64,000 nt of DNA. Source: Siphonodentalium dalli. Taxonomy: Eukaryota > Mollusca > Scaphopoda > Gadilida > Siphonodentaliidae. The DNA is taken from contig CP136069.1 of the NCBI GenBank assembly GCA_032622095.1, positions 89,208,618 through 89,272,617 of the forward strand, read 5' to 3'. The position numbers and the translations under genes are program-made. This document shows, in pieces, positions 1-64,000 of this stretch. Under the pieces are notes generated by a model. It worked only from the letters and a program-made list of their open reading frames with translations. It ran no database searches and was not told the origin of the DNA. The first letter of the stretch is position 1; the number at the start of each line of letters is the position of its first letter.

Positions 1-21
1 GTTTGTGGATTAGGTTTCCAA
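1..21 (+). CDS. possible 3' tail of an EGF exon, cut by window edge
   Basis: The first 21 bases read VCGLGFQ in frame 1 and run straight into a strong splice donor (CAA|GTAAGT). The C-x-x-G-F pattern resembles the end of an EGF domain, which would fit an upstream EGF exon of the gene whose LamG exon is at 14031. Against it: only seven residues are visible, and the phase would be 0 rather than the phase 1 used by the other exons. Treat it as a hint only. Confidence 0.15.
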
Positions 22-389
22 GTAAGTATTTATTATAGTCGGATTCAAGATGTTTGTGGGTTGAATCTGGGATAAGAGTGCAGGAACATTGTCAACCATG
101 ATTGTAAAACATTTGTTCAAATTGGTTTATATTCGCGTATAATGTGTAGCATATTTATCAGAGGTAATATGACTGCTTTGATCTAATGTTAATGTGCAGA
201 AATATGTTTCATTCATTTCTGAATTTATTTGTTTGGCCATTTTTATTAAACTTTGGTCGTATTGAAAAACCAAAATATGTGATTATTATGAGAAACAAAA
301 TGATAAGAATAAAAATAACAAAAAGTCAAGGAAAAGAGAATAAAACACATGCACAAAAAATAACTGATTATATAAAAATACATGTACAT

Positions 390-596
390 TAATGCCCTAA
401 ATAATAGACTCTTTAACCACAGGAGAATTATGGGTAACATTTCAGAATTTAGTCGGAAATATGGCTTGTTGACATTCATCGGAATGCTCTCAGTGAGAGC
501 TTTTAGATGAATGACAACAAGCCATATTTCCGACTAAATCCTGAAAAGTTACCCATAATTCTCCTGTGGTTAAGGAGTCGATTATTTAGGGCATTG
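390..596. repeat. palindromic TA-MITE (family A)
   Basis: Near-perfect foldback. The arm reads AATGCCCTAAATAATAGACT through GGCTTGTTGACATTCATC, then returns in reverse. The consensus end in better copies is TA|CAGTAATGCCC...GGGCATTACTG|TA, that is a TA target with a CAGT start, as in Tc1/mariner-type elements. Confidence 0.75.
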
Positions 597-802
597 CATG
601 GAGACTCGGAGTCGTGATTTTAAATGTTGACCGCCCTGATTTCAATCGATTGCAACTCCTTCTATGGATGCCAGCTATGTGTATTAATTTTCACTAAAAT
701 AGGGTACTCTACACTAAATCCGGAAATTAATGGGACCATCTCCTATTATACTCAACAGAATATATGCGACAAATGAATGAATTTGAGCCATGGTTTAGTG
801 CA

Positions 803-944
803 AAATACACTCATTTACTTTATGAATGATGTAAAACAACATGGTAATTATCAGTATAATGAAAATGAGTTTATGGCTTGAGTCATTTATCTCATTTTCA
901 TTATAATTACCATGTTGTTTACATAATTCATAGAGCACATGAGT
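803..944. repeat. long hairpin, single copy
   Basis: Arms AACATGGTAATTATCAGTAT and its reverse, extending outward to AAAATACACTCAT / ATGAGTGTATTTT. It is unlike the other MITE families here. Confidence 0.6.
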
Positions 945-999
945 GTATTTTATGACTAGATTCTGTTGAAGTGTATTTTTTAGATATGGCAAGAAACGT

Positions 1000-1440
1000 G
1001 GTAAAAAAATTAGACGTATCCATTTTTTTCCCTGCTGCAATCGCTACAAGAAATCAGATTAGAAAAAAAGTTTACAGCCGAAGATTGAATCTAATATGTT
1101 TTACAAGTCTAAGTCATAAAATGAATTAAAAACCCTCCAGAGCACTGCCTGTTAAAACTCTAAGTAAAAAACTGAATTCAAAACCCTCCAGAGCACTGCT
1201 GCAGCCGTTACAGCGCTGCATTGAAAAAAAATGAGTCGCAATATTTGTAAAACATGCTTCATTTATATCTCTTAAAACTCTAAGTCCAAAAATGGATTCA
1301 AAACACTCCAGAGCACTGCTGCAGCCGCTACAGCGCTGCATTGAAAAAAAATGGGTCGCAATATTTGTAAAACATGCTTCATTTATATCTCTTAAAACTC
1401 TTAAGTCCAAAAATGGATTCAAAACTCTGTTATTGTTTAC
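1000..1440. repeat. 118-bp tandem units (three) with a flank, left arm of an inverted repeat
   Basis: Units contain CTCCAGAGCACTGCTGCAGC, GCTACAGCGCTGCATTGAAA and GTAAAACATGCTTCATTTAT. They follow a leader with CCCTGCTGCAATCGCTACAA and TTACAGCCGAAGATTGAA. The same leader plus units occurs reversed at 11960-12345, and units alone at 9690-9900. The 106-residue minus ORF is a read-through of the units. Confidence 0.7.
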
Positions 1441-1559
1441 CTTCAATTACCAATGTGATGCCAAAGTCAGCTCATTTAATTTATCTGGTGCTTTAAATGG
1501 TATGTACATGTATATTGAAAGATATACATAATTCTTGTATTATTGTATGATGTTCATCC

Positions 1560-2344
1560 TTGGGCAGATGGGACCTACCAATATAATGAAAAGCTGAGTA
1601 ATAATTGACCATAACATGCTAATTCTTAACAAACAAGTATTTGATTTCAGGATTACTATTTCTGCCACAGTGGCTTCAAAGTAAAATATTGTTTTGTTAT
1701 TTTCTGGTGCTTTTCATTAACTTTACATGATTGGCATTCCATCGCATGTTTATTTTAAACACTTCACCCCATGTGTCTGTCTTATTCTGTTAATATCACA
1801 GTTTTTCATAAAACATTTGTGTGGGTCCCCAATTCGCCTTGGAAAAAACTTGCCTTGCAGGGTGGGCACAAGTCCGAGAACAGATTGGAAAAAACTTGAG
1901 TTCCCGGGGTGGTGGGTTCCAAAAAAAAAATAACAAAATGTCAACCTTGTATAATGAAAATGTTCCTTACCACCACCCCTTCCCGCAGCTGCATGCACCT
2001 TTTCTGCTGCTGTCAAATGTAAAGTTTTCAGAAATTTAGCCAGGTATATATTGATATCTTTTCTCCCAAAATGTGCATGCAAAATATAACTTTAGAAATG
2101 TCCACAACCTGTGATTAAGTGGTCATCTTAATAAGCTGTGATGTTGGTAATTCTTTCTGAATTTCTATGAAGCTTGTAGGGCAAAATGATGCTGTTAAGA
2201 AAAAGTATCATCATTTTTAAGTTGTCATATTCGGAGTGTTTGCTAATCCAAGTTGATTTGAGAAAAATCAAGGGTCTATATGAAAAATTTGAGAACATAT
2301 ATATATTAAAATAATAATTATCTTGCTGGTGTTTGTAAAACGAC
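1560..2344. other. intergenic/intronic, nothing recognised
   Basis: AT-rich sequence without exon-like ORFs, hairpins or repeat matches noticed elsewhere in the window. Confidence 0.4.
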
Positions 2345-2712
2345 AGCGATACCCATCATTTGTAGTGATGGGGGTGTTCCTGTGCTCGACTCGTAACATC
2401 GTGGGGTGAAAATGTCATGCATTCGAATCCTGCTCGCTGACATTGAACAAATGCGGCCAGTATAATATAGTACCACAGTTGTCGATGCTAACTCGCCCGT
2501 TAACCAAGTACTCAGTCGGGAGTCGATGGATATTGTCAGTATGCTAATCCTGATATGCTCATTAATAGCTGCTTGGGTTGTTCCCTCTAAGCACGGTTGA
2601 GTATAATCACTGCCCAATGACAGGAGTAATAACCATGTTAAGCACATCGAAACTACTTTACTGTGAAATGTGCCATATAAATTAATGCATTGATTATTAT
2701 CATTATGAAGGG
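2345..2712 (+). mobile_element. tRNA-derived SINE
   Basis: A B-box-like GCATTCGAATCC lies near 2418, with a weak A-box-like stretch before it. The 3' part, GTGCCATATAAATTAATGC followed by ATTATTATCATTATG, closely resembles the shared tail (TATATAAAT plus ATT repeats) of many animal tRNA SINEs. The 134-codon minus-strand ORF across it is incidental. Confidence 0.55.
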
Positions 2713-3746
2713 TTTGTAACAACCAATGCAGGCGTTAATAGAATATTTGAGATTGTATGTTTCTTAATGTTTTACACAAAATTGTTTTTCTTTGATACAT
2801 TCAGATTAGCCAAACAACGAGTATTTTAACAACTTTAGATAAATTAACGAACACTTAAAGTCTTGCCCTACCAACATCTTAGCAAATCAAATGGACCACT
2901 TAACCAGGGTTGGGTGTGAGATTTAATTTCATAAAATATTGGCATTGGGCTGAGTAACATTTGAAACAATTGGGTCTATATGCATACCAGCCTTATTGTT
3001 GAGTTTACCTTTTAGTCAAATCCCAAGTATCAGTGAACATGGGGGTACCCAGTAAGAATCTTGAATTTGTCTACCTCTTGAGACCCTACTCACCATGAGA
3101 CCAATATATCAATCACGCACCCCCCCCCCCCCCCATGAACAACAACCCCTGTGTTAATTTCATCATACAATATGACTATGCTAACAATGAAGAAGCTAAC
3201 AATGAAGAATGTTTTTTTTCTTTCGAAAGAGGCAATAATTGAAGTTTGCCAAATTTTCCTACCTACCGGTACATGTAGTTTATCTCCCCCGTCACTCCAT
3301 TGAATTAGATGTTGAGGTAAAAAATATTCAATAAATTTGGTAAAAACAAATCCGAACTGTAATGCCTCTGCTGAAGAAAATCATGCTTCCTTGTTACCAA
3401 TGATAGTTTTAATGAGTCATATTGAATGATAAAATGAGAGTATCTGGCTACTATGGTAAGAAAAAATCAGACAAGGTGTGTGATCAGGGTGGGGCGAGGG
3501 AGATAACCTAGGTTATCTTCCCAGGGATGTGCAGGGGTAGAAACTGTTACACTGTTTTGTTGGCTGGTAATAGATCACAATACTGAGATATCGTATCATA
3601 GCTCATCAATGCTCTATCATAATCCCTCAGTCAGCTACTGCAGGTGCCATTGTTTAGTTGGTGATTGTGATCTGAAGCCAAATAATCTCTTGATGACCCA
3701 GAGGCTGATCCATGTCTGTGCAAACTGTTATCAAACACTCAATTGG
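2713..3746. other. non-coding, poly-C tract at about 3119-3134
   Basis: No exon or recognisable element was seen. A run of about 16 C (ACGCACCCC...) may be unreliable in length. Confidence 0.4.
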
Positions 3747-3754
3747 GTTATCAG

Positions 3755-4619
3755 TAGGGTCCTGCGAATTGGATATTTTGATCGAATCGAATATCGAATC
3801 GAATTCTGGAAATCAAATCGAATATCGACTCGAATATCGAATCGAATCATATATATGTGGTGCATTCTCAATGGGGCATGTTTTTTCAACGATTAGACGA
3901 TTTGTGAAACGTTCTATCAACTACATGCAAGAAGTTCCACCATAACTTATGTGGCGATGAACCGTCGTTTGCAATACTATTAACTTCAAATGGACAGATG
4001 ATTCCATAGATGGGTCATTGTCCTAGATGCCTGCGATTTATACATCAGGTTGCATTCATCTCAAGTTTAAGTCCCTTCACTACCTGCAGCTTTATCATGT
4101 TTAAAATAAACATGAATAACGACGACATTTTGTCAAGTGTCAAAGAACGCTCCGATGCCGGGAACACGTGTTGTTTAAATTCTCAGCTATACTACATAAT
4201 GCAGAATATGAGACGGATAGACGGCAGATAACGCTATAGCGGTTGCTCAGTCTCATAGCTATTATTATTCACGCGCATTGTCGGTCCATCGGTGATCTCC
4301 GGGCTTTTGGCTACCATGTTCAAAGCTAGAATTCAGGCGTATTTAGTAGTCCTATAGTGGCTAATTGCTGGTTATACTTATATTTAATATATATAATCGC
4401 GATGTACAATAAGAATTATAAGATGCATATATACATCATTTTCTGTAATTAAGTGGCACAAAAACAGCTAAGATCGATGTGTGTACTTGTCCGTAAACAG
4501 CCTACTTTTCCATCAGTGTATATTCGAAATTTCGAGTTGGCAATTTCGACTCGAATTCGAATCGAATTTGACTTTCGAATCGAATCTCGAATCGAATATC
4601 GAATATTCGCAGTACCCTA
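3755..4619. mobile_element. non-autonomous hAT-like transposon
   Basis: An 865-bp element with terminal inverted repeats TAGGGTCCTGCGAAT and, at the other end in reverse, TAGGGTACTGCGAAT (14 of 15 match). It is flanked by a perfect 8-bp target duplication GTTATCAG at 3747-3754 and 4620-4627. Subterminal regions are dense in ATTCGA/TCGAAT motifs in inverted orientation. An 8-bp duplication with TAGGG ends is characteristic of hAT. No transposase is encoded. Confidence 0.85.
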
Positions 4620-4629
4620 GTTATCAGGT

Positions 4630-5390
4630 ATCTGGACTGAAACAGTTATGATGTTTTAAGGGTGGCAAGATACTAGTATACTATACTAGTTAGGGTTAGG
4701 GATTGGTTATGGTTAGTAAGGCCAAAACAAAAAACTTCTCTGATTCCGATAACATTGGGATAATTATCCAGACAGGCAGGCAGGGATTTTTTTTTTTTAC
4801 AATTTTTTTTTAAATCTTTCAGCTGTGAGCGATATAACGGTGTAAGTCACGGTCCCATGGAATATGGTAGATCAATGTGTATTGAATATGAGCCAAGCAT
4901 TTGATAAACGAGAGGCCGATCACGATCGGCAGATGTTTAACCCATACCTTGGCGACAGCGATGAGCTATTTTCATATATCCTTACCCCATCCTTTTCATG
5001 AGTGCAAAACTTTAAACAATTCACACCTTACTATTAATTCACAAGTGAAATCACACTTATTGGGCACCTTGCTCACATTAACACAATGTTAACAGACGTG
5101 GCTTTGATTTCAACCTATTAGTGACTCCAACACAGATACATGTATGTCTTATAGAGTTATAAGTCTAATTAAGCTCAATCCATAGTCGGAGAGAAGCACC
5201 ATAGCTGTTATATATCAAATAGTTAAGAAATTAGGTAGATAAACATCATAGCAACTCAATTTATCTATTTATTACATTGGAACATGAGACATTACATATT
5301 GTGTGGGTTTTTTTATTATCATTGCTATTTTTTGGTTTATAATATCTTGTGTCAGCTGCATATTAAAAATTCATAGCAACCTATTAATAT
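4630..5390. other. non-coding with a short piece shared with 11.9 kb
   Basis: At about 4903-4950 the sequence AGGCCGATCACGATCGGC (itself a palindrome) and flanks match the reverse strand of 11922-11972. Otherwise nothing was recognised. Confidence 0.4.
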
Positions 5391-5399
5391 TTCACCACT

Positions 5400-7200
5400 A
5401 AAAAACAACCAATACCTGATCAACTATAGAAGTGAGGGATGTATAGACCTGGATATAAAATATGATTGCTAATGATTGGATATAAATGTTAATTTTCTTG
5501 TAAGTTGATCATTAGAAAGATATGTTTGTGAACAGTTTAAATATAATTAAAGTTAAAGTTAATATTATCACAACCATTCGATCGATACCAAAATCTATAC
5601 AGGTGAAGAATGTGTCATGATTATCACAGATGTGATTATTTATAGAGTAATCATGCAAAAAATATTTAGCTATCACATTGTGTCAACAGGATTGGTGAAG
5701 GATGTTAATATATTTAAGCAAATAAACCAAATGACCCTCACTATGCAGGTTAGAGGTGTGTTATCATAAACTGTGCCAGAACTATAAACATAATCAATGG
5801 AAATATTTGAGTTATCAAATTGGATAGTAAGGGGTTAATCTTACCCAAACTAATGAACTGATAAACACAGAGTAGTCAACAAAAAGCATGTCATTGGATT
5901 TAGAAACCCATACAATAAGTCAGTCTCAAGAATCCCAGCACTGTTAATATTATCCTGTAGCCCAAATGCAATTGAGGGAATTTCAAAATAAGACATATCC
6001 TCTAATGATGAATTTCAATTGGTCATTTCTTGAAACACTGACTGAACCTGGCTCAAAGTTAAAGTGATAATTTAATATATGTCTATCAGATAATATGAGT
6101 CAATCGAATGGGTTAATTTTAATCCCAAATCCATGCAAATTAAAAGTGGATCACCATCAACATGTACATAGAATAGGAGAATGATCAAATAAAAAACATC
6201 AGAAGACCATATGATGTGTGCAGAGGGTTAATCATTTTCAATGACATCATATGATGGAACTAAGGAATGCTGTATTAATTATTTTCTAAGTTATAACAAC
6301 AGTGTCTCTGTAAACAATAATGCCATGAACTGCATGGTTTCAACAGAGAACAGAACTGGAATAAAGAGTCTAACATCAATCAAAGTTTGACAGATGTTTA
6401 TATTAAGTCTGCAGCCACCAGTGGAACTATCAGGTCACTGTGTCCAAAGCAATAAATTATCTCCTTCCAATAACACAGGTGTGTGTTTTGTCTTGTTCTA
6501 TTCAAATTTAATAGTGCATGGAAAAGATGTATGAATTATAAAGGGCCATAACTCTGTTAATATATACCGGATCAAACCCATATTCGCACTTGATCTGTAT
6601 TTAGGGGTCAGAAATTCATATACCAAAATTGGTGTCGATCAGATGAAAAATGTTTGAGTCATCCTGGCTTGGATGAATTCTATTTAAAAACAAGAGTGGA
6701 AAGGGTTAACTAAACAATATCAAAATACATACAGATGAAGAACGTGCTAAGAAAGACCTAGGTAAGAAATATGAGGCAGATCAGAAGAAAATTGTTTGAC
6801 TTTGATACATCGGATAGCATTTGTGAGCAGGGTTAATTATTTTCTAAACTGATCAACCAATCGATACCAAAAACTATACAGGTGAGCCATGTGTCATCAT
6901 AAACCTGCATATAAAATATGAACACAATGGGTAAAAAAATACATGAGTTATGGCATCAGATAGAATATGACCAGGTATGGATGGAAAGTGTTAATCATTT
7001 CTAAACGGATCAACCGATCGATACAAAAAACTATACAGGTGAGGGGTGTGTCATCATAAACATGCACATAAAATTTGAACATGATCCGATAAAAACTACT
7101 CAAGTAATCGAATCGGATAGCAAGTGTCTACGGACAGACGGACGAACGACGGATGGTTGATCCGGACGTCGGCATTATGTGTACCATACATGGTATGGGT
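5400..7200. repeat. degenerate tandem array with GACAGACGGACG trailer
   Basis: Diverged units sharing AACTATACAGGTGA, GTGTCATCATAAACATGCA and TAAAATATGAACA (for example 6840-6960 and 7010-7130). It ends in CGGACAGACGGACGAACGAC. The last part (about 6840-7200) is present in reverse at 8580-8930, so the two arrays face each other. Confidence 0.6.
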
Positions 7201-7896
7201 ACACATAAAAACATGCTTTCTCTTCAATTCATTCACTCTGTAGTAAGATCTCTACCAACGCTGAGCTTAATAACTGACTTATTTTTGCTTTTGAGATTGG
7301 GAAAAACAATAACTATTCACATTGACACTCTAACAGGTATTAAACTATAGACTACATGTAGCATTCTGGAGAAAATTGGAAAAAAAATTGAGGCAGGCAA
7401 GAAAATCTCAGCCAGGCAGGGTATCGGAAACAAAGATTTTTTTTTTTTTGGCCTAATACTAGTATCCATTGTTTTGATAAGAGGGGCCCTTGTGTTCCCA
7501 GAATGGTGGGTCCTAAAATTGTAGAAAACAACTTTGTATCAGTATTTTTTTCCTAACCCCCTAATTTTATTTACCAGGCTAAATTAAATTAAAATACAAA
7601 CCCTATTCAATGTGGAAATAAATGTATCTAAATGCATCCAAACATGTTTCTGTTGCATTTTTTATATTTGTTTGTTGTTGTATCTTAGTGTTTTCAACAT
7701 GTTTGGCATGCCGTGTGATTTCAGAAGAGGAATTTCTGGAACGAGTTCGCAAACTGGGCCCGGCCATACATTTTTACCACAGTTACGACCTTTGATTGTA
7801 ATTTTTGGAGTTGCAATTTAAATTTTAAGACCAAACTAAAACAGATATTAACCAATCTGTAACAAATATTAACCGACTGATTTCAATTATTGTTTA

Positions 7897-8046
7897 GTAT
7901 AATTGGAAAATGCCCATCCCCAACCACAGGTCTCCAGAAGAAAATTTGACCCCACCTCCAGTAATACTTTAGTACATGTATTAAGTATTACTAGGGGAAT
8001 AGTCAAATTTTGTTCTGGAGACCTGTGTCTACAACTTTTCCCAACT
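7897..8046. repeat. foldback sequence
   Basis: Arms CACAGGTCTCCAGAAGAAAA and the reverse TTTTGTTCTGGAGACCTGTG around AAGTATTACT. It may be an independent MITE. Only one copy was seen. Confidence 0.6.
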
Positions 8047-8190
8047 AAGCAGGGGATTAAAAACATGTTCAAGGCTCATGCAGGCAACTCCCTCATCAAA
8101 TATTTTGTTCATAAAATTCATATTCAAAACTCGATCTTCCATCTATTCACAATTATAAATTTTAATTATTTTCTGCTGAAGATCGATGTA

Positions 8191-8644
8191 GGGTTAAAAT
8201 TTATTGAAAGGTAATTTTCCATGGATTGCTCAGGGGTGGTGGAAAAAAGTTATGTACACGTAGGCGGGGGTGGGTGGGTCATCATAAGCTCAAAAATAAA
8301 ATAAAAATTCACAAGCTGAAATTTATATTCTCCTGCCTTTTTATGTGTACGCTTACCATGTATGGTGCACATAATGCCGACGTCCGGATCAACCGTCCGT
8401 CGTTCGTTCGTCCGTCCGGGTTAAAATTTATTGAAAGGTAATTTTCCAGGGATTGCTCAGGGGTGGTGGAAAAAAGTTATGTACACGTAGGCGGGGGTGG
8501 GTGGGTCATCATAAGCTCAAAAATAAAATAAAAATTCACAAGCTGAAATTTATATTCTCCTGCCTTTTTATGTGTACGCTTACCATGTATGGTGCACATA
8601 ATGCCGACGTCCGGATCAACCGTCCGTCGTTCGTCTGTCCGTCT
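8191..8644. repeat. 227-bp tandem duplication
   Basis: Two nearly identical units (8191-8417, 8418-8644) run from GGGTTAAAATTTATTGAAAG to CCGTCCGTCGTTCG. Only a few differences were seen, for example TCCATGG versus TCCAGGG, so the duplication is young. The second unit runs on into the reversed array arm. Confidence 0.85.
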
Positions 8645-8930
8645 GTCCGTAGACACTTGCTATCCGATTCGATTACTTGAGTAGTTTTTATCAGATCATG
8701 TTCAAATTTTATGTGCATGTTTATGATGACACACCCCTCACCTGTATAGTTTTTGGTATCGATCGGTTGATCGGTTTAGAAATGATTAACACTTTCCATC
8801 CATACCTGGTCATATTCTATCTGATGCCATAACTCATGTATTTTTTTACCCATTGTGTTCATATTTTATATGCAGGTTTATGATGACACATGGCTCACCT
8901 GTATAGTTTTTGGTATCTAACAGGGTAGTT
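8645..8930 (-). repeat. reversed arm of the 6.8-7.2 kb array
   Basis: GTAGACACTTGCTATCCGAT to ACCTGTATAGTTTTTGGTAT is the reverse complement of the array end at about 6840-7140. Confidence 0.7.
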
Positions 8931-9071
8931 CTCACTTACCGGTATGTTAAGGAGAGTCTAAATCCACCAATAATAAGGATTACACTCTAACTAAACAATT
9001 GTAACACTTGTAATAATACTGTTACAATATGCCTAGTGGAGGAAAAATGTACTGGATTCATGCAATATATG

Positions 9072-9339
9072 AAATTGGATCTGGTGAACAGTAAATCATT
9101 GGATTTAGAAACCCATACAATAAGTCAGTCTCAAGAATCCCAGCACTGTTAATATTATCCTGTAGCCCAAATGCAATTGAGGGAATTTCAAAATAAGACA
9201 TATCCTCTAATGATGAATTTCAATTGGTCATTTCTTGAAACACTGACTGAACCTGGCTCAAAGTTAAAGTGATAATTTAATATATGTCTATCAGATAATA
9301 TGAGTCAATCGAATGGGTAAATTGGATCTGGTGAACAGT
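9072..9339. repeat. 222-bp patch copied from 5892-6112, flanked by a 21-bp direct repeat
   Basis: 9097-9318 matches 5892-6112 in the same orientation, with no difference noticed. It is bounded by direct copies of a 21-bp sequence at 9072-9092 and 9319-9339 (core TTGGATCTGGTGAACAGT). This resembles a target duplication around an inserted fragment. Confidence 0.8.
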
Positions 9340-9689
9340 CCCATGACATATGGGAAGATTGGGTACCTTCATTTGAGATCAGATAATAATATTAGTTCAT
9401 TTGTTTCAATGAATATTATATACAATATGGTTAGTTCAGTATCCAATACACACATTGGCTTGATTTTGTTTTAAAATGTGCAAATAGTTTGGTAGACAGT
9501 AGCTAACTTGCAGGAATTATTTCTCCTCTGTCCCAAGTTATTAGTTACATGGCAATATTAGTTAGGCTTTATAAATTCATACCTGACCAATGATGTATTA
9601 AATCCCGACTGGTTAAAATTTATTGTGAATTCCAAAAACTGAAAAACATTATTAGATTTTATCCAAACACTAGGCTGACGTGTGTGGGT

Positions 9690-9900
9690 AGGTGCTTTGG
9701 GGTGTTTTGAATCCACTTTTTGACTTAGATTTTTAACAAGTAGAAATGAAGCATGTTTTACAAATATCGTGTCCCTTTTTTTTTCAACGCAGTGCTGTAG
9801 CGGCTGCAGCAGTGCTTTGGGGGTTTTTAATCCATTTTTTTACTTAGAGTTTTAATAAGTAGAAGTGAAGCATGTTTTACAAATATTGCGACTCATTTTT
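9690..9900 (-). repeat. 118-bp satellite-like units, reversed
   Basis: Two diverged units with AGTGCTTTGGGGTGTTTTGA and GAAGCATGTTTTACAAATAT, reverse of those at 1131-1430. Confidence 0.65.
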
Positions 9901-9904
9901 ATGT

Positions 9905-9980
9905 TTACCCATACCATAGTATGGTAAACATAGTGTCGTTGCCCGGATTGACCACTCGTCGTTAGTCCGTCCGTCCGTCC

Positions 9981-10030
<50 letters not shown>

Positions 10031-10480
10031 AGACACTTTACGCATGGTGCGATAACTGAAATATTATCTATCTGATCGGAACCAAATTTAGTATGTAAGT
10101 TTCTTGGCCCAAAATACAGATCGAGTTCGAATATGGATTTGATCGGAGTTTTATTTACGGAGTTATGGCCCTTTTTCGACTTAGAATTCATGAATTCTAT
10201 GATAACTAAAAAAAAATGATCTGATCAGAACTGATCAGAACCAAATTTGGTATGTCAGTTTCTCCACCTAACATACAGTTCGAGTTCGAATATGGGTTTG
10301 ATCAGATTATTTTTAATGGAGTTATGGCCCTTTGACATAGAATTAATGCATGCTTCAATAAATCTACTAGTTTTCATCTGATAGGAACCATATTTGTATG
10401 TGAGTTTGTCAACTCAAAATACAGATCGAGTTTGAATATGGGTCAGATCCTGTTTTTTATACCAGAGTTATGGCCCCGTT
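9905..10480 (+). repeat. GTCC/GTCT-led tandem array
   Basis: A (GTCC)n(GTCT)n microsatellite at about 9969-10029 leads into three units of about 150 bp. Units share GATCGGAACCAAATTTAGTATG, CAAAATACAGATCGAGTTCG and GGAGTTATGGCCC. This array type recurs at 11400, 23638 and 52090 with different unit sequences. Confidence 0.7.
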
Positions 10481-10887
10481 TTAACTTAGAATTGAACAGA
10501 TTTGATATTTGCTTGCAACATATAACCAGAAGCAGCTTATAATTAACTGTGGTATCTGTGAGAAAGAGACTAGAGTTAAACTCTATTATTGATAATGAAA
10601 TCTGATACTCACTGCTGCTAGACATCTGTTTATTGCATTTCCATAGTGTGTGGACCCTGTTGGCTCAGGACTCCCAGGCAGCTCTTTGTCAGATTTAGGC
10701 TGCCTATCAATGCATTGTTCAAGTGACATACAGTCCCCTAATTTTATAGAGTTAAAATTGTTAACCCTGGTCATCAATTTTATGCTTTTGTATATTTTTC
10801 ATGTAGTCATTCTCCTATTATATCCCATTCGATTGTACAGTATGGACTTTTGTAGTTAAAATGAACCCTTCTCAACATTCCTGATAC

Positions 10888-11389
10888 TTAAAGACACGGT
10901 TGGCCTTGGCGGTGGGTATCCTGTGAAAATATCTCAACCCGTCAAAAACCGCCACAAACTGAAAGAACATAAAAATGTAGATAGACTTTGTCCGTATACA
11001 AATAAGAAATATCGCATAAACAGTATGTTATGGTCATATGTTTGACCATTGTTATGTAAACAAAGGCGTAAAAAGTTACTTTTCTGGTGTTTGTTTATAT
11101 TATGATGGTAAACATAAAGAGCGTTCTTTGTTGGTGAATACCTGATATGGAACTAATAAAGAGCGTTTATGCCATTTGCGTGTGATTAGCCAGTAGCATT
11201 GTGCTGTCTTCTGTAACATAATCAGGCTCTTGCTTAGGTAAAATATAGTAGATATTTATGATAGCATGCTGTTTACGCGATGGTCATGGTATATATGAAC
11301 GGAACTGTATGCGTTTTAATGTTTTTCTGTTTACGGTGTTTGGAACAAATATGAATATTTTCGACAATTAAGGCCGCACGTGCCTTTAA
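10888..11389. mobile_element. TIR element of unknown family containing two AATAAAGAGCGTT motifs
   Basis: Ends TTAAAGACACGGTTGGCCTT and AAGGCCGCACGTGCCTTTAA are imperfect inverted repeats about 500 bp apart. The motif AATAAAGAGCGTT occurs inside at 11155 and, with one base changed, at 11113. No clear target duplication was read. Confidence 0.5.
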
Positions 11390-11399
11390 TAGAATTGAG

Positions 11400-11720
11400 A
11401 TGTATGTAAATTTGGTATGTGAGTACATAATGCGATAACTCAAACATTTTCTATCCGATCGGAACCAAATTTTGTATATGGGTTTCTCAGCCCAAAATAC
11501 ATATCGAGTTTGAATTTGGATTTGATCCGAGATTTTGTTACAGAGTTATGGCCCTTTTTCCACTCAGAATTAACACATTGCCATAACTCAAACATTTTTT
11601 ATCTGATTGGAACCAAATTTGGTATGTGAGTTTCACACCCCAAAATACTGAGTGAGTTGAATATGGGTTTGATCCGATTTATTTTAAAGGAGTTATGACC
11701 CTTTTTTGAAAGAATTATTA
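11400..11720 (+). repeat. two further units of the GATCGGAACC array
   Basis: Units with CCAAATTTTGTATATGGG, CAAAATACATATCGAGTTTG and GAGTTATGGCCC, without the GTCC leader. Confidence 0.65.
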
Positions 11721-11959
11721 TTTTTTTTTACTTTTATAATAATAATAAAAAAAATGTCATTGACTCTTTCATTTGTTTTCATTTAGATATTGATGATTAT
11801 GATACAAGTTGATAAAATGGTTCCCAATGTGTCCAAAAAAATTTGAAAAACTAACATCATTATAACTCTGCCAATGGTACCCCGAATCACCACACCAAAT
11901 TTGTTTAAATCGGTTCAAAATCATCGCCAAGGGATGGGTTAACATCTGCCGATCGTGAT

Positions 11960-12345
11960 CGGCCTCTCGTTTTTCAATGCAGCGCTGTAGCGGTTGCAGC
12001 AGTGCTCTGGAGTGTTTTGAATCCATTTTTGGACTTAGAGTTTTAAGAGATAGAAGTGAAGCATGTTTTACAAATATTGCGACCCATTTTTTTTCAATGC
12101 AGCGCTGTAGCGGCTGCAGCAGTGCTCTGGAGTGTTTTGAATTCAGTTTTTTACCTAGAGTTTTAACAGGTAGAAGTGAAGCATGTTTTACAAATATTGC
12201 GACTCATTTTTTTTTCAATTCAATCTTCGGCTGTAAACTTTTTTCTAATCTGATTTCTTGTATCTTCGGCTGTAAACTTTTTTTCTAATCTGATTTCTTG
12301 TAGCGATTGCAGCAGGGAAAAAAATGGATACGTCTAATTTTTTGA
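11960..12345 (-). repeat. 118-bp units plus leader, right arm of inverted repeat
   Basis: Reverse complement of 1000-1440: units with TGCAGCGCTGTAGCGG, then TTCAATCTTCGGCTGTAAAC and TGTAGCGATTGCAGCAGGGA. A 30-bp piece with ATCTTCGGCTGTAAAC is doubled here. Confidence 0.7.
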
Positions 12346-12559
12346 CCACATTAGATGCCAAAATGATGGTTTCTCACCTACCATTACTACATAACGGCTT
12401 AATTTAAATTTGTAGAAATGGCAGTTGTACCATGTATTCATCAATGATGTATAAAGATGGCTTAGGACTGTATTTGAGAACTGACGCTTGCTCAACAATG
12501 AATCTCATTTATATACTTCGTAGGGTTGAATCATAAAGAATGCCATATCACCCACATAC

Positions 12560-12745
12560 ATTTCATATCAGCCCTAACAAGCCTGCAAATAGTGTGTTTG
12601 TCACCCTCTGGGGACCTCATTCTGCTTGGGCCTCATCTTTTGGGAAGTTTCTATATCCGATAGTTTGCAGAAGATAACATGCATAATCGAGGTGGCTAAT
12701 AGGTGAACATCACCAACTTCAACTGGTGAACTTCATGCATTCCTA
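12560..12745. repeat. dispersed repeat shared with about 50990-51185
   Basis: GGACCTCATTCTGCTTGGGC, ATCTTTTGGGAAGTTTCTAT and GCAGAAGATAACATGCATAA recur in slightly changed form near 51.0-51.2 kb. No TE class could be assigned. Confidence 0.5.
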
Positions 12746-13615
12746 CTTTTATATTGTTTGTATGTTTGCCTATTCATTACACTGAAATAAATGGCTACGT
12801 TCGTTCTAATGAACTCACAATTATTATAACCATGACATCAAGAAATGTGCTGGTATTGAATACATTGTGCTCATTAGTCATTACCGGTAGTTTATGGTGC
12901 ACATTATTAACATAAAAATTACATCAGCCAAGTTTTTTAACCAACACCCAGCCAATAGGCCATATTACGGAATAATTCCACTGTTATTAATATTAGGTAC
13001 GATTAATCGATTATTGACGACCGATTATCGATTATCAAAATCAATAATCGTGTCACCTCTACTCGGTAACATGGTTCACACTGGTCAAATTGGCCAAAGT
13101 TTTTTTACCCCAAAATCGGAAATCTAATTAAAAAACTGAATATACCGTATTTTGTAATGGTAGAATGCAATAAAACAGTAATGAGGATTAACACGAATGA
13201 ATTCATTGTCTGTCACATAGCTGAGTAGTAGATGGTGGTTGTATATTGTTAAGTAACAATTGTGGGATTAAAGAAGTCTCGACACAGTAATTGGAGGTTT
13301 GGACATTTGAGGTGTGTGATTAAATTTGAAGTTGCTTTGGCATGGTGTCATCATAGATTTATTTCACATGTTTAAGTGGATTTATGTTATAATAATTATA
13401 TAGAATGTTAGATATTAATAAAAAAAAATATTCAATAATTGTCAGCCCTGAATATGAGGATTTAATTTTGCCAAAGTTTTTTTTAATTTGGCCAAAAATA
13501 AACAGAATTGGCCAAATGATTTTTAGGCCCATGCAGCGTGATCACTGCTTGGTTGTTATTTTAATTTAACATGGTCAGTCCTGTTGCATGCATGCATATG
13601 TTATTGTATGGGTGT
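12746..13615. other. non-coding; hAT-end-like ATCGATTA motifs near 12990-13050
   Basis: GATTAATCGATTATTGACGA and CGATTATCGATTATC resemble the AT/CG-alternating ends of some hAT MITEs, but no matching second end was found. Otherwise nothing. Confidence 0.35.
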
Positions 13616-13619
13616 TAGT

Positions 13620-13940
13620 ACAATATTTAATTCTTTTTATACCCCCATTAATCAAAGAAAGATGGGGGTTACACTGGATTGACAATCTGTCCATCTGTCT
13701 GTCCGTCTATGCATATATCTCAATCATATATTTTAAAGGAAGATTGGAATGGCAGTTTTTCTTGGTTTTCTTCTTTGTTTATCTGAAGTAGTGGTCGTCT
13801 GCCTGTCGTGCTGAAATTTCAGCCATGGTTTTAATATCGGATCTCAATGAAATTTGGTATGGCGGTTCACAATCAGGGTTGATTTCAAAAGAGTGCCAAT
13901 GGTGTTGTTTGCATTTTCTGTTCTAGAGTTATCCTTCTTT
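13620..13940 (+). repeat. single GTCC-type unit
   Basis: TACCCCCATTAATCAAAGAA with GATGGGGGTT (hairpin) followed by GTCTGTCCGTC and AATTTGGTATGGCGG. It is a truncated array-type element ending about 90 bp before the LamG exon. Confidence 0.45.
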
Positions 13941-14030
13941 TTCTTTGTTATTTGAAAATGTTGATGTTTTGGGTTCTACCATGTCCATATTTCAAATTGG
14001 GGATATATCATTTATCTATTTTACTTTCAG

Positions 14031-14603
14031 TTTTAACAACAGGCCTGATCCTAAGCATCGTTCATTATGTGACCGCCACTGGGAGCCGTGGTTATTTCAA
14101 CGAGTCAGCTGAAGTTCAGTTTTCACCGAAAGTCGTCTGGCATCTCACAAGCACGCTAGGATTCTCATTCCGGACGTGTAAAGACGGCGAACTCATTTCT
14201 CAAACCGGTGCTAACCAAGATTACTTCAAACTAAATATTACAAATGGATCACTGGAATTCCACTGGAGTGCTCAAAGTGAACGTAGTGCAATACGGATTA
14301 GTAATAATATAGTTAGTGACAATCAGTGGTATAATGTATATTTTTATTTCTATTTGGGAACCGTTTATATGAATGTTACTAGAGGTAGAGAAGTATTATC
14401 AAACACGCTCATCAGCGACCAATCACAAAGGACGTTCTTGCAGAGAGTGAACCTTTCTGGGGGGAGTCGACTCATTTTAGGGCGTGGGTTCACAGGATGT
14501 TTGCAGCAGGGACCTTTCCTTAATTTCACTTCATCAGACTTAAACGCCACAGATGTTCTCTGGAATGAATGTTCTCTTCCACAGCATTCAGGATGTTCTT
14601 CAG
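14031..14603 (+). CDS. laminin-G domain exon of an EGF/LamG (Crumbs-like) protein
   Basis: This 573-nt exon encodes about 191 residues. It is bounded by a pyrimidine-rich acceptor (TTTACTTTCAG) and the donor CAG|GTTAGT, and both junctions are phase 1. The reading frame stays open a short way upstream of the acceptor. The sequence has the beta-sandwich rhythm of a laminin-G domain: GYFNESAEVQF, then LGFSFRTC, then a central NGSLEFHW strand, then QWYNVYFYF. The C-terminal block GFTGCLQQGPFLNF followed by NECSLP provides the usual late LamG disulfide pair. Seven N-glycosylation sequons (NES, NIT, NGS, NVT, NLS, NFT, NAT) fit an extracellular protein. The phase-1 end joins in frame to the EGF exon at 50428, giving CSSDNDINDCW, a LamG-to-EGF arrangement as in Crumbs. 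Fat-like cadherins, Eyes shut or other LamG/EGF proteins remain possible. A second in-frame AG 12 bases downstream (14041-14042) could serve as an alternative acceptor. Confidence 0.8.
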
Positions 14604-14640
14604 GTTAGTCAATCTCATCATAATTTGATAATATACAAAT
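14604..14640 (+). other. splice donor and start of a very long intron
   Basis: GTTAGT follows the LamG exon. The next recognisable exon of the same phase is at 50428, so the intron would span about 36 kb unless short exons were missed. A MITE fragment starts about 40 bp inside. Confidence 0.6.
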
Positions 14641-14702
14641 ACAGTTATGCCCTAAATAATCAAATCCTCAACCACAGCAGAATTATGGGTATTTTTCAGG
14701 AT
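14641..14702. repeat. family A MITE, one arm only
   Basis: ACAGTTATGCCCTAAATAAT through ATGGGTATTTTTCAGGAT, then truncated. It starts 38 bp after the LamG exon donor. Confidence 0.65.
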
Positions 14703-15095
14703 TAAACAATACACGGAAAGCAACACATGTTTCCAAATTCCCGACACCGATCAGCTGATAGGTAGCAAACCACTTTCAAGTGTCAGAGGAGGTCACAAAG
14801 TCATTCGGCAAGCTACGGTGAAAAAACAAAAAGCTACAATGAAATCCAAAAAAAGTATTCAACATAGCTTTTAAGAGATACATACATTAATGCCCTAAGT
14901 AATCGACCCCTTAACCACAGCAGAATTATGGGTAACTTTTCAGGATTTAGTCGGAAATATGGCTTGTTGCCATTCATCGGAAAGCTCTCGGGGAGAGCTT
15001 TCCGATGAATGGCAATAAGCCATATTTCCGACTAAATCCTGAGAAATTACCCATATTTCTGCTGTGGTTAAGGAGTCAATTATTTAGGGCATTAC
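14702..15095. repeat. 190-bp repeat J plus family A MITE, duplicated at 43157-43550
   Basis: From TTAAACAATACACGGAAAG, through GACACCGATCAGCTGATAGG, to GAGATACATACAT, then a full A foldback at 14888-15095. The whole block recurs at 43157-43550 with few changes, although the outer flanks differ. Confidence 0.75.
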
Positions 15096-15099
15096 TTTA

Positions 15100-16045
15100 A
15101 TACCTTATGATCCCATCATTTTGGGTTAAAGAAATAAGAATCTTTTGGCCACATCCCCCATTCAATTGTCACCAACCTTCATATGGATGTTTGGGGTGAC
15201 CTGTAAATGGGAGCCATCTGTTTTTTCCCGAAATTTGTTAAAAAAACATAGCCACCAGCAGCCATCTTGGATTTAACATTTCAATTAATCGGCACATCCA
15301 GCAGTGCACATTATTGGAGAATTGATTTGGGAAATTTACAGGCATGTTTAGGATCATCCCTAGATGGGAGCTATCAAATTTGCACACTTATCTATGAAAA
15401 ACATGGCCGCTGGCAACCATCTGGGATTTTACTCTTTGCCTGACTAATCCTCTGGCACACTCAACAGGCCGCATGATTTAAGTTGATTTAAGTTGTGTCC
15501 ACAATAATACAATTTTGGTACACTAAAGAAATATGGAATACCATTCCAATGACTGTCACATTTAAAGGGCAGATAACTCTTTCATATAGTTTTATGGTAC
15601 CAAATATGTATGTTTTGACGACCAAATTAAATCTCACTGACAGAACCTGAAATCTCACTGACTGGCAGAGTCAATCTCCCTGACAGGAAAAAATGGTGGT
15701 AACAGGTCTGCCCGCATCCCTCATCCGATTGAACACCAAACTTCATATGGATTAATGGGGGTGACTCGATGGGAGCTATCAAATGTTTCTGAATTTCATC
15801 GAAAGACATGGCACCGGCAGCCATCATAGATTTTCTCTTTGCATGACAAAATCCTTTGGTATACCCTACAGGCCACATCCCTGATCCAATCATCACCAAA
15901 CTTCATATGAATTTTTGAGGTGACCTCTAGCAATACCTAAACATTTAAACTGTCTGCATTCCTAATCGCTCCATTGACTGTAATGTATGACATTATCCTC
16001 TCTCCAAGTTGAGCTATAGTTTCATTGACACTTTCATTTGTTAAG
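15100..16045 (+). repeat. diverged array of the AGCAGCCATCTTGGATTT family
   Basis: Units with CATGGCCGCTGGCAACCATC and CCAAACTTCATATGGAT. It ends CCAAGTTGAGCTATAGTTTC and TTGACACTTTCATTTG, the terminus also seen at 33280-33345 and 38630-38667. Confidence 0.6.
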
Positions 16046-16249
16046 AAGAATTGATTGTTTTGTTAAGAGAAATCTTCACAGTAATTCGGATTTCTTCACT
16101 ATCGGTTCAATTTCTCCAAACAGGAATGCAATTCTTCTTTTTCTCTCAGAAAAAATTGAATTTAGTACTGGTACATGTAATTCAATTTCTCTTAATGAAT
16201 GAGATTTTTCTCTTAATGAATGAGACATTTAATAGCTATTAAAGACATA

Positions 16250-16640
16250 TTATGAACTTGTTCGAGAGGGTGAAAGTGATAAGTTAGCACTCAGATGCAA
16301 TGCCAACCTGGGGAATGTAGCATTCTACTAACATCGCAGAACATTTAAAGGAAATCGACCATACCACTCCATAGAAAACATCATCTGAACTACGCTCAAT
16401 TGTAAATATTTACATCTAGATTTGGGATGCAAAATCGGCGATAAACTAACACAAAATAAATTTTGCTATTTAATAAGAGTCATTGTATTCAATTAATATA
16501 TAAGAATGGCGGTGTTTGTTGTCAATTTTGGAATAATATTTATAAAAATAACAACTTTGAGCAAGATTGTTCTCCATTTCTATTTGACCACTCCGCCGGA
16601 GTGTTTCGCATCACTTTAAATGTGAATTAAGCTTCGCATA
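16250..16640 (+). repeat. dispersed repeat, inverted copy at about 49280-49650
   Basis: CAATTGTAAATATTTACATC, ATCGGCGATAAACTAAC and TATATAAGAATGGCGGTGTT have reversed matches near 49.3-49.65 kb. Nothing coding. Confidence 0.55.
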
Positions 16641-17069
16641 ATTTTCTGTCCCTAACATTTCCTCATTTTTTGTATGGCAAAGCGTTTTTTCTGACTTCAG
16701 TAGGTTAATTTCTGAAAGGAATTTGAAAGCGGTGCATCACAGAAATATTTATACAATGTATAGAATACATGCATATAGTGTTTCTGAATAAGAAATTTAA
16801 ACCACGAGTGGGAATATTAGCAAATTGTTGATGCATGATCTCCCTTTAATTTTGCTTCTTAGCAGCATACTGTAAGGGCTAATTGTGCCAGTTTAATATG
16901 TGTATTGACATCTCTAATCAACAATAGCAGGCAGAATGATAGTGCAGGTGTTGGCACTGAAGGTCATATGGCGTCAGACTGGAAACTAAAGTAATCTGTC
17001 TGCCCAGATATGAATTTGATGAAACTCAGAATACAGATGTTAAGCAGAGTTGCTTGTGTCAAACTGAAA

Positions 17070-17395
17070 AAGATAGACCACAATCGAGTTGTCTTTCAAG
17101 AAATGACTTGCAGATCGATTGGGTCATTGGATTTTTTACGGGCAGCGAAATTAAAAAGTGTGTGAACCCCGAAGATCTGCAAGTCATTTCTTCTAATCAT
17201 ATACCAGTACATTTTAATGGAACATTTATCATTTGAAAAAAAATTCAAAACTACCAAAACACAAATTGTAAGTAACATAGTGTTCAACACAGTCTCCCAA
17301 TAACAAAACACAGTGAGAGAGTGCACATGAATGGCTTGAAATTGCTTAGGCGTTTCATTCATATGTCAATAACTGAAGTGTCGACTTCAGTTATT
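17070..17395. repeat. dispersed repeat K, second copy at 44825-45165
   Basis: AAATGACTTGCAGATCGATT, CAAAACTACCAAAACACAAA and AACACAGTCTCCCAATAAC recur with changes near 44.8-45.1 kb. A short palindrome (AATAACTGAAGTGTCGAC and reverse) closes this copy. Confidence 0.5.
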
Positions 17396-17444
17396 GGTTT
17401 ATGAACATCGGAAAAGTTCATGTTTAACCGTATGGGTAAATATA

Positions 17445-17573
17445 CTGCTTTTGTATTGTCTGTTTTTCTGGCTGTCATCTGCTTTTATTATCTGAACACC
17501 CATCCAAATGAATAATAGATCATCCCAATGTATACTGGGTTGAAGAATTCATTCAGTATAGAAAGGGTTGAAT
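17445..17573. repeat. family B TTAA-MITE, right half
   Basis: TTTATTATCTGAACACCCAT through ATTCAGTATAGAAAGGGTT. Complete copies begin CCCTTTCTATACTAAATAC and end in its reverse. Confidence 0.6.
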
Positions 17574-17885
17574 AGTCATGCCTTGTGGTTACAAATCTTG
17601 TATTTTCACAACTGCCCCATATTAACAGATAAAAATACACAGAGCCATCCCCTTCTGCAACTTTGGAACCTCGTCAGACTCTTTCGTCCATTCACACAAA
17701 AGTGATCCTCATCATTTATGTAGGGTAAGATTTTCTTTTCCCGTTCATGGTTTTTCTTTCAGAGAAATGCCCCAAACAGCAGCCAAAAAATTATTAAAAT
17801 GTAAATTCTACGCACATCCAAGAAGCAGAACTCTATTTATTTAGTTGCTTAACCTGGCAGACAGTCAACAAGGAGATGCAATGAA

Positions 17886-19689
17886 GGTTACACTGGTGTA
17901 AATAAGGTTCCGAGTGACATCTAGCGGATGCGGGAGGAATATATAGGAGAGAATAAAATAGACACTGGGCCCTGATTGGTCAATAGCCTTGTGTGCTTTT
18001 CACATAAAAAAATCATCACACCTCTTCCCTATGATTTCCCATAGGTAAAATAACCATTGGCACAGGAATTAACCCTTTGTAGTGAAGTTTGAATTTTTTG
18101 GTGTGGTCTAAAATATGACTGTATTTTTTTATGCGGTTCTGACACTAGTTACGAAAACATAAGATTTAAAGGCGAATTCCCTGCTAGACAGACATGATTT
18201 TTTTGTGTAAAAAGTTTCCCAAAATGTAAATTTTTCAGATTTAAAGAAAACTTTGGACCCAACATTTATATTGCCAACACTATACGCTAAAACGTTAGCA
18301 CTGAGGCCTATGGAAAACATTTACACCAGTGTAACCTAAAGGGAAAAAATAGCTTTTTATCATTTTTGATTCCTGGGAGTCACTTTAAAGCATTTTAATG
18401 CATTTTACAGAGCCTGGTCTTTCAGTCCAATGAATATCTCATGCTCGATGTGGCTATTCTTGCTGCTGATGCCTTCTTTCACTTACATCAGCCAAAAAAA
18501 TAGTAAGATTTTTCATAAAAAATGCCAATTTTTCAAGGTATTTTCAAAAAAATTCAAGGTGGTAATAGTCACATGATAATGCAAATGACCCATAACATGG
18601 GCATGTCAACGACACATATATCAATTGTTATAAGAACCTAATTTAACAAGTATTTTGGATTTTATAGCCAGTGATATACAGATATATATCATAAAAGTGT
18701 GTCATTTCCACTGGTGGGTATGGTCATTTGAAGGTTAATAGCACTAAAACTTGGACACATTTAAGAAAATGCTTCAGCAATTCAAAGAGAGCATATCTTT
18801 ATTCAACTAATTCAATATACACCCACATCCAGTTATCTTGGATCACCCTTGCAGACCTGAAAATGTCATATTTTATTCTTCAATGTGCTGATAAAGTCAT
18901 GCGCTTGATGCTCAGCTGATCAGATCTGGACTCAATGACCTCACATCACCAGAAGTTCTCTCATGGAAAGAATATTGAACAGTCTTCCATAGCTGATCCA
19001 AGTTTGCAACACCAGACCCCTAAAACTGAGTGAAAATGGGGCCTGAACATGACTGGTGGTGGAAAATTGTGCTTTTTTGATGAATAATTTGTTAAAGGGG
19101 GTGGGGTTAAATTGTGTGTGATAAATAAAGAACCACAGACGTGATATTGTTTTTGAACACATTTTTTCCATGGATGGGCAATTCTGAAGAAATGTAGGGA
19201 GTTACAATTATTCCGCGAAAAAGCGGGCTATCGCTTTAGGTTACACTGGTGTAAATAAGGTTCCGAGTGACATCTAGCGGATGCGGGAGGAATATATAGG
19301 AGAGAATAAAATAGACACTGGGCCCTGATTGGTCAATAGCCTTGTGTGCTTTTCACATAAAAAAATCATCACACCTCTTCCCTATGATTTCCCATAGGTA
19401 AAATAACCATTGGCACAGGAATTAACCCTTTGTAGTGAAGTTTGAATTTTTTGGTGTGGTCTAAAATATGACTGTATTTTTTTATGCGGTTCTGACACTA
19501 GTTACGAAAACATAAGATTTAAAGGCGAATTCCCTGCTAGACAGACATGATTTTTTTGTGTAAAAAGTTTCCCAAAATGTAAATTTTTCAGATTTAAAGA
19601 AAACTTTGGACCCAACATTTATATTGCCAACACTATACGCTAAAACGTTAGCACTGAGGCCTATGGAAAACATTTACACCAGTGTAACC
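17886..19689 (-). mobile_element. composite element D1 with direct terminal repeats
   Basis: A 1.8-kb unit flanked by a 4-bp target duplication TGAA (17882-17885 and 19690-19693). It carries near-identical direct repeats of about 455 bp at 17886-18338 and 19239-19689, around an 900-bp core without coding capacity. Each repeat starts GGTTACACTGGTGTAAAT and ends with its reverse complement. The sequences flanking each repeat on the inside (TAAA, TTTA) do not match TGAA, so the composite, not each repeat, appears to have inserted. Strand is assigned relative to D2, which matches its reverse complement. The 63-residue ORF repeated in both ends is a by-product. Confidence 0.75.
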
Positions 19690-20039
19690 TGAAGGCTTAG
19701 TTTCAATTATTATAGACTTAGAGTAGTTTCCCTTCTATTATGTTACGACACTTGAGAATTCACTGATTACCTGAACAAAACCAACTGTAACTTAGTTAGT
19801 CCTATAGCATAATTTAGGGGTCTACTAGTATGTCCTCAGAAAACTGAACCACGTCACCCTACACCAAATTATACAGACTAGATTTGGATACATGTATGTA
19901 CATGTATGGTATAAATACCGATAGAAACAATATTCCTCTATGTGAATGACAATTTCAAGCTAAATTAGTAAAACAAGGCAAGGTTCATTCCATTAAAAAT
20001 TTTGTCCAAATTTTGATATATGTATGTATCTTATATATT

Positions 20040-20207
20040 AGAGTCTCCCATATGAAGCCTCGCATATATAACAGCATGCACTGGCTTACATGGTCAAGTT
20101 AAATATTGTTAGGCCATTATATTCTCTTATATATGTGAGGCTATATAAGAGAATGCATTGGCAAAGGATTTTCACAAAATTTTCAGGAAGTTCCAGTCAT
20201 GGTATGG
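20040..20207. repeat. family E double-hairpin TTAA element
   Basis: Two foldbacks built on GCATTCTCTTATATATG-like arms, with a spacer of AAATATTGTTAGGCCA. It ends at TTAA (20208), where the reverse-transcriptase relic begins. Confidence 0.6.
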
Positions 20208-20460
20208 TTAAGCAGCATTGCTCCAAATAACATTCCAATATGTAATATAGGGCAAGATACCCTAAGTGTTGAATACAGGATTTCAAAATATTCTTAGGAA
20301 AATATTATCTTAAGTTTATTCAAAACCCCTGTATTTTTATAAACATTTAAGTTTAAGGTTACTGCTGTTATGTGTTTGTTCCAACAAAGTTTTTCATCCA
20401 ATATGACACCAAGAAATGTAAATTTGCTTTGTTGGATAACATAGCTGAAATTCAGTATTC
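20208..20460 (-). pseudogene. LINE reverse-transcriptase fragment
   Basis: The minus strand reads ILNFSYVIQQSKFTFLGV, ILDEKLCWNKHIT, then KNTGVLNKLK, a stop, and EILYSTL. The FLGVxxDxxLxWxxHI block and the following K..G.L.KLK helix are conserved reverse-transcriptase thumb-region signatures of jockey/CR1-type LINEs. At least one in-frame stop is present and both flanks are lost. At its lower-coordinate end it abuts a hairpin MITE at a TTAA. Confidence 0.7.
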
Positions 20461-20689
20461 ATTTGGATTGCTATTGCATGTGAATTGCCCCGAGGGTAGT
20501 AAGTCACATACAGCTGTATGATAAAGTCACCACTCAACATAGTTCACATTTGTCTGAGTGATTATAAGATAACAAACTTATCAAGGCCACAGGCAAATAT
20601 TGATCAAAACAAGTTCAGTTCATCTTAGTGTCATTTTATATTAAAGTTAAAGGTAGGGTTCTAGTTAATTATTTTTTTCTCTTTATACA

Positions 20690-20960
20690 CCTTTGCACTG
20701 TATATAAACAGATGCCGCTACATAGTTAATTCTTTCTATACTAATTGTAAATGGATTCTCACACTCTGTTATAAAAGTATATATTTGAATGGTCTATTAT
20801 TCATTTGGAGGGGAGTTCAGGACAACAAACAGAAAAAGATATAGTACAAGAGCAGAAGGATTCATATTCGTTGGTGACAATTGTCCATAGTTCATTTGTT
20901 GAACTTATTATCTGAACAATTCCTAAGGAAACTCAATTATCTGACCATTGAGCAATTTAT
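20690..20960. repeat. family B TTAA-MITE, reverse orientation, diverged
   Basis: TTCTTTCTATACTAATTGTA, then TTGAATGGTCTATTATTCAT, a GTTGAACTTATTATCTGAAC centre, and a decayed end. Confidence 0.6.
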
Positions 20961-21647
20961 TTCGGAATTGGCCAATAAATTTTTTATTTGGCCAACAGTG
21001 CCGATGAAGTTAGGCGACAAAAGTATTTCAGTGAACAAAACTGATAGGTAAATGCCGAAAATAATATCTTCACTGGAAGAATGTAGCTATCAACTAAGAT
21101 TGTATAAAATTCCAATCATATCGGCGGTGCTATTTCAGAGAGCACAATGGCTGAACTATATACACACAAATGTAAATATTTGCTCCCCTATTGTGTAAGA
21201 GTTATTTGTGTTAAACATATTAAGTAAATGATTCGGTGCTCAACAGTTACTTCAAGTAAATTGTTAACAGTGACTGACAGTGATGCTGTTTTCGGTCTAT
21301 ATGGATATCAAATTTATGAAAATAATTATTCCATTCTGGGCACATTGGCAGAGTGTTCCTCATCACTTTAAATCTCGAAGTTAACGAAAAAGATGACATT
21401 TCAATTATATCTGTTAGATTCCCAGCTTGGTACACGTAGGTGCTGATGAAATTCTAACTCTGGGAAAATCTCCTTTTACCTCCAATCCATATTTCTTAAA
21501 TTTTCTTATTCAACGGTATGGCTTGCAGTTATCTACTGACTTTTATAATCCAGTAGCGGTATGTTATTGAGATATGTCTGTGATTCTTAATTTACTTCTG
21601 AAATCATTTTCAAAGCACTGATTGTGGTACTGATACTTTATAGTCAA

Positions 21648-22447
21648 GTCTTCATGTTCACAGTACTATATGTATATATGTACTATATACAAGTCCAAAC
21701 GATTTGCATTTGACTGGGCCTACAGACACAAGCCCCATGAACAGCCCCTTACTTGACACTTACAGGGCCTTTTAATAAGCATCATAAAGCCTATTCCTAT
21801 GGAAGCAACTGATTTATACAAAAGTTCAATTGTGAACATGCAAAGATAAAAAAATTGAAATAAATCTTGAATTTCTCAAACACATATTATTTGTGTACAT
21901 CTATAATCCATTATTTTATTTTATTTGCTGAATATGCGCTGATTACCTTTTAACGAACTGAAAATGTTGATGAGGAATTTATTGATTGTTACAACTGATG
22001 TTATATGCATGATACATTGTTACATGTACAAGAGAAAATATGTCTTCATGCTCACAGTACTATATATGTACTACATGTATATACAAGTCCAAACGATTTG
22101 CATTTTGACTGGGCCTACAGACACAAGCCCCATGAACAGCCCCTTACTTGACACTTACAGGGCCTTTTAATAAGCATCATAAAGCCTATTCCTATGGAAG
22201 CAACTGATTTATACAAAAGTTCAATTGTGAACATGCAAAGATAAGAAAATTGAAATATATCTTGAATTTCTCAAACACTTATTATTTGTGTACATCCATA
22301 ATCCAGTATTTGATTTTATTTGATTTTATTTGCTGAATATGCGCTGATTACCTTTTAACGAACTGAAAATTGTGATGAGGAATTTATTGCTTGTTACAAC
22401 TGATGTTATGCATGATACATTGTTACATGTACAAGAGAAAATATGTC
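21648..22447. repeat. tandem duplication, about 400-bp unit
   Basis: 21648-22042 and 22043-22447 are near-identical, sharing AAGTCCAAACGATTTGCATT, GACACAAGCCCCATGAACAG and TGCTGAATATGCGCTGATTA. Small indels shift the offset from 394 to about 405. No gene was seen inside. Confidence 0.8.
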
Positions 22448-22463
22448 TAGTATCACAAATTAA

Positions 22464-22715
22464 CCTTTCAATGACTGGAGCTTCGTGAAATTTTACAAAA
22501 TCCCTGTGCCAATGCATTCTCTTATATATGCGAGTCTCCCATAGGGAGCCTTGCATATATATGAGAATACATTGTCTAACAAAATAGTTACCATGACCTT
22601 GTAAGCCAGTGCATTCTCTTATATATGCAAGGCTCCCAATGGGATTCACATATAAGAGAATACGCTGGCACATCATCTTTAATGCTGCACCAGCGCAGCT
22701 CCCATCATGAAAGGG
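22464..22715. repeat. family E double-hairpin element, complete
   Basis: TTAA-flanked (22460-22463, 22716-22719). Ends CCTTTCAATGACTGGAGC and CTCCCATCATGAAAGGG. Inside are two hairpins with CATTCTCTTATATATGC arms. The 116-residue minus ORF is a by-product. Confidence 0.75.
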
Positions 22716-22759
22716 TTAAGGACTGACAATTGCCTAAGTATCAGTCTATAGCTTGGGGT

Positions 22760-22965
22760 TTAAAAAAAAAAAACTTTTTATTATATATTATATATGGAAT
22801 TCAGCCCCGTATATAGGTCCTCGATCGTCATAGGGAGCACAAGCCCATGTCATTTACAAAACGCGAGGCATGGATAACCTGTTGAATTCGAACCCTCAAC
22901 TGTGCTGAAGATGTAGATCGGGGGTCGGTCCACTAAGCAACTGAGCTATCCGCTCGCCAAATGAA
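22760..22965 (-). mobile_element. short SINE with clear tRNA-like head
   Basis: On the minus strand GGCGAGCGGATAGCTCAGTT (A box) starts near 22960. GAGGGTTCGAATTC (B box) lies about 50 bases on. The body then runs about 110 bases to an AT-rich, T-run end near 22760. Spacing and boxes match a pol III tRNA promoter. It is not an intact tRNA, because the acceptor stem does not close. Confidence 0.6.
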
Positions 22966-23637
22966 GGGAGACAACTTCAATCACCATATTTAGTTATGTA
23001 TGTCTTCTGCTAATATATTCCAGTCTGGTTGCTAAGCTGCTACTCACACCTAACCTTTGTTTACTAGCAACTGTCTGCTTCATTTATTTTTTCCTACTAA
23101 ACAGTGAGAACTCCATATCCTGTATCTCAATAAACATGAATCAATAATCAATACTATAAACACCTAGTGCAAAGTAGAAGGGGTTCCGGCTCAATTCAAT
23201 TATTCAAATCCTGTTTGATGAGATCACGCCAATGATAATATATAAAAATATACCAGTATTTATAGCTGGTTTGGACATTTAAATGGAAAGTAGAGCTACT
23301 ATCGAAGTCTTTCTATGCTAATCTTGGGTTGAATGGGAAAGTGTAATGTGTAATTAGTTCACGCATGAGGTAATACGACTACTATACCTGAGCTGTTTAA
23401 AATTCTATTTGATGGTGTTTGCTGTGATCAATTTGATCGATAAAACTGGTCGGCTTGATAATACAAACTTGTTGGGACGTATTATCATGCAAACATACTA
23501 TATATAGTACATGTTGGTGTACAGGCAAAGAGTGTGAATGAGAACAGAGGTTGACTGTGAACATTGAAGAGCAAGGGGGGGGGGGGAAACAGCCTATAGT
23601 AGCGGACTTAATTTCCCAAACCAAATTGACAATTTTT

Positions 23638-24680
23638 ATACGCCCGTTTGAAAAAACGGCCGTATTATAGTATTGGTCTGTCCGTCCGGGCGTCCGTTAA
23701 CCTGGTTTCCGGATGATAACTTTAGTTAGAGTGAACCAAATTTAATAAAATTTGGTATGTGGGTTTATTAGCCGAAAAGTAAGTTCAAGTTCGAATTTGG
23801 GTTCCGCCCGCCAAGTTTCACCGGAGTTATGCCCCTTATTTGACGTTTTTTGACTTAGAAAATCCTTGAAATTTGTTGTCCGGATGATAACTTTAGTATA
23901 GTTTATCGGAATGAATCCAAATTTGGTATATTACTTTCTCCCACCAAAACACAGGTCAAGTTCGAACTTGGGTTCTGTCCGACCATTTTTGGCAGAGTTA
24001 TGCCCCTTTTTCGACATAGAAAATTCAATTTCCTTCTTTATGTTTTTTGGTTTCCGGATGATAACTCGATTTTGGAATGTTTATACGCAACATATATCGA
24101 AATACAGCTCAAGTCCGAATTTCGTTTTAATCCGATAATTTTTGCGAGAGTTATGGCCCCTTTTTTGACGTAATTTGACTTAGAAAATCCCTGAAATTTG
24201 TTGTCCGGATGATAACTTTAGTGAGAGTGAACCGATTTCAATCAAATTTGGTATGTGGGTTTATTAGGAGAAAAGACAGCTCAAGTTCGAATTTGGGTTC
24301 CGTCCGCCAATTTTCACCGGAGTTATGCCCCTTATTTGACGTAATTCCGGATGATAACATTAGTTAGAGTGAACCGATTTCAATCAAATTTGGTATGTGG
24401 GTTTATTAGGAGAAAAGACAGCTCAAGTTCGAATTTGGGTTCCGTCCGCCAATTTTCACCGGAGTTATGCCCCTTATTTGACGTAATTTGACTTAGAAAA
24501 TCCCTGAAATTTGTTGTCCGGATGATAACTTTACTAGAGCTTATCGGATTCAATGATAATTTGGTATATTACTTTCTCCCACCAAAAGACAGGTCAAGTT
24601 CAAATTTGAGTTCCGTCCGCCAATTTTTACCAGAGAGGGCAGGGCGTATTTTGCACGCCCAGCGTAGCTCTTGTTAAAGG
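23638..24680 (+). repeat. tandem array, about six units of 140-170 bp
   Basis: The leader hairpin TACGCCCGTTTGAAAAAACG is followed by GTCTGTCCGTCCGGGCGTCC. Units then start at TCCGGATGATAAC (about 23711, 23880, 24052, 24205, 24343, 24517), each with AATTTGGTATGTGGG, CAAGTTCGAATTTGGGTTCC and GAGTTATGCCCC. It closes with GGGCGTATTTTGCACGCCC. Confidence 0.75.
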
Positions 24681-24836
24681 AATAGGGTGCTGAAAAAACA
24701 ATAATATTTTCTTTCAATATACTGATAATATATATATATAATGTCCATTGGGCGCATATAATCTAATATTCGGCCGCCATTATTTATTTTTATAACGATT
24801 ATAAAAAATTCCGAAAGATCTTGTTGTAGACGAAGT

Positions 24837-24906
24837 CACGTGATCATCGGCCCGATCACGTGATTGTCACATGTAAACAGAAGCACAGCACGTGATCGAT
24901 CACGTG
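24837..24906. promoter_or_regulatory. cluster of four CACGTG E-boxes
   Basis: CACGTG occurs at 24837, 24857, 24889 and 24901, three in the palindromic context ATCACGTGAT or GATCACGTG. Such clusters can bind bHLH factors. No adjacent gene start was identified; the LINE relic begins about 290 bp downstream. Confidence 0.35.
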
Positions 24907-25191
24907 GTAACCCATCGACAACGCATAGATATGCTACAGCAGTATTTTAAGTTTGTATGTAGTCGATCGCGGCCTTTGAAGATTGTCGCGTTATCACACT
25001 ACGAATGCAAAACTTTTCCGAAAACATCGCCGTTCTCGTAATTAAATGTCTTTATCGTGGTATTATTATTATATGTATCGCGATGTGTTGCTATTATAAA
25101 ACCATGCCCGTATATTATTCAGTTTTGCGATCATTTATCTATATAAACACGTGCTCGTGTTTATATATGTTTTTTCGTTACCGGAAATAAT

Positions 25192-25977
25192 GAGATTTTT
25201 GAAAACATACATAGAAGATTTTTGAAATACGTTCTCCATCTTAAATCATCTACCCCTAATTATATGATATATGGTGAGAGCGGTAGACTACCCATAGAGT
25301 ACACTATCAACTTGCGTATTGTGAAATACTGGATGAAAGTTAAGAATATGGAGCAAGGCCGATTCTGTAAGATTCTCTATCAACTGGCCCTGAAAATATG
25401 TGAAGCTGAGCAAGCAAAGTTCCAATGGATTGAAAAAGTAAAAGATATTCTAACAAAATCTGGGCAGATTCATCTATTAAATGTTGGTTATATCACATGT
25501 CCAGAACAAATGGCATGCTATTTCAAATGTAGTCTGAATAGCCAATTTCGAGGCATCTGGCTATCTGACATAGAAAAATCTAGCCGAGGCAATACCTACA
25601 AAATTTTCAAACACGATATTAACTTCGAAAGATACTTGGATTATTTGGATACAAAAAACAGAATAACTTTGTGTCAATTCCGTACTTGTAACCATCACTT
25701 GCCAATAGAGAAAGGTCGATGGAACGATACAAACTTACTAAATAGACTATGTCCATTATGTAATAAACGACAGCTCGGAGACGAACTGCATTATCTACTA
25801 GAATGTATATGTTTCAGCGAAGAAAGAAATCGTATCTTGCCTAGCAAATTTACCAGCATAGATCATGCAACTATTGACATTTTAGACGAGCTGCTGAATT
25901 TGGAAGATATGGCTAGTCTGCGCAGATTATGCTCCTTTATCAGACTGATACAGCTTAAGTTAAATACATATGAATAA
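25192..25977 (+). pseudogene. 5'-truncated LINE: C-terminal part of a non-LTR retrotransposon ORF2
   Basis: An intact reading frame of about 255 codons begins with ENIHRRFLKYVL and continues with TPNYMIYGESGRLP. This is the block found downstream of the reverse-transcriptase domain in many invertebrate LINE proteins. It ends with the cysteine/histidine motif LCPLCNKR..GDELHYLLEC, the zinc-finger-like region typical of LINE C termini. The reverse-transcriptase core and endonuclease are absent, as expected for 5' truncation. TGTTGTTG and a GAT-rich microsatellite follow the stop codon, as often seen at LINE 3' ends. The lack of stops suggests a fairly young insertion. Host exon status is very unlikely. 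Confidence 0.8.
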
Positions 25978-25980
25978 CTC

Positions 25981-26128
25981 CTAGTGTTGTTGTTGTTGAT
26001 GTTGTTGTAATAATATTCTCAGAGATTTGCTGCGATATGATGATGATGCATATGATGATAACGATGATGGTGCTGAATATGATGATGATGATGATGATGA
26101 TGATGGTGATGACGATGATAATGCCATT
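25981..26128 (+). repeat. (GTT)n and (GAT)n microsatellites at LINE 3' end
   Basis: Short GTT repeats just after the LINE stop codon and a dense GAT/GAC stretch at about 26037-26125. It probably derives from the 3' tail of the LINE. Confidence 0.7.
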
Positions 26129-27760
26129 AATACATTAGGAAGGCGTTGATTATATTTACACCAAGAAGTTCTTGTATATATTATACATATGCTGTTATAT
26201 TCTCATTCTTATCTATATATTTTCTCCTTGTACTTCTCAATATCTATATTTGATCAGAGAATAAAACATTATTAAGGAATAGTCCAAGTTATATTATATA
26301 TTATATATTCATATAAAGATTGCATATATATGCGAAGACTTGTACAGTTATTAGGCAATTATCATCTCGTAAACATTCCAATTTCCAGATGACTTTTGTC
26401 TTGTGTCAATAAAGAGCGTTTCATTTTAATTTATCGTAACGCGGTAAAACTAAAAAAATCGGTTTATTGTGGTCGGAACCGTCGGATGTAATCAATTATA
26501 ATCAAGTCATTCATTAACAATATGATATGATAAGTTCATTTTTCTTGATTATGAATCATGTATTATATATTAGGGCAATATGGTGTTTATATATATTTCG
26601 GAATATTGGTTCCCCTACCCCCAAACTATCTTGCCTACTGTCACTGATGAAATCACTGTGTTTATGCGTGGTTATTGGCCTATAAAATTAACACTCTAGC
26701 GATGCGGTCTATTGAATATGCAGCAGGTCATAACTCGACCTCTATGTGTCAATTACGCATAACAATATATAGGATTATAAGATATATAAACGTTCGCCGT
26801 GTTCCTTTAAACATCCAATCATATATAACACTTTTTAACGGAGGGATAATAATCCGGTTTAATATGTAAGCACTTATACAATCGTTCTTTATTCGCAATA
26901 TATCGTAATAGTGAACGCTCTTTATTGCATCAAGGTACCATATTAGGAAAACTCTTAACATGGAACGCTCTTTATTGAGCAATGGTGAAGGAAATTGGGA
27001 ATCATTCAACATACTCTCCACTTTAACTGCAATTGTATGTATTCGTAACCATGACTGACTTGTCAAATTAAACGCTCTTTATTTGGTATATGTAATCGGT
27101 TTCTGATTTTGCGCAACGGGTTTCCCACAGAAATCCCGCCAAATGGCACGTAAACGAACATCGTTTGGAAATGAATACAGCATTAATATACCTAACTGAG
27201 AGTCACTAGACCGGCCATAGCCGAAAACACTGCATTTATATGGCATTGTTAGGAATGAATTATTGTAAATACGGGACACTCGGGGCATATACGGAAAATT
27301 AAAAAAACATCGTGAACACCCGCCCGAATAGAGTTCACATGCCTGCTTGTGTTTTTATAAGCTTTATTTTCGACACGAAAGTGTTACCTACCCCGCTCAA
27401 TCGGCCTTCTATGGTTTTTTTTTCAAAACAATAACTTTCCAAACAGCGCTTAAGACAAATCGCAAATGAATATAATTCACCGCGCGATGACAATTAACCA
27501 TGTGTACACAATGCTATTGATATGCCCCGCAGTAATTCAATCACGCTCACGCGCTGATGTCTATTACGGATTTTCCATCGCCATATAGGTAGACACAATT
27601 AACTCCGACTCCGATTCTGTGTTTTTAATTAGTTTACCTCGCTTGACGTCATGCAAGGTTTTGCGACGGAGATAGCCGACAACCGGTGGCGGTATTATTT
27701 ATTTATTTCTCGGCTTATTTATTACGCGATTTTTATGGGACTTAGATTATTGTGATCACA
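26129..27760. other. non-coding with repeated AATAAAGAGCGTT motif
   Basis: The 13-mer occurs at 26408 (+) and reversed at 26914, 26964 and 27071, with a near match at 26883. A TGACGTCA site lies near 27645. No exon was recognised. Confidence 0.4.
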
Positions 27761-27769
27761 ATAAGGGTG

Positions 27770-28045
27770 GCTTTCCGATAGAGTTTTGTTGTTTCATGAG
27801 CATTGTAATCCTTTAAGTAATAAAAGTATACTTTGGAATGGTCTGTTATTCATCTAAATTCAGGAAAAATAAGCAGACGACTGATAATACATAAATAAAA
27901 GTATAGAGGGATTCCTGTTCAATGGAGGGAAATGTTCAGATAATAAGTTCAACAAATGATATATGGTTGGTTGTTGAACTTATTATCTGAACATTTCATA
28001 AGGGAGCTTCTCGTCAACGAGTAATTAATATAGAAAGGGTCAATA
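27770..28045. repeat. family B TTAA-MITE, diverged left end
   Basis: TTTGGAATGGTCTGTTATTC, then a GTTCAGATAATAAGTTCAAC palindromic centre, then TAATATAGAAAGGGTCAA. Confidence 0.65.
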
Positions 28046-28736
28046 TAAATTCCAGAATCTCAGAATTAGAGATTATTACACATATAAAAACTTCAATAAA
28101 AAGTTGACAATTTATAATGTTCTATTTATGAAAATTAGGCGAGGATGACCCTCCAGGGAGGTACTCAATCACTTGAATATCCTAAAAATGGTCTAGCCCT
28201 TTTGATAACAGTTTATTTTCATCAGGACCAGGATGGTGCAGGTAGATGCAGATTTTGCTTGTCCTTTTATTCTCTTATTTGATTGGTCAATGGGTCCACA
28301 CGATGTTCTATTTATGGTTTATTAAAATATTTTGCATATAAAACATATCGCTCAGATCAATCGTGAATGCACCAAAAGGCTGCATTGTCATATAATGAAT
28401 CAGCTATATATAAATAAGTACAGCAGACAGTACTGGGAACAGAGTGACATCTCACATTGCCAGTATTAACTATTTACCATTATGTATTTATCAACGACAA
28501 GAGACCAAGGGTCATAATTATGTGCATTAACTCTTTCACCACCTTCTTCTTCTTCTATTGATCTATCCGCTCTCGTAGAGCAACCACACTATACAAAAGT
28601 GTGTACACAGTTAATTATTAAATGTTAAATAAACACAACCATAAAATCTTCTCTGATGGACCCAAGTATCGCATCCACAAATATAAAAGTATGAAAGTCA
28701 TTCATGCAGTTAAGAGTTTGAAGATTGAACAAAAAG
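28046..28736. other. non-coding, nothing recognised
   Basis: No exon-like ORF or repeat match was noticed. Confidence 0.35.
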
Positions 28737-29563
28737 TTATGAATTTAGAAGTTGTATCCTTTGTGTGTGGAGGGTATAACATAATCTGTCCGTTAGTGAT
28801 TGCAGCTTGACAATGTCCTCCTTTCTTACGTCGACCGCATCTGAGCACTGCACTTGCTTCCATATATCCAGAATTGCTTGCATCTGTTCATCATCAGTCA
28901 AGGTTGTAAATAGTACACCAAATAAAGTATGATATGCAGACATGATGTTTGAAAGTGCTGCATTTCGACACTGCTCCAATTTGTCACACTTTAGGATAAA
29001 GTGTTCCAAACTTTCTGGTTCCTTGCCACACAATTTACATATACCACTGGAGTTGTTGTTGTTCCATCGTTGCCTATTAGCCTCAAGAGAGTAGGTATTA
29101 AATAATAGCCTCAGTTTGATTGACAACCGTCGTACTGCTCTTGGTGGATCTCCGGTCACAAACATTACAGGGTGGATTTGACCAGCATGGAACAGATCTG
29201 TGCATAGAAACTGCAGAGAAGGATATGAAGGGGCTAATTCATTTAACCAACTGGACCAGTACTCAACCACTGCTTTAGAAACTACGTCCTTCCAATCATG
29301 TTTCGGCCATGGCGATGTTAGAATCTCATGTGCACCTCGTAGCCCATATTTTGATATTAAAAGGTCTTCCTCACATATATAAACCAGCTGCAGCTGCAAT
29401 TGTCCTTCATAGCCAGTTGTCGTTCAGCAAGCTGCTTCTCTACCGCTGACTCACCTAGGGTGCAGATGGAGTTGAACAAAGTAAGAATTCTCATATCAAT
29501 ATACGCTTCAGCAGGTAGAACACCACTAAGCATATATTTACCGAATTTACAGAGGTAAGTTAA
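28737..29563 (-). pseudogene. broken LINE: C-terminal part of a non-LTR retrotransposon ORF2
   Basis: On the minus strand, CKFGKYMLSGVLPAEAYID and RILTLFNSIC (about 29560-29450) are followed by SWFIYV. A one-base frameshift near 29380 then moves the frame to EEDLLISKYGLRGAHEIL. The remaining 210 residues include WSSWLNEL, RAVRRLSIKLRLLFNTYSL and the zinc-finger-like CKLCGKEPESLEHFILKC. This layout is the C terminus of a LINE, of a different family from the relic at 25192. RT core and endonuclease are missing. The frameshift makes it a pseudogene. Confidence 0.75.
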
Positions 29564-29570
29564 TTATCCA

Positions 29571-31020
29571 GGACACTGGGTTTGCAGCAGTTAAAATGAA
29601 AATTCTTTGTCTCACATGTGTGGCATTCATACTGGTATTTATAGAAGCGGTAGGTACTAGTATGGACACCCATATATTGTCATGACCATTGACAACTGCC
29701 CATATATTTGCAATATCTGCCGATGGATGACGTCATATAATTGTGATGATATCACCATGGTAACGCATGTCATGCGTGAACGGGTTCGTAAATACATTTT
29801 AACTCAATATATACTGTTACAGTTAACTTTATTTGCAATATTTCACCACATAAAGTATATTCACCAAACCCACATTCAAATAGTTAGCATTATATCCAAC
29901 ACATTTCATAATTTTAGCACATGTGGTGATTAAGAATGTAATTAGAAGGTGTACAATGAGTATTATGATGAGAACTACACTCTCAATGAAATTTTACACA
30001 GAAAAATTTCTTACTCTACACGTTCCATTTTTATATAGGAACACATGAATATCATAAGATAAGAACTTTAAACTATTTTGTATAACAGTGACATGTCTGT
30101 CTATCTTAAAATGAGATCAATGAAAATTCTCAAACAAAATCAAATATTTTCAAAGTTTGAAAACAAAATTTTTCAAACTCACTATCTCCAAATTGAGCAA
30201 TATCACACACTTTAATTAATTAAATAAAAATTTGTGTGCTGAACCAACAAAGTTAGGACTAGAAGTGACTCGAATCAATTCTCCAATAACAACTTTTCAT
30301 TGGCTGCTGGCTTAATGAAAACTCCGCCTACTCATAAGATACATTATTCATCGAGCTGTGAATACAATACTTTCCCGCTAATACAAGAAAACGCGGGAAA
30401 GTTATCATTATCATGCATTTAGGACCACATGTATATTCAATTGTGATTATGCTAATGAATTATGAGTAACTTTCCAAAAACAACTGCCAATGATCTCAAT
30501 GCATTTCCAAAATGTTTATGCATGTCAATGTCATGCTCACAACATGCACTCGCAGCTATTATTATTGAAGTCGCACTATTAATTGCGCCGGCACGGTGAA
30601 TTTCGTAACATTGCGTCGAAAATAGGAGACCCTAGACGGATACCACAAAGAAAACATTGTTAGAAAGGGCAACAATCTTCTTTATTTCATAAACGTGTGT
30701 TATCAATATGTGTTTGTGATACACAATAACAAACTAAATCAATCGGCACATGTGTATCTGATTAAAACACCACAACTGTCGGCATTGCTACGTCAACATT
30801 TTTGGGAAAACCCAGGGAAACCCCAAAATAGTAGTTGTGACGTCATGTCTATATTTAGGCCGGAAATATCTCAGTGCATGTTGCCGTATTTGTCAGGTCT
30901 GCGTGTTCAACAACAATCAATTAGTATTGACACAGACTATCACCCAAATGATATCTAAGTCGCCAACCAATAAAATCATTAGCATATCCCCGTAAACATG
31001 GTATTATTCCCTTTTATTCT
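29571..31020. other. non-coding
   Basis: ORFs of 83 and 87 codons are present but lack splice context or recognisable domains. A small GC hairpin (TTTCCCGC...GCGGGAAA) lies near 30372-30400. Confidence 0.35.
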
Positions 31021-31035
31021 CGAAAATTATTCTCT

Positions 31036-31112
31036 GCCCGCTAAAGCGGGCTGCGGTGTTGAACGTAGATTACATCGTGCCCGCTAAAGCGGGCTGCGGT
31101 GTTGAAAGAGTT
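31036..31112. repeat. two tandem GCCCGCTAAAGCGGGC hairpins
   Basis: GCCCGCTAAAGCGGGCTGCG with GTGTTGAA occurs twice, 44 bp apart (about 31037 and 31081). The stems are perfect 6-bp GC hairpins. Confidence 0.6.
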
Positions 31113-31396
31113 AATAACCCTTTTTATTCCACACCCATTGACGTGAGTCACATGTATTCAACGGAATCCCAGCCATTGAATACACATTAGTGTATACCTC
31201 TAGTGGAATACAAGCCGGAACTATTCTTGTTGACGTTTTCGCCCAGAAAGATGACGTACATTACGTCGATCATCCGCTTCCGGTGATCCCCATAATTACT
31301 GGTTATTTGTCAGACTTAAATCACAATAAAGGTAGCTATAGTAACAATGAAGGTGACATTCATGGATTGAACTTGTCTGACTGAACGGTGTAGAAT

Positions 31397-32092
31397 AAAT
31401 ACAGAACACAACTTGCATCATAATCTCGAATCTTTTATCGAACTCGTTGCGGACGGCGCAAAGTTATATTTTGCCATCCGCAACTCATTCGATAAAAGAG
31501 TCTCGATTAAGATGCGCGTTGTGTTCTGTCTATTTATTACATGATCCTATCCTTATTCCATTCAATAAATCCATTCTATAAATTGTGATATTAAACGTTT
31601 GTTTAATAACAGGAAATAGTGCCAGGTGACCTTTGTCTTCCGGTTTGTTACCTGTTTACATTCCGTACGCTACATCTGAAAAATATACTATAGTTTCCAA
31701 TTTTTTTCCAACAAACTATAATGAATGAAGAGTTTGAAAAGTTACGCCATTAAATATACGCAATTAAATACGACATAGAGTCTTTATTTATCTGGGACTA
31801 TTTCTTTACGCGGGCAAACAACGCATAGTTAAGTGAAACTGAACGTCATCGCATGCCTTATATATAGAAGCTGATGTAAGTTTCTCGTCCCATTTGTTGA
31901 TTTAAGTATGTTTTTTCGAGGTTTTGGATCATGTAATAAATAGAATCTACAACTCGTCCCCAGTTTATAGTGGAATTTACAAAACTAGTCCAGTAAATTA
32001 GATCGGGACCTCGCCAAAGGCTCGGTCCAGACCTAATTTAATGTACTCGTTTTGTAAATTCCGCTATAAACTGGGGGCTTGTTGTAGATCCT
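31397..32092. repeat. repeat M with a hairpin at each end, second copy at 51424-51977
   Basis: The left hairpin has arms TCTCGAATCTTTTATCGAAC/reverse. The right hairpin has CCCCAGTTTATAG/CTATAAACTGGGG around a CCTCGCCAAAGGCTCGG loop. ATTTATTACATGATCC and its reverse sit inside each end. The copy near 51.4 kb retains the body and right hairpin only. Confidence 0.6.
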
Positions 32093-32093
32093 C

Positions 32094-32455
32094 CATATAT
32101 ACTAAATACCCATTGATCAGTACATGTAGTTCCCTTGGGAAATTTTTAGAAAATAAGTTCAACAAATGACCATAGGCCATTTGTTGAACTTATTATCTGA
32201 ACATTTCCCACCAAAGAATATGAATCCTTCTGCACTTGAGAGAGCTTTCCGATGAATGGCAACAAGCCATATTTCCGACTAAATCCTGAAAAATTACCCA
32301 TAATTCTGCTGTGGTTAAGGATCGATTATTTAGAGCATTACTGTATCTGTCTGTATCGGCTTTTGTTACCTGAACATCCTCCAGATGAATAGTAGACCAT
32401 TCCAATTTATACTTTTATAACTGAATGAGAGAATCCATTCAGTATAGAAAGGGTT
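32094..32455. repeat. family B TTAA-MITE interrupted by half of a family A MITE
   Basis: B runs from TATACTAAATACCCATTG to GTATAGAAAGGG. At 32238-32342 it is interrupted by the right arm only of family A (GAGAGCTTTCC to GCATTACTG). The missing arm implies deletion after insertion. Confidence 0.65.
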
Positions 32456-32577
32456 TAATAATGCTTTTCTAGATTCTCTATTACACACCTATTGCTTTCT
32501 TTTATCTTTTTATCTTTTATTACGTTACTTCAGCCTATGTGATAATTTCACCTAACTGCACTTGAGCGACACTGATT

Positions 32578-32788
32578 GTAATGCCCTAAATAATCAACTC
32601 CTTAACCACAGCAGAATTATTGTTAATTTTCCAGGATTTAGTCGCAAATATGGCTTGTTGCCATTCATCAGAAAGCTCTCAGTGAGAGCTCTCCGATGAA
32701 TGGCAACAAGCAATATTTCCGAATAAATCCTGAAAAATTACCCATAATTCTTCTGTGGTTAAGGAGTCAATTATTTATGGCATTACTG
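32578..32788. repeat. family A palindromic TA-MITE
   Basis: Full foldback, TAATGCCCTAAATAATCAAC to TTATGGCATTACTG, centre GCTCTCAGTGAGAGC. Confidence 0.75.
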
Positions 32789-32989
32789 TAGCTTGCCTGA
32801 CATAAATGACATCATTCATGAAAATCAGCAGGGTTGTGTCTCATTGTTAACACAAGCTCAATGGCAAATTCCAGCTAAACCAATTGTGTGCTGTCAATTG
32901 TGCTTATATAAAGTCATTCAGAGCATGAGAATAATCCTTTACCAGAATAAATCTTGTTTTCAACTCAGTTGATTCTGGTAAAGAACTAC

Positions 32990-33228
32990 AGTAATGCCCT
33001 AAGTGATCGACTCCTTAACCACAGCAGAATTATGGGTTATTTTTCATGATTTAGTCGGAAATATGGCTTGTTGCCATTCATCGGAAAGCTCTCACTGAGA
33101 GCTTTCCGATGAATGGCAACAAGCCATATTTCCGATGAATGGCAACAAGCCATATTTCCGACTAAATCATGAAAAATTAACCATAATTCTGCTGTGGTTA
33201 AGGAGTCGATTACATAGGGCATTACTGT
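32990..33228. repeat. family A TA-MITE with internal 24-bp duplication
   Basis: TA|CAGTAATGCCC to GGGCATTACTG|TA. GATGAATGGCAACAAGCC and the following bases occur twice in the right arm. Confidence 0.75.
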
Positions 33229-34249
33229 ATTCTTATGCTCTAACCCTTACTTAAACAAGCATTCCTTGTCACTCCATTGACTGTAATATGTGATAGTATC
33301 TCCTCTCCAAGTTGAGCTACAGTGTCATTCACACTTTCATTTAAGTCCAAGTACTGGAGTACAAACAGTATGTCCTACTTCACACCCAGAACACTAGACA
33401 CACATCAGACAAAGTATGTTGCATGATGGCGGGCCACTTCACACCTGTGACATGTATAGTCCTGTCTCCCCCCAAAATAGGTGACATTTCATCCATTTAT
33501 ACCTGTACATATACAGCCAGACAATGAATGTCCATTCCTCCTCTTAATAACCATGTTTGTACACATTAAGCACAGCCTGTGGTCAGACCACATGCCTCAC
33601 CTGTCCCAACAGTGGACCACTGATTCAAATTTATTGGTTTTCCTTCACTGTGCACAATAAGCGTACTGTTCAATATCTTCTCTGTTAGCACGCTTTGTTA
33701 TTCTCGCATCTGTACCCGAGTTCGAGCAGCCAACTTATCATTTACCTGTGGCAGACATAATGACTCACGTTGCTGTGTTTTGAGATATATTCATGGGAAA
33801 ATTCAGTCTGGTTATCAAATATGGAAATTAAGGTGGATTTATGTCGCTGATATTCTGCTTTTGTCAAGCCTTTTGATCTCTTCGCTGTGTTAATTAATAG
33901 TTCGGTGTGTTTTTTTCGTCTGTATGTCTTCCTCGTGTTTGATGACTGATGATGCATGTTCTTTGTCATTCTATTCAGGTAAACATTCCTCAATAACATC
34001 GTCACCTGATCCATCCGGCTCTCTGGACTATACTGTTTGGTTATCTTGCTGTTTTTTTTCTTCTTCTGTTTTCTTGTGTGATGTATTTTCGTGGTGATAG
34101 CATCATTTTACTGTTTTATTCTCCGATCAGATTTTAATTGTGGATTTATATTTCAAATGATGAAACATGTTTTCTTGTGAAATACAGGTAGATGATGCCA
34201 AACATCATGCATCTTGTTCTGGGTGTCATATGCAGCCTGGATCTGCTAC
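33229..34249. other. non-coding; array-family terminus at 33280-33345
   Basis: AAGTTGAGCTACAGTGTC with CACACTTTCATTTAAG is a solo end of the 37.4-38.7 kb array family. The 90-codon minus ORF at 33742-34014 has no recognisable domain. Confidence 0.4.
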
Positions 34250-34448
34250 AGTAATGCCCGAACTGTATGACCCTTTTACCACAGCAGAACTATGGGAAAT
34301 TTTTCAGGATTTAGTCAGAAATATTGCTTGTTGCCATTAATCGGACAGCTTTCTGATGAATGGCAGCAAGCCATATTTCCAACTAATTCCTGAAAAATTT
34401 CCCATAATTCTGCCATGGTTTAGGGGTCGATTATTTAGGACATTACTG
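34250..34448. repeat. family A TA-MITE, diverged
   Basis: TACAGTAATGCCCGAACTG to GGACATTACTGTA, centre shortened. Confidence 0.7.
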
Positions 34449-34449
34449 T

Positions 34450-35762
34450 AGCTTTAAACAAAATTATAGTGACTAGTAAAATTAATTTAGTATTAAAAGG
34501 CTATTGTGAATAATTTCAGTTTCTGTTGGTTATATACTTATAGATTTCCCAATGTTCTCTGTATTGTTTTCGTGACCACTATCATACTGATAGTTCAGTT
34601 ACATGGCCTCATGCAGTTTTGAATGTACTCTCTATGTCATAATATTAAGAAACCACTGTATTTACAAGTATTTAGAATTATGGTGATTGAAATTTCTGTG
34701 TCTCATTGAGGCCACAGACTAAAACAACTACCTCAAGACACAGCTCAGAGTATTTACCATGTTCTGTAGTTCAAATCTACCACCTATTAAATTCGAAAAA
34801 AAAAGAAAAACAATCTAATTTAAAAAAAGACCCCTGGCAGGGATAAACACAAATAGCTTATTTTTCTGTTTATCATACTAACAAAGAGACTGGAAATCTA
34901 AAATAATTAAGAGCTATGAATTTAAATTTAAAAATATTCCTCAACTTAAAAAAAAAATTAATATTATATAATAATTTTTTGTTAAAAAGTTTCCGAACCA
35001 CTAAGCTCAAAATTGCTTCTCATTTATTCCTTTTATGCGGTATCTCCTCGGATACTTCATTTAGTTTTGTGATGGATACTTAAGTATTGTTTACAGAACC
35101 TCCTACCTGGGTTAACAGTATCTTCTGGAACCAAGGCATTATAATGGTATAAACATTTCATACTGTCAATCTGAATGGTTTTAAAAAATCAGGTGTATCA
35201 TTAGCAATGTCATATTCACCTCCAACAATGACTGACTAATCAGAATGCTTTGTGCCCATGGCTCGGTTTTGGATGTTAATTAACAGTTACCTTAGAGTAA
35301 TTAGCATGCATGCATATAAACAGCAATTAATATCGCATTTTAATTGATTTTGTACCAGCCCATCTGAGGAAGTTATATGGCTACATGTGCATGTATTTTG
35401 ATGAATGGCCATAATAAATGATCTACCCTGGGGGCTTGGTGTTAATGTGCTTTCGATCCCAGTTTGTTCATACCTGTTCCAGGTACCTAACCGACCACAC
35501 ACCTGTAAAGTGTTGTTGTCACAGTGTTTGTGGTGTTAATTAAGGAATTTTATGGTAGCTTTGATCTAGGGATTAGTTGCGGATTAACTTCATACCTGAA
35601 ATAGGATTGAATTGTGTGCCATTAGTAGTTATATTCTTATTCTGTGACAGGTAGTTTTTCGTTTCTTTACCTGCAACGTGACTCATTTTGGACCTGAAAT
35701 TTGTTTGCTTTTTTTTTTTTAGTAGTGTACCGGTACATTAAAGTATTCTGTTAAATAAATGA
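34450..35762. other. non-coding, nothing recognised
   Basis: AT-rich, without exon-like ORFs or repeat matches noticed. Confidence 0.35.
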
Positions 35763-35766
35763 TTAA

Positions 35767-36095
35767 CCTCTTCGCTGCTAAATGACGTTATGACGTCGTG
35801 TGCTGGGCTGTTGACGTTATTGCCATTTTCCAATGGGAAACTATAACGGGAATACCACAAGAACCATAAAACTGACTTGGTTGAAAGGCTATTATCGTTC
35901 ACAATCGTGGAACATCATACACTGTTAGAAACTTGGAGATACATTTATTCCGATGCACCAATCTCTGAGTTCCAGTTATGTATAATGGCCTACTGCTAGT
36001 GTGCTGAAGTAGGTCCGTAGTACCTACGGACCATATAGCACACGGCGTGCACTTTTACGTCCGTAATAGTTACGGACGTCATAGCAGCGAAGAGG
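35767..36095. mobile_element. family F TTAA element
   Basis: 329 bp flanked by TTAA on both sides. Inverted ends are CCTCTTCGCTGCTA and TAGCAGCGAAGAGG. It contains AAATGACGTTATGACGTCGT near the left and TTTTACGTCCGTAATAGTTA near the right. TTAA targets suggest piggyBac-type mobilisation. Second copy at 55473. Confidence 0.75.
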
Positions 36096-36099
36096 TTAA

Positions 36100-36986
36100 A
36101 GAAATTAAATTGCTATTCATCAGTCAAGCATGGAAAAATATATCTTTCAGTTGGACAATAATATTTTTACGAAAGAGACAAGTAATTTACTTTAAATCAT
36201 AGCAAAAAATCATTCAAATAGTTTAGATAAATTTCTATTTCCTACCTTCAGGCATACATAGAAAAATAGCTTTTACATGAAAGTAACTTCTTTTCAGTGA
36301 AAGATATGTCACTTTAAATCAAAATACTCTTTCTGGCCTTCGGGCTTGCACAGGCGTTTATTTGTTGAAGTGTAAAATTCACATAGCCTGGATTATACCA
36401 ACACATGTATGGATGTTCTGTTTTCATCGAGAAAAATGCATATAATTAAAATATTTTATCAGTGTTTTTGCAATCATGTACATCTAATATACTAATAATT
36501 GACTGCTATTTTCGGTAGAAAAAACATGCTCTTGTTGGCGTCTTTTGAGAAGGCAGTAAAGTTTGGGAACACTTTTATTCTAGCATGGTTAAATACATTG
36601 ATCTCTTAATCATGATAAAATTGGAAATCAAACAGACTGACTGGAGGGGGTCTTCATTGTTGTTCTAATGTGTTGTTATCATTGTTTGTTTCATTACATT
36701 CCCATGGTTTGGAACAACTTGTGCGTAGTGCTCTATTTACAGTCACGAGGTTCTATATTTGTGTTGGAGACTTCTCATAATGTTGACTTTCCGATTTGAC
36801 ACTTGGCTTACTCTCCTGGTCAGAAAATAAAACACTGGGTGTATGATGTCGAATATGTTTTACTAAGATATTTGTGTAGTTCCCGTAGCCAAGTTGACAA
36901 CTGATGTATTCCTTGCATTGATGGTTTTCAGAATTCTGCATGTTTTCAGGGTTCCAGTCTAAATTTTTGTGAAATTTGTTCGGCTT
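36100..36986. other. non-coding, nothing recognised
   Basis: No exon, hairpin or repeat match was noticed. Confidence 0.35.
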
Positions 36987-36990
36987 TCAA

Positions 36991-37194
36991 CCCTTTCTAT
37001 AATAAATACTCATTGATGAGAAGTTCCCTCAGGAAATATTTAGATACATGTAATAAGTTCAACAAACAACAAGTCTGTTTTTCTGACTGTTGTTTACTTT
37101 TATTACCTGAACACCCTTCCAAATGAATAATATACCATTCCAATGATGTATACCTTTATAACTGAGTGGGAGAAACCATTTTGTGTAGGAAGGG
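36991..37194. repeat. family B TTAA-MITE, short complete copy
   Basis: 204 bp, CCCTTTCTATAATAAATACT to TTGTGTAGGAAGGG, flanked by TCAA/TTAA. Confidence 0.75.
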
Positions 37195-37410
37195 TTAATT
37201 TGGATTGAAATGTATAATGTAACATGTTTGACCAGAGAAGAGCCACCTTGAAGAAACTATCTCATCAGACATAAATAATTTCTGTTCATTTTATTGTATT
37301 TATTTTCAATGTTCTATGGGGACGCTAACAATACCAAGATTTTTAATTGAAAAAATGACTGGTATTATGACCATATGTTATTTTGTAACTACAGAGGAGG
37401 AAACCTGAAT

Positions 37411-38670
37411 GCATGTTTGTTAGCTCAACTTACTTTTGTAAGTTTGAGCTATTGCCATGGCTTGGCGTCCGTCGTCTGTGTGTGCGTGTGTCTGTGTGTG
37501 CGTGTGTCCGTCAACAATTTCCTTTGGCGCGGGCTACAGGTCGTACCTTTGGTCTGATCTTTATGAAATTTTGCATGAATGTTGACATTGACATGTAGAT
37601 GGGAACGAGTCATTTTGGGGTCATTCGGCCAAAAAACATGGCCGCTGGTGGCCATCTTGGATTTCAAAATTCAATCCATTGGCGCTGGCTACAGGTCGTG
37701 CTGTTCGTCTGATCATCATGAAATTTGTCATGGATGTTAATATTGACATGTAGATGGGAACGAGTCATTTTGGGGTCGTTCGGCCAAAAATCATGGCCGT
37801 CAGCAGCCATCTTGGATTTTACTCTTTGCATGACTAAATCCTTTGGCGCAGGCTACAGGTCGTAGTTTTGATCAGAACTTCATGAAATTTGTCATGAATA
37901 TTGATATTGACATGTATATGGGAACGAGTCATTTTGGGGTCATACGGCCAAAAAACATGGCCGCTGGCAGCCATCTTGGATTTCAAAATTCAATCCATTG
38001 GCACGGGCTACAGGTCGTACTGTTTGTCTGATCATCATGATATTTATCATGGATGTTAATATTAACTTGTAGATGGGAACGAGTCATTTTGGGGTCGTTT
38101 GGCTAAAAAACATGTCCGCCAGCAGCCATATTGGATTTTACTCTTTGCATGAATAAATCCTTTGGTGCGGGCTACAGGTCGTAGCTTTGGTCGGAACTTC
38201 AAGAAATTTGTCATGTGTGTTAACAATGACATGTAGATGAGAAACGAGTCATTTTGGGGTCGTTCAGCCAAAAAACATGGCCGCCAGCAGCCATCTTGGA
38301 TTTTACTCTTTGCATGACTAAATCCATTGGCACAGGCTACAGGTCATACCTTTGATCAGATCATTATGAGATTTGTAAAGGCTGTAGATGGGAACAAGTC
38401 ATTTTGGGGTAATTTGGAAAAAAACATGGCTGCCGGGTGGCCATTTTAGAATTTACTCTTTGCATCAATAAATCCTTTGTCACACCATAATCACCACATC
38501 CCTGATCCGATCATTATGAAACCTGTTATGAATGTTGATATTGACATGAACATCTAGTCTTACTAAGACATTTCAATTAGCACTTTTCCTATTCCTCCAT
38601 TTACTGTCGACCATTAAATTATTCCCCTACCTAAGTTGAGCTACAGTGTCATTGACACTTTCATTTTAAA
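37411..38670 (+). repeat. tandem array, six units alternating about 154 and 165 bp
   Basis: The leader TTAGCTCAACTTACTTTTGT plus CGTCCGTCGTCTGTGTGTG precedes units with GGCTACAGGTCGTAC, GGGAACGAGTCATTTTGGGG (37601, 37755, 37920, 38075, 38240, 38389) and ATGGCCGC..AGCCATCTTGGAT. Spacing alternates, suggesting a two-unit higher-order repeat. It closes with AAGTTGAGCTACAGTGTC and TTTCATT. Confidence 0.75.
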
Positions 38671-38792
38671 TTGGGATTTTGTGAACGGATATTTCCATTC
38701 TTGAAGAAAAGTGCCAAATTGAGTGTTTCTATTACAAATAGTCATGTTACTTGTAGTTGGTTAACTGGATTTTGATGTCAGTTTGAATGTAC

Positions 38793-38998
38793 AATAATGC
38801 ACCAAATAATCGACTCATTAACCACAGCAGAATTATAGGTAATGTTTCAGCATTTAGTCGGAAATATGGCTTGTTGCCATTCATCGGACACTCTCAGTGA
38901 GATGAATGGCAACAAGCCATATTTCCAACTAAATCCTGAAAAATTACCCATAATTCTGCTGTGGTTAAGGAGTCGATTATTGAGGGCAGTATTGTACT
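38793..38998. repeat. family A TA-MITE
   Basis: Foldback ACAATAATGCACC to GGGCAGTATTGT. It lies about 120 bp upstream of the possible signal-peptide exon. Confidence 0.75.
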
Positions 38999-39116
38999 TG
39001 TAGTTCGTTAACTGGATTTTGATGTCAGTTTGAATATTCAATGTACATAGTACATGTCAATTTTAATATTTGATTTTTGGATTTGAGCAGTTTCCTAATC
39101 ATCTGATAGTCTGCAT

Positions 39117-39270
39117 GTGTGTTCTACGATGTTAACTCCATGGATTAACCTACGGAGAGTGTCTCGGCGTGAGTCATGTTCCGCGATGACATGTGTTCGG
39201 ACTTTTAATTTAGTTAAGTGTGTTCTTCTTGGATTACTTATTCCGTTTTGCTGGACTATCACAATTACTG
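39117..39270 (+). CDS. possible first exon with signal peptide
   Basis: An ORF with three in-frame ATGs (39117, 39129, 39186) ends at a near-perfect donor, ACTG|GTAAGTT, in phase 1. From the third ATG the protein reads MTCVRTFNLVK followed by CVLLGLLIPFCWTITIT, a classic short basic n-region plus hydrophobic h-region. Its phase-1 G joins the AT of the EGF exon at 50428 to give a D codon, so the product would be a signal peptide followed directly by DNDINDC and EGF repeats. It lies downstream of the LamG exon, so it would be an alternative internal promoter or the start of a separate gene. The sequence does not match the dispersed repeats nearby. Without transcript evidence it could be a chance ORF. 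Confidence 0.45.
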
Positions 39271-39411
39271 GTAAGTTAAATTTGCATTTCTTTTATGAAA
39301 ACTTGTGTCAAAGGTAATAATAATTGATAATGGGCATGAAGAAATTTGCAAAAATAACTGTATATAGGTTATATGAAAGTCAACACACATTTATATAGAA
39401 TATGTAGCTAG

Positions 39412-39540
39412 TGTCGTTGATTAAACTGTTTATGTCCGTGAGGGGGATTTGAGCAACTATTGGGCGAGGCTAGCTCTGCCGAGTCCAATAGATGCCAAAT
39501 CCCCCGAGCGGACATAAACAGTTTAATCGACAACATTATC
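39412..39540. repeat. hairpin with GC-rich loop
   Basis: Arms TGTCGTTGATTAAACTGTTT and the reverse AAACAGTTTAATCGACA. The loop contains GGCGAGGCTAGCTCTGCCGA, similar in design to the loops of repeat M. Confidence 0.55.
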
Positions 39541-40736
39541 TACATATTTTATTTATCCATCGCACAAAACTTGCCTTTTGTGAGGTAAATCTGTCATTTT
39601 CCTCAGTTTTACATTCGTTACTTCGATGAGGCCATTACATTTATTAGGTCAAGCAAACCAATTAGCATTCATGACTTGGGAAAACTGGAGTGCAGATTAG
39701 TGCGAAATAGTTCGTTGGCATTTTTACATTTATTATAAGCAGACCTTGTTCTGATGATTTATAGATGTTTTAGAGCTAAAACATATATCATTTTACGAAT
39801 TATTTTAGTGAATTATACACGATAAAAACGTTCTGAAATCACAATGACGTCATTAAAGCCGGTTGACGTCCCTAGTTACCTGCGCAATTTGCATATCAAA
39901 TTATGTCATAAAAGTAGTACTAATAAAGCTACGTTGACCTAATAAAGCTACCTTGACGTAATAAACGTAACGTTTATTAGGCAGGCTTTATGTAGGCAAT
40001 AGACGTTTAATACAGTGAGCGGTGGATAAAATAGTATATTTCAGTTATGACTGGGAGAATGTTTCTAGAGATAGCTTTTATTTAGGGTAAATGATTAAAT
40101 TTTAACTGAACTGTTCTGATAAGCTAATTTTGATGATACCATGCAATCCACTGAATAAATTTCAGCACATACTTCTAGTTATGGTTTAGGAACAACTACA
40201 GGTACCTGTTCACACCTTTAGTTACCAGCATTTTATCTCAGAACATGCAGAATCTGTGCTGTGTAAAATTTACCTCCCATCCTACATGGATATCACTGCC
40301 ACCTGATTTTGAACATACATGCATATATTAAAATAGTCCTCACATACATGTAGATATTTATCATACAACATTATACAATTATTGCATTGTTTTGAGTTGA
40401 ATCAGGGCCGTAGGCCAAGGTGAATATTGACTTCCAAGGGCTGACAATTCCTCGTGTCAACCAAGAAACAATGCGATAACTGTTTTATTATATGAAACGT
40501 TCTTTTGATTGGACAAGATGTTGCGACATTGAACGTCGCTGGGAAAACCTGATCTATTTTCTGAAGTATCTGACGTCACTCAGAACTGTTATTAACTTGT
40601 TGTTTCATTAATGAGTTGAACATCTTTAGATATCTCAATTTTTTTTCGTTACATTTTGACACAGGAATTGGGGAAAGAAACTTATGATCATGTATTAATA
40701 AACTAGTGTATCACATTGTGTGCAGTCCGCTTTATT
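39541..40736. other. non-coding
   Basis: A decayed foldback at about 40375-40490 (ATTGCATTGTTTTGAGTTGA versus TCAACCAAGAAACAATGCGA). No exon was recognised. Confidence 0.35.
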
Positions 40737-40936
40737 AAATGTTCAGATAATAAGTTCAACAAACATGAACTTAATATATGAACATTTCCCACTAATGAAT
40801 AGGAATCCTTCCTCATTTTATTTATGTCATCTGCTTATTTTTTCGGAACACCCCTCCAGATAAACAATACACCATTCCAATGTATTCATTTATATAAACT
40901 GAATGGGAGAATCCATTTACATGTAGTAAAGAAAGG
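40737..40936. repeat. family B TTAA-MITE, left end missing
   Basis: AAATGTTCAGATAATAAGTT to GTAGTAAAGAAAGGGATTAA. Confidence 0.65.
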
Positions 40937-40939
40937 GAT

Positions 40940-42000
40940 TAAATATCAAGATTGATTATTTCCCACAGTGTACTTCATATTGACCTCAGTTTCACAAACT
41001 AGAAGTTGACTATAAATATGGATGTCTAAAGCACATATATAAAAGTCATGTTTGAGTATGCAAATCCAGACATTTGAGAATATCTCAAAACTTTGGAAAT
41101 CATTTTCATATATGTAAGAGCATCTACTCAAGCGGTTCTCTCCAGAAAGTCATAGCTCAGATTTTAGGGAATAGTGTACATGCATAGATAATCATCAAAT
41201 GTTAAAGCGCCCCAAAGTGTTCCAAGTCGGTTTATAGTGAAATAACATAAAAGTGTGTAGATCATGCCATGAATCTCTACTCTGGCAATACCCATAGAGA
41301 TCATATTCCACCAGAACAAAACCTTGGAACTATTTGAAGTTTTGACAGGGAACCTTATAAAGTCCAAAAATAACGCGGGGAATATATCTGTTAGTTATTA
41401 TCTGTTCCTTAATAATGTACTTCGCCGTAGGTGAAGGTACCAACTCAAAATTTCATGATTTAAGTGACTTAGTGAGCAATTTTTCTTTGCATTGCTTACA
41501 ATTATCTCCTGGGTATTTAATTCAATATTTATTGCGATATCGGCTCACAAACGTCTGAGAAAAGCATGAAATTTTGTGTTGGGACATTCACCTACATTCA
41601 CCTAGCGAGAGTAGAGATTCATGGCATGATCTAAAAAGTGTGTAAAAAACTACCATCAACAAGTACATGAAAAAATAGATTAAGTATGTGCTTATATTCA
41701 TTATTTTAATTATTAATAACTCTCCAAAAATGAGATCTCATATGTAAAAACCATTGTTATGCAAACATTAGTGTTACAGTGGAATTATCGATAACAGTCC
41801 AATTACTAGTAGTCCAATGAGATACTAAAGTTTAGTCAAAACTTGACGGTAAACATTTGGAAAATTAAGGTCAAAGCATTTAAAAATCAACAATTATAAT
41901 GAGATAAAGTTTATCTATTTCTCCATTTTCGTCTTTAGTGGCGATGTTCTTACAGCTTTATATTTGTGCATGTATTAATAGCCACTGCGAGTGCCTTGGT
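40940..42000. other. non-coding; short inverted pair at 41265-41295 and 41605-41635
   Basis: ATCATGCCATGAATCTCTAC and its reverse GTAGAGATTCATGGCATGAT are about 320 bp apart, next to CTTCGCCGTAGGTGAAGGTA. It may be another foldback element. Nothing coding. Confidence 0.4.
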
Positions 42001-42247
42001 CCCTTTAACGGTTTCTGTACTAAATACTCATTGGCAAGTTTGTGAGTTTCCTTAGGAAATGTTTAGATAATAAGTTTAACAATAGGACTGAACATTTCCC
42101 CAACAATGAAAATGATTCATTCTGATCTTTCATAGTTTTTATGTCTGACATCTGCTTTTATTATCTCATGTCGAACACACCTCCAAATGAATGATAGATC
42201 ATTCCAATGTATAGTTTTATAACTGAACGGGAGAATCCATTTAGTAA
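42001..42247. repeat. family B TTAA-MITE, diverged
   Basis: CCCTTTAACGGTTTCTGTAC to GAACGGGAGAATCCATTTAG. Confidence 0.6.
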
Positions 42248-43340
42248 AATAACCAGCAATAATAGAGGCATATGACTATACTTTCTGCCTGTGCCAATGT
42301 TGATCACAACAGATGTATGTGGATGTATGAAAGAGCTAGCTACATGTACTATAGTGTATTACCAATACTGACTCAGATTGCAGGTAGTTACAGAGATGAT
42401 CATGAATTATTAATGTCGGATATACCAGGATATACCATTATTTACTAACATACAGAAGCCTGGTTTGACACTTCATTTTAGTCCGCAAAACTGACTTTTA
42501 TTATCAGAGCATCTAGCGTCTAGCTCTGTTTGAATAGTTGGGTCCACCAACTAACTTCATTTATGCAAATGTCAATCAGAAAAGATTAACATGGATATTG
42601 GAGACGCCACGACAAGGTCATCGGTTATTGGTCCCCTAAAACACAATAACATTTACAAGCATTATTAAAGTATGTACATGTACAAAGCAGAATATGTCTT
42701 TGTCACCGAGTATTTTGACTCAGATATCAGGTACATACTGAGATGTTCATGAATTGTTAATATAACGATATATACCATCAAATCACCAACAATCAAGAGT
42801 TGTGGTTTGACATTTCATTTGTGCCAATGTTGATCACAACATACATGTAATTATAAACTTTGGAGCAGGAGGGGAGGTAAATTTGGTCTGATCAACTTAT
42901 TGATCCTTTAAAGTACATGATAATATAGAGAAAACCTACAGTTTTTCTTTGAATACCAAAATATCTCATGACTATCTGTATCAAAATATCAATTGCAAGC
43001 CGTGAGTGAAAATTCTATATTTCTTTCCAGACACGAATAAGATGTTTCAGGTATTCAAACAAAAACTGTAGGGTGTTCTTTTTATTAGTTGTGCATTATT
43101 AATGCTTACAGTTGCTAAATTGCGCACCATTCTCACTTCTAATAGCACAACAAATTAAACAATACACGGAAAGAAACACATGTTTCCAAATTCCCGACAC
43201 CGATCAGCTGATAGGTAGCAAACCACTTTCAAGTGTCAGAGGAGGTCACAAAGTCATTCGGCAAGCTACAGTGAAATAACAAAAAGCTACAATGAAATCC
43301 AAAAAAAATATTCAACATAGCTTTTAAGAGATACATACAT

Positions 43341-43550
43341 CAATGCCCTAAGTAATCGACCCCTTAACCACAGCAGAATTATGGGTAAGTTTTCAGGATT
43401 TTGTCGGAAATATGGCTTGTTGCAATTCATCGGAAAGCTCTCGGGGAGAGCTTTCCGATGAATGGCAACAAGCCATATTTCCAACTAAATCCTGAAAAGT
43501 TACCCATAATTCTGCTGTGGTTAAGGGGTCGATTATTTAGAGCATTACTG
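43341..43550. repeat. family A TA-MITE within the duplicated J block
   Basis: Full foldback after the J repeat (43157-43340). ATCAATGCCCTAAGTAATCG to AGAGCATTACTGTA. Confidence 0.75.
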
Positions 43551-44442
43551 TACGACGATTTACGTTTACTTGATTTTCCGCTTGTTATAGGCAAGCATAT
43601 ATAATAAAAAAGGTATATTGAGTATACAGCTCAGCAGAATGTTTGTGAATTTCTATATATAGACTATGAAATTTGTATAATGTCTTATCTCATGTGTAAT
43701 TTAAGAGCTAATGGTGGTGGTACTTAAATTGTCACTATAATATTGACTGACATTTTACCATACATCATAAATCATTCCATGATGTCTTACCAGTATTGAC
43801 TCAGTTTTCATGTACACAAATATGATCATGAAATGTTAATGGCAACCACCAAGGGTGCTTATACCTAAGGCAGGTGAATGACGTCATATAATTTTTTCTA
43901 TATCCATCAGTGATTTTTCAAGATCGCGGGTATAGATTTTGGAGAAATTGTCATGTGACTTCCGGTTAGCAACCGTGTGGAGATTGCAAAAAATGCGGAA
44001 TTGGAAATGAAGCATCGCGATAAAAATGAAAGTAACTACTTCACAACTTACGAAGAATTCACATGTGATTTAAGTCTATTAATTTCATTTAGAACAATTT
44101 AGTTGGTCAGATTAATGAAAAAGAAATGAAGAAGTCATGACGATAATCCAGACAAGATTTACAATCCACGACACGTCTTGTCAATTTGGCATGTCGTCTC
44201 CGTCGTGACCACTGCATGTTGTTACATAAATTATTCTTAGCGTTATGTCGCCGAAAAAAGACAAATTTGAGGCACATTATGTGTGGTTGCTCCACTACGT
44301 GTCACGTACGATTCATATTATAACTAGATAAACCATCACCAACAATGATGCGAGGCATGGATTGACATGTTATCTGTGCCAATGTCAATCATAACATATG
44401 TACCTTTGTGTAGGAGGTGAGAGAAACTTAGTCCGATCCTTA

Positions 44443-44822
44443 AATTTATAATAATAATTAGCTTTATTAGTCCTTAATCCGCTCTGAGATACACTATATA
44501 TATCATTAGCCCCTGATCGGGCACTAAACACCAACTGGTCCATTCTCTGAAGAGTATGCAATCTGAGCTGCAACACATATGCATCCGCATCATGATTAAA
44601 CATGCTAACACCCCGCCACTGACACCCCCCTCCAAGTACTTTTTTAACTCATTAGTGGCGCAAAGCGAGCACAGTGCAAGCAGCCTTACTCCAGGGTCAC
44701 AACTTGGGGTGGGATTTAAACAGCGATACGATCAAACCACTGTTGTGGGAAACTCAATAGTCGACTATTTTGACAGCGAACACAAGTCGGACATGCTAAC
44801 TGCTGGACATTGGAGCTCCCTT
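44443..44822 (-). mobile_element. tRNA-derived SINE with ATT tail
   Basis: On the minus strand the element starts GGGAGCTCCAATGTCCAGCA with AGTTAGCATGTCCG (A-box like). TTTAAATCCCACC (B-box like) follows about 80 bases later, so the head may hold a small insertion. It ends GGACTAATAAAGCTAATT and ATTATTATAAATTT, a typical SINE/LINE tail. Confidence 0.5.
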
Positions 44823-45167
44823 TAAGAACTGACTTGCAGATGGATTGGTGTCATTGGATTTTGACCCCAATCGTGCAAGTCATTTCATATACATGTAATC
44901 ACATTTTAATAGAACATAAATAATTTGAACAACTTTTCAAAACTACCACAACAATTGTAAGTAACATATATTGTTCAAATTCCAACACAGTCTCCAATAA
45001 CAACATGCAGTGAGTGCATGCACACGATGGGCTGGAAGTGACGTACATGTAGGTGGTTCATCGCTTTTTGTGAAGTGCATGGACACCACGCAGCGAGCAC
45101 CTCTTCAGTGATTTGTTTATGAACATTGTTATGTTCAGGTAAACTGTACTGCAAATCTATTCCCTAA

Positions 45168-45421
45168 CCCTTTCTTTACTAAATGGATTCTCCCTTTCAG
45201 TTACAAGAGTATTCATTGGAATGGTCCATTATTCATTTGGATGAGTTATAGGCATATATTAGCAGATGTCAGCCAGACGAAAAGATAATAAAAGTGTAGA
45301 AGATTTCATATTCATTGGTGAGAAATGTTCAAATAATAAGTTCAACAAACATTCGTTGAACTTATTATCTGAACATTTCCTAAGGGAACTACTCATCAAT
45401 GAGCTTTTATTAAAGAAAGGG
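45168..45421. repeat. family B TTAA-MITE, complete, reverse orientation
   Basis: 254 bp, CCCTTTCTTTACTAAATGG to TTATTAAAGAAAGGG, flanked by CTAA and TTAA, with a GTTCAACAAACATTCG hairpin centre. Confidence 0.75.
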
Positions 45422-46269
45422 TTAAAACCATTTATTTGAGCATGCACTGCATACAAAAAGCAGAACATTTAGAGAATACCTACATTTTTTTTTTTAAATA
45501 CCAAAATATTTCATGAGTGTCCCTGGAGTGTCTGGCAAGAAATATCGAATTTTCACAAGCTGCAAGTGAATTTGATATTTCTTTCCAGACAAAAATGAGA
45601 TGTATCAGGTATTAATCAAGCAAAAAATAATTATAGGTATTCTTTTTATTATATGTGCCTTATTTTTGCTCAAAGTTGCTAAGTTCACACTGTATTAATG
45701 AAATTAATAACTCTACTTAATTAAAGAACCCATATCAATGTTTACAAACAGGAAAGAGCCTGGGCCTAAAGTTAAAATTGACACGCTGTGACTCAAACAT
45801 AGAGTTATCGAATGATCGATGACGTGCCCTCATAAATTTGTTGCTTTTGATTGGCTAGTGGACGTGTGCATGCAATGATAACTCGATCGACCTAGGCAGG
45901 TGGTGTTAGTTTCAGGCCCTACAGTGAAATAACAATATAGCTATAATGAAATAACGGAATCATATTTCATTGTAGCTTCGACGATCTACATTTCGGTAAT
46001 TGTCCGCTATTTTATGGGCAAGCATATAATAAATGAGAATTTCTACAAACTACATGTACTGCAAACTATGGAAATCTTTTAAATGATTGTATGTTAGAGC
46101 TACCGGTACCTGTAATAAAGGTGTGTGTTTACAGTATTGACTCAGACTTCAGGCATGTGCTTAGATGATCATGAAATGTTAATATATAATGATAAATCAT
46201 CAATCACCTACGATCACTGATGCACAACATCAAAGGATTATTGGCTCACTAGTCATTAACGATGTTATG

Positions 46270-46985
46270 TTCAGCTTGATATATCCATCATATTGGTCTA
46301 TATTCTTTCATTGGAATGCATGTGATATCCCATCCATCATGCAAAAGTGGACTCAAGCATTCGTATGAAATATTTTTATTACTGTTATAAATCAAAAGAA
46401 TCCTATGCACAAGAGATCTGCTTAGAAAACGGAAGTAAATTGACTTGTAAACTTAAACCAAAAGATTTAGCAGCAGGCTAATTTCAAAAGATTGATCATT
46501 TCATTAATTATAGGATTCGTTCTGCTTTTGATGAATGTCAACATGACCCTAATTAAGCTAGGGCTATCGGAGCAGGGGGGCATGCAGGGGCATTTGTCGT
46601 CTTGCCCTTGGCCAAGAGGGGCAACCAGGGCCAAGGTACCCTTCGAGAGATTTTGATTCGAGTCAGTTTGGTCAAACATTCCTTTTTCTATTCTGAATAC
46701 CACTCAATTTTACAATATGTGATGATGTTTCCAGTGCCATCTGAGGTACATGTATCTATACTAGCATCTGCAACATAACATGGACATTTCTTATGCTGAC
46801 ACAGTGAGATATGTATACTTTAAATATGCAAACAATAGCAGATAATAAACAGGGAAACTATATATAATAAATAAAATTTGAGTGGAAAGATGCAGTCAGA
46901 TATGTCGAATGTTATCGTTTCCTTGATTGATAACACTGCAAAGTCTACGAAGATAACGCCAACCATGCTACTACATGTACATGCA
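46270..46985. other. non-coding, nothing recognised
   Basis: One GC-richer patch (about 46560-46640) with no identifiable domain on either strand. Confidence 0.35.
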
Positions 46986-46992
46986 GCCTCGC

Positions 46993-47211
46993 GAATACCC
47001 TGGCCCAACACATTCTCTTATATATGTGAGTCTCCCATAGCTCCGCATATATAAGTGAATACATTGGCCTAAAAATATTTACCATGACCTTGCAAAGCCA
47101 GTGCATTCTCTTATATATGTGAGGCTCCCTATGGGAGACTCAAATATATGAGAGAATGCAATGGCACATGATCTTTAATGCTGCACCAGTACAGCTCCCG
47201 TCATGAAATGG
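46993..47211. repeat. family E double-hairpin element
   Basis: Two CATTCTCTTATATATG foldbacks. Right end CTCCCGTCATGAAATGG then TTAA. Confidence 0.7.
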
Positions 47212-47639
47212 TTAACTATTATAATCGACTGTAACAGTTTAATAAGATCTGTTTATAATCCGAGAGGTGATTGCTGACTGTGGGCTTCAATTTTAAATTT
47301 TGGCCAAGTTGAATTTTCTTTTGTCATTTTCGTAATAAATATGGCCATTGACCAATTTTGCCATTGACAGCATGAACCCATCCACTTCACCACTGCAGAG
47401 TGGTTGATCTTGTATGGCATTATCACAGACAATATGTATTGATCTATGAGGAACTCATCTGTTATAAGTGCTATTATCTGATTGGGCTCCATACAGGAAA
47501 AGCCTCTTATAGGAAGTCTTATCAACCTTTGATTATATGCCAGGTTAATGAATGTACCACTTCATCACCAGGAAATAGTCCTCCAGCTACCATAACTCAA
47601 GGGCTCTTGCAAAAAAAAAATCAACAACAATGTTCTTTT

Positions 47640-47840
47640 TATAACAACATATTGCCCTTTCTATATCCATTCCTGGGAAGTTTTTACATTTTATTCACTG
47701 AATGGATTCTCCTATTCAGTTATAAAGTATACATTGGAATGGTCCAATTATTCATCTGGAGAGCTGTTAACCTTTTGGCGGGTACAACGACATTTATGTT
47801 GCCGTATGGTTGGCAGTTGGAATGACATTTATGGCATTTA
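47640..47840. repeat. family B fragment joined to a family G end
   Basis: CCCTTTCTATATCCATTCCT to GAATGGTCCAATTATTCAT, then at TTAA the G-type end CCTTTTGGCGGGTACAACGA. Confidence 0.5.
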
Positions 47841-47879
47841 CGGTAGTTCTAGGGTAATATCGGGTTACTGTGTAAATAC

Positions 47880-48335
47880 AGTAGTGCCCTAATAATCAAC
47901 TCCTTAACCACAGCAGAATTATGGGTAATTTTTCATAATTTAGTCGGAAATATGGCTTATTGCCATTCATCGGAAAGCTCTCAGCCATATTTCCAACTAA
48001 ATCCTGAAAAATTACCCATAATTCTGCTGTGGTTAAGGAGTCTATACTAAATACTCATTGACAAGTACAGTAATGCCCTAAATAATCGACTCCTTAACCA
48101 TAGCAGAATTATGGATAATTTTTCAGGATTTAGGATAGGATAGGATAGGATATTTTATTTAAATATACACATATTAATGCATAATACATTTGACAAATAT
48201 TATGTTGTATATTCGAGGGGTGGCATAGTCAGGCTAGACTGTCTTACTTAGTCATTCATCGGAAAGCTCTCACTGAAAAGTTAATTACCCATAACTCTGC
48301 AGTGGTTAAGGAGTCGATTATTTAGGGCATTACTG
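47880..48335. repeat. two adjacent family A MITEs with a family B scrap between
   Basis: The first A copy (47880-48042) lacks its outer right end. TCTATACTAAATACTCATTG (the left end of family B) follows. The second A copy (48067-48335) is interrupted by the retroposon end at 48133-48240. Confidence 0.65.
48133..48240 (-). mobile_element. 3' end of a short retroposon inside a palindromic MITE
   Basis: A run of GGATA units followed by TTTTATTTAAATATAC would be, on the minus strand, an AATAAAATATCC tail with a TATCC microsatellite. About 108 bp of foreign sequence interrupts the TA-MITE copy at 48067-48335. The body is too short to classify. Confidence 0.45.
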
Positions 48336-48529
48336 TAACTTACAAAATCATCTCCTAAATAGGCTAAATTTGAAGTTTTCATAGATATCATGCGGATGGA
48401 TATTATTTTTATTATTTAGATTTATTTTTGCTTTAATAAGTTTATATGATTTATTGCTCAGTTTATTTGCAAAATATATTCACCCATTGATATGACATCA
48501 TAAATGATGTTCTCCTCTGCCAAAGGGTT

Positions 48530-48655
48530 TAAGAAAAATAAGTGCAGAAGGATTCATATTAATTTGTGGGAAATGTTCAGATAATAAATTTAACAAACAG
48601 CCTATAATGGTCTGAACATTTCCTAAGGGATTTACTCATCAATCAGTAAAGGTTA
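48530..48655. repeat. family B fragment
   Basis: AAGTGCAGAAGGATTCATAT to TCATCAATCAGTAAAGGTTAA. Confidence 0.55.
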
Positions 48656-49789
48656 AGATGATATAGGTCATCAGTAAGCTTATCATGCCAACTCTTTTAT
48701 GTTGGTAATTAGATTTTTCCTAACACTTCATCACTGCTGAAAGACATCATGGCATGTGCTGGTCAGGCCATTCACATGGCAATTTTGTAGTAACTAAATT
48801 TAACGGCCCACTTCATTTTTGATTCACCTATTTTTTTTATAGTGCCTCTTGATATACAGTTTTAATAACAATCTATGCATAAAATATGATTAAACTAATA
48901 TAGTTCATCACCGCATGTTGAACGTCGGTGTCTCAAAAGATGCCCACATAGTAATAGAAAATAGCTGACATCATAAAATCATTTACCCCGTTATGGCTCC
49001 CAGAATGCAATTCAAACTATAGTTTATTTTTAATAGAAGAGGAATAACTATATCAAAATATATAGAGTTATTCCCCTTCCAATGCAAATAATAGACTTTG
49101 TGCAGAAACTTGAGCACAGAACAGACGTTGATATCTCAACAAAAGCCACATGTTTACAGTTTATTACATCAAATAAGTTGAAAATACAATACAATTCCTC
49201 TTTCAAATTGTATTTAATATGGCATATGTTTTATATAACGTGATCTGGGGGTTCGAAAAATTAAGTGGGCCTTTACAATGATGTGAAACATTCCGGTAGG
49301 GTGATCAAATAGAATGTAGATTATTCTGGTTCAAAGTAGGTATTTTTTTTACGAATAATATATTCAAATTGACAACAAACATCGTCATTCTTATATATTA
49401 ATTAAATGCAGTGACTCTCGATGGTGCAATCATTTTCGTTAGTTTATCGCCGATAGCTGCATCCCGAATAGAGTAGTAAATATTTACAATTGAGCATAGT
49501 TCAGATGATATTTTCTATAGTACAGTCGATTTGCTTCAGATCTTCTGCAATGTTAGTAGAATGTTACATTCCTCCAGTTGGCATAGCTCCTGACTACTAT
49601 CTTATGAGTTTTATGCACCCGAACAAGTACATAATATGACTTTAACTGAAATCTCGTGAACACTCTAAAACTTAATTTGTGCAAAGGCTATCATATACAA
49701 TTGTGTAGAATCATACACTTAAGGTCAGGATACACTGCTTCCGAGATACATGTACTGATTTCTCAGTTCCCTTTGTGTTTCACCACTTT
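48656..49789. other. non-coding; inverted copy of the 16.25-16.64 kb repeat at about 49280-49650
   Basis: TTAGTTTATCGCCGAT and AGTAAATATTTACAATTGAG match 16380-16460 reversed. Nothing coding. Confidence 0.5.
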
Positions 49790-50032
49790 CTATACTAAAT
49801 ATTCAGTACCGAGTAGTACCCTTAAGAAATGTTCATATAATAATTTCAATAAATGTTTGTTCAACTTACTCTCTTAACATTTATTTACCACCAGTCAATA
49901 TGAATCCTTCTGCACTTGTATTATTTTTTCGGTTGTCTGTCATCTGCTAATTTTTTCTGGACACCCCTCCAAATGAATGATAGACTATGCCAATGTGTAC
50001 TGAATGGGAGAATCTATTTAGTATAGAAAGGG
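49790..50032. repeat. family B TTAA-MITE
   Basis: CACTTTCTATACTAAATATT to ATTTAGTATAGAAAGGGA. Confidence 0.7.
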
Positions 50033-50057
50033 ATAATACTCAGTATGTGTGTGTATA

Positions 50058-50371
50058 CAGTAATGCCCTAAATAATTGACTCCTTAACCACAGGAGAATT
50101 ATGGGTAACTTTTCAGGATTTAGTCAGAAATATGGCTTGCTGCCATTCATCGGAAAGCTCTCAGTGCAACAAGCCATATTTCCGACTAAATCCTGAAAAA
50201 TTACCCATAATTCTGCTGTGGTTAAGGAGCTGATTATTTAGGGCATTACTGTACGTGGTGTGTCTGATCCTGAATGTTATCTAAACATTTCCCACCAATT
50301 AAAAGGAATAATTCTGCTCCTGTATGTGGTTAAGGAGTCGATTATTTAGGGCATTGCTGTACTGGAACAGC
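50058..50371. repeat. family A MITE followed by an A fragment fused to B sequence
   Basis: The complete foldback at 50058-50254 has TA|CAGT...ACTG|TA. A second right arm (50305-50371) follows CATTTCCCACCAATTAAAAG from family B. It ends 57 bp before EGF exon 50428. Confidence 0.7.
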
Positions 50372-50427
50372 TCAGAGAAATATTATTAAAGGAATTAAAA
50401 CCTAATGCTCTTAATTTATTTTTCCAG

Positions 50428-50553
50428 ATAATGACATAAATGATTGCTGGAGCGCCCCGTGCTACAATGGCGGTACCTGTGTAGATCTGTATAGGAATTT
50501 CTCCTGTATTTGTCCCTCAGCTTACAATGGAACCCTATGTAGAAATGATCTCA
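50428..50553 (+). CDS. EGF-like domain exon (EGF 1)
   Basis: This 126-nt exon has acceptor TTTTTCCAG and donor TCA|GTAAGTA, and is phase 1 on both sides. It holds one complete EGF domain. The six cysteines fall in DINDCWSAPCYNGGTC, then FSCICPSAYNGTLC. DIND before the first cysteine resembles the calcium-binding EGF start. The stretch C-V-D-LYRN-F-S-C-I-C matches the Asp/Asn beta-hydroxylation consensus. Upstream it joins in frame to either the LamG exon at 14031 or the possible signal exon at 39117. Downstream it joins 54696. Palindromic MITEs lie about 57 bp before and about 43 bp after the exon. Confidence 0.85.
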
Positions 50554-50595
50554 GTAAGTATATCCCATCTATTTGTAAATATAAGTCTGCATACA

Positions 50596-50806
50596 GTAAT
50601 GCTCTAAGTAATCGACTTCTTAAACCACATCAGAATTATGGGTAACTTTTCAGGATTTAGTCGGAAATATGGCTTGCTGCCATTCATTGGAAAGCTCTCA
50701 GGGAGAGCTTTCCGATGAATGGCAACAAGCCATATTTCCGACTAAATCCTGAAAAGTTACCCATAATTCTGCTGTGGTTAAGAAGTCGATTACTTAGAGC
50801 AGTATT
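50596..50806. repeat. family A TA-MITE
   Basis: CAGTAATGCTCTAAGTAATC to AGAGCAGTATTGTA. It starts 43 bp after EGF exon 50428-50553. Confidence 0.75.
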
Positions 50807-51423
50807 GTATGTTTTTTCAAATAAAGCCTGTTCGCTGCTTGATCAATTGCCAATTGAGTAATGTGTTTTATATCCGAATAAAACACACTCATACTCACTT
50901 GACCAGGACACAGAAAAGGATTGATAACTAATAGCTAGAAATCAAATTAATATTTGGCTAGCTTGTGGAGCTGCACGCAAGCCCGCAGATACTGTGTCTG
51001 TCAGTTGCAGAAGTGTCACCAAATTAACCCTTTTGAGAACCTCATTCTGCTTAGGACTCATCTTCTGGAAAGTATCTATAGTCTTAAATTAGTATTGTTT
51101 ATAGTTACGTTTTCCCTTCTGTTCAGTTTCCATATCCCCTAACTTGCGGAAGATAAAATGCATAATCAAGGCGACTAAAACTTAGTGTTTTATTGAGGAG
51201 GTATGACACAGTGGCCATTGAGCACATCTAATGTGAACAGCATTAAACTTCAATAAAACACAACACCATTGAATTCATTTCATAAGTACATCCAGATTTC
51301 TCATATATGATATTGCTTTTGAATTTGTTTTATGGAGATCCAAGATGAGTGCCAACTGTGGTCACAGCTGTTGTCAGAGAATATTAGTTCTTTAATATAT
51401 GGAATAGCTCATAATATGATTTA

Positions 51424-51977
51424 TTTCATGATCCTACCCTTATCCCATTCAATAATTCAATAAACCCATTCTATAATTGTGATATTAAACATTTGTTTAA
51501 AAAATAACAGGAAATAGTGCCAGGTGACTCTTGACATCGGGTTTGTCGTCTGTTTACATCCCGTATGCTACGTCTCAATATACTTTGGCTTCCAATATTT
51601 TTCCAACAAGCTATAATGAATGAAGAGTTTGAAAAATTAGATCATTAAATAAATGCCATTAAATACACAAAAGAGTCTTTATTTATCTGGGACTATTTCT
51701 TTACGCGGGCAAACAACGCAGTTACGTGAAATGTCATCGCATGCCTTATAGAAACCGATGTTAGTTTCGCGTCCCATTTGTGGATTTAAGTATGTTTTGT
51801 CGAGGTTTTGTATCATGTAATAATTAGAATCTACAACTCATCCCCAGTTTATAGCGGAATTCACAAAACTCGCAGTAAATTAGTTCTGGACCTTGCCAAA
51901 GGTTCGGCCCAGACCTAATTTACTGGACTCATTTTGTAAATATCGCTATAAACTGGGGACTCGTTGTAGATCCTCTA
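51424..51977. repeat. repeat M, copy lacking the left hairpin
   Basis: ATGATCCTACCCTTATCCCA through GGGACTATTTCTTTACGCGG to TATAAACTGGGGACTCGTTG, parallel to 31543-32092. Confidence 0.7.
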
Positions 51978-52089
51978 TATCTGAGAATTAAGAAATGCTA
52001 ATTATTTGAAAAAGATGCTCAAAACTCCTCTCTTCAAGCAGAATATACAATACTAACAGATATTTTATAAACAGAAAGTAGTATGTTAT

Positions 52090-52475
52090 TGGTCTGTCTA
52101 TCCATCGTTCCATCTTATCTATCCATTCATTATTGGTTTCCGGATAGTCTCAACTGAGTGGAATGAAAATTACTATGTGGGTTTACTTATAACACTAAAT
52201 ACAGGTCAAGTTCAAATTTGGGTTTCCGCCCGCCAATTTTCACCAGAGTTATCGCCCTTCTGGTTGGAATTTGCACTCAAGTTTTCCAGATGATAACGTT
52301 AGTAAGTCTGAACTGAATGGAATGCTATTTGGTATGTGAGTTTACTAGCACTAAATACAATGTATAGGTCAAGTTCAAATTTGGGTTCTGCCCAATTTCA
52401 CTACAATTACATCGCCCTTTGTTAGAATTACCACATGCCTGTTTTGCCACTCCCTAGCATTGCTCTTGTTTATTT
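52090..52475 (+). repeat. two units of the 23.6-kb array family
   Basis: TTATTGGTCTGTCTATCCAT, GGTTTCCGGATAGTC, GGTCAAGTTCAAATTTGGGT, CACCAGAGTTATCGCCC. It closes ATTGCTCTTGTTTA. Confidence 0.6.
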
Positions 52476-54455
52476 ATATTTCAGTTTATTTGTAGACAAC
52501 TTGAAACTAAATTACTGTGGAATGTGTTTCAAATTGTTATATTTAAGTTAATATGACCTCTTCAAGCACACCGGTTACAAAATGTTCACCTTTGCAAAAT
52601 ACATAAAGATTACTTGTCCATAGTGAAATCGTAGGATGATTTTCTCTATTTTTCAACATTCTTTGCCTTTGGCCAAAATAAAATTGATGCTTATTTCCTG
52701 TAACTCGATCGCCCACCCCGATCTAAAATACCACGTCCAAATCTATTTTTCTTGAATTTGCCCTTTTTTGTCACTGAAATCTTTTCATCAATCGTCATAG
52801 ATAATCTTGGCACAATAGTTTTACAATTTATACTCGCATAATCTCTTTCTTATCTTTGTATGCATTTCACTGAAATGAATCCCGTTATTGAATTTGAGTT
52901 CATAGAGCACATTTAATATGCCACATACAGGGTTTTCGTTAGTATGGCTCAGCGTCTGTAGGACAGCCTCATTCCCCTCGCGGATGATCTGTTTGATTCA
53001 TACATGTACCAAAAGTCAATAGCAATATATCTTTAAAAATTTGGCTGCAACAGGAGTCGGGGTTTAAACAGAATACTGGTGAAAAAGCGGGTCAATAGGG
53101 TTATTTTGCGCACAGTGTGTTTAATGGTACATGTATAACCCTTTGAAATAAAAGCCCCAAAATAGCGACGTTATACGCAGCACAATACATGTCACGGTGA
53201 CATCAAAGAATGTCTGAGTGCCGAGTAAGGATATTTTTGTGCATGGGACGAAACTACTCATGCTCGGATATCCCTTGCTATGGTACGATTACATAATTTA
53301 ATCAAAGAATGTCGAACTGCTGAGTCGGGAGATTTTTGTGCACGGGATTTCCATGGATGAAACTACTCATGCTCCGAGGTCCCGTGCTATGGTACTATAT
53401 AATTAATGGGTCCCTCTGCGGAGTTCATATTCTGCCATTCATTTTGATTTTACGATTTTACAATGACACGCCTGTTTCCTGCCAAAACTCAATTATATTT
53501 TATAACACGTTGGCTAAAAAAACTCTGTTCTATAGCATCAGTCGTCACTATATATAGTTGTTGGACTAATGCAGACTATTTAACAAGCTACGCGTTCCGA
53601 TTTCGTTTGAAACATTTCGCTATCATTCAAATTACGCCGCTATAAATATCTCCTGTAGATAAACCCTGCAGTATGACATCACAGCGCACATATAATTTTA
53701 CTATTTACTACAGAATATATCCTTTCAGTTTCATTTTCACGGAAGCTGCTTGAAATTCTAGGAAATACTTAATTCAATTCTCCTTGCTAGGTATTATTGG
53801 TCAATGCAAAGACGCTTTTTAGTGTTTAGTACAATTATACCTGTCGGAATCTTATTGTAAGTTATAAATTTGCAAACACTGTAACTCGTAGCTTGTTCAT
53901 TTATTTAGTCTTCAATCAGACGGCAGTCTTACGTGCATAATTACATGATTAATGATCTGGATACCATCAACAGAATTAATAAACCCACGGAAATGATTGA
54001 CTTGCGTAACATACTTAGCTCTGGATTGCTTTGTGATTATCTCAGGTGCAAGGAAATGGCTACTTTTCAGTGACAAATAAAAAAATTTTCACCCGACGGA
54101 AAGAACCATGGTCTTCCCGTCGAGTTATATGTTTCCCCAATACGGACTCATTAAAATCCCCTTGGTGGAAACCCTGCACATAGTAAGGTATCTCGCAAAT
54201 TAATGAAAAATAAAAATAGAATGAAAATCCACCCAACTGCCAAAATTTATTTTTGACCCATTAACATGAATTAATATATTTTGGTCTTAGCTGATATTTC
54301 TTGAAATTTAAATATCTAACCAAAAAACATGAAATACTGATTTAAATGTAGACAAACTTAGCCAAATTTAAAATAGGAAATTTTCAACTACGGACAATTT
54401 GGTATCAAGTGAATGCCATGATATACTTTCATCCAGCAATATTGCATACTAGTAT
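52476..54455. other. non-coding; about 100-bp tandem pair at 53196-53400
   Basis: ATATTTTTGTGCATGGGACG with GAAACTACTCATGCTCGG is repeated as GATTTTTGTGCACGGG with GAAACTACTCATGCTCCG. No exon was recognised. Confidence 0.45.
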
Positions 54456-54459
54456 GTGT

Positions 54460-54668
54460 AATGCTCTAAGTAATCAACTTCTTAACCACAGCAGAATTAT
54501 GGGTAGCTTTTCAGGATTTAGTTGGAAATATGGCTTGTTCCATTCATCTGAAAGCTCTCGGGGAGAGCTTTCCGATGAATGGCAACAAGCCATATTTCCG
54601 ACTAAATCCTGAAAAGTTACCCATAATTCTGCTGTGGTTAAGAAGTCGATTACTTAGAGCATTACTGT
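54460..54668. repeat. family A TA-MITE ending 28 bp before an exon
   Basis: GTAATGCTCTAAGTAATCAA to AGAGCATTACTGTA. The following 27 bases contain the polypyrimidine tract and acceptor of EGF exon 54696. Confidence 0.75.
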
Positions 54669-54695
54669 ATGTGTTTATTTTTTGTCTCTCCCTAG

Positions 54696-54794
54696 GTTAC
54701 CTCGGTTGTAGCATATCACCGTGTCAAAATGGTGGGACTTGTCAAGATGTCACAGCAACATCAGGACCAAACTATGAATGCGTGTGTCCGCCAG
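54696..54794 (+). CDS. EGF-like domain exon (EGF 2, first five cysteines)
   Basis: This 99-nt exon has acceptor TCTCCCTAG and donor CCAG|GTAGGT, phase 1 to phase 1. It encodes SYLGCSISPCQNGGTC followed by a longer loop and YECVCPP. The first five cysteines of an EGF domain are here. The sixth (GFNGINC) is supplied by the next exon, so the intron cuts the domain at the PPG|F turn. The loop between cysteines 3 and 4 is longer than in its neighbours and lacks the hydroxylation consensus. The exon is tightly bracketed by palindromes: one ends about 28 bp before it, and another begins 10 bp after it, just beyond the donor. Confidence 0.85.
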
Positions 54795-54804
54795 GTAGGT
54801 TTAA

Positions 54805-54980
54805 CCCTCTCGGTGCCAAGTCCGTTTTTTGTATCAACCCATATTTCCTTGATCATTTTTCAAATTTGTTGATTATAATAATGAGATACATTAATGTATC
54901 ACATTATTATAATCAATAAATTTGAAAAATGATCAAGGAAATATGGGTTGATACAAAAATCAGACTTGGCACTGAAAGAG
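54805..54980. repeat. TTAA palindrome adjacent to a splice donor
   Basis: A 176-bp near-perfect foldback, CCCTCTCGGTGCCAAGTC to GACTTGGCACTGAAAGAG, flanked by TTAA at 54801 and 54981. The left TTAA directly follows GTAGGT of the donor. Confidence 0.8.
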
Positions 54981-55074
54981 TTAAATAATTTCTATATTAT
55001 GGTTTGTTTGGACCACTAAATATGATTGAGCACCTATGGAATGGACAACTGTGATCGCCCTCAAACAATAATTA

Positions 55075-56088
55075 ACCCTTTGGAGAGTATTTATAATGTC
55101 ATATACATGATGTCATGTGTGAGTTTAACCCTTTGGTGAGTAGAACAACATACCGGTATATGTCGCTGTATGGTTCGCGAGTGGAACAACATATATGTCG
55201 TTTCAGGAAGTGTCATTTTATGTAGACATAACTTCAATAAATCATCTGATTTATAAATGATTTGTATAGGAGTTATTTTGATTAATATAATGTCCCAATG
55301 TATAAGTGCAATAGATTATGTTAGCACACATTAACAGAAAATGCACATAAATTAAAACGAATTATTGGACCCTTTTGACCCAAACTTGTTAATAATTATT
55401 GCTATGACATTGACGTTAAATTTATTCATGACGTCATGTATATTACGTTACAAATACTCTCCAAAGGGTTAACCTCTTTGCTGCTAAATGATGTTATGAC
55501 GTTGTGTGCTGGGCTGTTGATGTTATTGCCATTTTCCAGTGGGAAAATATAAGGGGAATATCACAAGAACAATGAAATTGACTCAGTTGAAAGGCTATTA
55601 TCTTTCACAATCGTGAAACATCATACGCTGTTTGAAACTTTGAGATACAGTTATTCCGATGCACTAACCTCTGAGTTCCAATTATGTATATATAAATGGC
55701 CTACTGCTAGTGTGCTGAAGTAGGTCTGTAGTAGCTATGGACCATATAGCACACGGCGTGCCCTTTTACGTCCGTAATAGTTACGGATGTCATAGCAGCG
55801 AAGAGGTTAACGTCAATGTCATAGCAATAATTATGAACAAATTCAGGTCAAAAGGGTCCAATAATTCAATTTAATTGATGTGTATTTTCTGTTTACGTGT
55901 GGTATCATAATCTGTTGCACTTATACATTGGGACATCAAAATATCTCCTGTACAATTAATTTATAAATCAGATGATTTATTTAAGTTATGTCTACATAAA
56001 AATGACACTTCCTGAAACGACATATGTGTGTCGTTCCACTTTCGAACCGTACAGCGACATATATGTCATTCTACTCGCCAAAGGGTTT
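55075..56088. mobile_element. interlocked TTAA foldbacks G and H with family F inside
   Basis: G runs from CCCTTTGGTGAGTAGAACAA (55129) to CATTCTACTCGCCAAAGGG (56085) with arms of about 290 bp. H pieces with CCCTTTGGAGAGTATTT lie outside its left end (55079) and, reversed, in its centre (55424-55468). Family F is at 55473-55806, TTAA both sides. The order is H-left, G-left, H-right, F, G-right. Confidence 0.65.
55473..55806. mobile_element. family F TTAA element, second copy
   Basis: 334 bp, CCTCTTTGCTGCTAAATGA to CATAGCAGCGAAGAGG. Clearly homologous to 35767-36095. Confidence 0.75.
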
Positions 56089-56089
56089 A

Positions 56090-57655
56090 AACCTGTGTCA
56101 ATCAACTTGGTGTTGTTTATGTCCTCGGGTAAGAGCGCATGTACTTTATAAGGTGTGATATCATGAGTGAAAAAGAAAATCAATTGAACGGTTGTTTGAT
56201 CAAACACAGACAATTATTTGTGGGAGCTGAACTGGATTAAATCACTATTGTTTGTTGGAGGAAAAACATAGATTTGCGAGAGAGGAAATTGATTATAGAA
56301 CTCCCTTTTCAGTGAGTCTTCAAACAATTCCAGGTAGAAAACAAGTTATTATATACCCAGGATGTATTGTGTATCTAAATTTTGATTAGAAAATCGTTAG
56401 CTAATATAGATACAAAGTATCATTGTGAAATACCAGAAATCAATCATTTGCCTTTTGCCTGTGGCTAAGTTATACACATATTAACCATTATTGCATAGAA
56501 TCGGATACCTAATGTGATTGATTTCACCGATCATTTGATTAGCATGGCGTTGCTAGGCACACCATGCATGAGACTATTTCTCACCATATTAATCGTAATA
56601 ACTGCTGTTTACACGGTTTAATGATTACATCATTTAAATCAATATCATTTGAAATGTTTTCAACATCATCCTAGATTATATAGATTCCAGGATATAAAAT
56701 AATATATATTAATCATGGACAGAAAAGGTTCTATCAATTAATGTTGTTTTATTTAGAAATTTTCACTTATAATATTGGGAAAGTAAAAAGTCCTACTTTT
56801 GGAACAGAAATCTCGCGGAAACTTTCAGAGACTGTCTTGTTTAGCACCCTCTCTATCAAGGCAAATGTCGTTTCAACTAAAAGATTTCACCGCGAATTAC
56901 GAACGACTGCATCAGTAATAAACCACTTTATTATACATTTTATAGACAAATAATATACCCAAACTTCACATTTATCTGTATTTAATTCACAAACAAGCTA
57001 TTTGTAACTTTCAAATCGGGTTTTATAAAAGGGGGGACCTAAGGGTAGCCATAGCAATGTATTCCTCAATAAAACACACCCAAACTACATTTATATCTTA
57101 TATTGATATAGCTGTTACTGTTTTTATCTCATTTTATCTATGAGATGAGCTGAAATAATTCTCTTTTTTTTCTTCCTCTGAAATCTATCTACATTTTGGA
57201 AATATTTCCTGCAGCCCAAGATTGAACCTGATGAGTTATGATTGTAATATTAATCCAGGGCTGCACACTTAAAAACATGTTCGTTTATTCTTTCAACCAC
57301 TTTTAATCATCTAGGTCCACTAAGTGTGATGTCGTTTTATGGTGTGTTTTATTGGGATTTTATATCCCAATAAAACACATGCAAAACCCAATTGGAAGTT
57401 GACCAATCTCCAAACAGGATTTAGTATAACACACAGAGGCTATGTAAATATCTGAGGTACAAAAAGTGTCATATAAAAATTTGAGAATTTTATCATGTTA
57501 ATGGATGTGTACGTGATTCTGGTTGGATTCTGGGGTCCGTAATTGAAGACATTCTTCAAACTGCATCAGAAAGATTAGCATGATCACAACTGTCAATAAC
57601 TTTGTTTGCTAATGCTAACTTAGCACTGTAGATTGAAATTTGTCTTTCTTTGTAG
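56090..57655. other. intron; perfect hairpin at about 57342-57377
   Basis: GTGTTTTATTGGGATTTTAT and ATATCCCAATAAAACAC form an uninterrupted palindrome. A related AATAAAACAC pair occurs near 50860-51260. No other exon was seen. Confidence 0.45.
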
Positions 57656-57772
57656 GTTTTAACGGGATTAATTGCGAGGTGAATCTGAATGAATGTGCAT
57701 CACGACCCTGCCTTAATAATGGCGTCTGTATGGATGGAGTTAATGAGTTTCTCTGTAACTGCAGCAATACAG
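57656..57772 (+). CDS. EGF-like exon (end of EGF 2, most of EGF 3)
   Basis: This 117-nt exon has acceptor TTCTTTGTAG and donor ACAG|GTGAGG, phase 1 both sides. GFNGINC closes EGF 2. [18 protein letters not shown] and [15 protein letters not shown] then give five cysteines of EGF 3. [12 protein letters not shown] matches the beta-hydroxylation consensus, and VNLNEC is the calcium-binding start. The sixth cysteine comes from 61786. A double-hairpin TTAA element begins 86 bp downstream. Confidence 0.87.
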
Positions 57773-57858
57773 GTGAGGTTTTGTCAGCTTTACCTGTTAT
57801 ATCTTATTTCTTAGTTCCTGGTGCTTTACTTTTAGAAACATTGTTAACCCTTTCTTAA

Positions 57859-58307
57859 CCCTTTACCCAACAGAACGGCCCTGTGCCAATGCATTCTCTT
57901 ATATATGCGAGTCAACCATAGGTCGCCTCGCATATATAAGAGAATGCATTGGCTTAACACATATTAAAAATGATAAAATTGTCAAAGAATGTAGAAATTT
58001 TTTTTAATTTTCTTTTTTAAATGTAAGAAAAAATTATAAAATTGTTAAAGAATGTAAGAAAAAATGGTAAAAACTGTTTTTTTGGGCCAATGCATGCATT
58101 CTCTTATATATGCGAGGCGACATATGGTCGACTCACATATATAAGAGAATGCATTGGCACAGGGCATAACTGTATCTATCACAATGTGGTCAATGAGCCG
58201 GTTCCAATGATATCCATATTTGTATGGTGTTATTGAGACAGACCGAAGATATTTTAGGCTGTTGAAGCTTTATTTGGGCGTTTTTGGCCGTTTTGTTGGG
58301 TAAAGGG
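57859..58307. mobile_element. family C double-hairpin TTAA element
   Basis: 449 bp with inverted ends CCCTTTACCCAACA and TGTTGGGTAAAGGG and TTAA at both sides (57855, 58308). It carries two foldbacks with CATTCTCTTATATATGCGAG arms. It is inserted in the left end of a family B copy (CCCTTTCTTAA|C|TTAACTAAATACTC). Confidence 0.8.
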
Positions 58308-58310
58308 TTA

Positions 58311-58512
58311 ACTAAATACTCATTGATGATTAGTTCCCTTAGGTAATGTTTACATAATAAGTTTAATTCTTATATTATCACAACATTTCCCACCAATGAA
58401 TATGAATCCGTCTGCACTTGTGTTATCTGTTTGTCATCTGCTTATACTTCCTGAACATCCCTCCAGATGAATAATAGACCATTCCAATGTATAATGTCAT
58501 GACTGACAGAAA
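58311..58512. repeat. family B TTAA-MITE interrupted by C and D2
   Basis: CTAAATACTCATTGATG to CCATTCCAATGTATAATG. Its left tip lies beyond element C at about 57845-57854, and its right tip is lost at D2. Confidence 0.65.
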
Positions 58513-58516
58513 TAAA

Positions 58517-60309
58517 GGTTACAGTGAAGTAATTATTTCCCATAGGCCTCAGTGTTAACATATAATGGCCTGCAGCCCTGACTATCCACGAATTGTGGTA
58601 AATGAGTACATGGTGACCGGAATTGGCATCTGCGCAAAGTTTCTGCATGAAAAAAATCATATCGTCGAGCATGGAATGTACCTTTAAATTTGGGATTTAT
58701 AATCGAGAGTCAGAATTGCATGAAAAAAATATTGACATTTTTCACCTCACACCAACAAAATTAAATCTAGGAACCACGTGCTTTACAATGTGCCAATGTT
58801 TTGTTTGGAGTCTGAAATTTCAAGAGGAGTGATTGCATGTATTTTATATGTTTAAATATCGAAACTACTATTAACCAACCAGAGCCCAGAATTGTTTTAA
58901 TTCTCTCCTGCATCTTGGTCCAAAATCCGTTGGAGGGCGCTACCAATCGAATTACTTCACTGTAACCTAAAGTGACAACAACGTCAATGACATGCCATCT
59001 GAAAATGACACAAATCGGTCACTGGACTCTTCACATTTGAAAATAAAATACAAAATCTCTATCCATGACTTTGTTTTCGTCTTATTAACCCTTTCCTGAC
59101 CCCACCCCTGTTTACAATTGCAACACAAAATATCCTAAAATGAACACGAAAAGTCACCATGTGAGGTCCATGTCGATAAAGTAAACGATGGTAGCATACA
59201 TACCCATCATTTGTGTGAAAGCTGACCGATTTCTCTCTGAGAAAATATGGACGATGGTTCGCCTGATAAACATGGACACGCTGGAGCTTGAATTGGGCGC
59301 ACTTGACAAATTCTGAGTCCTGGTAAACGAAATTTTGGCAAAAACTGAAGTTTTGAGTGCAGCAGAATGATTATGTGCCTATATGTATGTGCATGGAAAC
59401 AGCCACATCACTCAAACACACCACCGTGTTACACTTTTTGTCGACAAGCCACCTCAAGCAGACTAATTGGCTGCCATTTAACCCTGAACTGGTCATGTTT
59501 TACATCAAATTTTAGAGACCTGCCACAGATAGCGATGTAGTTTGCTCTCATGGCTAGTCGAAAAGCCTTTATTTCAGTTGTGTACTGACCCTCGATGTTC
59601 AGTTCGTGATTTGTTACCATGACATTCATTAAAGGTACACATATGGGTTCATAACGGACAAAAAGGGGAGATTTTCGAGGTGAAAATTTGAAGCAAATAT
59701 TGTCCCAGATGGGTTAATATTGGCTTCTCATTGATTACCACCGACTCAAATAATATAATATGCCACGTGCTACAAGTTCTCTAATTGTTTGTTGGTCAAC
59801 GTTTATAGGAAACCCACCACTGGGCCCAAATGAGAAAAAGGATCATTTTTGTGCTTTAGGTTACAGTGAAGTAATTATTTCCCATAGGCCTCAGTGTTAA
59901 CATATAATGGCCTGCAGCCCTGACTATCCACGAATTGTGATAAATGAGTACATGGTGACCGGAATTGGCATCTGCGCAAAGTTTCTGCATGAAAAATATC
60001 ATATCGTCGAGCATGGAATGTACCTTTAAATTTGGGATTTATAATCGAGAGTCAGAATTGCATGAAAAAAATATTGACATTTTTCACCTCACACCAACAA
60101 AATTAAATCTAGGAACCACGTGCTTTACAATGTGCCAATGTTTTGTTTGGAGTCTGAAATTTCAAGAGGAGTGATTGCATGTATTTTATATGTTTAAATA
60201 TCGAAACTACTATTAACCAACCAGAGCCCAGAATTTTTTTAATTCTCTCCTGCATCTTGGTCCAAAATCCGTTGGAGGGCGCTACCAATCGAATTACTTC
60301 ACTGTAACC
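58517..60309 (+). mobile_element. composite element D2 with direct terminal repeats
   Basis: Same architecture as the element at 17886 but strongly diverged in sequence. The repeats at 58517-58969 and 59859-60309 differ at only a few positions. They begin GGTTACAGTGAAGTAATT and end with the inverse. The target duplication is TAAA at 58513-58516 and 60310-60313. Patches shared with reversed D1 include CCCATAGGCCTCAGTG near the start and TTAATTCTCTCCTGCATC versus TTTATTCTCTCCTATATA near the end. The 890-bp core has no ORF of note. It sits in the intron between EGF exons 57656 and 61786, inside the right end of an older TTAA element. Confidence 0.75.
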
Positions 60310-60599
60310 TAAAGGGTAACGCTGGATGATCTGATTTGTTCGCCCCCCAAACTACTTTGAAAACAAAAACAACAGTTTAGTTCATTCATAGTCTGGATGT
60401 GTCTAAGTAAAGAGTATATCATAACAACATATTTCACATATAGTGTCATGCAAGTTCTATTAAATATTATAGAGTGATGTATGGTAAAAAAAACTATCGT
60501 CTTTATTTTCAACCAAGGCATTTTCTCATTTGTGGCGCATGTACTTTTCCAAGAAAATGTCTTGAAAAACCATTATGTATCTTAATTTAAGAACATTAA

Positions 60600-60885
60600 A
60601 TGTTCTCCCTACTTAAAGTGATGTGGAATTGTCCACTGGGGCGGTGCTATAGGAATGGAGAAGAATCTTATTATTCATTTGAAGGGGCGTTCAGTTAATA
60701 AAAGCTGACGACAGGCAGAAAACAGATAATACAAGAGCAGAATAATCCATATTCATTGGTAGGAAGTGTTCAGATAATAAGTTCAACAAATGACCTATGG
60801 AAATTTGTTGAACTTATTATATGAAAATTTCCTAGGGGATTAATAACTACTCGTCGATAAGTATTTAGAATAGAAAGGGTTAAGG
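60600..60885. repeat. family B TTAA-MITE, reverse orientation
   Basis: CATATTCATTGGTAGGAAGT, a GTTCAACAAATGACC hairpin centre, end TTTAGAATAGAAAGGGTTAA. Confidence 0.65.
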
Positions 60886-61045
60886 ACTTAATATTTACAA
60901 TCGTGCATTGTTCAGATGTTTTGTTGTCTGAAATATCGGTGCGATTGGAATTTCCGGAAAGTTGATTGCTACGATTTTGAAGAATCTGGGTACTCACTTA
61001 TCAGTTTTACTCACCGAAATAAGCACACAATATATCCTATACAAA

Positions 61046-61262
61046 TTATGACGGGGAGCTGCACTGCAGCATTAAAGATCCAGTGCCATTAGTCTTCCAT
61101 TGGGAGCCTCACTTATATAGGAGAATGCACTGGCTTACAAGGTCAAGGTAAATATTGTTAGGCCAATGTATTCTCTCATACATGAGAGGCTCCTTATGGG
61201 CGCCTCCCATATATTGGCACAGGGTTTTCGAAAAATTTTAGGAAGCTCTAGTCATGGATGGG
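61046..61262. repeat. family E double-hairpin element
   Basis: Reverse orientation (ATGACGGGGAGCTG to TCTAGTCATGGATGGG). It ends at a TTAA (61263) that is also the left flank of the next element. Confidence 0.65.
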
Positions 61263-61266
61263 TTAA

Positions 61267-61732
61267 CCCTTTACCCAACAGAACAGCCCTGTGCCAATGC
61301 ATTCTCTTATATATGCGAGTCGACCATAGGTCGCCTCGCATATATAAGAGAATGCATTGGCTTAACACATATTAAAAATGATAAAATTGTCAAAGAATGT
61401 AGAAAAATATTATAAAAATTGTTAAAAAATGTAAAAAAATGTAAAAAAAAAATAAAAAATTGTTAAAGAATGTAAGAAAAAATGGTAAAAAGTGTTAAAA
61501 AAGTATTTTTTTAGGCCAATGCATTCTCTTATATATGCGAGGCGACCTATGGTCGACTCGCATATATAAGAGAATGCATTGGCACAGGGCATAACTGTAA
61601 CCATCACAATGTGGTCAATGAACCGGTTCCAATGATATCCATATTTGTATGGTGTTATTGAGACAGGCCGAAGATATTTTAGGCTGTTGAAGCTTTATTT
61701 GGGCGTTTTTGGCCGGTTTGTTGGGTAAAGGG
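61267..61732. mobile_element. family C double-hairpin TTAA element, second copy
   Basis: 466 bp, same ends as 57859-58307. Left flank TTAA, right flank TTTA. High identity to the first copy, with length change in the AAAATTGTTAAA spacer. It ends 53 bp before EGF exon 61786. Confidence 0.8.
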
Positions 61733-61785
61733 TTTACCCTCACAACTCTGATTTTATTTGACATTGAATAAACATTTGTTTCCAG

Positions 61786-61922
61786 GTTATAATGGAACAA
61801 CATGCAATGATGACATAAATGAATGTTTGTCAAATCCATGTGGCACAGGCGAGTGCTTTAATCACCATGGCGGCTATCGATGTGTGTGCCCCTCTGGATT
61901 CACAGGGTACCAGTGCCTTAAG
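61786..61922 (+). CDS. EGF-like exon (end of EGF 3, complete EGF 4)
   Basis: This 137-nt exon has acceptor TTTGTTTCCAG and the most plausible donor AAG|GTTTGT at 61923. It starts in phase 1 and ends in phase 0 with this donor. GYNGTTC closes EGF 3. NDDINECLSNPCGTGEC, then YRCVCPSGFTGYQC, make a complete EGF 4 with calcium-binding DINEC and the Asn form of the hydroxylation consensus (C-F-N-HHGG-Y-R-C-V-C). Phase 0 at the 3' side is unlike the other exons, so the donor is less certain. An alternative is GG|GTACCA about 15 bases upstream. No later exon is seen before 64000. Confidence 0.85.
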
Positions 61923-64000
61923 GTTTGTCATCTTGCAACGTGTTGTACTTATAAATCAAGGGACATGATTTGCAGTCATTTAATTGGTCATTTAATTAGT
62001 GTTGTATGGAAATCCTAATACAAAAAAAAAAATCAAATAATTGGATTTACAAATGCATTCCTCACCACCTGTTATAACAAGTTTAAACTTAACTTATTGA
62101 GGGACGGCTGACTAGTTTTAAGGATGGTGCATGGCTCAAATTCATTAAAAGGAATTGGTCCCATATATGGCCGGATTTACCATTTAACAACTTCAAAATG
62201 TACATGTAATATACATGTATGTATTAAATAGTTCTCTTAAAGACTGGTTTTCACATTTTGACAAAACGTTTTAATGTTATTTTTTCTGGAAAGGATATCA
62301 TTTTTTGCATGGATTTCAGCTCACTGAGACGAAGTCTCTGGAGGGGCTATAGTCATCATTCCTCGTCCCCTGTCCGTCCATCCATCAACAATTCTTTAAA
62401 CATCTTCTTCTCCAGAACCATAAGACTGAATGGGTTTATATTTGGTATGGATGTTCCCCAGGTGACTCATACACACAATCCGTATCAACCTTTGAAAGTG
62501 GTGTATTTTTGGCATCGGTGCAGATGGTGATTGGAAAATCAAAGGCAAACAAACCATGTAAATTAACCATGATTAAAATGATTCATGCAGCCCCTTTTTT
62601 CGTTTTTTTCTTCATTTTTGTATGACACCAATACCGGGTCCGTTTTATGGAGCTTGTGCCTCCCTATTGGAAACCCTGCATCTGTGCCAACTTATGATTT
62701 CTATCTCTGTTATAATAGTTATTATGTTTGAATTATATTTTGTAAACTCATGAGGCAGCATGGGAGGAACAATATTCACATGTAACAGGTTTGTCCATTC
62801 ATTAGTTTTGAAGTTGTATTATTCTAACTCAGTGAAAAGCCACCTTTGCGGGGTTATGTCATATGTGTTGTGGCCACTTGTCTTTAATGTCTTTAATGAT
62901 ACATGTCAATAGTGACCATATTTATAACAAAAATACAATACATTAGGCCAAAAAAAAAAAGTTTTGATTCTCGGGCATAGCCGCGTCTGGAAAAAAGGCC
63001 CACGTTGAAGCATTTTATTACGATTTTCAAATTGACCGATGCTGTCAAATGATAACACGAAAATGGGAAACTAGAAAAGAGAAATTAGTTATGTTTCAAA
63101 CATCGAATATGATAGACATACAATGGTGTATGTGTTGGTATTCAACAACAGACACTAGGCAACGATAACTACCAGGTATATTGTCACCACAAGCTGCCCA
63201 AACCCCAAGTTTATTAAGTCAAATGTGTTTCCGTGCTGTAAACAATTATGTGATTTCCAATTTCGGGAACGCAAACCGGAAAGAAATATGGTGCGTATTG
63301 GCGATGTGTATGCTGGTTTATTTTAATAGTATTTGAAGTTTTTATGGCTAGCATGTATAGTTACTATAGTATAGATGGATAAATATTAAAGTATATAGAT
63401 AGATGTAAAATTTATAATCCCGATTTAAACTTTGATTGTTTTAGTTTCCTTTCCGTCTTGTTGTATTCCGTGTTTTATATACGCAGTAACAGAGAACGAG
63501 AATCGAACGGACCTCAAACAAATCTGTCCATGCGTATTCTCTTTAATTAAGTTTAAATTCACCGATGTTACTGAATATATTTGGCGACAAAATTATCCGA
63601 GAGCACTATTTTATAGTGTGCAAATATATTTTTAATCGTTGTATTTTGGCTTGTTGGAAATAAAGCATGATCCATAACCGAAAAATCGTAATTTTATTCC
63701 CAATGATTCAGAATGATTCAGTGATTTTAGAAATTAGAGACACTCTGTAGTCTGTGCCAAGGCCGTTAATTGTGCATAGATCATAGATGTACTAAACTGA
63801 ATACTACGGAAAGGGTGTGCCTTTGAATGCAGAAAATCCAGAAACAGGTAACTGAGGTGTGGCAGATGCAAACTAAAATTAAATGTGTTTTCCATGTTAC
63901 TGACATTGAAAAAAAATCTCCCTATTTTTCACTAAATCTCCCTATTTCTGAGGACAAATCTCCCTATTTCCTATTATAAAAGTAAACAGGTCTAATATAA
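61923..64000. other. intron or 3' region; GTCC-type repeat at 62310-62560
   Basis: AGCTCACTGAGACGAAGTCT with CTGTCCGTCCATCCATCAAC and AACCATAAGACTGAATGGG is another array-type unit. A TCTCCCTATTT motif repeats three times at 63915-63970. No further exon was seen. Confidence 0.45.

Follow-up and report, generated by a model that had tools for sequence, protein, structure and literature searches.

The window analysed here, a stretch of 64,000 nucleotides of Siphonodentalium dalli DNA, carries two elements, D2 and D1, in which an internal region (INT) lies between two terminal direct repeats (R, or LTDR); their features are collected in Table 1. D2 is 1793 bp long (58517-60309; R(451)-INT(891)-R(451)), and D1 (17886-19689) has the arrangement R451-INT902-R451 on the minus strand. 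Every R of both elements has 18 perfect inverted end bases, GG...CC. The two R of D2 differ at positions 82, 139 and 378 (3/451), in agreement with the initial annotation, which had noted that they differ at few sites, and those of D1 show 0 differences. The same annotation had assigned both elements to one plan, and this was borne out by the common R451-INT-R451 structure and the 4-bp duplications (TTCA for D1 and TAAA for D2). Its statement that D2 aligns in patches to reversed D1 holds for R, which is homologous over the full length (63% identity, E 1.6e-40; z 62 versus shuffles), but not for INT, for which alignment revealed no significant similarity between D1 and D2 (z 0.7 versus shuffles). 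No similarity was found, either, between the D2 INT and the INT of families A or B described below. D1 and D2 are two long-separated families.

Table 1 Features of D2 and D1 in the window
Feature	Position in window	Strand	Basis or remark
D2 left target site duplication, TAAA	58513-58516	none	sequence read
D2 left terminal direct repeat (R, LTDR), 451 bp	58517-58967	+	18-bp perfect inverted ends GGTTACAGTGAAGTAATT
D2 internal region (INT), 891 bp, TAAAG...CTTTA	58968-59858	+	sequence comparison
D2 right terminal direct repeat, 451 bp	59859-60309	+	3 mismatches versus left R
D2 right target site duplication, TAAA	60310-60313	none	sequence read
D1 right terminal direct repeat, 451 bp	17886-18336	-	sequence comparison
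D1 internal region (INT), 902 bp, TAAAG...CTTTA	18337-19238	-	sequence comparison
D1 left terminal direct repeat, 451 bp	19239-19689	-	identical to right R; target site duplication TTCA outside

The genome searched comprised 2.23 Gb in nine contigs. The searches gave 47 matches for D2-like DNA (35 of 1298 candidates scored) and 47 for D1-like DNA (21 of 897 candidates scored); since few candidates were scored, the copies analysed are mostly the closest ones, and the loci studied are mainly best-scoring copies and not a random sample. Additional D2 loci were taken from the first 100 places of an end-pattern search, in which the 18-bp D2 end occurred 1504 times in the genome. The existence of many more copies means that the D2 plan is not due to chance. 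Among the copies fetched and parsed, D2 occurs as solo R, R-INT-R and R(INT-R)n and D1 as R-INT-R and R(INT-R)n; the largest number of INT in any D1/D2 locus read end to end was six.

A perfect 4-bp target site duplication (TSD) was present in 54 of the 69 loci whose outer ends could both be read, a set that omits L033, L057 and L080 (the flanks of L032 equal those of L033, and those of L056 are nearly those of L057), and it was seen around loci with 0 to 6 INT. The 15 loci lacking a perfect TSD include the autonomous L061 and an array with 8 transposase matches on contig C2 (178 Mb), and some of them are near misses, such as L052 (CAAA/TAAA) and L055 (a 5-bp TTTAA match). The first base of the duplication was T in 49/54 cases and the last base A in 45/54, giving TNNA in 40/54, with C preceding the duplication in 20 and G following it in 24 of the 54. 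TNNA is a column preference: over the 54 loci, a palindromic target beyond base make-up was not found, as the frequency of complementary paired positions did not exceed that predicted from the columns. For the solo R L028, the empty form of the host repeat occurs five exact times at 37606-38245 of the window (paralogous copies), which shows that the insertion duplicated CAAA; the flanks of the D1 copy L052 are almost those of L028. For D2 itself, none of 41 matches spanned the joint of an empty site, and the repeat flanking D2 stops about 10 bp short of the insertion. At 37520-38539 of the window, a dispersed repeat is arrayed in tandem (about 155/319 bp), and L028 and L052 occupy the same position within relatives of that repeat.

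Relatives with a longer INT were detected through a search for the shared end together with a protein search, and these comprise three families that have the same plan as D2 with an INT of about 4.0 kb: family A (L066-L070, with L068 being R451-INT4039-R451), family B (L061 and L062+L073, carrying exactly the 18-bp ends of D2, with TGAA as the TSD of L062+L073) and family C (L071 and L072). The length of R is 451 bp in D1, D2, A and C and 450 bp in B. D1 shares 18/18 end bases with A though the whole R is 60% identical, and D2 shares 18/18 with B though the whole R is 70% identical; from the shared ends only, we infer that family B moves D2. The INT of A, B and C contains a PF20700 transposase (E from 1e-28, for part of L061, to 9e-48, for L068; the Pfam label of the domain is Mutator-like) and, on the opposite strand, a PF05551 nuclease (E 7e-14 to 1e-9). 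According to our reading of the proteins, the putatively catalytic D, D and DxxH residues of the transposase are kept in four of four sequences and the final E in the three that reach that far. The S, H, H, E and N positions of the nuclease are conserved in 4/4 sequences, and the family A nuclease (PF05551 E 3e-13) matches I-PpoI with an E value of 5e-4. The transposase frames of A and C are open, with listed lengths of 561-577 aa (about 600 aa in a search with the B transposase), and both B copies that were read have an interrupted frame. That search scored 111 of 528 candidates and yielded 111 matches; many have open frames, and several lie in tandem with a step of approximately 4480-4495 bp. 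A PDB search with the B transposase returned nothing relevant, and the structure models of nuclease and transposase were unusable (mean pLDDT 37 and 39).

Because relatives with the same plan and 18-bp ends carry a transposase and an I-PpoI-like His-Me nuclease, D2 is best explained, with high probability, as a nonautonomous KolobokP DNA transposon of the LTDR-INT-LTDR type, and D1 is a nonautonomous KolobokP family like it. In the accessible parts of the publication on KolobokP (Kojima & Bao 2022; PMC9587614), the LTDR is described as approximately 450 (or 660) bp long with its own TIR of up to 18 bp and 5'-RR...YY-3' ends, the TSD as 3-5 bp depending on the family, and the INT as encoding a DDD/E transposase and an antisense I-PpoI-like His-Me nuclease; nonautonomous families of 1.7-3.3 kb in oyster, solo LTDR and multimers with TSD are also reported there. 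The present elements have inverted ends of their own (5'-RR/YY-3'), a 4-bp TSD within the range of 3-5 bp, the corresponding LTDR length, a DDD/E transposase with the opposite-strand I-PpoI-like His-Me nuclease, solo repeats and (LTDR-INT)n-LTDR multimers with TSD. They show no difference of kind from KolobokP, and D1 and D2 are new families of this known lineage.

The initial annotation had likened the copying of D2 to that of LTR elements, and a gene-less LTR-type element (TRIM or retrozyme) copied via RNA would share with D2 the R-INT-R plan, the solo R, the tandem arrays and the 4-bp duplications, as LTR retrotransposons, TRIMs and retrozymes also have terminal direct repeats that are alike at insertion, solo repeats and arrays. 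TRIM-like elements are known from bivalves, and the available portion of their description reports direct repeats, solo repeats and tandem arrays with no clear primer site for biv-TRIM (PMC6934838). However, nothing in D2 points to an RNA intermediate: each R is bounded by 18-bp inverted repeats, its inner junctions are symmetric (CTTTA-R-TAAAG), and R is absent at INT-INT junctions. The INT, read by eye, lacks a tRNA-primer-like TGG start, and the primer binding site and polypurine tract of LTR elements and TRIMs were not seen at its TAAAG...CTTTA ends in D1, D2, A and B. Moreover, no RNA family, the hammerhead ribozyme of retrozymes included, matched the window at the Rfam gathering score, and a transposase is encoded by the partner elements found in this genome. 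The LTR or retrozyme reading was therefore rejected on the grounds of anatomy and partner genes, its probability being close to nil.

Two other kinds of element invite comparison with the KolobokP families. MITEs are, like the solo R, short with TIR and TSD, unlike D2, which has an INT between two R. The bacterial IS26 carries its transposase gene inside the repeat itself and undergoes targeted insertion without a TSD. IS26 pseudo-compound transposons, which are compared with KolobokP in the accessible text of PMC9587614, resemble D2 in that direct repeats flank a segment and arrays share repeats, whereas the KolobokP genes here lie between the repeats and not within them.

The INT ends read TAAAG...CTTTA in D1, D2, A and B and TATAG...CTATA in C. 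They form a 5-bp inverted repeat in five of five families, despite the unrelated INT of D1 and D2 (58968-58972 and 59854-59858, and 18337-18341 and 19234-19238, in the window), and each of them looks like half of the favoured target. For comparison, TATA...TATA ends are described for one clam family in the part of the KolobokP article at hand (PMC9587614). The inner junctions of D2 recur in the genome, with 147 exact R-to-INT and 237 exact INT-to-R matches, so that the conservation of the TAAAG/CTTTA junctions in other copies, proposed as a check in the initial annotation, was confirmed. These regular ends bear on the idea that D2 is an accidental composite, in which two independent short transposons (R) trapped host DNA: solo R with their own TSD at 7/10 D2 solo loci and the unrelated D1 and D2 INT would suit it, but the TAAAG...CTTTA ends in 4/5 families, with TATAG...CTATA in the fifth, are too regular for random TSDs (TAAA in 4 and TTTA in 2 of 54), autonomous families of the same plan exist, and left and right R mostly co-vary. 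The conserved INT ends and the co-varying R led to the rejection of the accidental composite, which is very improbable.

INT-INT junctions devoid of R have small footprints, with 0-4 bp lost. The locus L010 has the structure R-INT-INT-R-INT-R, in which one junction is CTTTAAAG and an extra TAAA precedes the next R. Genome-wide, short INT-INT junctions numbered 243 for D2 and 419 for D1; two forms (CTTTATAAAG and CTTTAAAG) were present among the 100 listed for D2 and five among the 100 listed for D1. In the consulted portion of PMC9587614, up to four abutted INTs are described in the text, and INT-INT structures are ascribed to LTDR excision.

The initial annotation had drawn its argument on repeat identity from the contrast between D1 and D2, a comparison that proves little alone because these are two long-separated families, and the question was addressed within the D2 family with 23 one-unit copies (L080, which has the flanks of L014; L039, a diverged multimer; L003 and L015, which are not plain R-INT-R; and other multimers were omitted). 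The left and right R differed at 5.43 positions within a copy versus 10.51 between copies, and 0 of 10,000 permutations of partners gave a value as low; an earlier run with 16 copies gave the same pattern. The claim that identity is higher within than between copies is thus upheld within the family, and left-right divergence as large as that between copies, named beforehand as a refuting outcome, was not seen. For sites 73, 74 and 95, 27 cells had the minor allele on both repeats and 0 on one side; when all seven sites at which four or more loci carry a minor allele are counted, 41 cases were both-sided versus 10 one-sided (among them site 377 in 4/4 loci, site 246 in 3/11 and site 136 in 2/4). 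Site 95 was linked to five INT positions with r2 1.0, the mean r2 being 0.57 over the 55 pairs tested. In total, one or more copies showed a left-right difference at 102 sites, of which 19 recurred in more than one copy versus 13.9 expected, a value as high being reached in 5.4% of simulations; at 4 of the 19, the left/right state agreed between copies. This recurrence is borderline, and some heterogeneity may be inherited. Left-right differences amounted to 0.0060 per repeat site versus 0.0085 for private INT changes. From these two values, there was no strong homogenisation after insertion in one-unit copies. The former value is not above the latter, and the D2 repeats appear to be identical or almost identical when inserted. 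In D1, 5/9 one-unit copies have identical R, and the family is too young to say more. The data support the core idea that each active lineage keeps its repeats alike or makes them so; of the original argument, the regenerated or kept-alike repeats stand within the family and the LTR mechanism does not.

Seven arrays contained at least three whole units. Variants private to an array and present in a subset of its units were found at two sites in each of L041 (units 1 and 4 of 6) and L042 (units 3-5 of 5), and in the D2 array L083 with nine R (six variants, e.g., in units 7-8 of 8), and this spread to some units of the same array indicates that these three arrays grew in place. In L043, L044, L058 and L060, every such variant was confined to one unit; L060 had 21 of these, and its end units stand apart as clearly diverged. 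These diverged ends and the four of seven arrays with single-unit variants only indicate that homogenisation is incomplete. Arrays of autonomous elements were also found, namely a 3-unit array with the TSD TGAT, one on contig C3 (about 3,218,828-3,291,729; 16 transposase matches, TSD CAAA), one on contig C7 (about 202,891,621-202,932,406; 9 transposase matches, TSD TATA) and the 8-match array on C2, which has no TSD (TTAT/TAAA).

These data address a question left open in the accessible text of PMC9587614, namely how the composite plan of KolobokP, a eukaryotic DNA transposon, is maintained: the two R mostly change together within a lineage, the left and right R of one-unit copies diverge once inserted, and some arrays expand in place. 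According to the mechanism proposed here, the transposase of autonomous relatives would bind the R ends and move everything between any two R, be it one R, one unit or several. Exchange between R copies would keep both R alike while the element is active and would add and remove R-INT units, the nuclease may provoke this exchange, and after silencing, the two R of a copy would drift apart. The alternative is a replicative one-R circle (copy-out, paste-in, or similar to a translocatable unit) formed at each transposition, with both ends derived from one R; this is close in spirit to the regeneration of ends proposed in the initial annotation, but via DNA and not RNA. Such a circle would fit the apparent identity of the repeats at insertion (0.0060 versus 0.0085), the R-less junctions with 0-4 bp lost and the IS3-like footprints noted for KolobokP in the available part of PMC9587614. 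It is nevertheless doubtful, since 3/7 arrays grew in place after unit divergence, for which exchange accounts without a circle, and the entry of a circle into unrelated solo R would be expected to yield one-sided haplotypes and broken R-INT linkage, neither of which was seen at the main subfamily sites. Exchange between R copies is the likelier cause of R identity and probably, if by no means firmly, the actual one; gene conversion or exchange between the repeats, listed in the initial annotation as a refuting explanation, is thus preferred here, although exchange was never seen happening.

All of the 100 listed D2 INT-INT junctions (100 of 243) lie on contig C2 at 86,964,885-87,072,079. They belong to an INT-rich locus of 214,137 bp that extends from an R at 86,963,553 to an R at 87,177,689, with TGTA outside both; the two R differ at 9/451 positions. 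Exact R-to-INT and INT-to-R junctions occur there once each among the listed matches (at 86,963,992 and 87,177,228, respectively), in a search for exact junctions that would miss an altered internal R. The first half of the locus contains at least 100 R-less INT-INT junctions, and the locus is INT-rich where sampled. It is also impure: at two later points, INT is broken by other DNA, over at least 2,466 bp (87.120 Mb) and at least 644 bp (87.150 Mb). We read this locus as one D2 insertion that lost inner R copies, expanded and subsequently took in other elements; given the TNNA preference, the probability of a chance TGTA match is not negligible. With an R and a matching duplication on each side, it would be the birth record of a satellite. 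To our knowledge, such records are seldom kept. Separately, the region C1:275617681-275734587 and beyond (L092) is a satellite of D1 INT that repeats about every 898 bp, with interspersed R-holding units and several R-less junction forms.

More speculatively, and with rather little probability, a dedicated KolobokP route with a homing-type nuclease might rewrite both repeats of an active element from one template. The TGTAACC/TAAAG junction and its mirror would serve as the address, the loss of R would restore the CTTTATAAAG palindrome, which might be cleaved, and INT would run away into satellites such as the 214-kb locus whenever the route fails. The fused INT ends form a palindrome, and it is our guess that the nuclease reads it. 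Compared with the portions of PMC9587614 at hand, where no strong target preference is reported and the term "satellite" is absent from the main text in a term search, the additions made here are the TNNA preference, the 5-bp inverted INT ends, the left-right co-variation test, the arrays of up to 16 transposase matches and a single locus whose INT tandems include 100 junctions or more.

The window also contains other repeats. A near-palindrome of about 100 nt (CCAATGCATTCTCTTATATATG...) is present in five copies (at 22497, 47086, 57874, 61282 and 61504), which are MITE-like. An inverted repeat pair of 294 nt (6863-7156/8624-8917; 97% complementary, 1467 nt apart), alongside which lies a 227-bp tandem at 8191-8643, may be another transposon.
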